The position numbers and the translations under genes are program-made. Below, piece by piece: positions 1 through 64,000 of a stretch of 64,000 bases of DNA. The stretch spans positions 40,949,082 through 41,013,081 of the forward strand of contig OX344751.2 in the NCBI GenBank assembly GCA_947034885.2. The letters run 5' to 3'. Origin of the DNA: Thuidium tamariscinum (Eukaryota > Streptophyta > Bryopsida > Hypnales > Thuidiaceae). The notes beneath the pieces were generated by a model. It ran no database searches and was not told the DNA's origin. It was given only the letters and a program-made list of their open reading frames with translations. Each line of letters starts with the position of its first letter. The stretch's first letter is position 1.

Positions 1-3000
1 GTTGTTCCAAAACAAGTTCCAGGACGAAAGCTCCGCCATCTTAGAGGATTTGACCTCGAATTTTGGTGAAATTTTGCAAGGGCCGTGCTAAAAATCAGTC
101 CTTGGAGTTTAAATCAACTCCAAAACCCGCACTTGGATCACAATGCAATGGCTAGGCCCGAGGGGGATTTTCGATATAAACCAATCCAGGTTGTAAATCC
201 ATCCGAAGAGACTAGTCACAAAGAATTATGATATCACAATGCAAAAGACTATAGACTCCATGTGACTTAAAGGAATTAACAATGTTTCAACTAATGAATT
301 TTAAACACCAAAAGTTATTCAAAACACACTGTTCAAACAAACACGAGCATAGAAAGGCCTTGAAGGTGTACCAACAAGGTTGTCAAAGATCTTGAACCTT
401 AAGTGTAGACAAGATCCAAAGGAGCTTGTAAGATGTTGTAGAATAGAAGAGAATGAAATAGAAAGAGAAGGATGTAGAATAGCAATGGTATTGGAAATGG
501 TGTAGAATGATTGTGTAATGGCGATGGTTTGTAATGGTATTGGTATTATATTGTGTATTGTGTGAAGGATGGGGAGGATTTTTATACATTTCCAAGGCCT
601 CCCCCCCCCTCAAATTACTTGCTAAGTAACCTAAAAAGTCAACTTAACCTCTAAAATTCTATATTACTGTTGTGATTACTCTATCTTCTTGAGAAATGGT
701 CCAATTGCCAAACGGATAGCGCCAATGGCTTCAGAAGACCCAAATTTCTTTACAAGAACCCCTTCCTCTTACTCCCGGAACCTAATTGCACTCAAAAGCT
801 AGCATTTACGAACCAATAAAAAGGGTTAAAAATCTATCTTTTGGAATTGATTTTTCCCAAAGGTTTTGATTAGCCAAGGTTGTCGAGGAGGTCCAAGAAT
901 GTTAGAAAAGAGTCCAAGTTGACTCAAATCAAACACCATATGTCCCCCATACGCCGGTCAACCTACCAAGATTTTGGTAAAACCATTAAAACTTGTTACC
1001 GCTACCGTTTTTATTATTTGTTGATGTCAGAATGTCTTGAAATTTGGCAGGACCCTTATTTATGATAAAACATACTCTCCTCATTTTTAGTGAAATTTTA
1101 CCATCACTGTGGAATTTTCTATGAATTTCCAATTGCCGGTGAAAGTAGTTGACTTCCCATGGAGTCATTTCTATAATTCAAAAAATTATGAAACTTTTAA
1201 GGGATCTTCTAAGAAGCCCCCTAATGATAAGTGAAAAGTTTTGCTAAAAACCTATATTGTCTAAATAAAGTAGAAATTGCACTATAGCGAAACTAATTCC
1301 CTCCGGAGAAGAATCATTCATGTACAAGGGAATCTCTACTAGTTAGCTTCACCATGACGCTCGTAGGAGACTATCGGACCCCAATGGTTGACAATCAGAG
1401 ACCAATCTTCCGGGACCCTTGTCAAGTATTCCGAGTGTTCCTAAAACCATAGGGGAGCCAAAACTTTGCCGTCTCTTATAGGACTAATATAACCTCGTAA
1501 ACAAGAGGAGAGGGAGAAGAAGATTTGCATATAAGTAACATACGCTCTAAGTCACCTCCCTAGTTAATCCCTCGATTCCTCCTAAGTTATCTCCCACAAT
1601 AACTCTCAATGACTCCACAACACAAAAGATAAATCAACATCAATTTGTATAAGTGCCAAACAACCTAGGGGGGTCTCAAGTCCCCTAAGGTGTAAGTTAC
1701 AAGTATCAAGGGTGTAAAAACCCTTCAAAAACTATCAAAGGCTCCTTTGGCATAACAAGCCAAAGGAAATCCGGCATAACCCGGGCCCAATAGTACTCCC
1801 CCAAATTGTGGAGAGTGAGAAAGAGAGAGAATGAGAGAAGAATGCCGCCCCTTTTATACTCAAAATGGAGCGACCCCCCCCCCCTTAATCTACTAAGAAA
1901 AACTAGATAAGGGAATTAAGGTGAGTCGTACATGTTTACCTTTCCCAAATCTAACTATCCACTTAAGATCTACATAATTTGAATTGAAAATTCAAATTTC
2001 ATCTAAATCTTACAAGAATTTGCAATCTACCTACTTTTACCTTCCCAAAATCTACAAGTTCCCACATGGGAGTGGTTGCCATTGGTTCCCATCTACATTT
2101 AGTTCAAAATTCAAATTTACTTACACCAAGCACTTGGAGCTTCCTCCACTATCTTTTTGAGGTGGTACTTACTCCCACATGTGCCCGAAGTTCCTCACAC
2201 ATTCCCTACACGTTTTCCACGGCCATAAGGGCCCAAATCCTCCAAATTTGCATTAGGGGGCCTTAAACCCCAATTTTTCCTCCATATGTTGTCTCCAAAA
2301 GTCTAACTTTTGGAGTTTAACTCTAATTTGCGAACGGATTGCGCCACTGGGTCCGGAAAGGCCATAATTAGCCTATGAAAAAAACCTTACCTCTTACACT
2401 ATGTCTTAAATCTCAACGAAACCTAGTGTAGGCTGGGGTCAAAATTAAGATAAATTCCCAACTTTTGGAGTTTGACTTTTTTGAACCCCAATCCTTCACC
2501 AAGCTCTTAAGTAGATAGAGGGGTGTCGTAGCACAAGAAAATCAAGTTGCTTCTCTAAGACCGGAAATGGCCCTAAAGTGACTCGTTTATCGTTCCCACA
2601 GAGATTTGATTGCCAGATGACTAATATCCGGAAATCAGAACAAGGATTACCACAAAAATACCAAGCACACTTATCTAATCTCACCTAATCATATTCTAAA
2701 ACTCTACAGACCTCCCCTATTTACAAACTTACAGAATCCAAACCGGAACAGAGAGTGGGTAGCAAATCCAGCTCTCCTACATCCTAAGATACTTTCCGGT
2801 TTTTCCCAGTAACCAGTGTCCGGAATCGAGTTTAACCTCTAAACAAAGAGGGATCTGCGTATTGTGATTAAGGAAGGAAGCTTACAACCTACCCTCTACG
2901 TTTTAGAGTGTCAAGAGTGCCACTTAAATAAAGAAAACAACAAAACAATATCAATCCTATTCAACCTAATTTCCCTCACAACTAAATCGGATAGCTATCT

Positions 3001-3767
3001 GGCCTAGCAGGTCACGCAAGGAAACTTCAGTCAAAGTCTAACTTAAACTACAACGATGGCCTACTGGGTTAGTCTAAACTCTGGGCAGAATCCGGGACGG
3101 GCAGATTGAGAAGTCGTCACCTTCCCTACACATTTCCGGTTACCAAAGAACCTGTCTACCGCTTGAACTAGAGTTGTTCGGAATCATCAACGGCTATGGC
3201 TCCAAGTGACTGGGACTATCTTCAGATAACGGGAAAACCGGAACCGATCGCACTGAGGGATCAAGAATCCACCATCACACACAAATTGCACTTACTCTCC
3301 CAAGAATCCGGATAAACCCAATATCCGGGCACACTCTCTCCCTACCTATTCCTGCAATCCCTACAAAACATACACCAATAAGATCACCTACTGGAGTACA
3401 CGCCGCCACCTCAATGTGAACCAGAAAAGCTGATTTGAATTGCACAATGCTAGGAAAACAAGGTATGAAAATGCACACCAATAAACTAAAAACAACCGCC
3501 TAAATACTTTACAATCCAAGGGAAACTACAGCCCAAAAAAATCAAGGCTTACCACAAGGGAATGACACCTGTCATTTGCCTTATCCTTCTCCCCAGTTGA
3601 CTTCCACTGAAAGCCAAAAACTGCCGTAAAAAGTGGATCTCAGATCCGAAAAATCCGGATTCAGTTGAGTCCAAACTACCTACTCACCTAAAAGCCACTA
3701 GGAAAACGCTTTCTACCAAAAACTTAGGTTTTCAGCCTCCTACCTACTGCTATATCTAACCCTAAAC
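1..3767. other. transposon-derived non-coding DNA, left flank of the element relic
   Basis: No convincing coding region is visible on either strand. The sequence is AT-rich but studded with CCGG/CCGGA words, especially from 2.5 kb on, like the DNA around the related ORF copy at 45-47 kb. A short stretch near 2,840-2,890 resembles one near 7,590-7,640 (both contain AAGAGGGAT followed by TTGTGAT), so these could be parts of two long direct repeats around the element. That is a weak inference. C-rich and G-rich homopolymers near 600, 1,867 and 7,190 are simple-sequence noise. Confidence 0.35.
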
Positions 3768-4154
3768 CTACTTCCTTGGCCGCTTCCCTGGAGTCTCTCC
3801 TGACTTGGCGGCGCCCTTTCGTGCTGGCTGTTTCCGGGCAGAACCGGAAGTGTTCTTGCGCTTCCTCGCCTGGGTGGACTTGGCCTTCAGTTGGGCCTTG
3901 ATCTTGCGCGTCATGGCCAACTTGGCATCCGGATCAGAGTCAGGTTCTGACTCCTCTCCTCCCAATCCAAAGGATTCTTCATCTTCTTCCTCGGATTCAT
4001 CTTCCTCTTCTTTGTCCTCTTCCTTGATCTTGACCAGAACTGCCTTCTTCTTCTGGCTGGCTGTCAACTTGCTCTTGGATGGGGAAGGTTTGGGGGATAC
4101 TGTGGGTTTCTTGCTCTGTGGAGTTCCCACACTCCCTTCCCGCTGTCGTAAGAA

Positions 4155-4442
4155 TTGAAGACTATTGTGAAGAAGGTTGGATCAACTGCATTGACTCAAC
4201 GAAGAAGTTGTGAGGAGGAAGTTGAGAAAGATGTAGTACAACCACACTTTAGGGATCCAGAAATGATTGAATATGAGTTCACAAACATGGTAGTAGGTGG
4301 TACAGAGTTGAAGATCCCAATTGCAGGTAATCGAGTTAAGTTGTTTTGTCAGCGTGAAGAAGACTTGAGATTTGAAGACTTTGATGGAGTTGAAGCTGAA
4401 AACAACAAGGATGCAGAAGACGACCAAAGGCTTCAAGATTGA
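4155..4442 (+). CDS. C-terminal coding fragment of an LTR retroelement, function not recognised
   Basis: An open stretch of about 95 codons with no own start near its beginning (the first ATG is at 4,263). It is charged: a KKVGSTALTQRR region near the start, then many Glu/Asp, ending ...DDQRLQD and a stop. It lies just upstream of a purine-rich tract (GACGGGGTGGA) that abuts the LTR start at 4,512, the expected place for the 3' end of the internal region and the polypurine tract. No protease, RT or integrase motif is present, so the family (copia or gypsy) cannot be told from this piece. Confidence 0.4.
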   Translation: MKTIVKKVGSTALTQRRSCEEEVEKDVVQPHFRDPEMIEYEFTNMVVGGTELKIPIAGNRVKLFCQREEDLRFEDFDGVEAENNKDAEDDQRLQD

Positions 4443-4511
4443 ATGAGGCCCACATCATTTTAGATCTAAATCAACACATGCCGGAAGATGTGTAGATTTA
4501 GACGGGGTGGA

Positions 4512-5139
4512 TGTCGTGATGTGGGCCATCTATTAGGTAAATTTAGGCATCTAAGTTAATTCAAGGAAAATTCCAAGTATTGAAGGGTTAGGGTTTTTGG
4601 CGGCTATCTCACCGGGAGGTTAGGGTTTTTTGGCGGCTTAGTCTCACAAGGAGGTTAGGTCTTTGAAGGGTATTTAAAGGGAGGCCTTTCCCCCTTGAAT
4701 TCATCTTCATCATGGGATGTTAGATCATCTTTTTGGTTGGACTCTCTTTTGTATTCGATTACTTTCCATTACTTGGAGTTGGAAATTGAGTGGTTGTGTT
4801 TGGGGAGCCATCTTTTTGTTTGAAGTTGTATTTTGTTCTTTTTGTTGATATTGGTTTTATACTGAGGGTGTGTTCTTCAAGCTTGAGAGTGTGGTAGGCA
4901 AACTCGAGGCGGCTTCGAGTGCTACCGTTTCTGTTAGGTTTGAGAATCGAGGGTTGAGGTTTGAGGTTGTGAGGTTTGAGTTGTAGATCTTTTCGTTTAG
5001 ACTTTATACTTTCGATAAGTGATAGGTTTAGCTTTTGACTATATAGCTTATTGTTTCTTTTCATTTCTTTTTACTTCATAGACATCTACTACAGCTAGAA
5101 GCCCCGTGCTTTTCCGGATAGACCGCAATTCTTACGACA
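4512..5139 (+). repeat. long terminal repeat, plus orientation
   Basis: 628 bp running from TGTCGTGATG to CTTACGACA, the TG...CA ends expected of an LTR. It holds a TATA-like element at 4,671 and tandem GGTTAGGGTTTTTGGCGG-type units near 4,590-4,640. A purine-rich tract immediately precedes it. It is nearly identical in inverse orientation to 5,143-5,825. Confidence 0.7.
4671..4678 (+). promoter_or_regulatory. TATA-like box in the LTR
   Basis: TATTTAAA sits about 160 bp into the LTR, between a GGTT-rich tandem stretch and a pyrimidine-rich stretch, the usual place for an LTR core promoter. The inverted LTR carries the same motif at about 5,603-5,610. No transcript evidence is visible. Confidence 0.35.
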
Positions 5140-5142
5140 TCT

Positions 5143-5825
5143 TTGGTAAGAATTGTTGTCTATCCGGAAAAGCACGGGGCTTCTGGCTCTAGTAGATGTC
5201 TATGAAGTAAAAAGAAATGAAAAGAAACAATAAGCTATATAGCCAAAAGCTAAACCTATCACTTATCGAAAGTATAAAGTCTAAACGAAAAGATCTACAA
5301 CTCAAACCTCACAACCTCAAACCTCAACCCTCGATTCTCAAACCTAACAGAAACGGTAGCACTCGAAGCCGCCTCGAGTTTGCCTACCACACTCTCAAGC
5401 TTGAAGAACACACCCTCAGTATAAAACCAATATCAACAAAAAGAACAAAATACAACTTCAAACAAAAAGATGGCTCCCCAAACACAACCACTCAATTTCC
5501 AACTCCAAGTAATGGAAAGTAATCGAATACAAAAGAGAGTCCAACCAAAAAGATGATCTAACATCCCATGATGAAGATGAATTCAAGGTGGCAAGGCCTC
5601 CCTTTAAATACCCTTCAAAGATCTAACCTCCTTGTGAGACTAGCCGCCAAAAAACCCTAACCTCCCGGTGAGACTAGCCACCAAAAAACCCTAACCATAG
5701 CTGCCAAAAAACCCTAACCTCCCGGTGAGATAGCCGCCAAAAACCCTAACCCTTCAATACTTGGAATTTTCCTTGAATTAACTTAGATGCCTAAATTTAC
5801 CTAATAGACGGCCCACATCACGACA
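5143..5825 (-). repeat. long terminal repeat, inverted partner
   Basis: 683 bp, the reverse complement of 4,512-5,139 with few differences. It is about 55 bp longer because it carries one more AACCCTAACC-containing tandem unit near 5,640-5,735. Its 3' end (near 5,143) reads TTGGTAAGAATTG on the plus strand where the partner predicts TGTCGTAAGAATTG, so the inner end has changed. Identical 101-residue open frames on opposite strands (4,759-5,064 and 5,217-5,522) are a by-product of the palindrome and not genes. Confidence 0.7.
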
Positions 5826-7022
5826 CCGCTGCTGTGATTGGCTCTTGGTCAAGGAAACCGGTGTCTCCCCTGTTCCGGATTCCAGTATGATGGCCGATTT
5901 GGGAGGTGTGGTCATAACCACATCCTCAGATGGCTCTCCGGTTTTGTCCTTCGCCACTAGAGTTGTTGGCTTTCCCTTTAGCAAGGGTGGCTTAGAGGGT
6001 GTCGCCTCTGTCACTTTCTCTTCTTCCGGTTTAGTTTTCGGTTGGAGGGGCGGACTGACCTCTCCCATGACTTCCCTCATCTGCCCCAACAACCTCTCCA
6101 TCTTTACGTTGAAGGAAACTAGGACGTTGATCACCTTGTCTCCTAGCTTCCCTGTCCCTTCTAAGACCTTCTCATCAAAGAGTTTGGCCTTGTTCAAAAC
6201 CTCTGCCGGAACGCTAATGAATTCTTTAATCCGGTCAAGGGTCTCTACAGACTAAGCTGAGAACTTCCGGTTCCGCTCATTTTCCTGCTTTTGCTCACTC
6301 AACTCTGCTTTAAGAGAGAGCAGTTCATCCATCATCTCCTGATGCTTAGCCTTTCTGGATTTCCCCTCAGCATCGTCTATCAGGTTCCGGAGCTGCTCTA
6401 TACATTCATTCCCCGGAATGTCTCCTAACATCTCGGATACCTTTTTCAAGGTCTCTCTCTTTCGCTCATAACTCTCACGGACTTTCGTGAGCTCCCTAAT
6501 GATAGACCCTAATGGGTCGTTGTTCCAGACAAGGTCCTTCTCCTTTCCCTGTTCTACCTTGACCCCTGCCCCGCTCTACTTTTCCGATTCCAGTTTCCCG
6601 ATCAACCCGGAAGGTTCGCCCTCTCTCTCAGCTTCCTCTCTCTCATCATCTGAATCCGACTTCATCCCATGGGCTAACTTCACCTCCCTCATTGTATATT
6701 CTTGTCTCTCAGTTTCTCTCAAGCAGTCTTGTGAATGGTAGAGGTGGTAGAGGAAGGAAGATATGCTAGAGGGCTTAGTCTTGCCGACCCCCTTGCACAG
6801 CTTTACTACATAATCTCTCAAGGCTAGACCCCAGTCTATCTTCCTGTCCCTGCTTAGTGCCCCAAATATGGTATTCCCCAAGGTGAGAGTCATCCGGTTT
6901 CCCCTATTCGGACTGAGAATCGGTACCATAAATTCTAACACTCGCCTTTCTCTCGCGTTCTTGCAATCGCTCCCAGACATCGCTCCCACAACTCTCGAAA
7001 AATCCACAGAAACCTTACACAT

Positions 7023-8544
7023 CCAACTAACTCACTCGGGTACTCTCGCTGTAACCGGAAATCGGGAAACTAGCCTAAGCAGCAGCAGTGCGCGCGTACA
7101 ACTCTCAAAACTCAGAGCTCCATAAGCAAACATAAGAATTAGGTCTGGAACTCCAAATCACGACCTAAAAAGACTTCACTCGGGTTTACCCCCCCCCCTA
7201 CTCTCGGCCGCTGGGAACGAAGTTCCCGACATTCTGACCGTTAAAATCCTGTGGTTCTGGGCTTCTCACGAGACTGACCGTTGGGTGGTACTTTCCCTAA
7301 CTCCCAGTACGACTCCTATTGGATTAAAACATGTTCTAGTCTGTTCTCGATAGATTTAGTACGAATTTAAGTACCCCTGGTGTCAGGATCCCACCTAATT
7401 TCTAATTTTCTTAATCCGGGTGGACTTTCCGGTTCCGGTTCCGGTAAGAGGACAATCCTTCTCTTAACACTATTATCCCCTTACGATTTCCCGACATTCC
7501 AGTTTTCCTCACTTACACTATGACTTGGGATATGGACTAGAAAATCAAAAATAAATATGACAAATCGAAAAAAATGAAAGCTATTTTATACTACCTAAAC
7601 TAAAGAGGGATTTTAGAGTTGTGATAAGGGGGAAGTAGGAATAGACCTAAATTAGGCCTTGATATGATGTCGTATGCTCCCGATACATTGGTCAACTTTC
7701 AATACCATCATTTAAAATTTTAAATTGTCATTTGTTGAGGGATGTCGCCGATTCGAGGTCTTCCGCCTATCAATATGTCTTGAAACTTGGGTGAGTGCTT
7801 CGTTGGTGTGAGACTGCCTTGCTGGATTTTTAGTAGGATTTTACTACACTTTTGCGAATCCCCACCCAAAGATTGCTGCGGTTGACCGCTTGAAAAAATA
7901 TCCATAATGTCTTAGAGAATTTCCAAACTTTGGAGGGGACCACCCATGGGATCCTCCCAAGAGGATGTGAACCCACATCCCCAGTGCATGCGCCTGGAAT
8001 TAAGGAAACGTCCGGTACCTGAAATTCAAGGTTAGTATTCCGCCCGGATTCTCTTCGATGCCATGGGAAGTAGAGATCCTCCTCCTAGATTCTCCCATGA
8101 AGACTTCCTAACCTACCGAAGGCCTTTTTAGGCTTTTTACCCTAAACCTGCACATTACTATTGAATTGACGTCTGTTTGACCAAAGCAAGACCCCTTTTG
8201 GATACAAACTACCCTAAACCCCTTCTAATGACCAAATGGCATATTGGCATGTACGATGCCAATACTAGTTTTATCCTTTTTATGGGTTTTATGGGCCTAA
8301 CTATACCTTGAATTGTGTAGGAATCTAAAAAAAGAACCTGTAAGTCCCCGATGACGAATCGGGGGCTCACGAAGACCCTAAACCTTAAAGCTACACCTAG
8401 GTTCTATGCTGTGTGATATTTCAAATTAAAAAAACAAACTAACAAGAGAATCTCATGGTGAGTTACCAAGAATCGTTGTGTTGCCAAAGAACATAGTATA
8501 GGGCTTCAGGTGGTGAGGAATATATCCAAGACATTCATAAACCA
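7023..8544. other. non-coding flank of the transposon relic, then unassigned DNA
   Basis: Contains a triple GGTTCC repeat near 7,435, CCGG-rich words as in the flank at 45-47 kb, and an AT-rich stretch. A short hairpin is present at 8,346-8,364 (arms CCCCGAT and ATCGGGG, loop GACGA). No open frame is convincing. Confidence 0.35.
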
Positions 8545-9471
8545 TTAAACCTCTAAAGGACCAAGGCCTTTTTTCTATCAAAATCTTCTCAGAACTGCCA
8601 GTTCTATTGCATTCATCTACGAGAACTAAAGAAAATAGTTTTTTTAAAATTTAACCATAGAATCCAGTACTTAATTTGATAGAGATCATGTGGAAAAATT
8701 TCATGAAGTTTGACCGTAGAGATTAGAAGATATGAGCATTCAGAATTCGAAATACATTTTTTTTTTAATATGCACTGCAATTTTAGATGACTTTGTTGCC
8801 GTTTTCTGAACTTGTTTGCTTAGTACACTGTGAATTACAATTTGTTTGTGTTTAATAATTGAGTACAGACTCAAAGAAAAAAAATTTACACAAAAAACAC
8901 ATTATTTGTTTTTAGAAAAATTGTAAAGTACATGCAGGTCTAAGATTTGAAAAAAAACAAAATGGTTATGAACTCTAAGGTGGAATTGAAATACAATATT
9001 TCCAATCGCTAGATGGTTCTTGCAAGTAAACATTACCTTGTACAACCTATTTTTTATTTAAAAGTGAAAAGTGCATTTAGAACTAAATCCTATAGGTTTA
9101 TTTTTGGAGAAATTGTTTAGATTGCCTGAGAAAAAAATTGTCCGTAACTTTCTCTTTATAAGTCCAAATAGAATAAAACAAAGCTTCACATGTAGGCAAA
9201 AATATATTTTTTCAAAGGAAAAATTTATACAATTAGAGTTTGCATTTTACCAAAATAAGAAGTTCGGTCCACCGAATTGTAATTAGGGCTTCTTGTGGTA
9301 TAACTGTAGCTCCCAGTCACCAATCAAAATAAAAATTACATTCCCACAGAGCTAATCAATTTTTCTATCTTGAGAAATAGCTTCAAAAGGTTTCACCAAA
9401 AATTAAAGTCTACGGAACCAGCCCAAACTCCAAATAGTCCCCCAAGGGGACAATAGTCCTTCAGGGGTTAA
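8545..9471. mobile_element. TTAA-flanked non-autonomous element, copy 1
   Basis: Starts TTAA-ACCTCTAAAGGACC and ends ...GACTATTGTCC in inverse orientation followed by GGGGTTAA, about 927 bp. The ends are inverted repeats of the form CCCCT(A/G)AAGGAC, each immediately bordered by TTAA. The interior is AT-rich and non-coding. Parts match the copy at 33,645-34,575 in inverse orientation, for example a TAACCATAG word followed by a TGTGGAAA word. Similar termini recur at 36.9 and 40.1 kb. Confidence 0.45.
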
Positions 9472-11640
9472 ATAGAAACATTGCAGTACATGAAAAAGAG
9501 TTGTAAAATTGGATGAAGAGAATGAATCAAAAAATAACAAGGCCTTTGGGATTGACATCCGTAACATGTTAACCTAGAATGTAAAGCAAAATTTAATGTG
9601 GAAGTAACTTCATCTCCATTTTATTAAACTTGTGTATCGTAACTATTGAACAAATCAAGATGGCATTACATTATGAATAATTCTTCGTAAATTGCATGAA
9701 GCACTGAACCCCCACAACAAGGAAAGGGCCTTTTGAGGGGGGTCACAAAAGAGATTTTCAACAATACAGTGGTTACGAATCTTGAAGGGATGAAACAAAG
9801 GATTTATGTAAAAGCACATGTTAAAATCTTGCACTAATTGTACCACAAATAACAACGTCTGTATACACAAATGTTCAAACCACCATAACCCCAGCACATG
9901 CAAACAAGTATTATTAGCAAACTAGCATTAGTTGGCAGTTTTGTCCATATGTATTTTTAGCTAATTGTTCTTTGAAATTTTAACAGTACATGCACCCAAG
10001 GAGTACCTCGAAGACCCAAGCACTTTCTTTACATTAGAGTACATGCACTAGCTGGATCAATCATTTTACATAAAAGGAGAATTGAGAACAATCAACCACT
10101 TCCAATAGAATAAGAAATCCCACAATGCACACTACAATTCATTTTTTCATCCAACCCTAATAAATCAATAAATAACTAACTGGACGACAAATTAATCTAT
10201 TTTAATCTAATAAAATAAAATAAAATATTTTAGGTACTTTTAATTTGGTTACTTGTTACTTTAGTGTCTATTTTCGAAAGGAAAGAGTAGTCTTGCATCA
10301 ATGGCCCTTGATCCTGTGGACATTGGCTCATTGTCATGACGAACAGACACTTTATTTACGCCGGACTACTTTTAGTTGACCGGAGTTTCTATATATACAT
10401 GCACCAAAACTTATAGCAAGATTTGATATCTTTAATTTTCATTGGGTGTTCTTAGTAGCTTTTAAAACTTTTTTCAAAAACTCCTTCTTTGAAAACAGAA
10501 GTTCTAAATTAATTATTGAGATTCATATAGGCATAGGTTGCATACGAATTATACCGTTTGGATAAATGATATGAAAGTTGTGAATACTTTTTGTTTGTGA
10601 GTAGTTCATAGGAGATTATGCAAGTTTTATACTCAAATATACATTGAAGTCCTTCAATTCAAAAAATATTCAATACAATAGAAAAAAATTAAAGCATCGC
10701 ATGTAGATTGTTTAGTAGAACATTCCAACCATTGGGATTGCCATTTCCCAATCTATGAAAAACATTTTATTTAAATTTTATATTTCAGAAACGTTTCTAA
10801 ATTTTTTGTACTTAGAAGCCAATTGAATTTGAACTTCAGAAATTGTTATCTATAAATAGAGGCCTTCCACAAATATGAAATGACTTGGGTTAGATGTCAA
10901 TTTCAAATTTCATTTAAGGTAGAAGGCTCTTCAATGGAGCGAGGTCTACAATGGTGCTCTATCTTAAATGTACAGTATTTGTACATGTTGCTTTTTCATA
11001 GTTTTCAACAATGTACTGATAGTGTACATTTTAGCGAGGGCACAATTTTAGAGCCCTATGTCTTTTCAACTTCAAAAATTGATAAATAATTCAAAAAAGC
11101 TTAGAAAAATATAAAATGACTTGGGTTAAAATGTTAAATGTCTATTCAACTTTTCTTTCAAGGAAATTTACAAAAAAATTTAATAGAAGTTTTGCGTCTC
11201 TGAAATTATGTTTGAGCCCTTCGGTTGTGCATTATGAAGACAAAGTTGCCTTCAGAGTTCCCTCTTCATCCATCCTTGCCAGTTCTTTGGGTGAAAGTTC
11301 AGTGACCCTGACCCTGCACTCAGCTTTCCAAGCATGGGCAATAGTCAAACCCATGAATGGCATGAAAAAATAACTCAAAAGACCTTCCCTATATTGACTA
11401 TGAATTCCTTGAACCACGTGGCAGATCAATTTTTTGTAGTCATTCTAAATAACATTGAGAGCTTATTTAGATGTTATACGCAGCAAGAATGCTAGGCATG
11501 GCACAATGCGATGTTAGCTGTGATTTCCTTTTGTTCTTTCTGACATCATATTAAACCAGTTTGGAATTCCAAAAATTCCATCCCCCTCCTTATGTTTTAA
11601 CAAACTTCTACGTTTCACTGAAACACCTCAAAAAAGAAGG
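9472..11640. other. AT-rich intergenic DNA with repeat relics
   Basis: No supported gene. The stretch 10,540-10,760 matches the interior of the TTAA-flanked copy at about 33,955-34,110 (shared ATGAAAGTTGTG, AAGTCCTTCA and TAGAACATT words in the same order), so another fragment of that family lies here. Related sentences near 10,876 and 11,112 (ATGACTTGGGTTA) show a local duplication. Confidence 0.35.
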
Positions 11641-11710
11641 GCTCCTACTAGTGAATGATTGTTTTGCAGTCATTTAGGACAGTCATTTCGGACCCCAATT
11701 CCTTGTAGTG
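11641..11710 (-). mobile_element. two abutting CACTA-type termini at the 3' end of the kinase-TPR gene
   Basis: Read on the minus strand, CACTACAAGGAATTGG starts at 11,710 and continues for 57 bp with close similarity to the CACTA terminus at 47,495 (same GGTCCGAAATGA, TGTCCTAAATGA and GCAAAACAATCATT words). At 11,653 it is cut by a second terminus, CACTAGTAGGAGC, which resembles the foldback at 38,331. This is nested or truncated CACTA-family DNA. No matching right ends were found. Confidence 0.6.
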
Positions 11711-11759
11711 TCTACATACTTGCCCATCATTCTTTAAACATCTCCACACCACTTCAAAG

Positions 11760-14700
11760 TCAATGCATCATTAGGCTCAAGTTCATTGCCTTATTGAAGT
11801 CCTCCAATGCATCTTCATACTTGCCCATCATTCTCTTAGCATCCCCACGCCACCTCAAAGTCATTGCATCATTAGGCTCAAGTTCATTGGCCTTGTTGAA
11901 GTCCTCCAATGCATCTGCAAACTTGCCCATCATTCTCTTAGCATCCCCACGCCACCTCAAAGTCATTGCATCATTAGGCTCAAGTTCATTGGCCTTATTG
12001 AAGTCCTCCAATGCATCTTCATACTTGCCCATCATTCTCTTAGCATCCCCACGCCACCTCAAAGTCATTGCATCATTAGGCTCAAGTTCATTTGCCTTGT
12101 TGAAGTCCTCCAATGCATCTGCAAACTTGCCCATCATTCTCTTAGCATCCCCACGCCACCTCAAAGTCATTGCATCATTAGGCTCAAGTTCATTTGCCTT
12201 ATTGAAGTCCTTCAATGCATCTTCATACTTGCCCATCATTCTCTGAACATCCCCACGCCACCTCAAAGTCATTGCATCATTAGGCTCAAGTTCATTTGCC
12301 TTGTTGAAGTCCTCCAATGCATCTTCATACTTGCCCATCATTCTTTGAGCATCCCCACGCCACCTCAAAGTCATTGCATCACTAGGTTCAAGTTCATTGG
12401 CCTTGTTGAAGTCCTCCAATGCATCTGCAAACTTGCCCATCATTCTCTGAGCATCCCCACGCCACCTCAAAGTCATTGCATCATTAGGCTCAAGTTCATT
12501 GGCCTTGTTGAAGTCCTCCAATGCATCTACGTACTTGTCGATCACATTGTTAACTTTTTCACCAATCTGCAATGTCAAAATCCTATTAAGAGGAAGTTCA
12601 TTGGCCTTGTCCAAATCCTCCAATGCATCTCAAGTAATACTTGCCATTATTCCCCTAAGTTACCAACAACTCCTCAAAAACTTGAAAATATTTGAAAAAC
12701 AATTGTCAATCTTATGAATACCCTCCAATCTATCATCTCTTAACCTTAAATATATGGTCTAAACCTTTTTAACCCCTTAACCTCTAGCAGGTAGTTTTTT
12801 GCTCATAACTTTTGTATAGTTTTCCCTATCAACTTGAAATTTGGAATGAAGGTGAACACAAAAGTTTTACATCTTGTGTAATTTTTTCAATTTTTAAAAA
12901 ATTAGTTTACTATTTTTAAACTGCCCCCGATTGGCTCTCTACCTTGGCCTTATTTGGGAGGGGGGGGGTTTAGTCCTATTTTTGACCCAAAAATGCGAAT
13001 TTTGATCTGAAAATGGTCATGCAAGGACCTCACCTAAAGTTATAGTGTTACACAAGACCAAAAAGAGATTTTTTGAAAATACTATACTGTTCAACCTCCA
13101 CATGTCGTCAAAGTGGCTGACTTTGCGTAAGTGTAGAGAATAGAATTTAATTTTTTCAAAGATGAAATTTGTTGGAAAAGAAAGAACTTTACTTGAAGAA
13201 AAAATAGATTTTTCATTTTCATTTTTTGAATTTCTTTACTATTTTTACCAAATTAGTGAAAAAAGAGTTATTTTCATTGTATTTTCCATTGTCTATAACA
13301 TTTAGAGAAAAAAATTCTTAGGTCTGAATTTCAAGAGACATAATATTCTCATTGCTCTTCAAATTATCCATACTTTTTTCAATTTAAAAAAAAAATTATC
13401 TCAAAGGGTCATAGGACTCACATGACTCATTGATTTTGAGCCATTTTGAGCCAAAATCGGTAAGTGTTTCTTGCAATGACCCTTTAAGAAAATCTTGAGT
13501 TTATAATTTTTTTGTAGGAAATTTATATGGTTATTATTTTCCATATAGAAGTACCAAGCCCAATGCTTCAAAAAGGATTTGTTGAGTATGAACTTTTATT
13601 TAAGTCTAAAGTACATTTGAAGTACAAAATTTGTTTGAATGAATAATGAACAGAAATGACATGAATTTCAAGATAAAAAAACTAATTTCAATAAAATCTT
13701 GAAGTTTTTGCTCGGGAGTTGTAAGCATACCTGGGATATAGAAGACGTATCTGCAATTTCCAAAGTATTGAAGTTACTTTCAAAATCTTACAATAGTTGC
13801 ACACTACAACTTTTGATCTAAAATATATCTAAAATGTATCATTTCGACTTTAAATTATGGTATTCCATATTGCAATTTTATTGTTGTTGGACAGAAAAAC
13901 ATTGTTCCTATACACTACACTATGCTCTATATAAATAATAAACATTAAAAATTTCTACTTACATGATTGAATAGGATGAGGTTAAAAAATATGATTGTAA
14001 ATCTACATATAATACATCTTTTCTAAGATAAGACAAGAAAAATCTTTAGAAATTCAAAATCTTAAAAGTCCAAATACAAACCTGTCATTAGTACATACTT
14101 CACATACTTCAACTCTTTGCAAATGTCATCAAAAGTTGGACGACTTTTTGGCTTGGAATTCCAACATTTTTCAATCAAAGCTCGCAGTTGAAAAGGACAT
14201 TGAGTAGGAAGCTTTGGACGATCACCCTCCAATATCATTGCCTTCATCTTTTTTGGATTGTTAATGTCTCCAAATGGTTGTTCTCCAGTCAATACTTCAT
14301 AGCACACCATTGCAAAGCTATAAATATCACATTTGTGAGGATGCTTTGGTTCTGATGGATTACTCCTTTCAAAATTCATTTGATTGCCTCCACTTTGAAG
14401 TTGTATCAACTCTGGTGCCATCCATCTACTAGTTCCAACGTTCATTGTTTGCTCTGAATTTGTGGTGCTCCCTTTTTTGATTTTGGATACATTAAAGTCC
14501 GCCACCTTAGCTTGAATATATTCCAAATCCATGCCAGGTGTCTTTACACTCCTAATAAGAATGTTGAATGACTTCAAGTCCCTATGCACAATTCCTTGTT
14601 CATGAAGGTACCTGCCTCCTTCTGCTATTTGGTGCATAATATCAATTGCTTCCCAAATATTGAATGGAGGAAAATCATGACTCACTTCCAATCTCTGTTG

Positions 14701-15889
14701 CATCAATTGAAAGAGGTCTCCATCCATCAACTCCATGAAAATGGAACACTTTTGTCTCTCTTGTGTATAACAAAACATTGATGTGATGTTGGGATGGCAA
14801 AGTCGTGCAAGGATACTAACTTCTTTTAGAAACTCCGGATTACTTTTCCCATGGAAAACTTTTACAGCAACTTCCATTTGCAACCACATGGCTTTGAATA
14901 CAGTAGCTGAAGCCCCTCTCCCAATAGACACCCCTTTTTCTACCTTTTCGGAGATACTTCTCCACAAGGCCAAATATTCAGAAAAATCCCATTTTGATTC
15001 TGGAATACATGTGCTTGGAATTGGGGCCACTTGTAAAAGTCTTTGAAGCAAATAACTTGCCAAATCTTTCTTGTCTCCATGCAATGAAGGCAAGGCCAAT
15101 GAAATTTTCTTCAAGAGATTTTCTTTGTCCACGGAGGCCTTTGTTTCAACAATTTCATTGACATCCTTGCTAATATTTTCCACTTGATCCAAGGTTAAAC
15201 CTCCAAATGCTCCACAATTCTTAGACAAGGCAACTTGGCACAACTCCAAATGAAATCCCGTGGATGAAACAAACTTCGATGTGTTTGTTAGTGTCATTGC
15301 ACTTGATATCCATGCATCTTGGCTACACCCTTTGATGAATCTTTCAATTTCGGTAGCCAACACAAAGAGTAGCTTAAAGCTTAAATGATGTTTTTCCAAT
15401 GTTGTAGGCGCATATGATCCAATGTGTGCATCACATGATATCTTTAAAATCACATTGGAACTTTCAATGACCTCTTTGAGTTTATCAACAAGATATTGGC
15501 ATTGTTCATTGTTGAATGCTTGTGCATGCATAACTTGCACACGTTTGTTACAAGCCAACAAAAGTTTTGAGTATGTTGCCAACTCCTTTTCAAGATTCAT
15601 ATTGTCTCCTGCTCACATTCATTGCATATTGTCAAAATTCTTTAGCTAACAAGAATATTGTCATATTAACAATTAACTAACATCATAGGTGGTGGCATGT
15701 ATTTATTGACAATCATCTTTATTTTTAGACATGAGATGGTCATCATATATTCTTAAGAAAGTGAGTATATATAACTATATCTTCTTGAAAACAAAAATAA
15801 TAATGCAAAATAAAAATGGTAGAAGAATCACCCTCATAGTGTCTTGTTGATGAAGAAGGTAGACCATCCATACAATTTGGAACTGCCAT
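11760..15889 (-). CDS. TKL-type protein kinase fused to a C-terminal TPR array
   Basis: Likely a cytosolic Ser/Thr kinase whose TPRs bind partner proteins. Proposed exons: 15,889-15,832, 15,608-14,082 and 12,628-11,760. Joining exon 2 (..GACAG|GTTTG) to exon 3 (..TTGAG|ATGCA) rebuilds GAT and enters the first TPR in frame. Counting from the Met at 15,600, residues 1-200 are a helical plant N-terminal region. The kinase spans about 225-500: Gly loop GRGASATV 227-234, VAVK Lys247, HRDLKSFN 339-346, DFN 368-370 instead of DFG, APE 395-397, and Arg487 before PTF. Eight 34-residue TPR units follow, then a broken ninth. Length is about 795 residues, or 817 with the small first exon. A one-base deletion near 11,789 shifts the frame and gives the TGA at 11,760-11,762. 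The gene may be functional; the DFN and the frayed end are the caveats. Confidence 0.85.
11763..12628 (-). repeat. tandem TPR-coding repeat, 102-bp unit
   Basis: Eight full 34-codon units plus a partial ninth. Each shows the TPR pattern (W-R-G...G-(Y/F)..A...F.KA..L.P.D). The first is divergent; the next seven are almost identical in DNA as well as protein. Units end alternately in GKFA and GKYE over the distal half, so the latest amplification step copied 204-bp dimers. The ninth unit has a one-base deletion near 11,789 and, in the original frame, a further TAA at 11,734-11,736. Confidence 0.9.
12772..13482 (-). mobile_element. MITE copy in the kinase-TPR intron
   Basis: About 711 bp inside intron 14,081-12,629. 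It matches 16,452-17,181 in the same orientation and 47,992-48,718 in the opposite one. The right end is ...AAGTGTTTCTTGCAATGACCC. The left inverted repeat is missing, so the copy is truncated by about 20 bp. It makes up about half of the intron and is non-coding. Confidence 0.7.
15832..15889 (-). CDS. proposed first exon of the kinase-TPR gene
   Basis: Read on the minus strand, an ATG at 15,889 opens 19 codons (MAVPNCMDGLPSSSTRHYE) plus one base, ending at a GTGATT donor. Joining to an acceptor at 15,610-15,609 (GAGCAG|GAGACAAT) reads Gly-Asp-Asn-Met and enters the long exon in frame. The 223-bp intron and the phase match are suggestive, but short exons match by chance fairly often; translation could instead start at the ATG at 15,600. 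Confidence 0.4.
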
Positions 15890-16451
15890 GATTTAATATG
15901 CTTCCAATACCATATTGTCAAAATTTGTTTTCAAACTGCCACAATCAATCACATGGTCTTAGTAATTAAAATAATTGAACATATCTACAATTGTTTACAA
16001 AATGTGATCAAACTACTAAAGTCAAATAAAAAAATCAAGCAAAATAGTACATATACAAAGGAACATAAGAAAGCTATTCAAATTCAACCAAAAACTAAAT
16101 ATCTTAATACATCACAAAATAGATTGTCAAAAAATCCCTACACCTATAGAATTGAAACATTACTTGAAAGAAATCCTTTCCTATCTCCATTCTATCCTAC
16201 TGGCACACTATATTAATTCAAACCTAATAGAACACACTATTTTCAATGCACCATATTGATGTCAAAGATATTATGTCCAAATTTGGTTTGCTCATATAAT
16301 TCCTTGCTCTGATGTTCTGCTACGTATGCTATGAAAATGGTTTATCAAATCACAACAACAATATAAATGAGATGCAAATACATTACATCACTTCGCTTTT
16401 ATCAAATCAAATTCCTACCACCATTTTACATTGAATAAAAACAACATAATT
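15890..16451. other. upstream region of the kinase-TPR gene
   Basis: AT-rich, with no other gene. It should hold the promoter of the minus-strand gene. I see no clear TATA box at a convincing distance. The word ATTTTGACAATATG occurs both here (near 15,910) and near 15,630. Confidence 0.3.
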
Positions 16452-17181
16452 GGGTGATTGCAAGAACACTTGTCCTTTTTTTTTGTCCCCTTGACCTTTA
16501 CTAGGTAGTTTTTTGGTTATAAATTTTTCATCTTTTGTTAGTTTGACTTTAAATTTGTAATGAAGGTGCACACAAAAGTTTTACATGTTACGTAATTTTT
16601 TCAATTTTTTTTCAATTTTTTTACTATCTTTAAATTGCTCCCGATTGGGTGCCTACTTTGGTCATTTTGGAGGTTTTTAGTCCTATTTTTGACCCAAAAA
16701 AGCAAATTTTGAGCTAATAATTGGCATGCATAGACCTCTAGTATAGTTATAGAATCCCTAAAACTATTTTTTGAAAATATAAAACTGTCCAACTTCCACA
16801 TGTGCTCAAAATGTACTACCAAGGTGCACTTGTACAAAACACATAATATTTTCTTTGAAGATGAAATTTACTAGAGAAGAATCATCTTTAAGTTTTAAAA
16901 AAACAAATTCTTTTTATTTTATTTTTTTGAATTTTTTTTTGAATTTTAAAAAAATCAAAGAAAAAAGTGTCTATTTTCATTATATTTTCTATTGTCCTTT
17001 TATTGTGCATAACTCTTAGAGATAAATTTTCTTAGGCTTGAATATTAGGAGACATAATATTCTTATTTTTCTTCAAATTATCCATATTTTATTTATTTAT
17101 TTAAATATTCCAAAAGTTACAGGACTCATGGAAGTAGGCCATTTTTGAGACAAAACTGATAAGTGTTTCTTGCAACGACCC
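16452..17181. mobile_element. MITE with GGGTSRTTGCAAGAA ends, complete copy
   Basis: 730 bp bounded by GGGTGATTGCAAGAACACTT and, inverted, ...GTTTCTTGCAACGACCC. Flanks are AATT and AACT, a possible decayed 4-bp target duplication; the 48-kb copy has a perfect TGGA duplication. Non-coding. The interior is shared with the copies at 12,772, 19,075 and 47,992. Confidence 0.7.
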
Positions 17182-19074
17182 AACTAATAAATTACCTATC
17201 TACACCATTGCATGCTATATAGGATTGCATTTAAAGTACATCCAATAACTTGCCATACTTTAGTATTGACATTAGACTTCAAACCACAAGGATAAAACTA
17301 TCATTAAACAATACTGCTCATTTTTATACAACATAATTTCAATGTAAAAAATTAGCAATATGATATAGAATATTCTCAAACAATATCCAAGCAATATGCA
17401 TTTTAAGACTTTAAAGGACATTAACAACTAAAATCTCTTAAAGGCCTCCTCCAAAATTGTCTCAAGATTATTGTTAGGCTAATTGAAGTGGAGACTAAGA
17501 AGTTTTATTAGGAAGTATCCAATTTATAAATCACTAGGAATTTAGAGATTGAAAAACCATTGCTTTAAAGTACTTGAGTGGGAAGTTCTATTATAGACAT
17601 CCATCATAGCATCATGAAAATTACGCAAGAAATATGCATTTCAAAGTGCATTCCTTGCTTAAACTTTGTAACACTATTAAAGCTTAATAATTGAAAGAAC
17701 CAATCAGTCACTTAATATCAATGCAATGTGGTCACAAATATAGTTCACAATTGCCACATGTAACATTCCAAGTGGCACTCAACAAAATTGAGCTTTCAAT
17801 TATAACAAGGCAAACTTCAACTTGCACCAGTTTAAAAAAGAGGTATATATCATAGTCCCCTCTCTACATTGCCTCATTTCACCCCTCCTTAATCAAAAGT
17901 TTCTTCAAGCTCATTGATTAAATCATGCTCCTCAAATAATCATTTGCATGTTTCCAAACAAAGCCTAGTGTGAAGCATTAGAGGAATTTCAAGGTCTCTA
18001 AGAGACTATTTTAAGGTTGTTCTCTAAAACTATTCTTAATGCTACAAACCAATCATTATTGGTCTAAATTTTTGAATTTTAAGAAAAACTTGAAAAAAAT
18101 TTGAAACTTTTTAGAATGTATGAAAAAGCTAAGAAATGATTTTAATTAAAATATTTGATAATAAATTAATATTATTAATATATAATAATATCTAACTTGG
18201 CATTTATTTGACCATGTTAGATCACTGATAAGGCAACATTTCTAACATTCCCATGCTTTCAAAACAAGACTACAAGTCCAAAACGTACAGACACTTTTCC
18301 TAAACAAATTCTATAGGAATTATTAATGCATAATAGACACATCAATGATCAATTAAGAGGTGTTGAAGTAAAAAAGTTTGATGAAATTACTAGCAAACTC
18401 TAAAAGTTAAGAGAAATGCAAACCAAGTGGTTGGTAATTACCACACTCTAATAATATTTTACAAATATTCGAAGTTGAGAATATAAGATAGCTTATACTT
18501 AACATTAGACTATCCTTCAATGGCTTATAACTTATATTAAAGCAAAAAATGTCACATCTTTCATTGATTGCATTTGAAAAGTTGTCATTTGGGATCATAC
18601 AAGCATTCATTTGAAGTCTTCTTTATGGTATTAGAAAATGGTAAATGTTGCAACTTGGTGCTTCAACCCTATAATGTCTATTAAATGATATCCTTCAACA
18701 ATATTAATAAAATTGATTAAAACAAAATTATGAAATAAAATAAAATATGGACAATACTTCATATGCCATAGTAATTCATTACATAATAATTTTACTAAAA
18801 TATTAATATATTATTATATTTTATCAATCAATATACTATATTTATTGAGTACTATCTACCCATGTTATAATTTACATCAATATTGGGTGCCCAAAATGTA
18901 CTAAAGTCTACTAATTAATGTTGAAAATAAACCCTTGTTAAGTGAAAAAAAATACATAAAATGTAATCAAAACATACTTCAACCAACTTCAAGCTAAATC
19001 CACGCAATACTAAAAACATTGCAACTAAAACACAAGCTTGGCCATGATAAGAATATCTTCATTTACATATTGTG
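17182..19074. other. AT-rich intergenic DNA
   Basis: No gene, long repeat or hairpin that I can support. Several short T/A runs near 18,150-18,200 and 18,780-18,850. Confidence 0.3.
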
Positions 19075-19529
19075 GGGTCCTTGCAAGAGAAAGCTACTCA
19101 TTTAAATTAAAAAATAGCAATGATATTCAAATATTATAACTTTTGGAATAACTTTTAAAAAAATAAAATAAAATATAGATAATTTATTACATGTGGAAGT
19201 TGTAGACAATTTACTATTTTTAGAAAATCACTTGTAGAATTGGGTAACTTTAATAAAAATCTTTATATTCAAATTTGAGCTTCAAATTAGTATTTTTGAA
19301 TCAAATACAATTCTAGGACCTTCAAGAATGGCCAAGGTAGATACCCAATAGAAATCTAATTAAAAATAGTAAACTAATATTTTAAGAAAAAAACCAACAT
19401 TTAAAATTATTACTTCTACCTTCACTTCAAGTTTCATAGTAAATGGACAAATGAAGCAAAAGTTGACAGATAAAACTACCTGTCTAGGGTCAACGGGACA
19501 AAAAAAAGACAAGTTTCTTACAACCACCC
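19075..19529. mobile_element. shortened, inverted copy of the same MITE family
   Basis: Starts GGGTCCTTGCAAGAGAAAG and ends ...AAGTTTCTTACAACCACCC. It carries the TTTGAGCTT..., ATTCTAGGACCTTC and CTACCTGTCTAGG-type interior words of the family in inverse orientation, but about 270 bp are missing and the ends are degraded. No target duplication is recognisable. Confidence 0.5.
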
Positions 19530-21040
19530 TACCAATGGAAAATCCATACTAATTAAGGCTACCTAAATGAATAAGTTGCAAAAGATGAAGAAACATAACA
19601 AAGAATATGAACTAGCTTAAATCAATTTTAAATGCATTAATCCTATGAACAATGACAACAAACATTTTCCTATACTCTTGTCACTACACAAAGAGACATG
19701 CACATAGTTTAACGCACACTTGTAGGTGAAAATTCCCATTGTTAGCAAGGCTTTGTGAGAATTCTAATTGTCAACAAGGCTTTATTTCTCATAGCTTCAT
19801 ACCTATGCAAAATTGGAAATTCTCACACTTTGAAAACCCATTAGATGAAATTTGAGGACATTGGAAGACTACAAGTTCCCAGACCACAAGAACATAATTT
19901 TTGCTGCAAGAACTTGAATCCTATAAGGTCAAGACACTGCCATGTAAGTAGAAACAAAAATCGAATTTTTAAATATTTTATTTATTTTATTTTCATATTT
20001 TGAGATTCAAATTTTTACTTTTGTTTTTAATTTTTATTAATGCTGGCCTAACAATTGCCAACAACATCAAGAGTTGTTTCAAGAACTGACCTGAAACATC
20101 CCTATAATGCCTTCAAATTTCATCTAATGCATAGATCAAATATAAATATAATTCAAAACTATTATCCCAAATTAGGCAAAGTAATCTATAACAACATTTC
20201 AAGGGACATGCACAAATAATGCAAATAGGCTATTCAACATTGCAAACACAACTACACGCAATGCATTATTCCCAAAGCAACACATTAGAATGTCATAACA
20301 AGCAAACAATATAGGCCAACCATAATTCTCGTATCAAAGGACCCTTGGTAGTTCCAAAAACAAATGCTTTGAAAGGAGAGACAAGAATATAAGGAGAAAC
20401 AAGAATATAAGAGACATGAACCTTTAATCTAGTAGGTAGGAACAATATTAAAGTACACATTCAAAACAAAGCGACAAATATCAAATTCTAAACTTTTCAT
20501 ACAGATCAGTAGAAAGAAATTAAAGTCCTAAAACCCTAAAACTCAATTGATGGTGTGTTTCACAAAACATGCAAGTACGTGTCATCCACACTGACGCCTT
20601 CATAATTGAGGTACCATTCCCGTGTTCATATGTGTATTATGTTATGAAAAGCTGGTCTAGACCCTGAGCAAATGATTCATATGCCATTCTATCACCCTAA
20701 AATTTAACGTTTGTTAAGGAGAGACCAAAAACCCACGCCGTTTGTGTGGTGCATTGCATCTAAATATCTAATTCATTCGCCCATGACAAAGGAATCTTAA
20801 ATTGCAAACTGGCTCAGTCCTACCCTGGAGAATCTACCCAACTGATTGAGACGTACAACGGAGATCAACAAGTTGCAGGAGAACCGATCAGAACTTGCTT
20901 GCCCAATGTCAGACTGAATCAATCCTCACCAAGAATCTATTGACCAAGACAGACATCTCGATCCCAGCCATACCAACAAAGATGCAAATGCAGCTACTCG
21001 TACCTGGAGGTGAGAATTTGCACGGAGCTTGCAGGCTTTT
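19530..21040. other. intergenic DNA rising in GC toward 21 kb
   Basis: No supported gene. The AT-rich part (19.5-20.5 kb) passes into more balanced sequence from about 20.6 kb, which may be the edge of the former gene region at 21.0-21.7 kb. Confidence 0.3.
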
Positions 21041-21660
21041 CTTCCCCTAGTTGACTTCACGGCTCTGCAAGAGAGAAAATCGCCACAGATTAGTATTCAA
21101 GATCGAGCATACATTACCACTTCTGCAAACCAAAACCGAAACTCTTAACTTAGAACTCCAAACCACCAAGACCGAGTGCACCCAGAGCATGATGCGTAAC
21201 GCCTGACGGCGAAACCGGTGATAAGTACTGCAACAACTCACAACACAAGTTGCTCTCGTGCAAACAATTCGGAGAGGGCTTCCGATTGTCGGCAAGCCCA
21301 AGAGAGCCGAGACTTCACCTCGATTGACAAGCATCCGCACGACCCACCAATCGAAATTCGCAGGAGAGCCCGAATCCAACCTTCGCGAGCGGGGCCACGC
21401 CCGCTGCGTTCCGCAAGATTGCACGGGCCAAGTGCGTGGAGTAGCGACGTCGGAGAACTAGGAAAGGGTTCTGTCGGCTCTGCGGGCGGAAGCTCGGCGT
21501 GCAAAGGACGCCACCAGCACTGCTGCAGACCTAATAGGGCAAACACGAAAAGTCTCCCCCGCCTCACCGGCCTGGGCCCCACCTCATCTCAGCTCGACAG
21601 GACCTCCCCCGCCCCCGAGTTGGCACCGGCACCCCGCTAGCCCCAGTTTACCGCCCGGCG
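21041..21660. other. GC-rich island, possible 5' exon region of a decayed gene
   Basis: Locally GC- and CpG-rich, in contrast to its surroundings. Open frames exist on both strands (plus 21,218-21,640; minus 21,582-21,238), but neither matches a family I recognise, and high GC alone lengthens frames. The island leads into a strong donor, AACACG|GTAAGT, at 21,717/21,718, so it may be a 5' leader or first exon. A 38-bp piece beginning GTGCGTGGAGTAGCGACG near 21,436 recurs at 23,450. Confidence 0.35.
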
Positions 21661-22172
21661 TCCGTCGTCTCTTTTCTCCTTACAACCAACTGGTGCGCAA
21701 AACCGTGTTGAAACACGGTAAGTGCACTAGGGGTAGTCACTTCTTCCACAGGGGCTGAACTTGGATAGTGGAAGCACTAAAAACCGTGCACATAAGGAAT
21801 TCAGTATAGTTGGAGGCAGCTTTTTCTAAAAATGATATTTTTCTAGTGTTAGCAAGTGAAAATCATGAATATTAAAATAAAAATAGATTTTTTGGAGGTT
21901 GTATGTAATTTCTCTGATTTTTCAAAGTGTTGGCTCCCTAGACCACTAAAATTGTGCAATAGGTGCATCCAAAACTAAACCCTGCTAAAATCAATAGTGA
22001 ACCAATTAGATATTTATATGTGTCCTTGAAAGGCATCAGTCAATTAAAATCAAGCATGTGGCGAACACATTAAAGGAACTCTACTGATGCAATTAGGTGA
22101 ATCTACAATCTACCGCATGCCCGCATGGGACACGTTTAGGAATGGGTGTTTCTCCCTTATTATTGTTTGCAG
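21618..22172 (+). repeat. duplicated module A, upstream part of a SEC14-type gene
   Basis: Matches 24,482-24,980 in the same orientation, including the donor ACG|GTAAGT and the following intron-like text. It ends at the acceptor TTGTTTGCAG just before the SEC14-like exon at 22,173. The match suggests segmental duplication of a gene start. Confidence 0.6.
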
Positions 22173-22300
22173 ACTATGAAGCCGTTTCTAGATACCAAAA
22201 TAATTTGCAAAGTGAAGTTCATGTACAGCAATAAAGTTGTATGAAGTTGCTGAGTGAACTCTTTGATTCGAGGTAGATGGAGAAGTTACTTTAAGCCATA
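22173..22300 (+). pseudogene. SEC14/CRAL-TRIO exon fragment, copy 1
   Basis: After the acceptor TTGTTTGCAG, the frame reads MKPFLDT and continues with words homologous to the two better copies at 25,810 and 34,997 (TTCATGTACAGCAA, AGTTGCTGAGTGAACTCTTTGATT). Later codons are disrupted and homology fades within about 130 bp. SEC14-type domains transfer or sense phospholipids; this piece is too short to work. Confidence 0.5.
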
Positions 22301-22589
22301 AAGGCATAAATGTCAAAAGTAAATGTTTTTGTCTCCAGTTGATGATAAATTTTTATTTTGTATTATTAGAATTGAAGTGCAACTATTCATCTTCATAATT
22401 TTGTGTAAAAAGGAGAGATCTATCTTCTACACTGTTTTGATTTCTAATGAGTGCTTTGGGATTTTTTTAACCAATGATTCCCACAGTATCAAATAGATGA
22501 TATCCAATTTCACCAGTTCTTCCTATAAGGATTAATAAGGGAAGCTACATATTCAATATCTACTAAAGTATACTAAAATAAATTTCTTT

Positions 22590-23335
22590 TGTCTACAGTA
22601 AAAATAAATCAAGGCTTGCAAGCTTGCACTTGATAAGTTATAAGCCAATAATGACAAGAAATGTCCACCCATCATCATCATCATTCAAAATGGGGTACAT
22701 GTATTTGGATAAAAAATTAACACTTGAGCTAAGATATAAGATTGTCTTCATTTGTAACAATATATGAGAGGAAGATTTAATTGAGAATAGTACAAAAGAA
22801 CTCAAACATGGCACCAAACTCCATCTACCTCCAATTTGGATGCTATAAGGAATTTCATCCTATATTTTTTATCAAATCTAATTTAGATATTTTATTGCAC
22901 ATCTTTATGATTACCAATATTGATGATATGAAATATACACAATTTGAATATAGTATGAGAGCCTAGAAGATCTTAGCATCAATAGAAGTCACAATACAAA
23001 AATTGTTCTTTGTAAATGAACAAAGGAACTACAATAGCAATTCTATAATTTCCAATGAATATGTAACATGTAGGCTTCTACATCACTCAATAGTATTACC
23101 AACAATCCACAATACTAGTACAATTCGTGAAGAACAAAATTTGACAAGCTCAAAGGTGGCTCAAATTTGTCAAAGAGGGCAAAATTTCATCCAAAATTCC
23201 TTCACTAGTGAAAATCCCAATGTCACCAAGTTTACAACATGAGATATAATTTCCAATATTAGCATTTGGCATCCACATGGGGAATCACAATAAACTTCTG
23301 AGCAGTTTTAGGAACTTCAAGGCCATATTTGTTAT
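22590..23335. repeat. duplicated module B, first copy
   Basis: Direct match to about 29,010-29,800: shared AAATGGGG, GGCTTGCA..GCTTGCACTTGATAA, CCTAGAAGATCTTAGCAT and GGCATCCA words in the same order. Non-coding; small open frames in it are not conserved between the copies. Confidence 0.55.
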
Positions 23336-23427
23336 ATTGAGACTTTTTGTAGATTTTGAGACAAAATGCTAGTTATTGGAAAATTCATTTTTATAAATAG
23401 TAATTGAAATAAATAATAAATAATGCT

Positions 23428-24061
23428 CAAATAGTAATTCTATAATAGTGCGTGGAGTAGCGACGTCGGAGAACTAGGAAAGGGTCCTAGTTTGGGCCGT
23501 GATCATCCCTACTTTCTTCACTCCCTTGCTAATTTGCGGTCTGTGATCATAAATATGAATTCAAAATTTGCAAAAAGAAATTTGTGTGAAAAATAAAAGA
23601 TTACAACGTTTTATCCAAGTGGCCGAGCGAGGGGGTCAGTTCTCCCTGCCTCTGTAGGACGCGCATTAAATCCTATAATTAAACCTAAAGTGGTGCAGCT
23701 GAATTTACCCCAGGATAAACACTATATTTTTTATTTTTTTCAAAATTTATTTTTTTCAAATTCTGAATTCATATTTGGATTCGGAAACCCAAATTAGCTA
23801 GGAAGGACTCTGACACAACCAAAAAACCCAACAAAACATAAACCCCCAAACCCTTATCAACCCCTGGTAAAACAAGTTTTACCTAGGGGGGCCTCGATTT
23901 ACGTGCGCCACATCAGGTTCGTTTACAGGATTTTACATCTTGCCTACTGTAGCTATGCTGGAGTCACCCTTTGCATGCCGAGCTTCCTGACAGAGCCACC
24001 CGCTGAGCCGACGGACCCTTTCCTAGTTCTCCAACGTCGCTATTATAGAATTACTATTTGA
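23428..24061. repeat. insert bounded by inverted repeats, containing a partial MITE
   Basis: The left edge (CAAATAGTAATTCTATAATAG then a CGACGTCGGAGAACTAGGAAAGGGTCC-like stretch) is repeated inverted at 24,020-24,061 with small changes. The left copy has an extra TGCGTGGAGTAG. Inside, 23,488-23,658 is the distal part of the 235-bp MITE seen complete at 24,131. Confidence 0.5.
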
Positions 24062-24183
24062 TTGCACCTCTGGTAAAACATGGTAAGGCCGAGCGAGGGG
24101 GCCAATCCACCTAGATCCCCTACAGGATCGGGGTGGATTGGCCCCCTCGCTCGGCCTTACCATGTTTTACCAAAGGTGCAATC
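24059..24183. repeat. short palindrome built from two MITE ends
   Basis: Arms of about 52 bp (24,059-24,110 and 24,131-24,183) with one or two mismatches around a 20-bp spacer. Each arm is the same MITE terminus, containing CCCCCTCGCTCGGCC and CCATGTTTTACC, arranged head to head. Confidence 0.75.
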
Positions 24184-24366
24184 AAAACAAAAAGCCCCCT
24201 AATTTGGGCCGTGATCACCCCTACTTTCATCACCCCCTAGCTAATTTGCGGTCTCTGATCGCAAATATGAATTCAAAATTTGCAAAAATATTTGTGTGAA
24301 AAATAAAAAATTACAACGTTTTACCCAAGTGCCCGAGCGAGGGGGTCAGTTCTCCCTGCCCCCCTA
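24131..24366. mobile_element. 235-bp MITE with GGCCCCCTCGCTCGG termini
   Basis: Runs from GGTGGATTGGCCCCCTCGC to ...GCGAGGGGGTCAGTTCTCC. The ends are imperfect inverted repeats of about 30 bp. A second full copy lies at 28,547-28,775 and a partial one at 23,488-23,658. No coding capacity; target duplication unresolved because of flanking rearrangement. Confidence 0.65.
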
Positions 24367-24481
24367 CAGTAGGGCGTCCACAAAAAGTCTTCCCCCGTTC
24401 TCCCCAATTGACCAATTCACGTGGCCTTCTCAGTTTGGCAATTGCAAGCTGCCCTGCAGACAGCTGTACAGGACCTTACCC

Positions 24482-24980
24482 AGTTGGCACCCCGCTACCA
24501 GCTAGCCTCAGTTTACCGTCCGTTGTCTCTTTCCTCGTTCCAATCAACTGGTGGAAACCAAACCCTGTTGAACACGGTAAGTTCACTGTCCAGTGGAAGC
24601 ACCCAAAACCGTGCAAATAAGGAATTCAGCATAGTTGGAGGCAGTGTTTTCTAAAAATGGCATTTTTCTAGTATTAGCAAGTGAAAATCATGAATATTAA
24701 AAAATAAAAATAAATTGGATACAATATGTAATTTCTACAAATTTTCAAAGTGTTGGCTCCCTAGACCTGTGAAACCGTCTGGTAGGTGCCCCCAAAACTG
24801 AACCCTGTGAAAATCAGCACTTAACCAACCAGTTTCTCCTATGTATCCTTCAACTGTGTCAGCTAATTATAATTACATGTGTGGCAAATGCATTAAGGAA
24901 AGTCTACTGACACAATTGGGTGAATCTATGGTCCATTCTAAGGAACATGCACGGGAATGGGTGTTTTGCCCTTATAGGAG
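24482..24980 (+). repeat. duplicated module A, second copy
   Basis: Matches 21,618-22,172, again with AACACG|GTAAGT (exon end 24,576). Before the donor an open frame includes LQTAVQDLTQLAPRYQLAS, which may be leader or coding; the sister copy does not keep this frame, so coding is doubtful. Confidence 0.55.
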
Positions 24981-25779
24981 AGGGCTCTAAAACTAAGATT
25001 CAACCGTCCAGCAAGGGATATGAAATGGACACTTGAATTGTAGGAAAATGAACTATGGATTACAATGGACTTTGATAAGATTTGTTTTTACTTCTTTGCT
25101 GGATGGTTTAAGAGCCCCATTAGGTTCATTTCTAACTAAGTGGCTAGGTGTTTATTAATTTAATTCAAAATAAGAATTTGTTGTTCAACTACCTTCTTAC
25201 AAGTATTGAAAATTTTGAAATAATGATTAATTCAAGCATTCATTTTAGATTTAGAAAGGGATGCTTTTAGAAATCATTTCTATTGCTTTATACATGTTGC
25301 AATGCTAGTTTTTGAACAAGCCCTGGGATTTTTTCAAACTATGCATGGATGGGTTTCCAAGAGGCTATGATCACAAATAGGGACCTATACCAAATTGTGT
25401 TTGAAAATTCATAACTAATTCCATAATGCTTCAAAAAATATGAAACGACTTGTGTAAGATTTCTCATCTATTTCTCTTTGATTGAAAAATAAACTAAAAA
25501 TATTTACATCTCAGGAGATACATGAAAAAGGCACATCAGCGCTTAAATGATAGCTTTTTGAGCCTTTTACCTTAGCATCGCTTCACAGGTTCTTCACATC
25601 CGCAGAGACGTGTTACTAAGTTAATGCATGTTGTCCAGTCTACGTTGGATCCAGGAGAAGGAATTGAGTCTCTCATGACACTTGTATGTGTCGGGTTTTG
25701 AGGCTTATTATACTTTGATGAAGGAGTTCCAATTCATTGTTTGTTTGTTTTTTCATTAGTTTCAACACTTCGGGTTTCT

Positions 25780-27350
25780 CATATGTAAGCATTGTATTAT
25801 TGTTTGTAGATTGTGAAGCCGTTTCTAGATACGAGAACAGCTCGCAAAAACGAAATTCATGTACAGCAACGAAGTGACCTGCATGAAGCTGCTGAGCGAG
25901 CTCTTTGATTTGAGGCAGTTGAGGAGTTGCTGAGGGAGGACAACTTCAACCTGGAGGAGTACTCCAGACTGATGCATGCGGCAAGACGTTGCCAAGGTTG
26001 GGTTGGAGAGGTAGAGAGCCAATGTCTCGTCCACACGAAGAGCCGAGGAGAAATGCTGAAACTTAGGTCAGTCATGACTGGCTGACAAGCAACAGAATTG
26101 GAATCAGGTTGGAGTTAGGATATTTTGGAGAGTGTAAAAAATCTCAGGCATTGGTTATGTACATGGGAAAAGGATTATGGATTTGAATCGGAGAGTGCAT
26201 TTCAGTCTTGTCATTCCTTTCTGCGTTGTTTCCAGAGTCTGTTACAACATCACATTATTAACCCAGTAAAGAGGCAGAAGCCTAGAAGTTTTCGATGGAT
26301 AATTTTTCAAATTACCGAAGGAATGAAGAATGTATCTACTGCTCCAAAAATCAGACCATTTTTAGTGATTGCTCTTGATCCTTCTATGACCAAGAGCATC
26401 ATCAATGAGCCACATGAACCATTGAAATATTGCAAATATGTTGCGTGGAACCATGATTTGTCTCAAACTTTGATCCAAAGTAGGGGCAATATTTAGTTTT
26501 CAGATTTAGTGGCACATGAAACTCAACCTTCACCTTGTAATGCCACTATGTAGACCAAATGTATGGTGGATGACAAAGAATCATTCCATATAAGACAAAA
26601 GTGCAAATGTTCATCCTAGGAATTTTGTGCAAAAAGAAGAGGTCTTGTGTACTACTTCGCCCTCCAATGACTGTTTTTTTTTTGAAGACTCAGACACGCA
26701 ACTACTGTGTACTGTTTTCCGCCTATATGCTGCCCTCAAAGTTTGCACCTGCCCAAAACCAATTCTGGATGATTCAGTATACTTGAAGATGATACATACG
26801 GATTTTAAAACTGATCAAAACATCACGAGATCCAAAAGAGAAGAAGTTTCCAACTTAATGGATAGAAGCATGCAACACCAGCATCAAATGTTTGAACTAA
26901 ATCCTTTTGATTCTCACTGCGATTCCTTCAGTACTATAAGAATGTCAAACTTTCATAACAAGAAAGTTCTGAAGGTTGCACCACTCCACTATAACACAAT
27001 ACTGATGTTGATACCCTAGTTTTCAAGTAGTTTATTCGCTCGCCAGACATGCAATGAGCAATTTCTAAACATGCCGATGAATTGAAAAGAAATCATTCTA
27101 AATCTAAACCATGCCTGCCGTTGCAAAGGGAAGGAATTGAAACTCAGCATGATCTCACAATTGTGCACAAAATTAAAGAATCCAGGATTCCATCTCTTAG
27201 ATCTACGTTCAATTGTTCATGGACTCCAGGCAGCTCCTCAAGAATATTATGTTCTCTGGAAAAACAGATTTCGAGTTCAGGATGCGATACATCACCAAAT
27301 TCAAAATGATAATAATCAATTTGAAATCCAGGCAACAGAAACCAAAACAT
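25780..27350 (+). repeat. duplicated module C, first copy
   Basis: Direct match over about 1.3-1.5 kb to 34,975-36,330, starting with the SEC14-like exon and continuing through non-coding downstream DNA (shared TTTGTGCAAAAAGA, GAGATC.AAAGAGAAGAAGTT, AATCTAAACCATGC and CTCAAGAATATTATGT words). The two copies differ by many substitutions and by an internal gap of roughly 200 bp in the second. Confidence 0.65.
25810..26085 (+). pseudogene. SEC14/CRAL-TRIO domain exon, frameshifted, copy 2
   Basis: After the acceptor TTGTTTGTAG the frame reads IVKPFLDTRTARK. With frame changes it continues FMYSNEV..CMKLLSELFDL, then NFNLEEYSRLMHAARR and ends at a TGA at 26,083. This order (KPFLD, FVYS/FMYS, LLSELFD, NFNLEEY) fits the distal half of a plant CRAL-TRIO domain. 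At least two frame changes are needed: one after ACAGCTCGCAAA near 25,850 and one near 25,920. No proximal half of the domain was found nearby. Confidence 0.6.
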
Positions 27351-28546
27351 GAAAGTGCAGCAAGTACCCTAGCTTTTTTTCAAGAGGAAGACGGTTCTTC
27401 CTGCCCGCTCTTCCGCGCCATGAATCTCATCACAAAAACGACTCGTCAATGCCAATTCCGCCTTCTCCTCTACACACCAGAAAAGGAATCACACATCAAA
27501 TAGAAACTCTTTGGCGAAATTATCTCAAGAAATATAATGGTCAAGAAATCTCGAGAAAATTCTTCGGTGAAATTTCAGGACATCGTCACGTCCCCGTCTG
27601 GAACCCAAGATCACAAAGCTCCGAGCCAGCACTTGTACGTCCCAATTCCGCCATTCCGAATCACCCCCAACGAAACAAATCTCACCACAAATGCAACCAC
27701 CAAAATAATTCAACAAAGAAGGCAACTCACCAGTACATATGTTCCAAGACTCGTACGAGTCACAATCACCAACCTCTAAGAACCCAACTTCAACTTCAAA
27801 TCCGCATTCGAAGTACCCTCTACTCCAGTCAGTCCAGTGAGTGAGAAATGAAGCAAGGTCCGTGCGCGAGAGATGAGTGTAATATAAGAATCCTATGAGT
27901 GCGAGTTGAGTGTCAGAATTGAGCAAACAGGCAACAGTTGGTAAGCCTTTAGTCCAGGCAGCGACGAAGCGCGGATGAGGGGATTCATAACGTCTCGTGT
28001 ACAGTACAAGTGGTCTGGATTGGCAGGGGAAGTTGTTGTTTCTATGGAAGGAGTATCTTAGATTGCATTCTGCATTCGAGCATGTTTGTGTTTCCAGTCA
28101 AGCAATCCAGGCTTGGTCCAAATTCCGCCAAAAGTTGAGTTCTGCTGACTCCGATGCTCATCATCTCCTGGTGACATTCTCAGTGCCCATCAGCCCTTTT
28201 TTTCTTACTTTTTGAGAAAGTGCCAAGATGGCGATCACTTCAAATTTGGTGAAGCATTGTATTTTTACATTCATCCATTTTTTGGACTTAAAAACACTTC
28301 TTCGTCATATTCATACACTTTTTCATCCAAATTTGGCAACTTCATCCATATTTTAAAGAAAACTAGAAAAATTTTGGCGAAAAAAGATTACTTTTGTCTG
28401 GCAAAAAAAAGATATTTATTTTGAAATGGTGCAATCTAGCCACACGCTGTCAGAAAAAAAAAGGCTGGTGCCCATCCTGCTAAAGCTGTTCTGCACAAGC
28501 GAAGTATTTATGAGGCACCAACTTATTACTCCATATTAGCAATTCG
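27351..28546. other. unassigned DNA with moderate GC
   Basis: Not part of the duplicated modules. Overlapping open frames occur on both strands around 27,450-27,930 (largest minus, 133 codons), without a recognisable domain, start context or splice pattern. I see no supported gene. Confidence 0.3.
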
Positions 28547-28775
28547 GGTGGATTGACTCCCTTGCTCGGCCTTACCATGTTTTACTAGAGGTGCAATCAA
28601 AACAAAAAGCCCCCTAGTTTGGGCCGTGATCACCCCTCCTTTTTTCACACTCTAGCTAATTTGGGGTCTATGATCGTAAATATGAATTCAAAATTTGCAA
28701 AAAAAATTAGTGTGAAAAAAAAAATTACAGCATTTTATCCAAGTAGTCGAGCGAGGGGGTCAATTCTCCCTACCC
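28547..28775. mobile_element. second full copy of the 235-bp MITE
   Basis: From GGTGGATTGACTCCCTTGCTCGG to ...GCGAGGGGGTCAATTCTCCC. The interior is shared with 24,131-24,366 (TTTGGGCCGTGATCACCCCT, TATGAATTCAAAATTTGC). Confidence 0.65.
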
Positions 28776-29009
28776 CATATTAACCCTGTAAGAACAAGTT
28801 GGTCTCTATGGAAATCATAACAATGTGAATCATCTACTTCTAAAAACTCAGGGATATTCATTGGACACCAAACTACTATTGGTGACCTTCTTTTTGAATA
28901 AAATTCCAAGGACAAAAAATTGCATTGTTGTCTTACATGCAAGAATTCTTTGTCATCCATTGAACCATTCTAGGTTGCAACATCCTTAGAAGGTTAAAAT
29001 CAAACATTT

Positions 29010-29800
29010 TTATTTTGCGTACAATAAAAATGAACCAAGGCTTATAGGCTTGCACTTGATAAATCAACAAGAAATATTAATAAGGTATGTGTATCTTTGA
29101 TCATCTCTACTCAAAATGGGGCATTGCCGATATTTGGATCAAAAACTGATTCTCAAGTCAAAATATTAGAGTTAGTTGTAAAGGCTGTCTCCAATTGTAA
29201 CATGGTGTGAAAGTAAGGTATTACTAAAAATAGTAAAAATTAAATTAAACACAACACTAAACTCCATTTGCCCGTAGTTTTGGCGCTCCAAAGTTTTATC
29301 TTATATTTTGCTCAAACTTTGGCTTATGCCTTATATTGAGCATACTTCATAATTAAGTCTATTGATGACATAAGATGTATACAATTCAAATATGGTATAA
29401 GGGCCTAGAAGATCTTAGCATTAGGAGGAGCTAGAGTATAACATTTGTTCTTTGTAAACAAAGTAGGGGACTTCAACAGCTTTGTCATTTCCAATGAATA
29501 TGTGACATGTACGCTTCTTGCATCATTCACTTGTGACTACTAGCGAGGGATTTTAGGAAACTATACCTATGACAAGCCTTCACAACACTTGTACAATTCT
29601 TAAAGGACAAAATTTGACAAGGTCAAACTTGGCTCAAATCTATTTACGAGTAGAATGTTTTTTGTAACTACCTTGCTAGTAACCACCTCAAAGTCACCAA
29701 GTTCATAAAATATGATACAATTTCCAATATTACCAGTTGGCATCCATGGTGAGAAGTCACAATATACTTTTGAGTAATTTAAGGAACTTCAATGAGTTCA
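29010..29800. repeat. duplicated module B, second copy
   Basis: Direct partner of 22,590-23,335. Together with modules A and C it shows that 21.6-29.8 kb arose by duplication of larger blocks, later broken up by MITEs. Confidence 0.55.
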
Positions 29801-31970
29801 ATGAGGCTCTACTTGTCTCAAAGGCCTGTGAAAGAAAAATCAAGAAAAATCACTGAAACCATTGACATGCTTGTTTATAAGCCTACCATGTTCAAATCTT
29901 CAACAAAGGAGTTTGAGGGGAAAAACAAATTGCAACTTTCTTTATTGATTGTTGGTATACCTACAAGCAATATTTTGAAATTTTATATTTATTCACATGG
30001 GGTCCAAATAATAGATGTTGAAATGCATTGAAATCTTTTTATCACTTTTCAATTAATGTTTAATCGCAATAAGCTTCTCTAATTAATATTAGTGTCAATT
30101 ATAGGCGCACTTACTTTTCATTAAATCCTAAAGGATCTAATCTTACTATTGTGAAATGATCAAACGTGATATTTGAGCTAAATCTAGCGTTTTAGATTGT
30201 ATTCAATTATCAAATATATATTTTTAATAGATCATATTATAAACTATCTCTGATAACCTAGTAAACACAACAAACAATCTAATTAATTTGAATTTTTTTT
30301 CAACATGTATAAATAGCTATTGACATTGGTGTGAAGATTAATTAATTAATTATTTTATATTCAACATCCCATACCCGCTTTCCAATGAGTTCTAAGTCAA
30401 ATGCTACTATGAAGCTAAAATCATCCCTTCATATAATTCATACATAAAATTTTTGTAATTCTTTCTTGTCAACTTGAATGTTTTTCTATTGATGTTTCTT
30501 TTTTCAAAAAAATTGATGAGATAATTAATAAATTATGATTTTTTAAAGCATAAAGTGGCATTAAATTAATATATCAATTATTTATTGGAATGATAAGGTA
30601 GTTTTACTATAAATTGAAGTTAAAATTTGAAAATAGAATGAAAAATATGCAATATAATTTTGTAACTTAGACTTTGATTCTTAAATCTTGCAATTGCAAT
30701 AAATTTATATTTTTTTAATTATGAAACTAGTCAAGATTCATTTTATGAAATTTATCTTTACATGTTGGGAAGGATATTTTGTACCCGATAAATGACAAAG
30801 AATATTTCCTTGTGGGATAGAATTGCAATTATTCATTTTTGGTATTAGGGGTGGAAAGGAAAGATTTTCTATAGTACTTTAATTTCAAATGAGTATATTT
30901 GGCTTATTCAAAGTAGATGATGTTATACAATATCAAAATGCATGATTTTCAAAGCCACAAGTCCATTTTTCAAGAATTTAATTGAATATTCAAAGCAATT
31001 ACTTTGAAAGTTACAATTATAGTTGAGCTAGACTTAGACCTAGAAGCAATTATATTTAGGATATGTGGACCTTCAGATGTTAACCCAAAAATGTCTTTGG
31101 TACCATTCAACAAATTTTCTTGTTCAATTGAGAATGAATTTTGATTGGATAATTTTCATCTATTTTTTTGGTACTAGAGAATTTTGGTATTCTTGATATC
31201 TCTTTTGTTGTATTGTTTTTGGATTTTATGAAGGATTTAATTGCCAAAAAATGAAATAGAGATGGATTACTTTTAGTGTGTTTTGATTTTTTGGACTTCT
31301 ATTATCAAAATTTAAATTAGCCTAACAAAATCATCTTTGTTGCATTTGTTTCTGCCTAATGAAGTAAAGCTCACAAAGTCTAGTTTGCATTCCATTTAGA
31401 AGTTTGGGAAGAATTTGAAAATTGAGGGATAAATAATCATTATAAATTATATAATTTATATTTTGATCATTTATGATAATTTTCATATTTCAATTATAGT
31501 GTCATTAATAATATTGAAAATTAAATTATAAATAAAAAATTCTAGATTTTTGTATACATTACCAAAAGATCTAGTTCAAAAGTAGCCATTAGCAGGGATT
31601 TGAAGGCTTCCAAGGGCCATTTCAAGGGCTGTTCCTAAAATTGGTCGGGAAATTGCTAGCCGTTGTCAGCTAGCAATTGTCAAAAATAAAACAAAACAAT
31701 TTTTTTTTGTTCTTGAAATGGGAATTTTTTTTAATGAAATGGCATGGTCTTGACCATGCTGGAATCTTGCATTTCTAGGTTCCTGTAGCAGTTTTTGTAT
31801 TCCTAGACTGTGCAAACTCATAGTCTTCCGGAGCCCTCAAAATATTTATCATAGTCAATCTTTTCTCTTGCATTGTCCTTCAAAGAGACAATTTGATTCT
31901 TTTCAAATATATAGAAGTCATCTTGGAAGTCATTTTGTTTCAAAGATTGTAATTAGAGAGCAATAAGCTA
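29801..31970. other. AT-rich intergenic DNA
   Basis: No supported gene. A perfect 10-bp hairpin (AATTGCTAGC, loop CGTTGTCA, GCTAGCAATT) lies at 31,651-31,678. The 79-codon open frame at 29,792-30,031 has no family resemblance. Confidence 0.3.
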
Positions 31971-33272
31971 TACTACAAGAAATTAGGGGGGGGGAATGAT
32001 TACAAAAAATGATTGTTTTATGATTGCTATAAGTCATTTCTCAAAAATTTGATTGCCTAGTAACTATGACCTTTGCAGTTGTATAGTTGTCATCTCCATT
32101 GAGCTAAAATTTACATTTTTATGAAATCTAGGAATGAGTACTATCACCATCTTTTCCTTTCTAGTTGGGCAATGGATGAGAAAGTATGATGTGGAAAGTG
32201 TTTGAAATCACAAAGCCTATCAAGTAGACATCCACGCCAGCAATCATTTGCTTTTCATTTAATTTGGAAATGACAAAAAACCTTAAGTAATACATGTGAT
32301 GTAGATGTCCACATGTCTAATCATTTGCCAATTGCAGCCTCGTTGAACTAGATTTTTACTACATCAAATGTAAACAATCATATACGATGTCATTTTGTAG
32401 TCATTTGTAAGTTGTGGTTGAGTCACATCATAGCAATAGTGTGACTCATAGCAAGTTGTTCTGAAATTATTCTATGGTCACATAGATTTAAGATTTAGGC
32501 AATTTTTCTAAAATGTAGGAAGTGATTTTCCTATCATTTTTAAGCTTGCAATAATGTCTATATAAAAGAGTGTAATGAGAATTTCATTGAGAGTAGTGAT
32601 TATGCAGTTGCATATTAATACATTTTGATACAATATACACCAAATGCAATACACAATATGCCATATACATTGTTTATTATACGCCATATTTGACAAATGC
32701 AACTTTTTCAACAATTTTCAATGAAAATAGACATTATATGAAGGAAAAATATGTTGGCAAAGTCTATTGTGGTTTAAAAAGTATAATTTAAGTAAAAAAG
32801 TAACAATTCATACATAGAGTGTATACATGTGAATTTACTTACAGTGTGTAAGATGAAGAAAGTGATTAGAAAGATCAAAGTCTTGGAATCAAACCTTAGT
32901 GGCAAAAAAAGTCAATGGGCTATAGCTAGGTAGGCTTGAAGATTTTTAGGCAATCCAAAAATTCTAGGTAGGTTAGATAATTCTTTGGAAACTTGATTTT
33001 TAGAATGTTTGTATTAATAGATCTTTGTTGGTTAATGACAAAGATAACACATCCAAAACAACATCTATGATCAATATTTGTTTGTTTGGTTCTCTTGTTT
33101 TGGTTAAAAAAATTTTAGTGGCCAAAGGTATGCTATGGTGTTTAAGATTATGGAAATAATTGTGTCTATCTTAATTTATTCCAATTCATAAGAATTTTGA
33201 ATAGAAAAAAAAATCTCCATTCTTGAATGCAATTTGGAAAAAACATATTCATGATATAGAGGTGAGCAACAA
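31971..33272 (+). mobile_element. CACTA-like terminus and subterminal DNA, degraded
   Basis: Begins TACTACAAGAAATTAGG (the first base is changed from the expected C) followed by repeated GATTG, AGTCATTT and GTCATTTG words up to about 32,420, the look of CACTA subterminal repeats. No right terminus or gene is visible; the end coordinate is only the next recognisable element. Confidence 0.4.
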
Positions 33273-33500
33273 TGCTAGTATGTGAGCATAGAAATGTGAG
33301 CCTACGAACCTTGAGCCTAAGTGTAAATAAGTATCTTACACTCATTGAAGGTGTTTGTAATATAAACACCTATAATATAGGTGTTTTGAACATAGATACA
33401 CTATAACAATTGAGGTGTCTATAATGTAAACACTTATACTATAGGCGCGTATAAAATTCTAAGCTCATAGGCTCACACTTTGTATGCTCACATACTAGCA
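33273..33500. mobile_element. 228-bp foldback MITE, TGCTAGTATGTGAGCATA ends
   Basis: Left end TGCTAGTATGTGAGCATAG, right end the inverse (ATGCTCACATACTAGCA), with internal GTGTTT/TATAATATAGGTG inverted words. A second, more degraded copy is at 38,639-38,893. Confidence 0.6.
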
Positions 33501-33644
33501 ACCGCGCACATGAAGTATAGAATGATCCTCATACTTGACTTTTTAGGAATGTTATGCCATCATTCTTTATTATATTTTATTTTTAGAAAATTTAAACTTT
33601 ATCTGACGGAGTAGATTGCTTTATGATAAGTACTCCAAATTGAC

Positions 33645-34575
33645 TTAACCCCTAAAGGACCAAAATGAATTTTTTAGCAACATAGCAATTTTGGATAGGT
33701 TCCCATGAGTGGAATTTTTTTTTCTTTGAAATTTTCACACAATTTTTTTCCGGGGAGTAGCTTTAAGGCCCAATAATTTTCATAACTTTTCACTACATGG
33801 TTCAAAAGTTATTGTATGATATGTAGTTTTATTGTTCAACGAGCAGCTTAGGTAGCTCAAAAATTTCTTCAAAAATTTCTTTTTTTTAAAAATAAAAATT
33901 TGAAGTTATTTTTTTCAATTTATATATACATGGAAAGATTCGGATCATTTCATTTTGATTAATGAGATGAAAGTTGTGGGTAGTTTGTGGGAAATTAGGG
34001 AATGTCTATTCTAAAATAAACTTTAAAGTCCTTCATTTAATTCTATTTTTAATATTTTTGAAAAAAAATAAAAACATTAGATTTTTTAATAGAACATTAC
34101 AACCATGATATAGTCTTTTTTAAAATTCATAAATAAATTGTTAACAATTTAGTATTTTGAATCATTTTTCACTTCTTTCTACTTACTATTTTTTTCCTAC
34201 ATATTGTACAATTCCAAATGATTTGAAAATTTTCAAGCATGTAGCCATATTGACTTGAAGAATGAATGAAAAGAATTGAAACCATTTTGGACATTTTTTC
34301 ATACAAATGTGGTTTTCTAAAGTCCACTAGTACAGCTACCCGGATTTTTGCAGTGGTAAAAAAATGATTTTTGTCACTTCAAACACTAATATCTTGCAAT
34401 GTACACAACAAAAATTTCTAAAAAAATTTCCACATATTTTCAAACTAGTGTACTAAAAGATCCTATGGTTACATTTTTCCAAAAATGTTTTTTCTTAAAA
34501 TTTGATAGTTGTCCTAGAAATGACTCTTTTAGAGCAATTTTGATGAAAACATAATCAAAAGCCTTGAGGGGTTAA
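33645..34575. mobile_element. TTAA-flanked non-autonomous element, copy 2
   Basis: 931 bp from TTAA-CCCCTAAAGGACC to ...CCTTGAGGGGTTAA. Both ends are bordered by TTAA, and the termini are imperfect inverted repeats. The interior matches copy 1 in inverse orientation and a fragment at 10,540-10,760. Confidence 0.5.
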
Positions 34576-34974
34576 AATGGTAGACATGTGATTGATATCC
34601 AAACAAGGATTTGTCATTTTTTATTTGATTTTCTTGTATAAAATACTATTTACTTTACATTCTTCCATAATATAAGGTTGAATAATTCTTTGAGATTCTG
34701 TGACTATCTAATTGTGGAATTGGATTAATTTTTATTTGTGTATGCGTGCCATATAGTTCAAATTGTAAAAATTTGTAGTAAATAGTGTATGTACATCCAC
34801 ATGAATGAACTGTCTTGATCTTGAGTGTACCCATATGCTTGCTGTCTTTGCACATTGAAGCACAAATATTTCAAGGAGTTGTATATTATTGCTCAGCAGA
34901 TGTAATGTATGTATGTCCCAAAACAGCACCAAAATTACAACCAACACCATGTACAATACATTTGAGGTTTCTAA
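34576..34974. other. AT-rich spacer
   Basis: About 400 bp between the TTAA-flanked element and duplicated module C. I see nothing supported in it. Confidence 0.3.
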
Positions 34975-36330
34975 AGCATTGTATTACTGTTTGCAGATTG
35001 TGAAGCCGTTTCTAGATACCAGAACAACTCACAAAGTGAAGTTCGTGTACAGCAACAACGCGGCCTCCACGAAGCTATTGGAGTGGGATATTGGATCAAG
35101 TGAGAAAATCTTCAGGCATTGGTATGGACTTGGGAAAAGGATTATGGATTTAAATCGGAGAGTATTTTTTAGTTTTGCCATTCCTTCTTGTGCTGTTTTA
35201 ACGGGTATCCATACCAACATCACGTTCTTAACCCAGTAAAGAGGCAGTGGCCTAGAAGTGTCTGATATGATTTATGATTTTTCAAATCACTAAAGGAATG
35301 AAGAATGTATCTATTGGTCCAAGTATCAGACCATTTTTAGAGATTGTCTTAATCATAGGTGGACATCCCTTCATGGCGGAGAGCATCATTATTGAACTTC
35401 ACAAACTACTGAAGTATTGCAAATATGTTGTGCATGTAGACCATGATTTGTCTGCAACTCTGATCCAATGTAGGGGCAGTGTTTGGTTTTCAGGTTCAAC
35501 AGCACATCGAATCCAACCTTAACCTTGTAACAGCATTGCAAACACTGTCATGTTGGTGACAGAGAATCATTCCATATAAGACAGACGAGCAGATGTTCAT
35601 CCTTGGAATTTTGTGCAAAAAAAGAGGTCTTGCGTACTATTTTGCCCTCCGATGACTTCTTTTTTTCCAGCCTCACACATTTGTTGTGTATTGCTTTCCT
35701 TCTTTGTTCAACTCCTCTACTGCTACCCTCAAAGTTTGCACTTGCCCCAAACCAATCCTGGGTGATTCAGTACACTTGAAGATGATACATACGGCTTTCA
35801 GAACTGATAAAAAACATCACGAGATCTGAAAGAGAAGAAGTTCCTGCTTAATGGACAGCAGCATGCAACACCAGCATCCAATGTTTGAACCAAGTCCTTT
35901 TGATTCTCACTGTGATTCCTTCAATACTATATGAATGAATGAGAATCTCCAAACTTGCATAGCAAGAAAGTTATGAAAGTTGCACCTCTCCACTGCAACA
36001 CAAAACTGATGTTGCTACCCCAGTTTCAAAACAGTTTATTCAATTTCCAGATATGCAATGAGCGATTTCTAAACATGTTGATTGAAAAGAAATAACTCTA
36101 AATCTAAACCATGCGTGCTTGCAAACACAACATGATCTCATAATTGTGCACAAAATTAAAGAATCCAAGATTCCATCTCTTGGATCTATGTTCAATTACT
36201 CAAGAATTCCAGGTCGCTCCTCAAGAATATTATGTGCTCCAGAAAGGCAGATTTCGAGTTCGGGATGTGATATATCATCTAATTCAAAATGATACATCAT
36301 CTAATTCCAAAAATAAATAAACCAACATTG
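34975..36330 (+). repeat. duplicated module C, second copy
   Basis: Partner of 25,780-27,350 in the same orientation, about 9.2 kb away. It lacks roughly 200 bp directly after the SEC14-like exon start. Confidence 0.65.
34997..35090 (+). pseudogene. SEC14/CRAL-TRIO exon fragment, copy 3
   Basis: After the acceptor CTGTTTGCAG the frame reads IVKPFLDTRTTHKVKFVYSN and then ..ASTKLLEWD before homology to the domain is lost through a deletion. Within its short length it is the least frameshifted of the three copies: the KVKFVYSN segment is in frame here but shifted in copy 2. Confidence 0.6.
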
Positions 36331-36519
36331 AAGGGCTCTCCATTTTTCTTCCAACCAATAAAAAAGAAAAAAAAAGACATATGAATTTGTCCACAGAAGC
36401 CTGCTTTTCCTTAAATGAACGCTTTTTTTTTAGCCTTCTACCTTATTTGCACGTTTGGCCTTCAATAATTCAAGGTGTTAGTAAACTCAATTCAGAGACG
36501 ACTCTGTGGGCCGGACACA

Positions 36520-36774
36520 TGTAGTATCGGAGACCTCACCCACCATCACTGGGAAAATGGCCGGGTAGCAAAATTTTTTTTTGATAAAACCAAAAGAACA
36601 TGGTTGATCAACCCTTAGCCCCTCTTGATCAACTTTACAGGGTTCTGTAGCTATGCACCTAACGGCACTTTGCTACAGGCCTAAACCCTACTCATTTCAC
36701 TTCGTAGGGTTTAAGATTTTCAAGGGTCACCCAACAATTCAATGGGCACCATGGGTGAGGCCTCCGATACTACA
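36520..36774. repeat. 255-bp foldback, TGTAGTATCGGAG ends
   Basis: Inverted ends of about 27 bp: TGTAGTATCGGAGACCTCACC at left and its near-inverse GGTGAGGCCTCCGATACTACA at right. The TG...CA ends could also suggest a very small LTR-type unit, but no target duplication is visible, so the class is open. Confidence 0.5.
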
Positions 36775-36867
36775 TTCTACCCCGCATTAGTTCATTTACA
36801 CATTTCAGGGAAGAATATCACAATTCTAAAGACTAGGCACCGGGTTATATGGGGTTTACAAATTTGT

Positions 36868-37815
36868 TTAATCCCTAATGCCTTAAGGGACCAAAATTGT
36901 CCTCATATAGTTTCAAGTCCAATTCAAAGTGTTTGGAATTTTTGCATTCAATATCTAATTTCAATTAAACTTGTTGGAAAGTTTGTGCAATTTCTTCTAG
37001 TTTTGGTTATAAAATATTCAAATCAATCCAAGATGTATTGATTTTTTGGAAGCCAATTAAAGTTCATTGGTTCAATTTGAATTCACCTAACTACATTTGA
37101 TGGTTGCAACTTTAGGGGCTTATATCTCCTCCATCTAGTGTTTGTTTTTAATAAACTTTGATGGGCTTTGAAGTCTACTTATTGTTTATTGTCAATCCAA
37201 GTAGTTTTGAATAGTTGAGAGCAATTCAAAATTCAAAATCATAACATTTTGGATTATAGTCAACTTTTGCGGCTTGTTTCTTCTTCATATAGTGTTCGAC
37301 TTGAATTAATTTTTTTTTAAAAGTTGTGCATACAATTGTAGTTTGTGTGTTTAAAATTTTATATCAATTCAAGAAGTTATGAATGATCAAGAAGCATTTT
37401 AGTAGAAGGAAGTTTAGCCTTAGATAATTGTTTTGTAATTTCTTTTGCTATTTTTTGACATTTCAAAGTCATTTTGTGGACACAATGAGTCAATTGAATG
37501 ATATTTTTCCACCCATGTATTTGTATGTTTCTTTTGAATGACTATAGTTCAAAACAAATTTCATTTGAGTAGGTTTAGAAATTAAAAAAATCACTTCCAA
37601 ATGTGTTTTAGGAAAATTTCAACATCTTTTTTCAATACTAAAACATTATAATCTTAGATATTATGCAGTGAAATGACTCCAAATTTGATGTAAATCATCT
37701 ACAATACATACACTACAAGATTTTATATTGAGATCTTTATACCTTAGTCACACTTAGACTTGTAAACTTCCAAAACAATTAAATTCAAAAATACTCTAGG
37801 GCATTTAGGGGTTAA
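36868..37815. mobile_element. TTAA-flanked non-autonomous element, copy 3
   Basis: 948 bp from TTAA-TCCCTAATGCC..AAGGGACC to ...GGCATTTAGGGGTTAA. Termini and TTAA borders fit copies 1 and 2; the left end has a small insertion. Non-coding. Confidence 0.45.
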
Positions 37816-38330
37816 CTTGTTGTTTTCAATTTGTCATGAAGAGTAGGTTTACATTATCATTGCTTGTTTTAAGGACTTCTTGAGACTTTGAAATTAATAT
37901 TCCTAGCTATTGAATCCCATTATCCAACTACTACAACAACTTTGTGGTAGAAGCCCTATTTTGATAATTTTGAAGTAGAGACCAAGTGAAGGATGCAATA
38001 AATGAATCCTTATAATCACAAATTTTAGGAAGTCTACCATGAAAATGGCAACTTAGTGAGTCAATTCTTTTGCTAGGGGAGTCACAATTATTTACACTCT
38101 CGCCCCTTTGATCTTGATGAATGAGGAATGTAACAAAATTAGCATCTTGAGATTCCTTTAAGCTTTCAACAAATTGTGCAATTTATTGAGTATTGTAGAC
38201 AAATAATAATAGACAAAGAAGTTGAAAACTTGGGATGGTACATGCACTAGAGTTTGTTACCTAATTTTCTAATTTGTGCCAATTATGTGCATTACAACAT
38301 CTAAGTTACTTACTAATAGCTATTTACAAT
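37816..38330. other. AT-rich spacer
   Basis: No gene or repeat supported between the TTAA-flanked element and the CACTA foldback. Confidence 0.3.
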
Positions 38331-38545
38331 CACTAGTAGAAACCCCCGTTTAATGTGATAAGGCCTAATTTTTCTTGACGGATTTTGCTAGGCATCAAAA
38401 GTAACAACCTGTGTTTTTATGTTAGCATTGATGTTGTGTTGAACGTTTTTTTTACATAAAAACACAGGTTGTTACTTTTGATGCCTAGCAAAATCCGTCA
38501 AGAAAAATTAGGCCTTGTCATATTAAACGGGGGTTTCTACTAGTG
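38331..38545. mobile_element. 215-bp CACTA-type foldback with 3-bp target duplication
   Basis: Starts CACTAGTAGAAACCCCCGTT and ends in its inverse (..GGGGGTTTCTACTAGTG). The arms are nearly perfect for about 90 bp, with a short unpaired centre near 38,430. AAT flanks both sides (38,328-38,330 and 38,546-38,548). CACTA ends with a 3-bp target duplication are diagnostic of the CACTA superfamily. Confidence 0.85.
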
Positions 38546-38638
38546 AATGATTGTTTCATTGGTATGTGTCACATTCAAGTAATGTGTTAATCACACATGT
38601 AGATTGATTCCTAAAGTTCCAAAGTCCCCATAGAAGGT

Positions 38639-38893
38639 TGCTATTATGCAAGCTTAGAAGTGTCAGTTCATGAGCCTCAAAGACTATACACTTATAATAT
38701 AAGTGTTTATATTATAGTAACCCTTTATGATTATAGTGCATATATGCATATAGTGCTATCTATATTTTAAGTGTTTATGTTATAAACACCTTTAATGGCT
38801 GCATGAAAAAATTAAATTAAATTAAAATTAAAATTAAATATATATATATGCTCAAAGCTCATATGCTCACACTTTCATGTACACATACTAGCA
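38639..38893. mobile_element. second copy of the TGCTAGTATG foldback MITE
   Basis: Starts TGCTATTATGCAAGC and ends ..CACATACTAGCA, with the same internal TATAATATAAGTGTTTAT inverted words as 33,273-33,500. The left end is degraded and a TA-rich microsatellite is inserted near 38,830. Confidence 0.5.
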
Positions 38894-40103
38894 CCATTGA
38901 TTCCCCATATAAACAAAATGGATTTTGGGTAGGTTTGTGCAAAAAAATATGTTTTGATGAAATATTCTAATTTTATTTTAAATATATAATCACATTAGTT
39001 TTCTAGGAATATTATTTTTTTTCAATTAGTGTCCAAGAGCAAAAGTTATGTGACAATAAGCTCAAAATGAAGAGGAACTGGCAATGGTATAAATCCTAGT
39101 TTAAATCCACAAAAACTTATAATAAAAGTTGAAATTTAGTACCCTTATAGATTTCAATTGTATCTACATGGAAAGCCTTGATTCATTACTATTGGTTTCA
39201 TGATATTAAAATTATAGAACTTCTTTTTTTTGCAAGGCAATCATAGAAACTTTTTGAAAAAATAATGTATTAGACTTGTTTCTTAATTCGATTTTCACAA
39301 TTTAAAAAAAAAGAAGTCCCAAAAAATTAAGTATATTTGCTAGAACAATGCCATTGATGAATTAATATGTTTCAATTCCATTTAGTTAGGGATATTAACA
39401 ATTTATTTATTTTCTTTAATTTTGTACAAACTTCTATTTAACAATTTTTTAAAGAAAGAAAAGCAAGTATGATTTTTTTTTAATTCTCTAGACTTATAAC
39501 TCAAAAATTCAATAGAAAAAATTTGAAATCAAAATGTTTAATGCAAAATTTACAAATTAAGAAGTTTCAACATCAAATAATTTGGTCAAAGAACATGCTT
39601 AGAAAAACACTTTCTTCACTTTAGAGACAAATACCTTTCAATCTACAACGTGAAAGTTTTAAAATTTTCTTGTACTTATTTTTATATAGAATCTTAGTCT
39701 AATACATGATACTACAATTAGATAGGCAAAATAAAATTTCTAAAGTTGATTGCTCATTACAATAAAAAATAGCAATTTTGAATGTTTTTTGATGAAAAAA
39801 ATGTCTTGAGAATTTAGGGGTTGAATTGCAACTTGAACTCAATGATTATTTGGATATAGATTCATGCACCTTAACCTTGTAGAGCTACTACAAACACTAA
39901 GTGTTTGATGGATGATTTTACTTGGCATTGTAGGATGAAAAATCCTTTTTCACCCATTTATTTATTTGGAGGGTACTTGAGTACATTTTCATCAAATAAT
40001 ATTGCAAAATCCCTCATTATTGTCTCATTGAACTTTATAGAGAAGATGTTCAATCCACAAATCACCTTTGTAGTGTATTTTGGCCATTTCTTTCTATTTT
40101 CTC
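38894..40103. other. AT-rich repeat relics
   Basis: A terminus-like TTTAGGGGTTGAA near 39,814 suggests the right end of one more TTAA-type element with a mutated border, but no left end is clear. No gene. Confidence 0.3.
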
Positions 40104-40911
40104 TTAACCCCTAAGTGCCTAAGCCTTAGCAAGTGTGTTTTTCTTATGGATAAAGACCATTGCCTTCTAGTAATCTCCAATTAAGAAGATTTTTTTTCAA
40201 AATCTACCCACATAGATGTTTTAAAAGCTTCCACATTAGTATGCACATCAATTTTGAGTGCAAAATTGCAAAAGAGTTGTGAGATTATAACAAGAGAAAT
40301 GTGTATTTTCTAATTTTAGTATACTATCTCTCCCCACAATGTTTAAAAAATTTGTATATCAAAGTTTTTTGGGCTTAGTAGTGACATGAGCAACTATAAA
40401 TTGTATTAGTTCACTAAAATGTACTTTCAAAAAACTTTATTTCACTTGAAAAGGTATCAAATTCATTACACAATTCACCTTGCAATTGTTGAAATACAAA
40501 TTTTTTCTATAACTAGAAATTGCAAATATCTTCAAATCAACATTTGTATGTTTAAATTTTCAATGGTGAAAATCATGAAAATATTTTACTCTTTCTACTA
40601 GGACTTTTTCAAAGCATTTGGATAAGTACAATTTCTTAGATTTCAAATCAAGTGAAATTGGCAAGTTGTGCACTAAAACAAAAAATGAAATAAAATTGAC
40701 AAGCTTGATTCTTCACTAATGTTACATACATGCCTTTGAAGACCTCATAATAATCAAATATTTACTTTTTTCTATGAAAAATAAAAGTTTTCAATAGTTA
40801 ACCCTAAAAATTGCCCCAATTTTTTTTGGAAACAGTCAAAAGAATTTAACTACCCATTTAGATTTAAATTTCAGAGCGACCATATATGGTTGCTCAGGCA
40901 GTTAGGGGTGA
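40104..40911. mobile_element. TTAA-type non-autonomous element, copy 4, one border mutated
   Basis: Starts TTAA-CCCCTAAGTGCC and ends ..GTTAGGGGTGAA, where TGAA stands in place of TTAA. About 808 bp, AT-rich and non-coding. Family membership rests on the termini only. Confidence 0.35.
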
Positions 40912-41951
40912 ATATAAATTTCAACCATATAAATGATGTTTATTGAATTTGAATTCAACTGATGAAATTTTTTTCATCAAGTGTAGTTTCTACTCCAATT
41001 CAAAACTTTGAAAAATTCATAAAAGTTCAATATTTTAGAACAATATAAAAAAATGAACCTATAATTGTGGTTTGTTGATTTAATTTTTACTTCTATAGTG
41101 ACTTGGTAACTTTGATTTATATCATGAAAATAGATGAAATAGTGAAATTTTTTTATTTTTTAAGCATATTTGATATGAATTTTCTTCATTATTTTCTTAA
41201 AAAATCCTTAATAATTTCAAAATTTTCCCCAAATAATTTCAAAATTTCAAAAGTTATAGTAGACTTATAATTTCATCTTTGAAAAATATACTTCAAAAAT
41301 TTCATTCATATCTAGTTGCAAAATGGTAAAAAGTAAACTAATGATAGTTGAGGCTTGATATTAGTGGTCTTAGGTCTATCTTTTAGGATTTCATTTCCTT
41401 CAAACAGTTACAACCCTCAAAAGACAGATGATCCTCCTTCAAATAGCTCTCCAACACTATTTGCAACAAGTGGCATTTTCTAACAATAAAATATAAGATA
41501 GATTTATTTCCAACAGTGTTAAGAATTTAACTAATGTTTGATTGAATAAAGATGGGGGATAATTTCCTTAGTTATGGAATAAACAATGAAGATTGCACTA
41601 TTTTTTGCTAATTTTTCATCAAATTTGGAATTAGTAAAAATTGAAGAATACAATTTGATTTGTTTTCAATGTATAGGCAAACCTATTTCCAAGCACAAAA
41701 CTTCATTTAGTGTCAATGTCTTATTCATCACACAACAATGAAGTTCAAATCATATTTCCCTCATTCACAAAAATAAGTCACCCTATCCATGGTTGTCATA
41801 ACGGGCGAATTAGGGTCATCGGACATCTTGGACGGACAGGCGAACTCGACGGCTTTATTTTTCAAAGTAGTGGAATTTTTTAGGGTTGACACATCACCTC
41901 AGAACGTGAGATCCAGGGCGTGGATGTCTAGGTCAGACGTGGATGCGTATA
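40912..41951. other. AT-rich DNA passing into a GC-rich block
   Basis: No gene. From about 41,790 (CCATGGTTGTCATAACGGGC) the base composition jumps and the sequence resembles the outer parts of the hAT-like element at 63,365 (GGTTGTC..., CGGAC, GACGG words), which may mark one terminus of a related element around the minisatellite. Confidence 0.3.
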
Positions 41952-42191
41952 GGTAGGGCGTGGGCTTCACCGTCAGCGTCAGGGCGCGAACTTGAACAGG
42001 TAGGGCGTGGACTTCAGCGTGTGCGTCAGGGCGCGGACGCGTATAGGTAGGGCGCGGACTTCATTGTTAGTGTCAGGGCGCGGATGCGTACAGGTAGGGC
42101 GCGGACTTCACCGTCAACGTCAGGGCACGGACTCGTATACTTTAGGTAGGACGTGGACTTCACCGTCAGTGTTAGGGTACGGACCTCAACA
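41952..42191 (+). repeat. 47-bp GC-rich minisatellite, five units
   Basis: Units begin GGTAGGGCG at 41,952, 41,999, 42,046, 42,093 and 42,145 and contain GGACTTCACCGTCA and CAGGGCGCGGAC words. Four spacings are exactly 47 bp, one is 52. Degenerate half units extend to about 41,900. It stands out sharply from the AT-rich surroundings. Confidence 0.8.
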
Positions 42192-42567
42192 TTAGGGTCA
42201 AGGCGCGGACGGGTAGTGTGCGGATTTCATTTATGGGTTCTATAGGGTAGAAGGTCTATAACCCCTTAAGGACCTTGTCCATTATGAAGTGGTCAAACTT
42301 TTTATGTGAACTAATTTTAGCCTTTCGAATAGTGTTCAAACAACAATTTGAAATTTATTCTAATTCAAACTCTTAATTCTATATCACCATGAGAAATTAC
42401 AATTTGTTTTGTACAAATTTCTAATTGTTATAATTTTTGTTGCAAAAAATGAATGTAAATGAGTACAAATAGAAAAATCAATCCAAATTATTTGAAATTT
42501 TCTTGGGAAGTAAAATTAGTAATAAGGCTTAGCATGCAAAATTTTCAATTGGTTATTTTATTTTGTA
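42192..42567. other. spacer with a TTAA-type terminus
   Basis: Contains TATAACCCCTTAAGGACC at about 42,254, which resembles the left terminus of the TTAA-flanked family. It is cut off by the foldback insertion at 42,568. Confidence 0.3.
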
Positions 42568-43963
42568 CAGTGGGGTACCAATAAAAAAAGTCGTTTTCGA
42601 ATTCGCATTGAGAAAATTTTTAGTATTGCCAACTTTGAAAGCCTCAGACTGAGAGCTCAAAAATTGGTATTTAACCACAAAATTTTTACCACAGCATAAA
42701 ATTCAAGTTAATTATATGTTTGACAAATTTCAAGGCCAAAAGATTTACGGAAAAAAAGTTATTCAAAATCTACCAACATGGGTAGTGGTGAGGAACATTT
42801 CACTACTTTCAACTTTGACACCTTCCTAAGGACTAAGTTATGGTTTTTTTTCCGTAAAATTTTTGTCATGAAACAATCTCTATGTTTTTAATATGTATAA
42901 AAAATTTCAAGGTAAAAAAAGTTTTTTTGAAGAAGATATTTGAAATCTCCCAACAAGTGTAGTTCTGAGAAACTTTTGACAATTACCAATTTTGACACCC
43001 TACCAAGGGCTAAAAATTTAGTTTCTTACCATGAATTTTTTTTTGTGAAGTCATCTCTATGTTGATAATATATGCTACAAATTTCAAGTTCAAATGAATT
43101 ACCAAAAAAAAGATATACAAAATCTCACAACATGTGTAGTTATGAGGAGGAGTTTTTGAGTCCTTAGTATAGTGTTATTTTGTAGAGCCAAGTTTGACAC
43201 GAATGTAGAAACTCAACCTCACAACTACACATGTTGAGAGATTTTGAATAGCTTTTTTTGGGTATGTGTTTTGAACTTGAAATTTGGAACATCAACATAA
43301 AGTTGATTTTATTCAAAAAATTTCATGTTAAATAGACAAATTTTCAGCCCTTGGGAGGGTGTCAAAGTTGGCAATAGTGAAAATTTTCTCATAACTATAC
43401 ATGTTGTGAGATTTTGTATATCTTTTTTTTGGTAATTCATTTGAACTTGAAATTTGTAGCATATATTATTGACATAGATATGAATTCACAAAAAAAAAAT
43501 TATGGTAAGAAACCAATTTTTTAGCCCTTGGTAGGGTGTCAAAATTTGTAATTGCCAAAAGTTTCTCAGAACTACACCTGTTGGGAGATTTCAAATATCT
43601 TCTTCAAAAAAACTTTTTTTACCTTGAAATTTTTTATACATATTAAAAACATAGAGATTGTTTCATGACAAAAATTTCACGGAAAAAGAACCAAAATTCA
43701 ATCCTTAGGAAGGTGTCAAAGTTGAAAGTAGTGAAATGTTTCTCACCACTACCCATGTTGGTAGATTTTGAATAACTTTTTTTCCGTAAATCTTTTGGCC
43801 TTGAAATTTGTCAAACATATAATTAACTTGAATTTTATTCTGTGGTAAAATTTTTGTGGTTAAATACCAATTTTTGAGATCTCGAGAGGCTTTTGAAAAT
43901 GGCAATACTAAAATTTTTCTCACTGCGAATTCGAAAACGATTTTTTTTATTGGTACCCCACTG
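42568..43963. mobile_element. 1.4-kb Tc1/mariner-like foldback
   Basis: Starts CAGTGGGGTACCAAT and ends in the inverse (ATTGGTACCCCACTG), with TA on both sides (42,566-42,567 and 43,964-43,965). The whole 1,396 bp forms a palindrome with arms of about 690 bp centred near 43,266. CAGT ends with TA duplication fit Tc1/mariner-like MITEs. Each arm has degenerate internal repeats of about 160-200 bp marked by AAATCT(C/A)(C/A)CAACA and TGTAGT(T)(C/A)TGAG words (near 42,765, 42,945, 43,120 and mirrored). No transposase. The small open frames inside are palindrome by-products. Confidence 0.75.
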
Positions 43964-43965
43964 TA

Positions 43966-44345
43966 CACCCAAAATAGCCACATCAAAGACTTTGAAATGA
44001 AATTCAACTATCAAACCCAATTCATCATTGAAGTCAAAGTGCCTCTCATATTAAATAGAATTAGCATACAAAATATTTTACATGATTGCACTCACCAATG
44101 TTCCCAACATGCACGTCAAAATGTCAAATACAAAAACATTATAGACATATTAGTAGGCTTCAATCTTTGTAATAACCAAAAGTATTTATAAAATTCATGC
44201 ATTGCAAAGTACAATAACAATACAATGAATCTATACTTCCAAAATACGCCCACTTTCTCATCGGTTATCTAAGACATTCATTTGGCTTCTCATCCATCTT
44301 TCTTCCAATTGCTACAATTCTCTTCAACTCTTAAAGACACGAGAT
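43966..44345. other. spacer
   Basis: No supported feature between the foldback and the hAT-like relic. Confidence 0.3.
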
Positions 44346-45230
44346 CTACCATTGGTGCAACTCAGTATTGAAACAACTCGACCTACAAACTTCTTCGGCA
44401 CTTGGATCCACTACATTAGCATCTCGAACAACAACATCATCATCTTGTGGTGCCTCATCACAGTTTGGATCATCCTCGTCATTGGCATCTTCGTTGCTGT
44501 TATATTCATCTTCTGCTTCACTACTATCTATGGTCCAATGTCCCTCAATCTCTAAGTTTTCATTTCGAAGCTCTACAATAGTTTGACCTTGACTACGTTT
44601 GCGCTTCAATCTCTTATGTTGTAGTGCGTTGGGGTCTTCTGCATCAAAATTTATAGTGGGCCCACTTGAACTCGAGGAACAACAAATGCTGGGGTTGACC
44701 TACTAGGTCTTGGTACGTATGTAATCAAGAACGGTTCTACCACCCTATTTGGGTCTCTTGCCCCTATTCCAAGGAGTGGACGGTTAGTAGGCCTTGAAGA
44801 TGATGCCTCTCCAATATGTGGACCTTTTGTTCCTCCACGGCCTCTAGTCCCTCCACGACCTCCAGTCCCTCCACGGCCTCCCATCCTTCCACGACCTTGT
44901 TGATATTGACCCACTTCATGATGAATGGGGGGCCGAGGTGCCGTAGGTGGTCTACCACCAACAGTACCACGGGAAACGCTTTGAGGAGTCATATCAACAT
45001 TTCTCATTGAGCCTAACCCTTCTTCAAAAGGTCTTTGGATGGCATTAGAAGTTGCTGGTGAAGATGGGTCTAGGGAGTGTGGCGCTTGTGTAGTTCGGTC
45101 AAAACCAGTAGGACGGCTCGCAACTAGAGCGGGTTCACGGGCAAGGTCTTCTGGTAGGTCAATAAATGCAAAAACATCATTGTAGTCTACATGCTTTGGG
45201 TCAAAACGCCTTCTCACATTTGTGGCAACT
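44346..45230 (-). pseudogene. probable hAT-type transposase C-terminus with Arg-Gly-rich extension
   Basis: From an acceptor-like TTTCTAAG at about 45,231 the frame reads ATNVRRRFDPKH then VDYNDVFAFIDLPED, similar in style to the segment after the hAT dimerisation region, though the LVYV-type core is not present. A Pro/Thr/Ser-rich stretch, an RGG-like tract (GGRGGTGGRGGTRGRGG near 44,850) and a VPRVQVG region follow to a TAG at 44,651. In a different frame the sequence goes on with KRLKRKRSQGQ and an acidic tail to 44,346, so one frameshift near 44,670 probably separates two parts of one ORF. Assignment to hAT is tentative; an unknown transposon protein is the alternative. Confidence 0.4.
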
Positions 45231-45769
45231 TAGAAATCACATGATTAGGTTTTTAAACAAAATACGGGAGAAAGGGATCTATTCAATCCCCATTTTTTAG
45301 TTGTTTTAGCAGTCTAATGTAAAAGTAGGTCTAAGATCGGAAACCGGAAAACCGTTGCCCGGAAGTAGATAACTGCATTAAGGGATAGAGTAAGAATCCG
45401 GACTCGGGCAGCCCTAGCGACCGAGACCGGATAGGCAACGAGTGGCTACCGAGGCTAGAGATCGTCGAGAACTCTCCCACGTGACTAGGTTCGTTTAAAC
45501 CTAACGGTCAGCAATAAATGTTGGGGGAAACGTATAAGACTAGAGAATCGGGCCAGGTCCTGCCACTTTCTAGTGCGTAAATCGAGAAAGTGTATTCTGG
45601 CAGAGAGAGAGAACGTATCCGGGCTACCGAGAGAAGAGAGAGAGATGGTCTGGGAATCCGGTCCGGTGCAAACCCGAGTGACCATTCTCAGAGCTGTAGA
45701 GAGATAATCGTGCGAGGTTAGTTCCATCAAGTTGGACTCCACCTAGTTAGCGTAAGTGAGAGGTGAACG
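45231..45769. other. CCGG-rich leader of the second plant transposon protein copy
   Basis: No long open frame of its own. Rich in CCGGA, ACCGGA and GAGAGAG words, like the DNA beside the copy at 3.8-7.0 kb. A GTAAGT-like word at 45,752 lies just before the ATG at 45,770. Confidence 0.35.
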
Positions 45770-46240
45770 ATGGCAGACGAGAAGTTGGAGGAAGTGATTC
45801 TAGCCTTCCGGAATGTCAATCCGGTTGTGCCCACGAAGGAGTAAGATAAGCTAGAGTTGGAGGAAGACCTCAAGCAGATGCGGGCATTATCCGGAAACTG
45901 GACGGCGGCGATGTGGCGCAAGGTGTACCTATTTGAGCAAGGCGGAGATGGATCAGCCTCCCGGACTAACAAATTTCACGTGGGTAAGTTCCGGAGATCC
46001 ATAACTCCGAAGGATGGGTTCACGGTCACGGAGTGTATCTCGCCTAGGAATAGGAGACTACTCCAATATATGATTGCCATCCTCAACCCAGATAGGCCAA
46101 GTAGAATCACGGTCACCATAGCAAACACCATCTTTAGTGCATTGTCAAGAGACTGAAAGGTAGATTGGGGGTTAGTGTCGCAATACAGGGTAAGTAAATT
46201 CCCCATTATACTCACAAAAATCACTGAAGAGTATAACTAA
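45770..46240 (+). pseudogene. putative plant transposon protein, second copy, N-terminal part
   Basis: ATG at 45,770 opens MADEKLEEVILAFRN. The frame is interrupted by TAA (45,842-45,844) and TGA (46,154-46,156) and ends at TAA (46,238-46,240). Residues about 100-130 (RRLLQYMIAILNPDR, then ANTIFSALSRD, stop, KVDWG) align with the minus-strand copy at 6.8-6.95 kb (LEFMVPILSPNR, GNTIFGALSRD, KIDWG). A donor-like CAGG|GTAAGT occurs near 46,187, so the original gene may have had an intron there. The coiled-coil and acidic C-terminal parts of the other copy are absent. Confidence 0.55.
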
Positions 46241-47494
46241 GTGACTCTAAAGATCGAACCTCCGAGATTCTGTGAAGTATCTGGCCTTATTAAGCGATTA
46301 AGATAAGTCAGTCCTAAAATTCTCCAATCCGGTCCTAGAATTAGAACCGGAAATACCCAAACAACCCAGAAACGACAACCCAATTTTCCACGCAAACCGG
46401 TATTCTGTCAATCCGGTCCTATACGAATCCGGTCCTTCACTTCTCTGGAACTAATCCGTTCCGTCAAACTATGACAAATCCGTATTCTTACGCATTCCGC
46501 TCTTGAATTCTTCTCGGGACCAATCCGTTCCGAATGATCCGCACGTATCCTTTCCATAATCCGGTTTAGTTTTGCCTCTGTTTTACCATCAGAGGGGTCG
46601 CCGCTTGATTTTGTGAGTGGTAGGCCTACCGCTCCTTCCGTGACTTATAGTGGCTGAAGACCCACTTTTCTATCCTCTAACTCCAAGGTTACTCTAGATC
46701 CGGTTTAATCTCTTACAACAGCACGGATAGAAATCCGGACTGTAGGTCACATAGAGACCCCCCGTACGATCTTCTCATACTACAACGACTTTAAAACTAC
46801 TTTCCGTTCATGCGAAACCAGGTGGTTACAAGTGTATCCGTCTATTCCAATGTTGACTAGAACTCTTTTGTTTGCCACTAGGACGGTGAGACCTCACAAG
46901 AGATTGGACACTCAACTGGATTTCCCACCCAAGAGTTCTAGCACAACTAAGGAATCCCTCCCTATCGTCTAGCCTAACAGTGGCTTTCTCACTTGGAATC
47001 TTAAGTTCCAGAAGCGTTGAGGAACTGGAAATACACTCCCAACTCTTCCCTACCCGTTCTCATACACTTAGACAAGGAAAATGAACAGCAAAGGGAGAAT
47101 GCTGCTTGCAAAACCACTAGTGCCTTCCTAACTCCGCGTCACGCCGCCCTGCCAAACTTGGAAGATACACGCGCAAAGCAAGAGCAAATAAAATACACAA
47201 GGAAAATGCAAGAGAAAGACTCCTAGTCCACCGCGAGGGGACTAACTTAAATATTCAACAAAAAGCAAAAAGTGCCATACAAGTCCGCCGCGATCAATGC
47301 TTGGCGGATCTGTTCCTACCTACTCCCAACTGGATCCCTTCCCGGTTTCAGATCTAAATCGGGACGAACCCGTTCTAACCTAACCCCGAACTAGACCGGA
47401 TTCCATCCTGATCCAAGTTTAAAACTAGAAATACAAAGAGACTAACAACTATTCCTCTACTTCTGCTACCCTAGAGCCTATCATTGGGCTATTT
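46241..47494. other. CCGG-rich non-coding DNA of the same element family
   Basis: Dense in CCGGT and CCGGA words (46,320-46,760, 47,340-47,410). No coding region. Probably the 3' part of the element to which the copy at 45,770 belongs. Confidence 0.3.
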
Positions 47495-47991
47495 CACTAC
47501 AAGGAATTGAGGTCCGAAATGATTGTCCTAAATGATTGCAAAACAATCATTCCGGACCTCCACGACTAGAAAATGATTTCGGACCCCTGCAGTCATTGTC
47601 ATGCAGTGATTCCGGACAATGACTGTAGTTTTATTATCACCATCCACTTGGAGGGAGGATGAAGGGATGGATAACACTGTCTACGTGGTGGGTGATGATT
47701 TAGGGAAATTTTTGGAATAGGGCGGGCAGGGGACCATTTCTGCCCAAAATTTTGGACTGGACCGCCAAACTGAGCCTTCTGGGTAGTCATTAACCAATCA
47801 CCGCGCTGACTGCTGTGAAGTCATTTTCTAGTTGCAAGGGCATTTTGAATTGGGTGACGTGGATGGCCACCTCAGCGAATTCTTAAGTCATTTCCTAGTC
47901 GCGTATCTATCAAACTGAGCCGATTATGGAGTCAATCTTTAGTTATTGTGTAGTCGCGAAAGTGCTGACGTAGACTTGTAACTCTGGTGGA

Positions 47992-48718
47992 GGGTCGTTG
48001 CAAGAAACACTTACCGGTTTTGGCTCAAAATGGCTCAAAATCAATGAGTCTTGTGAGTCCTATGACCCTTTGAAATAATTTTTTTTTAAATTGAAAAAAA
48101 TATGGATAATTTGAAGAGCAATGAGAATATTATGTCTCTTGAAATTCAGACCTAAATTTTTTTTTCTCTAAATGTTATAGACAATGGGAAATACAATGAA
48201 AAGAGCTCTTTTTTCACTAATTTGGTAAAAATAGTAAAAAAATTCAAAAAATGAAAATGAAAAATCCATTTTTTCTTCAAGTAAAGGTATTTCTTTTCCA
48301 ACAAATTTCATCTTTGGAAAAAATAAATTCTATTCTCTACACTTGCGCAAAGTCATCCACTTTGACAACATGTGGAAGTTGGACAGTTTAATATTTTCAA
48401 AAATTCTTTTTGGGGATTTTGTAACTATACTATATATCTAAGCATGACAATTTTCAGCTCAAAATTTGCATTTTTGGGTCAAAAATAGAACTAAAACCCC
48501 CCCAAATGGCTAAGGTAGACAGCCAATTGGGGGCAGTTTAAAAATAGTAAACTAGTTTTGAAAAATTGAAAAAATTACACAACATATAAAACTTTTGTGT
48601 GCACCTTCATTCCAAATTTCAAGTTGATAAGGCAAACAATGCAAAAGTTATGAGCAAAAAACTACTTGTTGGAGGTCAAGGGGACAAAAAATAGGACAAG
48701 TGTTTCTTCCAATCACCC
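47992..48718. mobile_element. MITE nested in the CACTA element, perfect TGGA duplication
   Basis: 727 bp from GGGTCGTTGCAAGAAACACTT to ..AGTGTTTCTTCCAATCACCC, flanked by TGGA at 47,988-47,991 and 48,719-48,722. Inverse orientation relative to the copies at 12,772 and 16,452. The best-preserved member; it fixes the family's ends and a 4-bp target duplication. Confidence 0.8.
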
Positions 48719-50314
48719 TGGACGTGAGTCATTTTCATTGACTTATTTCACTATCTCACAACGGCATGGGTTGTACACATACGAAGTCATTTTCAAGTCA
48801 TTTTGGAGTTCCACAATAGAGGTTATGAAGAAGGTCCTAGTCATGCACATATAGTCATAGTTGAGTTCCTCTTATTTCTTAATTTTTGCTACTGCAGTCA
48901 TGATGAAGTCATATTTCAGTGACTTTGTAGTCATTTGAGCAGATAGGACATTAAAGTTGCATTCGACATGGCCAACGCACATGCCTATAGTGCTGAAAAA
49001 TGCATGCAACTGCGAGCAAAGGGTCAAGACTTTCCAATGCATGATGACATTCATGCAGCCAAATTCAATGACTTCTAATTGACTCACTCCTGATTAGCAC
49101 AACGACTATAGTGACTATGCATACGTGACTCTAATGTCACTAGTACAGAGAAAAAGGACTCTTGCATTTATACAACTCCGAAATCAGGTCAGTGCAATAT
49201 AAACCACAGTATACATATGCAATGGTAAGGATTCAGGGACCAATCACGCACATTATACAAGCTATGATATGAAACCAAAGAGAAATGTTGATTCAGTCGG
49301 TCACCAACAATGCAGTCAATTGCCCTAAAAGAGGTCCCACAAAATGCTTGTAGGCAAATAGCATTTCAAATGTTACATTTACAATAGTTATGCAATCCTA
49401 CAAGATTCCCAAAATATCCATCTTGATTTTGACCTATAGAAAAGGGTTACCAAAAAATGAAACTCAAGTAGTTGGCTTCATGTATTTTTGGTCCCACACT
49501 GTACATGTTCCCTTTACATGTTCAATGTTTGTTTGGTTGTTGCTGGAATTGGGGTATATAAGTGCTGCCCCTACATACAAGATGTCCCGAACATCCACCT
49601 TCAACTATGTCTCAAGAATATCCTGGAAGTGGAACTTGTGTTGGCCTGGGAAGCCACTAATGTTTCCCACCGCCACTTTTTGCCTGATCGCTCGTGGGTT
49701 CATTAGAAACACTTCGTCGCTGAGCTTGTACTACAACCATGCCAAACATCAGTCCAAATGACCTACAAATATTAAACTCTCCTCACTGAATCCCTCGCAT
49801 ACATTGTTCTTTCATGTGACTTCCACGTAACCCCAGTTCAACTTCTAAGGGACTAGTCTGCCTACTCTGACTTCTAATCGAATCTATTGTTACTTCAATA
49901 AGGTTATAAGGTGTCACTACTAGATTTGTTGACAGAACCACTTGTACGTAACTCATGCATGACTTCGGATATTCCATACTCAATATGTTACTGTGTTCTG
50001 ACTTCACTGAATCTATGAAATGACTTCAAGATGATTGTACAGAAATATTTCTCCTAAAAGGGAATGGCAAGCGCCTAACAGTTGGAGGATTTAAACTCAC
50101 CTTCTTCGTGGATTGTCCGGAATCTTTTTTGTCTGCTGTCGATGCTCCCTTCGATTTCGGATCTCGCTTTTGCACCTTTCCTTGCATATACATTGGCAAC
50201 CTCTTAGATACAAAGCTCTAAGGAAGGTGAAGGGACGCCTTCACATGTGGAACCCAAGGGTTGGAGAGTCCCCTCACCTTCCACAATGTCTAGGAACTCA
50301 TATGCATTTCCAAT
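48719..50314. other. CACTA subterminal DNA and 3' region of the minus-strand gene
   Basis: AGTCAT-type words are frequent up to about 49,140. On the minus strand a donor-like GAAGAAG|GTGAGT occurs near 50,100, so one more 3' exon of the FCP1-like gene may end there. Other open frames are short and unrecognised. Confidence 0.35.
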
Positions 50315-51327
50315 TCAGCGTCTCTGTAGCATTTCAGACATTGAGTCGTTGGTAATTTCTGGAAATTTCAATCGGAAGGCAACAACGCTTGGGCAATTGT
50401 ACCAAGCCTCCAACAGCGGCCACAAGTACCTTTTTAGATACTCCTTGTCATTTGCCAATGTGCAAATCCACTTCACATAGAAAGGAGTGCTTATGATCAC
50501 ATTAGCGTTGGGGTTGGTAGCCACCCTACTGTGCACACTATCTACTACTAAAGTGTTTTTTGCTCTAAACTTTGGCCACGCTGCATATACTGCCTCTAAG
50601 TTCTTCACAAGGTCACTTCTTGACCCACCTTGTATGTCTTTCTACTCACAATGTTTACCGGACCAAGAAAACAGTGGCATTGCTTTTGTGGATGTCAACC
50701 CGGACAATATAGAAGGAACAACGTCATCCATATATGATTGGCTCTTGGTACCCCAAAAAGCTACGGAAAAGTAATAGAAGCATTTGATTAAAAATGGTTT
50801 CAGCCAAGGCCTAAAAACCACCCTCTTGCAATTAGTATTCGTGGTACTCTTGATTTTACTATTTGGATTTGCATCAGTCAACAAACTACAATCCAGAAGC
50901 GTACCATGCACATTAAATATCACTAGTTTTGGCAATTTCGGTTTTGGGTTCGAGGTCAAGTTCCTCAATGCACCAGAAGGACTCTCCCCCCTCAATTTCT
51001 ACATTGGAACCCCAACCAATGAGTTTACCTTCATGGGTGACTTCGGAGGTTTCCTGGTTTTCTTCTGCAAGACCTCGGGTCCGGCTACCTCTTTGACAGT
51101 TGCTTTGGAGCCTTGAATGTCTCCCTCCACTGTATCGTCCGCTTGAACTTCAAGTGGCACATCTTCCTCATGGGTTGGGTTCTTGGAGTTCTTCGGATTC
51201 GTTGTCAAAGGACTGCCGTTATTGTCTGCGACCTTCATTGTGTCTTCCTTCAGGTTGACCTCCGCAGCTACATTGTCGTCCGTGTCATTGTTTTCTTCTG
51301 CCTCCGTCTCGAATTCAGCACTTCTAG

Positions 51328-51697
51328 CAATACAACAAAACATGGTAAAAAAAACCGCGCAGGAACTTCCAAAGTGGTTTCTTTTGCCATGAATTTGTGC
51401 GCGTCTTTCTTTGCGCGTTGCGCGTAGTAGACAGCCAACTTTGGCAGCAATTTCCCACTGCATTTTTGGAATTAGGAAGCTTGTCATATATCATTGGAAA
51501 GGTATTTTGGGTATTTTGAATACCTTTCCAATGATATATGACAAGCTTCCTAATTCCAAAAATGCAGTGGGAAATTGCTGCCAAAGTTGGCTGTCTACTA
51601 CGCGCAACGCGCAAAGAAAGACGCGCACAAATTCATGGCAAAAAAAACCACTTTGGAAGTTCCTGCGCGGTTTTTTTTACCATGTTTTGTTGTAGTG
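51328..51697. mobile_element. CACTA-type foldback MITE 1, TAG duplication
   Basis: 370 bp, almost perfect palindrome centred near 51,510. The right end is CACTACAACAAAACATGG in inverse; the left end is CAATACAACAAAACATGG (third base changed). TAG at 51,325-51,327 and 51,698-51,700. GCGCGTCTTTCTTTGCGCG-type GC-rich words in the arms. Its mirrored open frames on both strands are artefacts of the palindrome. Confidence 0.85.
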
Positions 51698-51710
51698 TAG
51701 TCTTCTGTAT

Positions 51711-52059
51711 CACTATAACAAAACATGGTCGAAAAAACCCGCGCAGAAATTATTTTGTGGTTTTTTTGCCATGTTTTTGTGCGTGTTTTTCTTTGCGCGT
51801 TGCGCGTAGTGAACAACCAACTTTGGTAGCAGTTTCCCACTGCAATTTTTGGAGTTAGGAAATGTGTCATATATCAATGAAAAACCTTTTCATTGATATA
51901 TGACACATTTCCTAACTCCAAAAATTGCAGTGGGAAACTGCTACCAAAGTTGGTTGTTCACTACGCGCAACGCGCAAAGAAAAACACGCACAAAAACATG
52001 GCAAAAAAACCACAAAATAATTTCTGCGCGAGTTTTTTCGACCATGTTTTGTTATAGTA
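51711..52059. mobile_element. CACTA-type foldback MITE 2, TAT duplication
   Basis: 349 bp palindrome centred near 51,885, starting CACTATAACAAAACATGG and ending in its inverse with one change. TAT at 51,708-51,710 and 52,060-52,062. Same family as MITE 1 with diverged arms, so a separate insertion and not a duplication. Only 13 bp separate the two. Confidence 0.85.
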
Positions 52060-53263
52060 TATTGGCGTCTCTTCTACTGCAGCTGCAACGTTAGCTACAG
52101 TCTGAGTGTCAACCGCACACGCCGTATCACTAACAGCTGCTGGTCGGACCTGAGATTGACCAGGTGATGGCTTCGTGACTTCCTGAGTCGCCTTCGCACT
52201 TACAACCTTCCACTGCTATTTGGCTAATTTCTTATCAGTTGTAGTCTTCTCTAACCTCGTTAGCTCTGACAATGAAGACTCAAGAAGGATATTCACAGGA
52301 TTTACAATTTTCTGTTCTTCCACCTTCTTGATAGTGGGCTTCCCTTTTTTCTTTTACGGTTCCACTATCGTTGAGCATGACGGCACCAAGATCTAGAACC
52401 TTCTTCTTGGACTGAGGCAGCAATCTTGTGGCTTCAAGCCCATGACGTCCACGCATGTCTTCATTTTCGAGCGCTGAGTGGGTGATGGAGGGGCATACTC
52501 CATCCCCAACCTTACTCTTCACTACCAAAGATTGGACCATGGACCGCAATTCTTCTAATGCGTTGGACTGGGCTTGATTACTGGCCAAGAACTTGTCCAT
52601 CTTTGCGTCCACATCTTCCTTCCAAGATTCCATCATTTTCCACCGATGAGATTCATCTGCCCCCCTCCCTTCTTTGGACAGGCAACCATATACACAGTTG
52701 TCATCAGTCATTTTCATGTCATAGAATAGTCAACACTAATGACAATACTACTTCAGTGACACTCCTACGCGATAGAGCTTCAACTGGAAAATGAGTATGA
52801 GTCATACTTCACAACTAGGGACGACTGGCACATGATCTAGGACAACTTGCCAAAGAAATAAAATACACATGGAAATAATTTAATGTGCCCTGAATCAACT
52901 TCAGCGGCATCTTAATTACATATGACGACTTAGAGAATGGTAGTATGTTTAAGGATTTCAAGTGGATCCTCCTCTTTAACACAAGCCAATGCACTAATGA
53001 ATATGTGGTTCAAACATGACAAACACAATGTGCACATTCACAATACAATGTGGCAGTCGTCACACAGTAGCTCACCATTCCAAATTTCCAATATGTCACC
53101 CAATACACAAATATTCTGTTCACCGTACCATTGGCTTATCTCTTCAATGTGAAGAAAACTAGACAAGCATGCATTTCCAACAGAATGGAAATGACTGACC
53201 TTTGAAGAACTAAGAAAACCAACCTACTATCCACAGACAACCGATAGCGAAGCCGGATCTTAC

Positions 53264-53347
53264 CGGTGGAGGAGCTCCCTGTCCTGCTCTTGACCGCCTC
53301 ACGTCACCAATGTCTATGATTCCAGGACTGACATCCCGTTGGGTACT
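53264..53347 (-). CDS. small internal exon of the CACTA-borne gene
   Basis: 84 bp, 28 codons in frame (STQRDVSPGIID then DVRRSRAGQGAPPP), between an acceptor TTTGGCAG and a donor CACCG|GTAAGA, both good consensus matches. It follows the larger exon at 53,488-54,480 in phase 0. No domain recognised. Decay elsewhere makes the gene non-functional as a whole. Confidence 0.5.
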
Positions 53348-53487
53348 CTGCCAAATACACAAAAGACCAGCTTCAGTTGTAGTCCAAACATATCTAGTAA
53401 CAAAAAATGACAAGAGACTTACTACTGATGGTTTTACAAAAGATGGAAAGCATGAAGACAGTCGACCAATTTGGAACAAAAACTAAC

Positions 53488-54480
53488 CACAATGTTGTCT
53501 TTCCCTGCCTTTCCTTTCCTCCCCACTAGGTCATAATTCTTTACACTTTTACGGGCTTCAGCCATCTTCAGCGCCTTGTCCTTCTGGGCATCAGTATTCC
53601 AGTACTCAACAAGTCGGTCCCACTGTTTGGGATCCACGCAAAGAGGAGCCTTCACAGTGCCTTTTGCTACCATTTTCTGGTAACGTCCTTTCAGCCGAGA
53701 TCTTTCAGACTTCAAATATCTTGTGACTATCACTCGAAAAGCACTCGTGCTCAATGGAATCCCCACATATTCAAACTCAGCATCGAGGGCTTCCCTAAGC
53801 TTCTTCACAACACGAGGCTCCTGCTCCTTCCAGTTAACAATGCTGATGTCTAGCGTCTTCGGGACTAGGTCTCTCAAGGCTTCGTCCCACGCATTTTTCC
53901 CGTCGCAGGTGTCGTCTATTTCTCCAGTTGACAAGACCGTCACAGGATTTGGTTTCATTCCAAAGGTAGCCCGCTGAAGACTACCCTGTTGGTATTCATT
54001 TTTCCTCTTCCGCCTAGACAAGCGTTCCTCTGTGTCTTGGGACGTACCCACGGGATACGGCTCATATGTTGCTGGTAGATAGCCCGACCACGCCCTTGCT
54101 GCTGGTGTAGGTGGTCCGCCAAACCAAGGACTTGCTGGTGGCCCCTAGCTAGATATATAGTGCCCAGGAACCTAATTCCATGGTGGTTGATTGTAATTAC
54201 CCTTGTCTGTAGGTGGTGGCAGTGGCGAAAACAGTACTTCACAGGATCCATATGGCGATGGCAATGGAGGTAGCTGTCTTTTTTGCTTAGCCCTAGAATC
54301 CACTAGTGGTTCCTCATCTTCTAGTCGTATGTCATCGTCAGATGAGTCCACGACCTGCCGATTGTTATCTACAAGATCAACATTGCCAACATGCGAGGGC
54401 TCATATTCTCTGAGTCGTAGCTTGTTTAGACTTGTGAATACAAAAAATTTACAGGAATTCATTGCTAAAAGTGACCACAA
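53488..54480 (-). pseudogene. CACTA-borne gene, Transposase_24 (Ptta/En-Spm)-like exon
   Basis: One minus-strand frame from about 54,480 to a donor ATTGTG|GTTAGT at 53,488. Two in-frame TAG stops lie near 54,170 and 54,150. The N-terminal part is acidic and Pro-rich with many Tyr/Gly (VDSSDDDIRLEDEEP, PPLPSPYGS). The distal part from about 53,850 (VNWKEQEPRVVKKLREAL, RYLKSERSRLKGRYQKM, PKQWDRLVEYWNTDAQKDKA, then a KSVKNYDLVGRKG tail) resembles the plant Transposase_24 family found in Ptta/En-Spm elements, a probable DNA-binding regulator of transposition. It sits upstream of the FCP1-like exon on the same strand. Confidence 0.6.
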
Positions 54481-54625
54481 TTTGTAGTGTACTCAATCAA
54501 TCAACGCCCATGCATGCTAAGTCACCAAGCAGCTAAAGCATGAACAAAACCATCAATTTCTCGATTGGCCTACCTAGGAAATTCTAACACAAACTACTAA
54601 ACAATGAGCATGATGCCAATGTACC

Positions 54626-54757
54626 TGCAGCAGTTGCGTCCTTGTTGGATTGCCGCTCAACTAGTTTACAAGCAATTGCTAGATTCATCATACCTTTCGC
54701 GATTTCTTCTTCATTGGACTCGGTCGCCTCTGAGGATGAATCGTGCTCGCTACTCAT
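54626..54757 (-). CDS. possible first exon of the CACTA-borne gene
   Basis: ATG at 54,757 begins MSSEHDSSSEATESNEEEI, an acidic start, and runs to a donor GCTGCAG|GTACAT at 54,625. The phase does not connect simply to the next exon (phase 1 against apparent phase 0), so either a base is lost or the exon belongs elsewhere. An upstream in-frame basic stretch (KKGDRRLPSTKSRRG) could extend it. Confidence 0.3.
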
Positions 54758-54841
54758 CGTTGGATCTCCAGCAACTCCTTCGTCCCGCTGCCCTCTACGT
54801 GATTTCGTAGATGGCAACCTACGATCTCCCTTCTTCCTCAA

Positions 54842-55749
54842 ATTGCAGCACAGGGGACCCGACTCCTTGTTCTTGGGTACACTAGATTTGTCCTTCTTCA
54901 GCTTCTTCTACTCCACATCCCTAATGCACAACGACGAGAAATCTGAGTTCACTCTATGTAGGAGAGCATCACACACGCTAGTAGTCTAAAATCGCAAGAG
55001 CACTAGCTGCGACATGAGATTGGAGCACTCCTGAACCTCTGACATCAACTGTAACAATGGTTAGGGTTTGGGTGACAAGTAGAGCATAGGATCCCTGGAC
55101 GCGCAGTACGGGCAGGGCTTCCACATGTTTGGAGTAATAATTACAGCCGCCTTTCTGCTTTTTCCTCATGCGCGACTAATAGTTCACTTGTATGCGACTT
55201 CAGAATTACTTTAGGGCAGTTGCATATGTGCCCAAAGACATATAACGCGACTTCTACGTCACTATTGGACAATTGCGGAGCAACTCCTACAACTTAGAGA
55301 GCCTTACCAATTACAGTCTCCCTTGAAAACCCTAGGTGAACGCCGCCCTATTGCTTGGGAATGTGTGCACAGATTAATGGTAACAGAACGGTCAACTAGG
55401 GGCGCGTTCAAAACGGCCCACGACTAAACTAGGTGCTCGATAAAGTAAACATTGAGGAACTCCAATGTCTACTCCACCCCATACTTTGCAAATAGTGTAT
55501 ACTTGTAAGTGGCAACAAGTTAGAATCATGAGAAATTCTTGAACTAAAAGCACAGAAGGGGAGAGAAGTTACAATTCCGCTCTTGTCGCTAGAGCTGGTT
55601 GCATGAATGTTGCCATGAATGCAATGTTTCGATCTTGCTGGAGCTCGTACTCTGTCTTCTCCGGCCAAGGACTTTCCATCGCGGATCTCCTACGTGATGG
55701 ATTGGTAAGTTGTCGTCCCTCCACTACCTCCTTCTCACACACTTCTATT
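54842..55749. other. CACTA internal DNA, 5' region of the minus-strand gene
   Basis: Short unrelated open frames only. Probably promoter and leader of the minus-strand CACTA gene. Confidence 0.3.
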
Positions 55750-56109
55750 CACTAGAAGAAAACTGCGTTGTATTTGACAAAAACTACATTGTAGTCAACA
55801 AAAACGCGTGTAGTGGATTGTGTTGAAGTCTCGAGTTGTTATGTGGAATTTTTCATCCTAACATGAAAATCTACATTTTACTTGTTGCATTCTACTTTTT
55901 ACTTGTTGAATTTTTCATTTTACTTGTTCAATTTTATGTTGAAATGTGGAAACGCAAAATTTTGTGTTATGGAGGGAGAATTCAACACAATCCACCCCAC
56001 ACGTTTTGTTGAATCCAACACAGTTCCAACGCAATCTTTGTTAAGTAAAACACAAATTTCACAAGTTCAACGCAATTTGGGGAATGAATAGTGCAATTTT
56101 CTTCTAGTG
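55750..56109. mobile_element. 360-bp CACTA-type foldback MITE, ATT duplication
   Basis: Starts CACTAGAAGAAAACTGCGTTG and ends ..GTGCAATTTTCTTCTAGTG. ATT at 55,747-55,749 and 56,110-56,112. Interior inverted words (TTGTGTTGAA / TTCAACACAA) support a partly paired foldback. Confidence 0.75.
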
Positions 56110-56112
56110 ATT

Positions 56113-58608
56113 GTAATCGATCACGTAGAGCACTAGATCGATAGAGTCCAGTCTCACTCCAAGCACGTAGTTCTGCAGCGCACATGAAGTTCATGAGTGA
56201 CAGTGCATGAGAGCGGTGCGACCTGGAATTCGTCAAGGGAACTTGTTTTGAAAACAAGAATGCAATACAAATGAAAGATGTAGGCGGTTTATGCTTAAGG
56301 AAGGTGGGTTCTAGTAAAGGATGGAGATTGGTGACTACGTATTTTTTTTTGGCGGCTGATAATTAATTGCCAATTTCAGTAATTACTAATTAGTGAGGGA
56401 CATGTGTTTTGATTAGAGTACATGCCTTCCTACAAAACGTAGCTCTAATTACAATTCGAGTGCACTCATTATAGTCCATATGATTTCTAAGCACTGTAAT
56501 CATGAGAAAACTAGTATTAGCGACATTTAGTCGTACGTCTCCCTAATTAGGCTATAATTAGCCTATTGTACTATGCCTTCTTTGGAGTGGTTTAAATGGG
56601 GGGTCTTCCTTGAAGTCGGCTCGTCAAACAAGTTGAGCTTCAGTCATGTTTAAATCGAAAGATGCATTTAATGACTGAGATGTCACTATTAGGAGTCATT
56701 CGGAAGTGGACCTATCTACAAAATGAGGCTGCAGTTTACTATGGACATAGTCATGAACCTCTTGCTTTATATTTGAAGCGCCAGAAAGATGTAGGTTCTG
56801 AACTGCATGCCTTCTAGAAAAATTTAATTATGTGGATCTTGAAATTCATGATAAATGCAATGTAAAATTGAGCACATGTTGAGTTACTCCTATGAATTCC
56901 ATTGAGAGATAAGAAAGCACTGTCTCATAGAGGATGAGTCTATGAAAACAGTTTGACAAAGAGTTTCTCCAACTATAGAATTGGATGCTCTCGTTGACTA
57001 TGTGGTTGCCTTCTGTGTAGGTATAGTGACTTCACGTGAAAGAGACCACTTTAGATCGGGTTTAGAACGGGCCTTCTACGATTCTACGGTACTAAGACTT
57101 ATCAACTTCCAAACACCTGTAGTGTTCCTTTTAGTCATCGCTGCAGGCCATGACCTATTGAAGTCATTCTTATGCTTGTAATAGAAGTTCAGTTTAAGTC
57201 CCCTATATTTTTTTCTAGAATGCTTTTTTACGGGTACTGGTGTAAGTGCCTTTGTGCATTCAAAAATACGCCTAAAACCGTTTGGTTAAATCTTGTCTAC
57301 ACATACAATATTATCTTGTTTATCCCTTTCAAAGGGCCATGCCCTCAAATACTATTACAATAGGTTGTTGCCATTGTCATGTTCAAGTCCAAATGAAAGT
57401 ACCTTGTTTGTTTGTGGATGTCTTCAAGTATCCAATCCACCTGTCTACGCCATCAATACTGTATGTAGGTGAACCACAACCACTGTATAAGAACAGAAAC
57501 TCTGTCTTAGCTTGCATTATAGAATGCCAAAGCGGAGGGTTTTTAGAGCTGCACCATTGTTTCGTCGTCAAAGACGTAGAGTACTTAGCCCGGATTTTAA
57601 TGATGAGGTGGATGTTAGGGAGATAATTAGTCCTTCACGTATGTCCATTTTAGAGGCCAAACCTATAGAGGTTGGTACAAGCAGTCGTTTGGTGTTACGC
57701 ATAGAAGATGGACATCCAGAACCGCCTTTGCCATGTTCTAGTGAACCAGGCGTACTAGACAATAATACATATCCTACTATTGGAGAGTTAGATCATCGAT
57801 TTGAATTCTAGTTATAGTTGGCTCTAGGTTCTACTGTACTAGTAGAAGGAGAAGACGGAAAGGCTAAGTTGGAAAATGCTTCTGAAGGAGCTTCCATGGT
57901 CATATCCAATAGTACAGAGACCACATCTTCATCCACCACCAAAAATATCCCCTAAACAGAGTCGTAAATAAGTCTACAGTAATAGAAAAGAGGATTAATA
58001 ACCTCATCTTTATTCCACTTTTATGACTACATATATCGCTCATAAACAAATTTTGGACTAAGATATTTCTCCTACTATTATTTGTAATATTTTTTCTAGA
58101 ATGCTTTTAATGAATGCAAGTTTGCAATTCTTGAAGTCAAATTCAAGAATCTTCTGTAAAGGATTTTGGGAGTTGGCAAATAGGTGGACGCCTTTACAAG
58201 TGCAAGGTTGTTTTGTTGCAGTGATGTTGCAGTGGCAAAAGACATGTAGAAGTCATTAAGGAGTGACTATGGAGACATATAAGCTATTAAGTAGTGACAT
58301 TGAAGCTGCAGAAGTCATGTGGAAGTCATTGAAGAGTGGCTTCAGACATATATCAGCTATTCAACAGTGATATGAACTACTTAGAAGTGGAAGTTAAATT
58401 CCTCTCGTAACATGCTACTTTGCATATTCCCATCCTCTGAATTCTATACTGGGAGTGTTAGGAATAGGACTGTAAACTTCAGTCTTTGAACGAATGAAGC
58501 TGCCACTTCTCTTAGTTCCACAAAAAGATGATACCAGCAAGATTTCCACTTACGGACATTCGCAGGTAAAGACTTTGAGATGACCGCTTGTGGATTCATG
58601 AATTGCAG
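56113..58608. other. inter-gene region of the CACTA element
   Basis: AGTCAT-type repeats recur at 56,610-56,760 and 58,240-58,380. A segment of about 880 bp (57,228-58,087) is bordered by direct repeats of TATTTTTTCTAGAATGCTTTT (57,205 and 58,088) and looks inserted; it holds one orphan ORF. Divergent promoters for the two CACTA genes would be expected in this region. Confidence 0.35.
57524..57811 (+). CDS. orphan 95-codon ORF, Arg-rich N-terminus
   Basis: ATG at 57,524 gives 95 codons to TAG at 57,809-57,811. The first 20 residues hold eight Arg (MPKRRVFRAAPLFRRQRRRV), then an acidic, Pro-rich body. Codon choice favours A/T-ending codons. It lies within the segment bordered by 21-bp direct repeats, so it was probably brought in from elsewhere. 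Upstream frames (57,280-57,520) do not connect without stops. No family recognised; chance ORF is a real alternative. Confidence 0.3.
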   Translation: MPKRRVFRAAPLFRRQRRRVLSPDFNDEVDVREIISPSRMSILEAKPIEVGTSSRLVLRIEDGHPEPPLPCSSEPGVLDNNTYPTIGELDHRFEF

Positions 58609-60297
58609 AGGGCCACTGAGTACAATGTGAAGAAATTGCATTGCCCATGCACATAGTGCCGAGGGCGCAAGAGACGGCTCCTGCGCAATGTACGTGAGCA
58701 CCTCATCTGCAACGGCAAAGACCCATCTTGTCGGATTTGGAGAGGGCCCGGCATCAGAGATTCTTCAGATGAAGAGTGGGAGCAACAATTTCGTGGACCA
58801 CTTCCAGAGGAACCGCTAGCAATGGATGCTACTGTTGATGCTCGTGGCATGATTGACCAAGCGACACGTCTACTTCATGACGAAACTTACGTAGTGGAGA
58901 GACTTCAAGAAGAAGTGCAAGATGCTTTTGCCATTGTTGACTCCATCCATGAACAGTCAATGCAGGAGTTAGGAAGGGACGTAGCAGACAGTCAAGAATG
59001 TCGCGATGTAGAGAATCACGAACAAGAGGTTCATGATGGAGGGCAGGAAGATTCAAACTTTGACGCTAGGGTGCTCGAGGAGTCTTTGGAGCAATTATAT
59101 GATGGGGCACAAGCCAGCAAGCTTGCATCCACTGTACTTTTCATGAACCTTTGTACCGTGCATGGCGCTAGCAACCACTGCGCCAATGAATTATTCATCC
59201 TTTTGCATACGCATCTCCTACCGGACAAGAATACCCTATTAAGGAGCTACCATGCAGCAAGTACCTTGACCACAAAATTGGGCTTGACTTACAACACAAT
59301 TCATGCATGTGAATGAGGATGTGTGCTATTTCGTGGCCTTCATGAGAATATAGTCTGTTGTCCCAAGTGCGGCGGCCGTAGATATCGAGATGAAGAGAAG
59401 CGTGCCTTCCCAGTGAAGGTGCTTCGGCACTTTTCAATCATTTCCCGACTGCAAAGAATGTTCATGAGTCCGAGTATCTCAAAGCTCATGCTTTGGCATG
59501 CGGAGAACCGCAGTAACCAAGAAGGAGGTGATGGTCTTGTAAGGCATCCCTGTGATTCGAAAGCTTGGAAACACTTTGAAGAAAACGTGGATCTATCATT
59601 TGGAAATGACCCATAGAATGTTCATTTTGCATTGGCAGCAAACAGGGTTAATCCTTTTAAGCAAAACCGGTCATTGTGGTCCACATGGCCAGTCATTTTG
59701 CTGAATTATAACTTGCCGCCATGGTTAAGTACAAAAAAATTCTTCATGTTGTTGGCTCTATTGATTCCCGGGAGAGAGTTTGTCACAGTTGATGTCTTCG
59801 ACGTATATTTGGAGCCACTTGTTGATGAGTTGTTGGAGTTATGGGCAGGAGTTCCAGCTTATGATGTATCCAAAGATGCTGGCTCTAAGGCTTTTCAGTT
59901 AGGTGCCATGTTTTTGTGGACTATCCATGACTTCCCAGGTTATGGTACAGTTGGAGGATTTTTCCATCAAGGGTATGCTGCGTGCCCGTGGTGTGGCCAG
60001 GACTTAGGCGCCGAACATTCTACAGAGCTCGGTAAGCAAACTTATATTGAAACGCGACGTTGGCTCCTTGAAGATCATCCGTACTGGTCAGAAGAAATGA
60101 AGGACCACTTCAACGGATTCATGGAAAACCACCCAAGACCACGAGAAGTGACTGTAGAGGAGCAGATCCAGCATGTACTGGAGTGCGAGGCATGGGGAGC
60201 AGCTGGAAATAGAGACGGTGTTCTTGGAGACCCGTCCAAATTATATGGTTTGAATTCAAAGCGCCTAAGCATTCTTTTTAAGTTGCCGTACTGGAAG
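58609..60297 (+). pseudogene. CACTA TNP2 transposase, first large exon, three in-frame stops
   Basis: Enters from an acceptor GAATTGCAG at 58,608 and leaves at a donor TGGAAG|GTGAGT after 60,297, 563 codons in one frame. The N-terminal part has a Cys-rich HCPCT-stop-C word and NVREHLICNG then GIRDSSDEEW. The middle holds CVLFRGLHENIVCCPKCGGR. The catalytic-region part has RVNPFKQNRSLWSTWPVIL, DFPGYGTVGGFFHQGYAACPWCG and ends FKLPYWK, all typical of TNP2 (Transposase_21, PF02992). Stops: TAG 58,654, TGA 59,314, TAG 59,614. The next exon, expected to begin with the HNLDVMH-type core, is not found downstream, so the gene is truncated as well as broken. Confidence 0.9.
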
Positions 60298-62043
60298 GTG
60301 AGTTCCAGTAGTCCTTGCACCAGTTTAAGAAAATGAGTGGAAGGGCACTTGTATGCAACTACTACAGTAGATGTAAGTGGATGTGAGCCCTCGAGATGGC
60401 ACTCAGGACTCTGGGTCCATTTTTCGCGATTAAATAGCGAAAATTAGTCAAAATATTCAAGAAAAAGACATAAAAAGAGTGTTGAGGGAGTTTTGGTGTC
60501 AGTCTATGCCAAAATGGTAGAAAACCAACTTAGAAGGTGGAAAATTCCTAATCCTAGAAATTTGAATCATTCTAAGTCTCCAAAGCAAGTTTATGTAAAG
60601 ATTTAGTAATTCCGAGAGAAATAAGGAATAGAGAGTTAGTCAGTCCTAGTACTTGTCTGTGCAAAGTCAACCTTTTGAGGATGCACATGACATACTGACT
60701 AAGCCAAAAGAGTCTACTACGAGCGTGGAAGAGTTACTAGGGCTTAAGTTCAGTGTTGGAACAAATTGAATTTAAAGGTAAAACCACTACAATGGATTTG
60801 GAGAATTCGAACTTCACGAGATAAAAGATGGAGGATTGGAGATTGAAGACTACAGAGAGGTGTTCCAAGGGTAGGAGCATGCCAGGAGCGAACAAGAATC
60901 AAACAATTGTCCAAGATTCCCGGGCATCGGAAATTAAATTGTCCAATTGGGCAAAGTAATTCCAAATTACTAAAATTAGAAAGGTGCAAGGTTGCGTGGG
61001 ACTTACACCAAGAATCTAGGAGTGCCCTAGATGTTACCCAATTTATTTCGGATTTTTCCGAAATTCCACGTTGACTCCATGGAAAGTCAACCGCACATAG
61101 AAATGTTCGTAAAATCATAGAAATTACGTATGATGCGGTAAAATCTCACTAAAAATTAGGATAGGTTTTTGTGTGCTAAATAAGCGCCCGATCAAGTTTG
61201 AAGACATTCTGACATTCCGACATTCCCAACTACCAAAACCGGCATCGACATCGAAATTCACTGGAAGTTACAAGTTGGCGGCGGGTTGACCGGCGTATCA
61301 GGAGCGAATGATGTCCGATTGTCGCAAATAAGGAGTCATTCCTTACTCTCACGAACATACCTAACGACCCTGGCCTGACGGATTCATCAAAATGCACAAA
61401 TCCTAAAAGTTAGATTTTTGACTTTTAATTGGAGTTACCGTAATTCCAATTTGGGCGTGCAAATGGCCTAGGAGTGAGCCTTCAACTATTTCCCATTTTT
61501 CATTTGCCGTTAACAAGTCCAACTTCAACATTGTTAGTCACTACTGGTGGAAATTTCAAGCATTGAGTGCCAAAGTTCGGTTTAAACACTGTCATGTGTA
61601 CCTCCTTTGGTGGCAAAATCTTGAAATACTAAGAAATTTTGGGAATTTAAAGTGAAAGTTCGATTAAACACTGTCATGTGTACCTCCTTTTGCGATTAAA
61701 ATTCTTAAAATACTAGGCGAAATTCCATACGGCGAAGCTTTGAACCCCCACAAGTACATATATTACTCAAACCACTCACAACAAAGTTAAGGGTTTGGAT
61801 AGTTGGAGTTCAAATAACTAAGTCTTTGGAAGAGACCATCAACAACCAGAAAGGAGAAAGGAAGGGCTTTCAACTACAAGCCAATAATTCTCTTGTCAAC
61901 TCCTTATTACATCTACCCCCTGGTTTTTGTAGCTATTGGGAGAAATTGGTCAACTTTTGGAAAATAGGACAACATTCCATAAATCCATTAGATTGAGTGA
62001 CTAGGTGTTAATTCTACCATAACTCAAAAATTAAAGGAGAAAA
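60298..62043. other. unassigned repeat DNA after the CACTA transposase
   Basis: No gene. The text at 61,400-61,500 (TTGGAGTTACCGTAATTCC) recalls the flank at 2.3 kb (TTGGAGTTTAACTC), so part of this may be the LTR-like DNA of that family. A direct repeat is listed separately. Confidence 0.3.
61573..61738 (+). repeat. 83-bp direct repeat, two units
   Basis: AAGTTCG(G/A)TTTAAACACTGTCATGTG-type sequence starts at 61,573 and again at 61,656, each with ACCTCCTTT and AAATACTA words. Confidence 0.65.
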
Positions 62044-63364
62044 CACTACAAAAAAACAAGGGTAAATGTGACTACGATATATGACTGCTACGCAGTCATT
62101 GAGGCCAAAAACGACTGCGCCGCGATTTGGGGCCCAGAAGTCATTGTGGACAAGTCACGGCCCCAGTGACTAGTACTGTATTATCACCATCCACTTCTGC
62201 CTTGGATGACTGAAGGATGGAGGGGTCTACGTGGCACTTCAGTTTTTTTGGAAAATTTTTGGGTTCACGTTGGGCAGCTGCCCATTTCAGGCTAAATTTC
62301 CGAAGACCAAAGTGACGTCAGCAAGGACCGGAGACATTCTAAAGTGGAGGTGAAGTCATGGTTAAGTCACTATGTAGTCACACTGATGGACTGCATTTCG
62401 TGACGTGGACCGCCACGTCAGCTTTTACGATGTCATTTTCAAGTCAATGTTAAGTCATGGTTTAGGCACGTTTTAGTCGCGCTCTTCCTTTTAGTTTTCT
62501 AACGTGGACTTCCACGTGGGCTATTACGAAGTCATTCTGAAGTTCTGATTTAGTCACGGTTTAGTCACTCTGAAGTCATGGTGCGGCTCTAGATTCTCCG
62601 ACGTGGATGGCCATGTGAGCAACGCCCGCAATTATTTCAGAGTCATTCTGTAGTTGTAAGCATTCCCTGGTTGCTAAGACGTGATGATTTTGGGGAGTCA
62701 TTTCCTAGTTCGGTACAAGTAGTTTCCACGATGCCAAACCGGGTTTAGGGTCAGTTACCTCTGAGTCATTACGTTGTCATATTTAGTTTCACGAGGCCAA
62801 CGTGTGGGCTACATGGTAGTCATTCATGAGTTGTATCTAAGAAATATCAGAGTACTTTGTACTCTAATCAGTCATTTTCCAGTTCCCTAGGTGTTGCCAA
62901 TATATACCGAGTGTTGCAAACTGAAAGTCATCCTCACAGTCCTCTCTCTTCCTAGTCGCGCTACACTTGCTTACGACTTACACAAAACTCAGACATCGCC
63001 TATGCCACATGCACATGACACGACTGAAGAACTCAACAACTACCCGGCCCTACAACACAGGTTGCAGCAACATTCACCATGTAGACTGTAGCACCATCAC
63101 TATCATGCCCTCCACACCCTAACACACTCGTACAATGATGGAAGAACAATGGTATCACAAGCCATACAACATGGAATGAAGATGATGGAACATGAATTTC
63201 AAACATGCAAACTGAACAAGTGGCCCCTGAGATAGGAAAGGCCATCACTTCAGAGTACCATTCATATTTATAAACGCGTTGGTCTCATGTGAATGTCTAC
63301 ATGCTGCTCTAAATCATCAAGGAGGGTTTCTTAACAAAAACAGTACCGTTGGACACCTTACAGT
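62044..63364 (+). mobile_element. second terminus of the same CACTA family
   Basis: Starts CACTACAAAAAAACAAGGG and has dense GTCATT/AGTCAC words to about 62,880. TATTATCACCATCCACTT sits at 62,179 as in the 47,495 element, followed by a matching CTACGTGG region. No gene or right end in the window; the hAT-like foldback at 63,365 may have inserted into it. Confidence 0.65.
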
Positions 63365-63544
63365 CAGGGTTGCTTCCGTCGCGTCACGTCCGTCCGTCAG
63401 GATGTCCGTCCGCTGACGTGACGGGGAGCCGAGCGTCCGTCAGGATGAAATTCACGACAGAATCCGCGACAGAGGATGAAAAATCGTCGACAGGGCCGTC
63501 CACGAGGCCGTCCACCGTCGACCGGACCGTCCAGGATAGAATCG

Positions 63545-63740
63545 AACCGATTAGGGCTAGCCGGCTGTAAACTTCAGAGCCTTGTAACTTTTGCAAAAAG
63601 TTTTCAAATTGGGCAAATGAGATGTTTTTCGGCATCTACAAAAACTGTAGATGCTGAAAAACATCTCATTTGCCCAATTTGAAGACTTTTTGCAAAAGTT
63701 ACAAGGCTCTGAAGTTTGCAGCCGGCCAGCCCTAATCGGT
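63545..63740. repeat. central palindrome of the hAT-like element
   Basis: Arms of about 95 bp with few mismatches around 63,643 (CATCTACA...TGTAGATG). Small open frames on both strands here are mirror artefacts. Confidence 0.75.
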
Positions 63741-63864
63741 GGACGGCCTCGTCGACGGCCCTGTCGACGGTGGACGGCCTCCTCGACGGCCCTGTCGACG
63801 GTCGACGACCTCCTCGACGGCCCTGTTAACGGTCGACGGCCTCGTGGACGGCCTTGTCGATGGT
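63741..63864 (+). repeat. 31-bp GC-rich tandem repeat, four units
   Basis: Units start at 63,741, 63,772, 63,803 and 63,834 with GACGGCCTC and TCGACGGCCCTGT words. A shorter inverted piece of the same sequence lies at about 63,485-63,530 in the other arm. The 31-bp length shifts the frame each unit, so it is not a coding repeat. Confidence 0.75.
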
Positions 63865-64000
63865 CGACGGACTTCATCCAGGCCGTCGACGACGCCGTCA
63901 GCATTCAGGACGGCCTCTGACGCGTCCTGACTCGTCACGACTGACGCGTCATGACATCCGGACGGGAAAAGCCCACGTCACGTCGGGATAGACAACCCTG

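Follow-up and report, generated by a model that had tools for sequence, protein, structure and literature searches.

In the genome of the moss Thuidium tamariscinum, one clade of CACTA transposons appears to carry a catalytically dead phosphatase pocket kept by selection, because its Asn, His, Lys and Asp residues are nearly invariant in 61 copies and the dN/dS of the domain, which belongs to the NIF family (PF03031), is about 0.20. The reading we prefer, with modest confidence, is that the gene concerned is the second (TNPA-type) gene of the element, and that its NIF pseudophosphatase serves as a module which binds a host protein without hydrolyzing it. One copy lies in the window, the stretch of 64,000 nucleotides that was analysed.

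The window copy and its intact relative

CACTA elements have terminal inverted repeats (TIRs) and a 3-bp target site duplication (TSD). Both are found in an intact relative of 14,367 bp (C4:21554565-21568931), whose TIRs agree at 22 of 25 positions and whose TSD is CTT (3 bp). It encodes its own tnp2 (PF02992, E=9.4e-67; DUF4218, E=1.2e-31). In its first 504 bp (the left end was examined), motifs with an AGTCATT core are repeated in both orientations. The window copy shows the left TIR only, which is identical to that of the intact relative, and the predicted location inside a CACTA element is thereby borne out. The features of the window copy are the following:

47495..60382, no strand: CACTA element, broken copy, by homology to the intact 14,367-bp element of the same genome
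47495-47991, 48719-51327, 52060-52878, 52988-55749 and 56110-60382: blocks of homology with the intact element (91-94% identity)
47495..47519, plus strand: left terminal inverted repeat CACTACAAGGAATTGAGGTCCGAAA, 25/25 bases identical to the intact relative
58516..60336, plus strand: tnp2 (Transposase_21) gene, broken by five stops (two TGA, two TAG, one TAA)
54584..54907, minus strand: accessory gene, exon 1 (the first coding exon that was recognised), with a match in 17/20 fetched loci
53434..54144, minus strand: Transposase_24-like exon, a sub-threshold Pfam match
53264..53347, minus strand: small in-frame exon of 84 bp, from aligned copies
52280..52729, minus strand: initial part of the last exon, with a coiled-coil segment predicted by eye
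51711..52058, no strand: second MITE insertion in the linker, also palindromic
51328..51697, no strand: insertion of a palindromic MITE into the linker, the MITE having CACTACAACAAAA-like ends
50999..51327, minus strand: 3' part of the acidic linker, with KKTRKPPKSPMKV close to the linker end
50315..50998, minus strand: NIF (PF03031) pseudophosphatase domain and C-terminal extension, with an in-frame TAG at 50642-50644
50891..50917, minus strand: motif I, FNVHGTLLD, with NxHGT in place of DxDGT
50537..50542, minus strand: motif IV, VVDS (D 50542-50540, S 50539-50537), with DS in place of DD

The PF02992 match in the window covers 59617-60336 (plus strand, E=2.3e-48), and tnp2 and the NIF gene are transcribed divergently. 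Homology of the Transposase_24-like exon extends upstream in the same frame to 54492, crossing two in-frame TAGs. The right end of the element was not found in the window, homology to the intact element stopping at 60382. Neither this loss of homology nor the two palindromic MITEs that interrupt the linker had been noted in the original prediction. Because of these insertions and of the loss of homology before the right end, the window copy is a broken member of a family which has intact members.

Identity of the domain and layout of the gene

The PF03031 match that had been claimed was confirmed by profile search, which places it at 50642-50998 (minus strand) in the window with E=1e-5 and a score of 25.7 bits that exceeds the curated cut-off (21.8); a missing match had been named as what would refute the claim. 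The reading frame runs past the in-frame TAG to 50315; taken alone, the second half-domain (50315-50641) matches no Pfam family. The intact copy L010 scores 40.9 bits against the same cut-off, and PF03031 is found at E<=0.001 in all of 20 non-redundant relatives, drawn from 37 stop-free full-length ones. The assignment to a HAD-type fold rests on these profile matches, since structure prediction from a single sequence failed (pLDDT 35).

The label "FCP1-like" proved too specific. When the family profile was compared with solved structures, the sole match at E<=1 was UBLCP1 (3shq, E=2.9e-6, profile positions 38-166). Against the family profile, a UBLCP1 fragment scores 30.5 bits, a DMNG repeat class 27.4, the truncated host UBLCP1 20.2 and SCP 15.1; the first two scores are close together, and the host UBLCP1 sequence was used without its start. 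CPL/FCP1-type exon pieces of the host, which are partial genes, score about zero (-0.9 and -1.2 bits), and FCP1/CPL was rejected as the closest relative. With hhalign, the match to a three-sequence DLNG/DMNG set has a probability of 96% at 24% identity. Two short peptide patterns from the family profile, searched in viral contigs and in bacterial/archaeal contigs, found no relative there.

UBLCP1 is described as a phosphatase of the FCP/SCP family which acts on the proteasome. The transposon family differs from it in having NxHGT for DxDxT and DS for DD. No ubiquitin-like part such as that of UBLCP1 was recognised, and the sole Pfam match of the L010 reading frame at E<=1 is NIF.

The genome holds 111 NIF matches over 11 contigs, and in 100 of them a Transposase_24-like exon lies upstream on the same strand, at a median distance of 2.0 kb; conversely, NIF lies within 20 kb of 104 of the 112 Transposase_24 matches. 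The two domains that the original prediction had placed side by side thus belong to one gene layout conserved in many copies: exon 1, the Transposase_24-like exon, the 84-bp exon, then the coiled coil, the acidic linker and NIF. The linker and NIF share a single open reading frame of 526-691 aa in 16 of 20 fetched loci, and the coiled-coil query matches 15 of these 16. The 84-bp exon has an AG acceptor in 8/8 aligned copies and a GTAAG donor in 7/8. A peptide search detected it in the window alone, and DNA alignment revealed it in all 8 copies compared; the exon and its splice signals are common to different subfamilies.

From this layout we infer that exon 1 and the Transposase_24-like, 84-bp and NIF exons form one transcript. 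The second outcome that had been named as refuting, namely that no other member has both domains in one transcript, was tested at the level of genomic layout and splice signals, and these agree with a predicted joint transcript in other copies. The Transposase_24 (PF03004) matches themselves reach 18.7 (window, E=0.002), 16.7 and 13.0 bits in three proteins, for a curated cut-off of 28.7, and do not extend beyond position 41 of the 138 in the model.

The gene is closely linked to tnp2. Of the 73 tnp2 genes that were scored in the clade (83 rows minus 10 partial second rows), 64 lie no more than 30 kb from NIF, for a mean of 1.5 under random placement, and 63 of these 64 nearest pairs are divergent. 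Among 150 listed PF02992 matches, NIF is found within 22 kb of 27/29 clade tnp2 genes versus 4/121 others. A host gene family with CACTA neighbours by chance would fit the presence of many reading frames that are intact and evolve under purifying selection. However, the NIF gene sits inside an element with TIRs and a TSD, and its matches are spread over the 11 contigs; this explanation, which we regard as scarcely credible, was rejected on the linkage to tnp2. Capture of a gene fragment by a Pack-CACTA element was also rejected, the intact element having its own tnp2 and NIF being under purifying selection.

This organization resembles that of maize En-1 and soybean Tgmt*, which likewise have tnp2 (PF02992) and a second product of the TNPA/TNP1 type. 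The second product of Tgmt* is reported to have a Transposase_24 (PF03004) match, and TNPA to bind the subterminal repeats of En/Spm (PMC2613891). In Tgmt*, both domains are described as predicted in one large gene, whereas here the second gene is separate and divergent and has a C-terminal NIF domain. A gain of extra domains has also been described for CACTA elements that encode Transposase_21 and DUF4218 (PMC8978399). In this those elements are like the present family, but the gained domain is described as a peptidase family, unlike NIF; the word phosphatase is absent from the main text of that paper. Among the papers searched, none contains both "CACTA" and "FCP1".

Active-site residues and selection

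Among the 111 NIF matches, 21 formed a first set, 5 were left out (less than 200 bases) and 85 were listed; the active site was read in 61 copies, namely the 21 of the first set (window copy included) and 40 of the 85. The predicted NVHGT of motif I and DS of motif IV are indeed present in the window. Among these copies, Asn occupies the position of the nucleophile in 61/61, and the general-acid position holds His in 60/61 and Gln in 1/61. The G and T of motif I are found in 59/61 and 60/61, respectively, and the motif III Lys and the first Asp of motif IV in 61/61, while the second Asp of motif IV is replaced in 61/61. The signature of FCP/SCP enzymes, DxDx(T/V) with DD in motif IV, is absent from these copies.

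The median dN/dS of NIF is 0.195 for 57 pairs with dS 0.3-0.6 and 0.196 for 157 pairs with dS 0.6-1.0. By region, the medians are 0.20 for NIF, 0.19 for the Transposase_24-like region (6 pairs), 0.36 for the coiled coil and 0.42 for the linker. Young NIF pairs are less constrained, with a pooled pN/pS of 0.30 and values of up to 0.99 in single pairs, which is what one would expect if most copies were dead.

The decay of a captured, active FCP1-type domain, with NVHGT and DS as random losses in the window copy, would agree with the damage seen in that copy, namely the in-frame TAG, the two MITEs, the missing right part and the five stops of tnp2. For the family, this is very improbable. Asn and His are kept also in the reading frames of 526-691 aa, the median dN/dS is about 0.2 and no DxDGT copy was found among the 61 of 111 matches read. 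Decay of the active site was therefore rejected for the family, although it holds for the other damage of the window copy. The suggestion that the fold was kept without catalysis is supported, intact NVHGT copies under purifying selection having been named as evidence for it, and loss of the site in the window copy alone is contradicted.

Along the tree, there is no replacement change at the Asn, the Lys or the motif IV Asp, for a mean of 4.7 per site. Silent changes number 1 in the Asn codon, 5 in that of the next Asp, 3 in that of the Lys and 3 in that of the motif IV Asp. Since the Asn codon has just one silent change, its invariance alone is weak evidence; the constraint is shown by the whole domain, including the silent changes at neighbouring conserved codons. 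The sites free of replacement changes (34/205) indicate constraint over the whole length of NIF.

Such constraint would also be expected if NIF were a ligand-free structural or multimerisation part of a TNPA-like protein, in which the remaining active-site residues could serve folding only. The active-site residues of HAD proteins sit in the core of the fold, which counts for this possible but rather unlikely alternative. Nothing speaks directly against it; the motif III Lys, which contacts phosphate in active HAD enzymes, is kept in every copy read.

A pocket that gained a different activity, for instance metal- or nucleotide-dependent chemistry through N-x-H, would explain why the substituted residues are almost as invariant as catalytic ones, and why the motif III Lys and motif IV Asp are kept. 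We consider this improbable, and we know of no N-x-H HAD enzyme. Against it, the first Asp is described as the nucleophile in SCP1, a phosphatase of the RNA polymerase II tail (PMC7281111).

Candidate role of the domain

In the preferred reading, that of a non-hydrolyzing binding module, the product would consist of the Transposase_24-like region, the coiled coil, the acidic linker and the C-terminal NIF-family pseudophosphatase. By analogy, the Transposase_24-like region may bind the subterminal AGTCATT repeats of the element, and the coiled coil may multimerise the protein. The NIF domain is probably unable to form the aspartyl-phosphate intermediate, but its Thr, its motif III Lys and its motif IV Asp would still make up a pocket. 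This pocket would bind a host protein, which most likely is phosphorylated, and leave it unhydrolyzed, in the manner of a substrate-trapping mutant. Binding would tether a transposition or anti-silencing complex to the host partner. Judging from the relatives of the domain, candidate partners are the proteasome (UBLCP1) and the RNA polymerase II tail (SCP1). The original prediction had proposed that such a protein could target transcribed chromatin.

A more specific version, which we find doubtful, is that of a natural substrate trap, in which NIF would act as a phospho-reader (Asp to Asn, Asp to His) holding a phosphorylated host factor at the subterminal repeats. If this is true, the factor would be the RNA polymerase II tail, the proteasome or a silencing factor, and the trap would promote expression of the element, escape from silencing or the choice of target sites. 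A literature search for Scp1 D96N found no paper.

TIM50 is a non-catalytic protein of the NIF family, whose domain binds instead of catalysing. It is alike in using a NIF-type domain for binding, and differs as a mitochondrial import receptor. The Arabidopsis protein MAIL3 is described as having a transposon-related domain fused to a Ser/Thr phosphatase domain (PMC5418596), but it is a host protein with a plant mobile domain and another class of phosphatase. KIU/VANC-Ulp1 of VANDAL (MULE) elements is similar to the present gene in that a transduplicated host domain is strongly conserved in an accessory gene of a transposable element (PMC13317346). The same source describes it as acting on related elements, whose hypomethylation is reported. 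VANDAL elements belong to another superfamily and carry another domain, and hypomethylation would be a guess for the present CACTA family.

To our knowledge, few accessory proteins of transposable elements keep captured host domains under selection, the Ulp1 type being the known plant example. Domains retained in this way give clues to the means by which elements manipulate their host. The present case is a pseudoenzyme, with a substituted active site that hardly varies, in a family that has many copies within one genome. The proposed role makes a testable prediction, binding without hydrolysis, and provides a lead on what the second protein of CACTA elements may do besides binding DNA.

A broken copy in the window and its intact relative

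The minus-strand reading of 50315-50998 returns exactly the motifs of the original prediction, FNVHGTLLD and VVDS. The translated domain matches PF03031 (NIF, the FCP/SCP-type HAD domain) over its first half (E=1e-5, 25.7 bits, curated cut-off 21.8). One in-frame TAG splits the two half-domains, and the second half of this copy, taken alone, has no Pfam match. The Transposase_24 (T24, PF03004) match at 53434-54144 (E=0.002, 18.7 bits) is below the curated Pfam cut-off of 28.7. The same broken copy includes the following features:

59617-60336, plus strand: tnp2, the CACTA transposase gene (Pfam E=2.3e-48)
51328-51697: palindromic MITE in the linker of the NIF gene
51711-52058: second palindromic MITE in this linker
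55750-56109: MITE, a 360-bp insertion with CACTAGAAGAAAA at each end, missing from the intact element

The genome (363.2 Mb, 19 contigs) contains an intact relative of 14,367 bp at C4:21554565-21568931, with TIRs CACTACAAGGAATTGAGGTCCGAAA and CACTACAAGAAATTGAGGTCCGATG (22/25 identical), a CTT TSD and, at its left end, AGTCATT-core motifs repeated in both orientations. One strand encodes tnp2 (PF02992, E=9.4e-67) and DUF4218 (E=1.2e-31), the opposite strand the NIF gene. Five blocks of the window copy, spanning 47495 to 60382, align with this element at 91–94% identity; past reference position 10985 (DUF4218 and the right end) the copy has no match. A terminus of the left type is present in 9 of 24 scanned loci (L009-L032) and a right terminus was found once, so only one element is delimited at both ends; in the remaining loci the sequence stops too early or the termini have diverged.

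Other repeats occur in the window. At 11653-11710 (minus strand) lies a second CACTA terminus that shares 95% identity with the opening 58 bases of the intact element; it reads as a non-autonomous or truncated relative. The inverted repeat at 42651-43883 is a large foldback element: its two arms of 496 bp are 96% complementary and separated by 241 bp. A recurrent 639-aa ORF (L032:5957-7873, minus strand), without a Pfam family over cut-off, matches near several NIF-bearing elements and, outside the left terminus, at window positions 45779-46201 and 5817-6971; it is probably another repeat family.

Gene layout and linkage to one CACTA clade

Twenty 10-kb loci were fetched. NIF is preceded on its own strand by a T24-like ORF in 19 of them, exon 1 is matched in 17, and linker and NIF share a single ORF of 526–691 aa in 16; the coiled-coil query also matches 15 of these 16. 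Between the T24 exon and the NIF exon, each of eight aligned copies has a further small exon bordered by AG and GT (84 bp in the two measured; GTAAG donor in seven). This shared ORF layout and these splice signals suggest that all exons of the NIF gene form one transcript.

The association holds across the genome. At least 111 NIF half-domain matches were found, and in 100 of the 111 a T24-like exon precedes NIF on the same strand at a distance of no more than 15 kb (median 2.0 kb); reciprocally, 104 of 112 T24 matches have a NIF within 20 kb. Five T24-like exons (36–42% identity), at C6:1263102, C6:1248006, C9:21681088, C5:17148193 and C11:13775305, have none of the listed NIF matches within 20 kb and possibly represent sister CACTA lineages predating the domain gain, or host-domesticated genes.

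A NIF lies within 30 kb of 64 of the 73 tnp2 genes scored among 805 candidates, against a mean of 1.5 and a maximum of 7 under random placement (1000 trials). The nearest pairs are divergent in 63/64 cases; the remaining pair involves the tnp2 of the window, to which the NIF of a neighbouring copy is nearest. In a family-wide list (150 tnp2 scored among 627 candidates), 27/29 clade members have a NIF within 22 kb, versus 4/121 others, for which the scaled random rate predicts about 2. Within the lists scored, the NIF domain is thus a trait of one CACTA clade.

Active site and selection

The active site was compared in 61 of the 111 NIF copies, 39 of which are stop-free with few gaps across the domain. 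The nucleophile position is Asn in all 61, and the next Asp position carries His in 60 copies, with Gln in the other. Motif I Gly and Thr are kept in 59 and 60 copies; motif III Lys and the first Asp of motif IV are invariant, and the second Asp of motif IV is replaced by Ser (54), Asn (6) or Tyr (1). The original prediction had proposed a fold kept without catalysis, or simple decay: the window copy is indeed decayed, but its NVHGT motif is not a product of that decay, since all 61 copies compared have the Asn.

On the 61-copy tree, sites average 4.7 replacement changes. The Asn, the Asp of GTLLD, the Lys and the motif IV Asp have none, with 1, 5, 3 and 3 silent-only changes, respectively. 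Because its codon shows a single silent change, the invariance of the Asn taken alone proves little, and it is the domain as a whole that carries the argument. For NIF, pairwise dN/dS has a median of 0.195 (57 pairs, dS 0.3–0.6) and 0.196 (157 pairs, dS 0.6–1.0). By region, it is 0.20 for NIF (29 pairs), 0.19 for the T24 exon (6 pairs), 0.36 for the coiled coil and 0.42 for the linker (24 pairs each). Nearest disjoint pairs give a pooled pN/pS of 0.30; certain recent pairs are near 1, as expected for young dead copies. Together, the tree changes and dN/dS indicate that the form kept by selection is most likely the one with Asn. Copies have diverged widely at silent sites (865 pairs with dS 1–2), which shows an association of NIF with CACTA that is old within this lineage, and nothing more.

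Relatives of the domain and its possible role

A profile of 20 non-redundant copies has a single solved-structure match at E<=1, UBLCP1 (3shq, E=2.9e-6). It scores the 3shq fragment at 30.5 and, among NIF proteins of the genome, the DMNG repeat class at 27.4, UBLCP1 exons (start missing) at 20.2, SCP at 15.1, the DLNG class at 13.4 and 12.7, and CPL pieces at about -1. Searched with the 3shq fragment, the genome shows one UBLCP1-like locus, which consists of two exons on C10.

The DLNG/DMNG genes are a second repeated NIF class, with DDS motifs and the first Asp kept (alignment of three):

L033, L034, L035 and L076 (C1:47312500-47320999, C11:11468500-11471499, C5:29218000-29221499): second-class NIF loci

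An L033 query scored 138 matches among 535 candidates; when 108 listed copies were compared with 60 tnp2 places, one copy had a tnp2 within 20 kb. As no convincing Pfam match exists for five upstream ORFs (L076), this class may be another mobile element, encoding a NIF protein with a near-normal active site. It is over-represented on the short contig C11 (17.5 Mb; 39/108 listed copies), a pattern that a sex chromosome or another non-recombining chromosome might show.

In the open-access journal literature, "CACTA" and "FCP1" were not found together as whole words, and the best-ranked titles of literature searches included none describing a transposon or CACTA NIF or pseudophosphatase. The closest functional parallel is KIU, the Ulp1-bearing VANC genes (PMC13317346).

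PMC7281111 describes the first Asp of CTDSP1 as the nucleophile and the second as assisting, both uninvolved in substrate binding. With both replaced in the CACTA NIF, catalysis should stop, and binding would possibly be kept. En/Spm TNPA, according to PMC2613891, binds subterminal repeats and is needed with TNPD for transposition. Combining the two, the likeliest role would be that of an accessory protein that sits on DNA and holds a host partner through its NIF domain; this partner may be phosphorylated, with the tail of RNA polymerase II and the proteasome as candidates.
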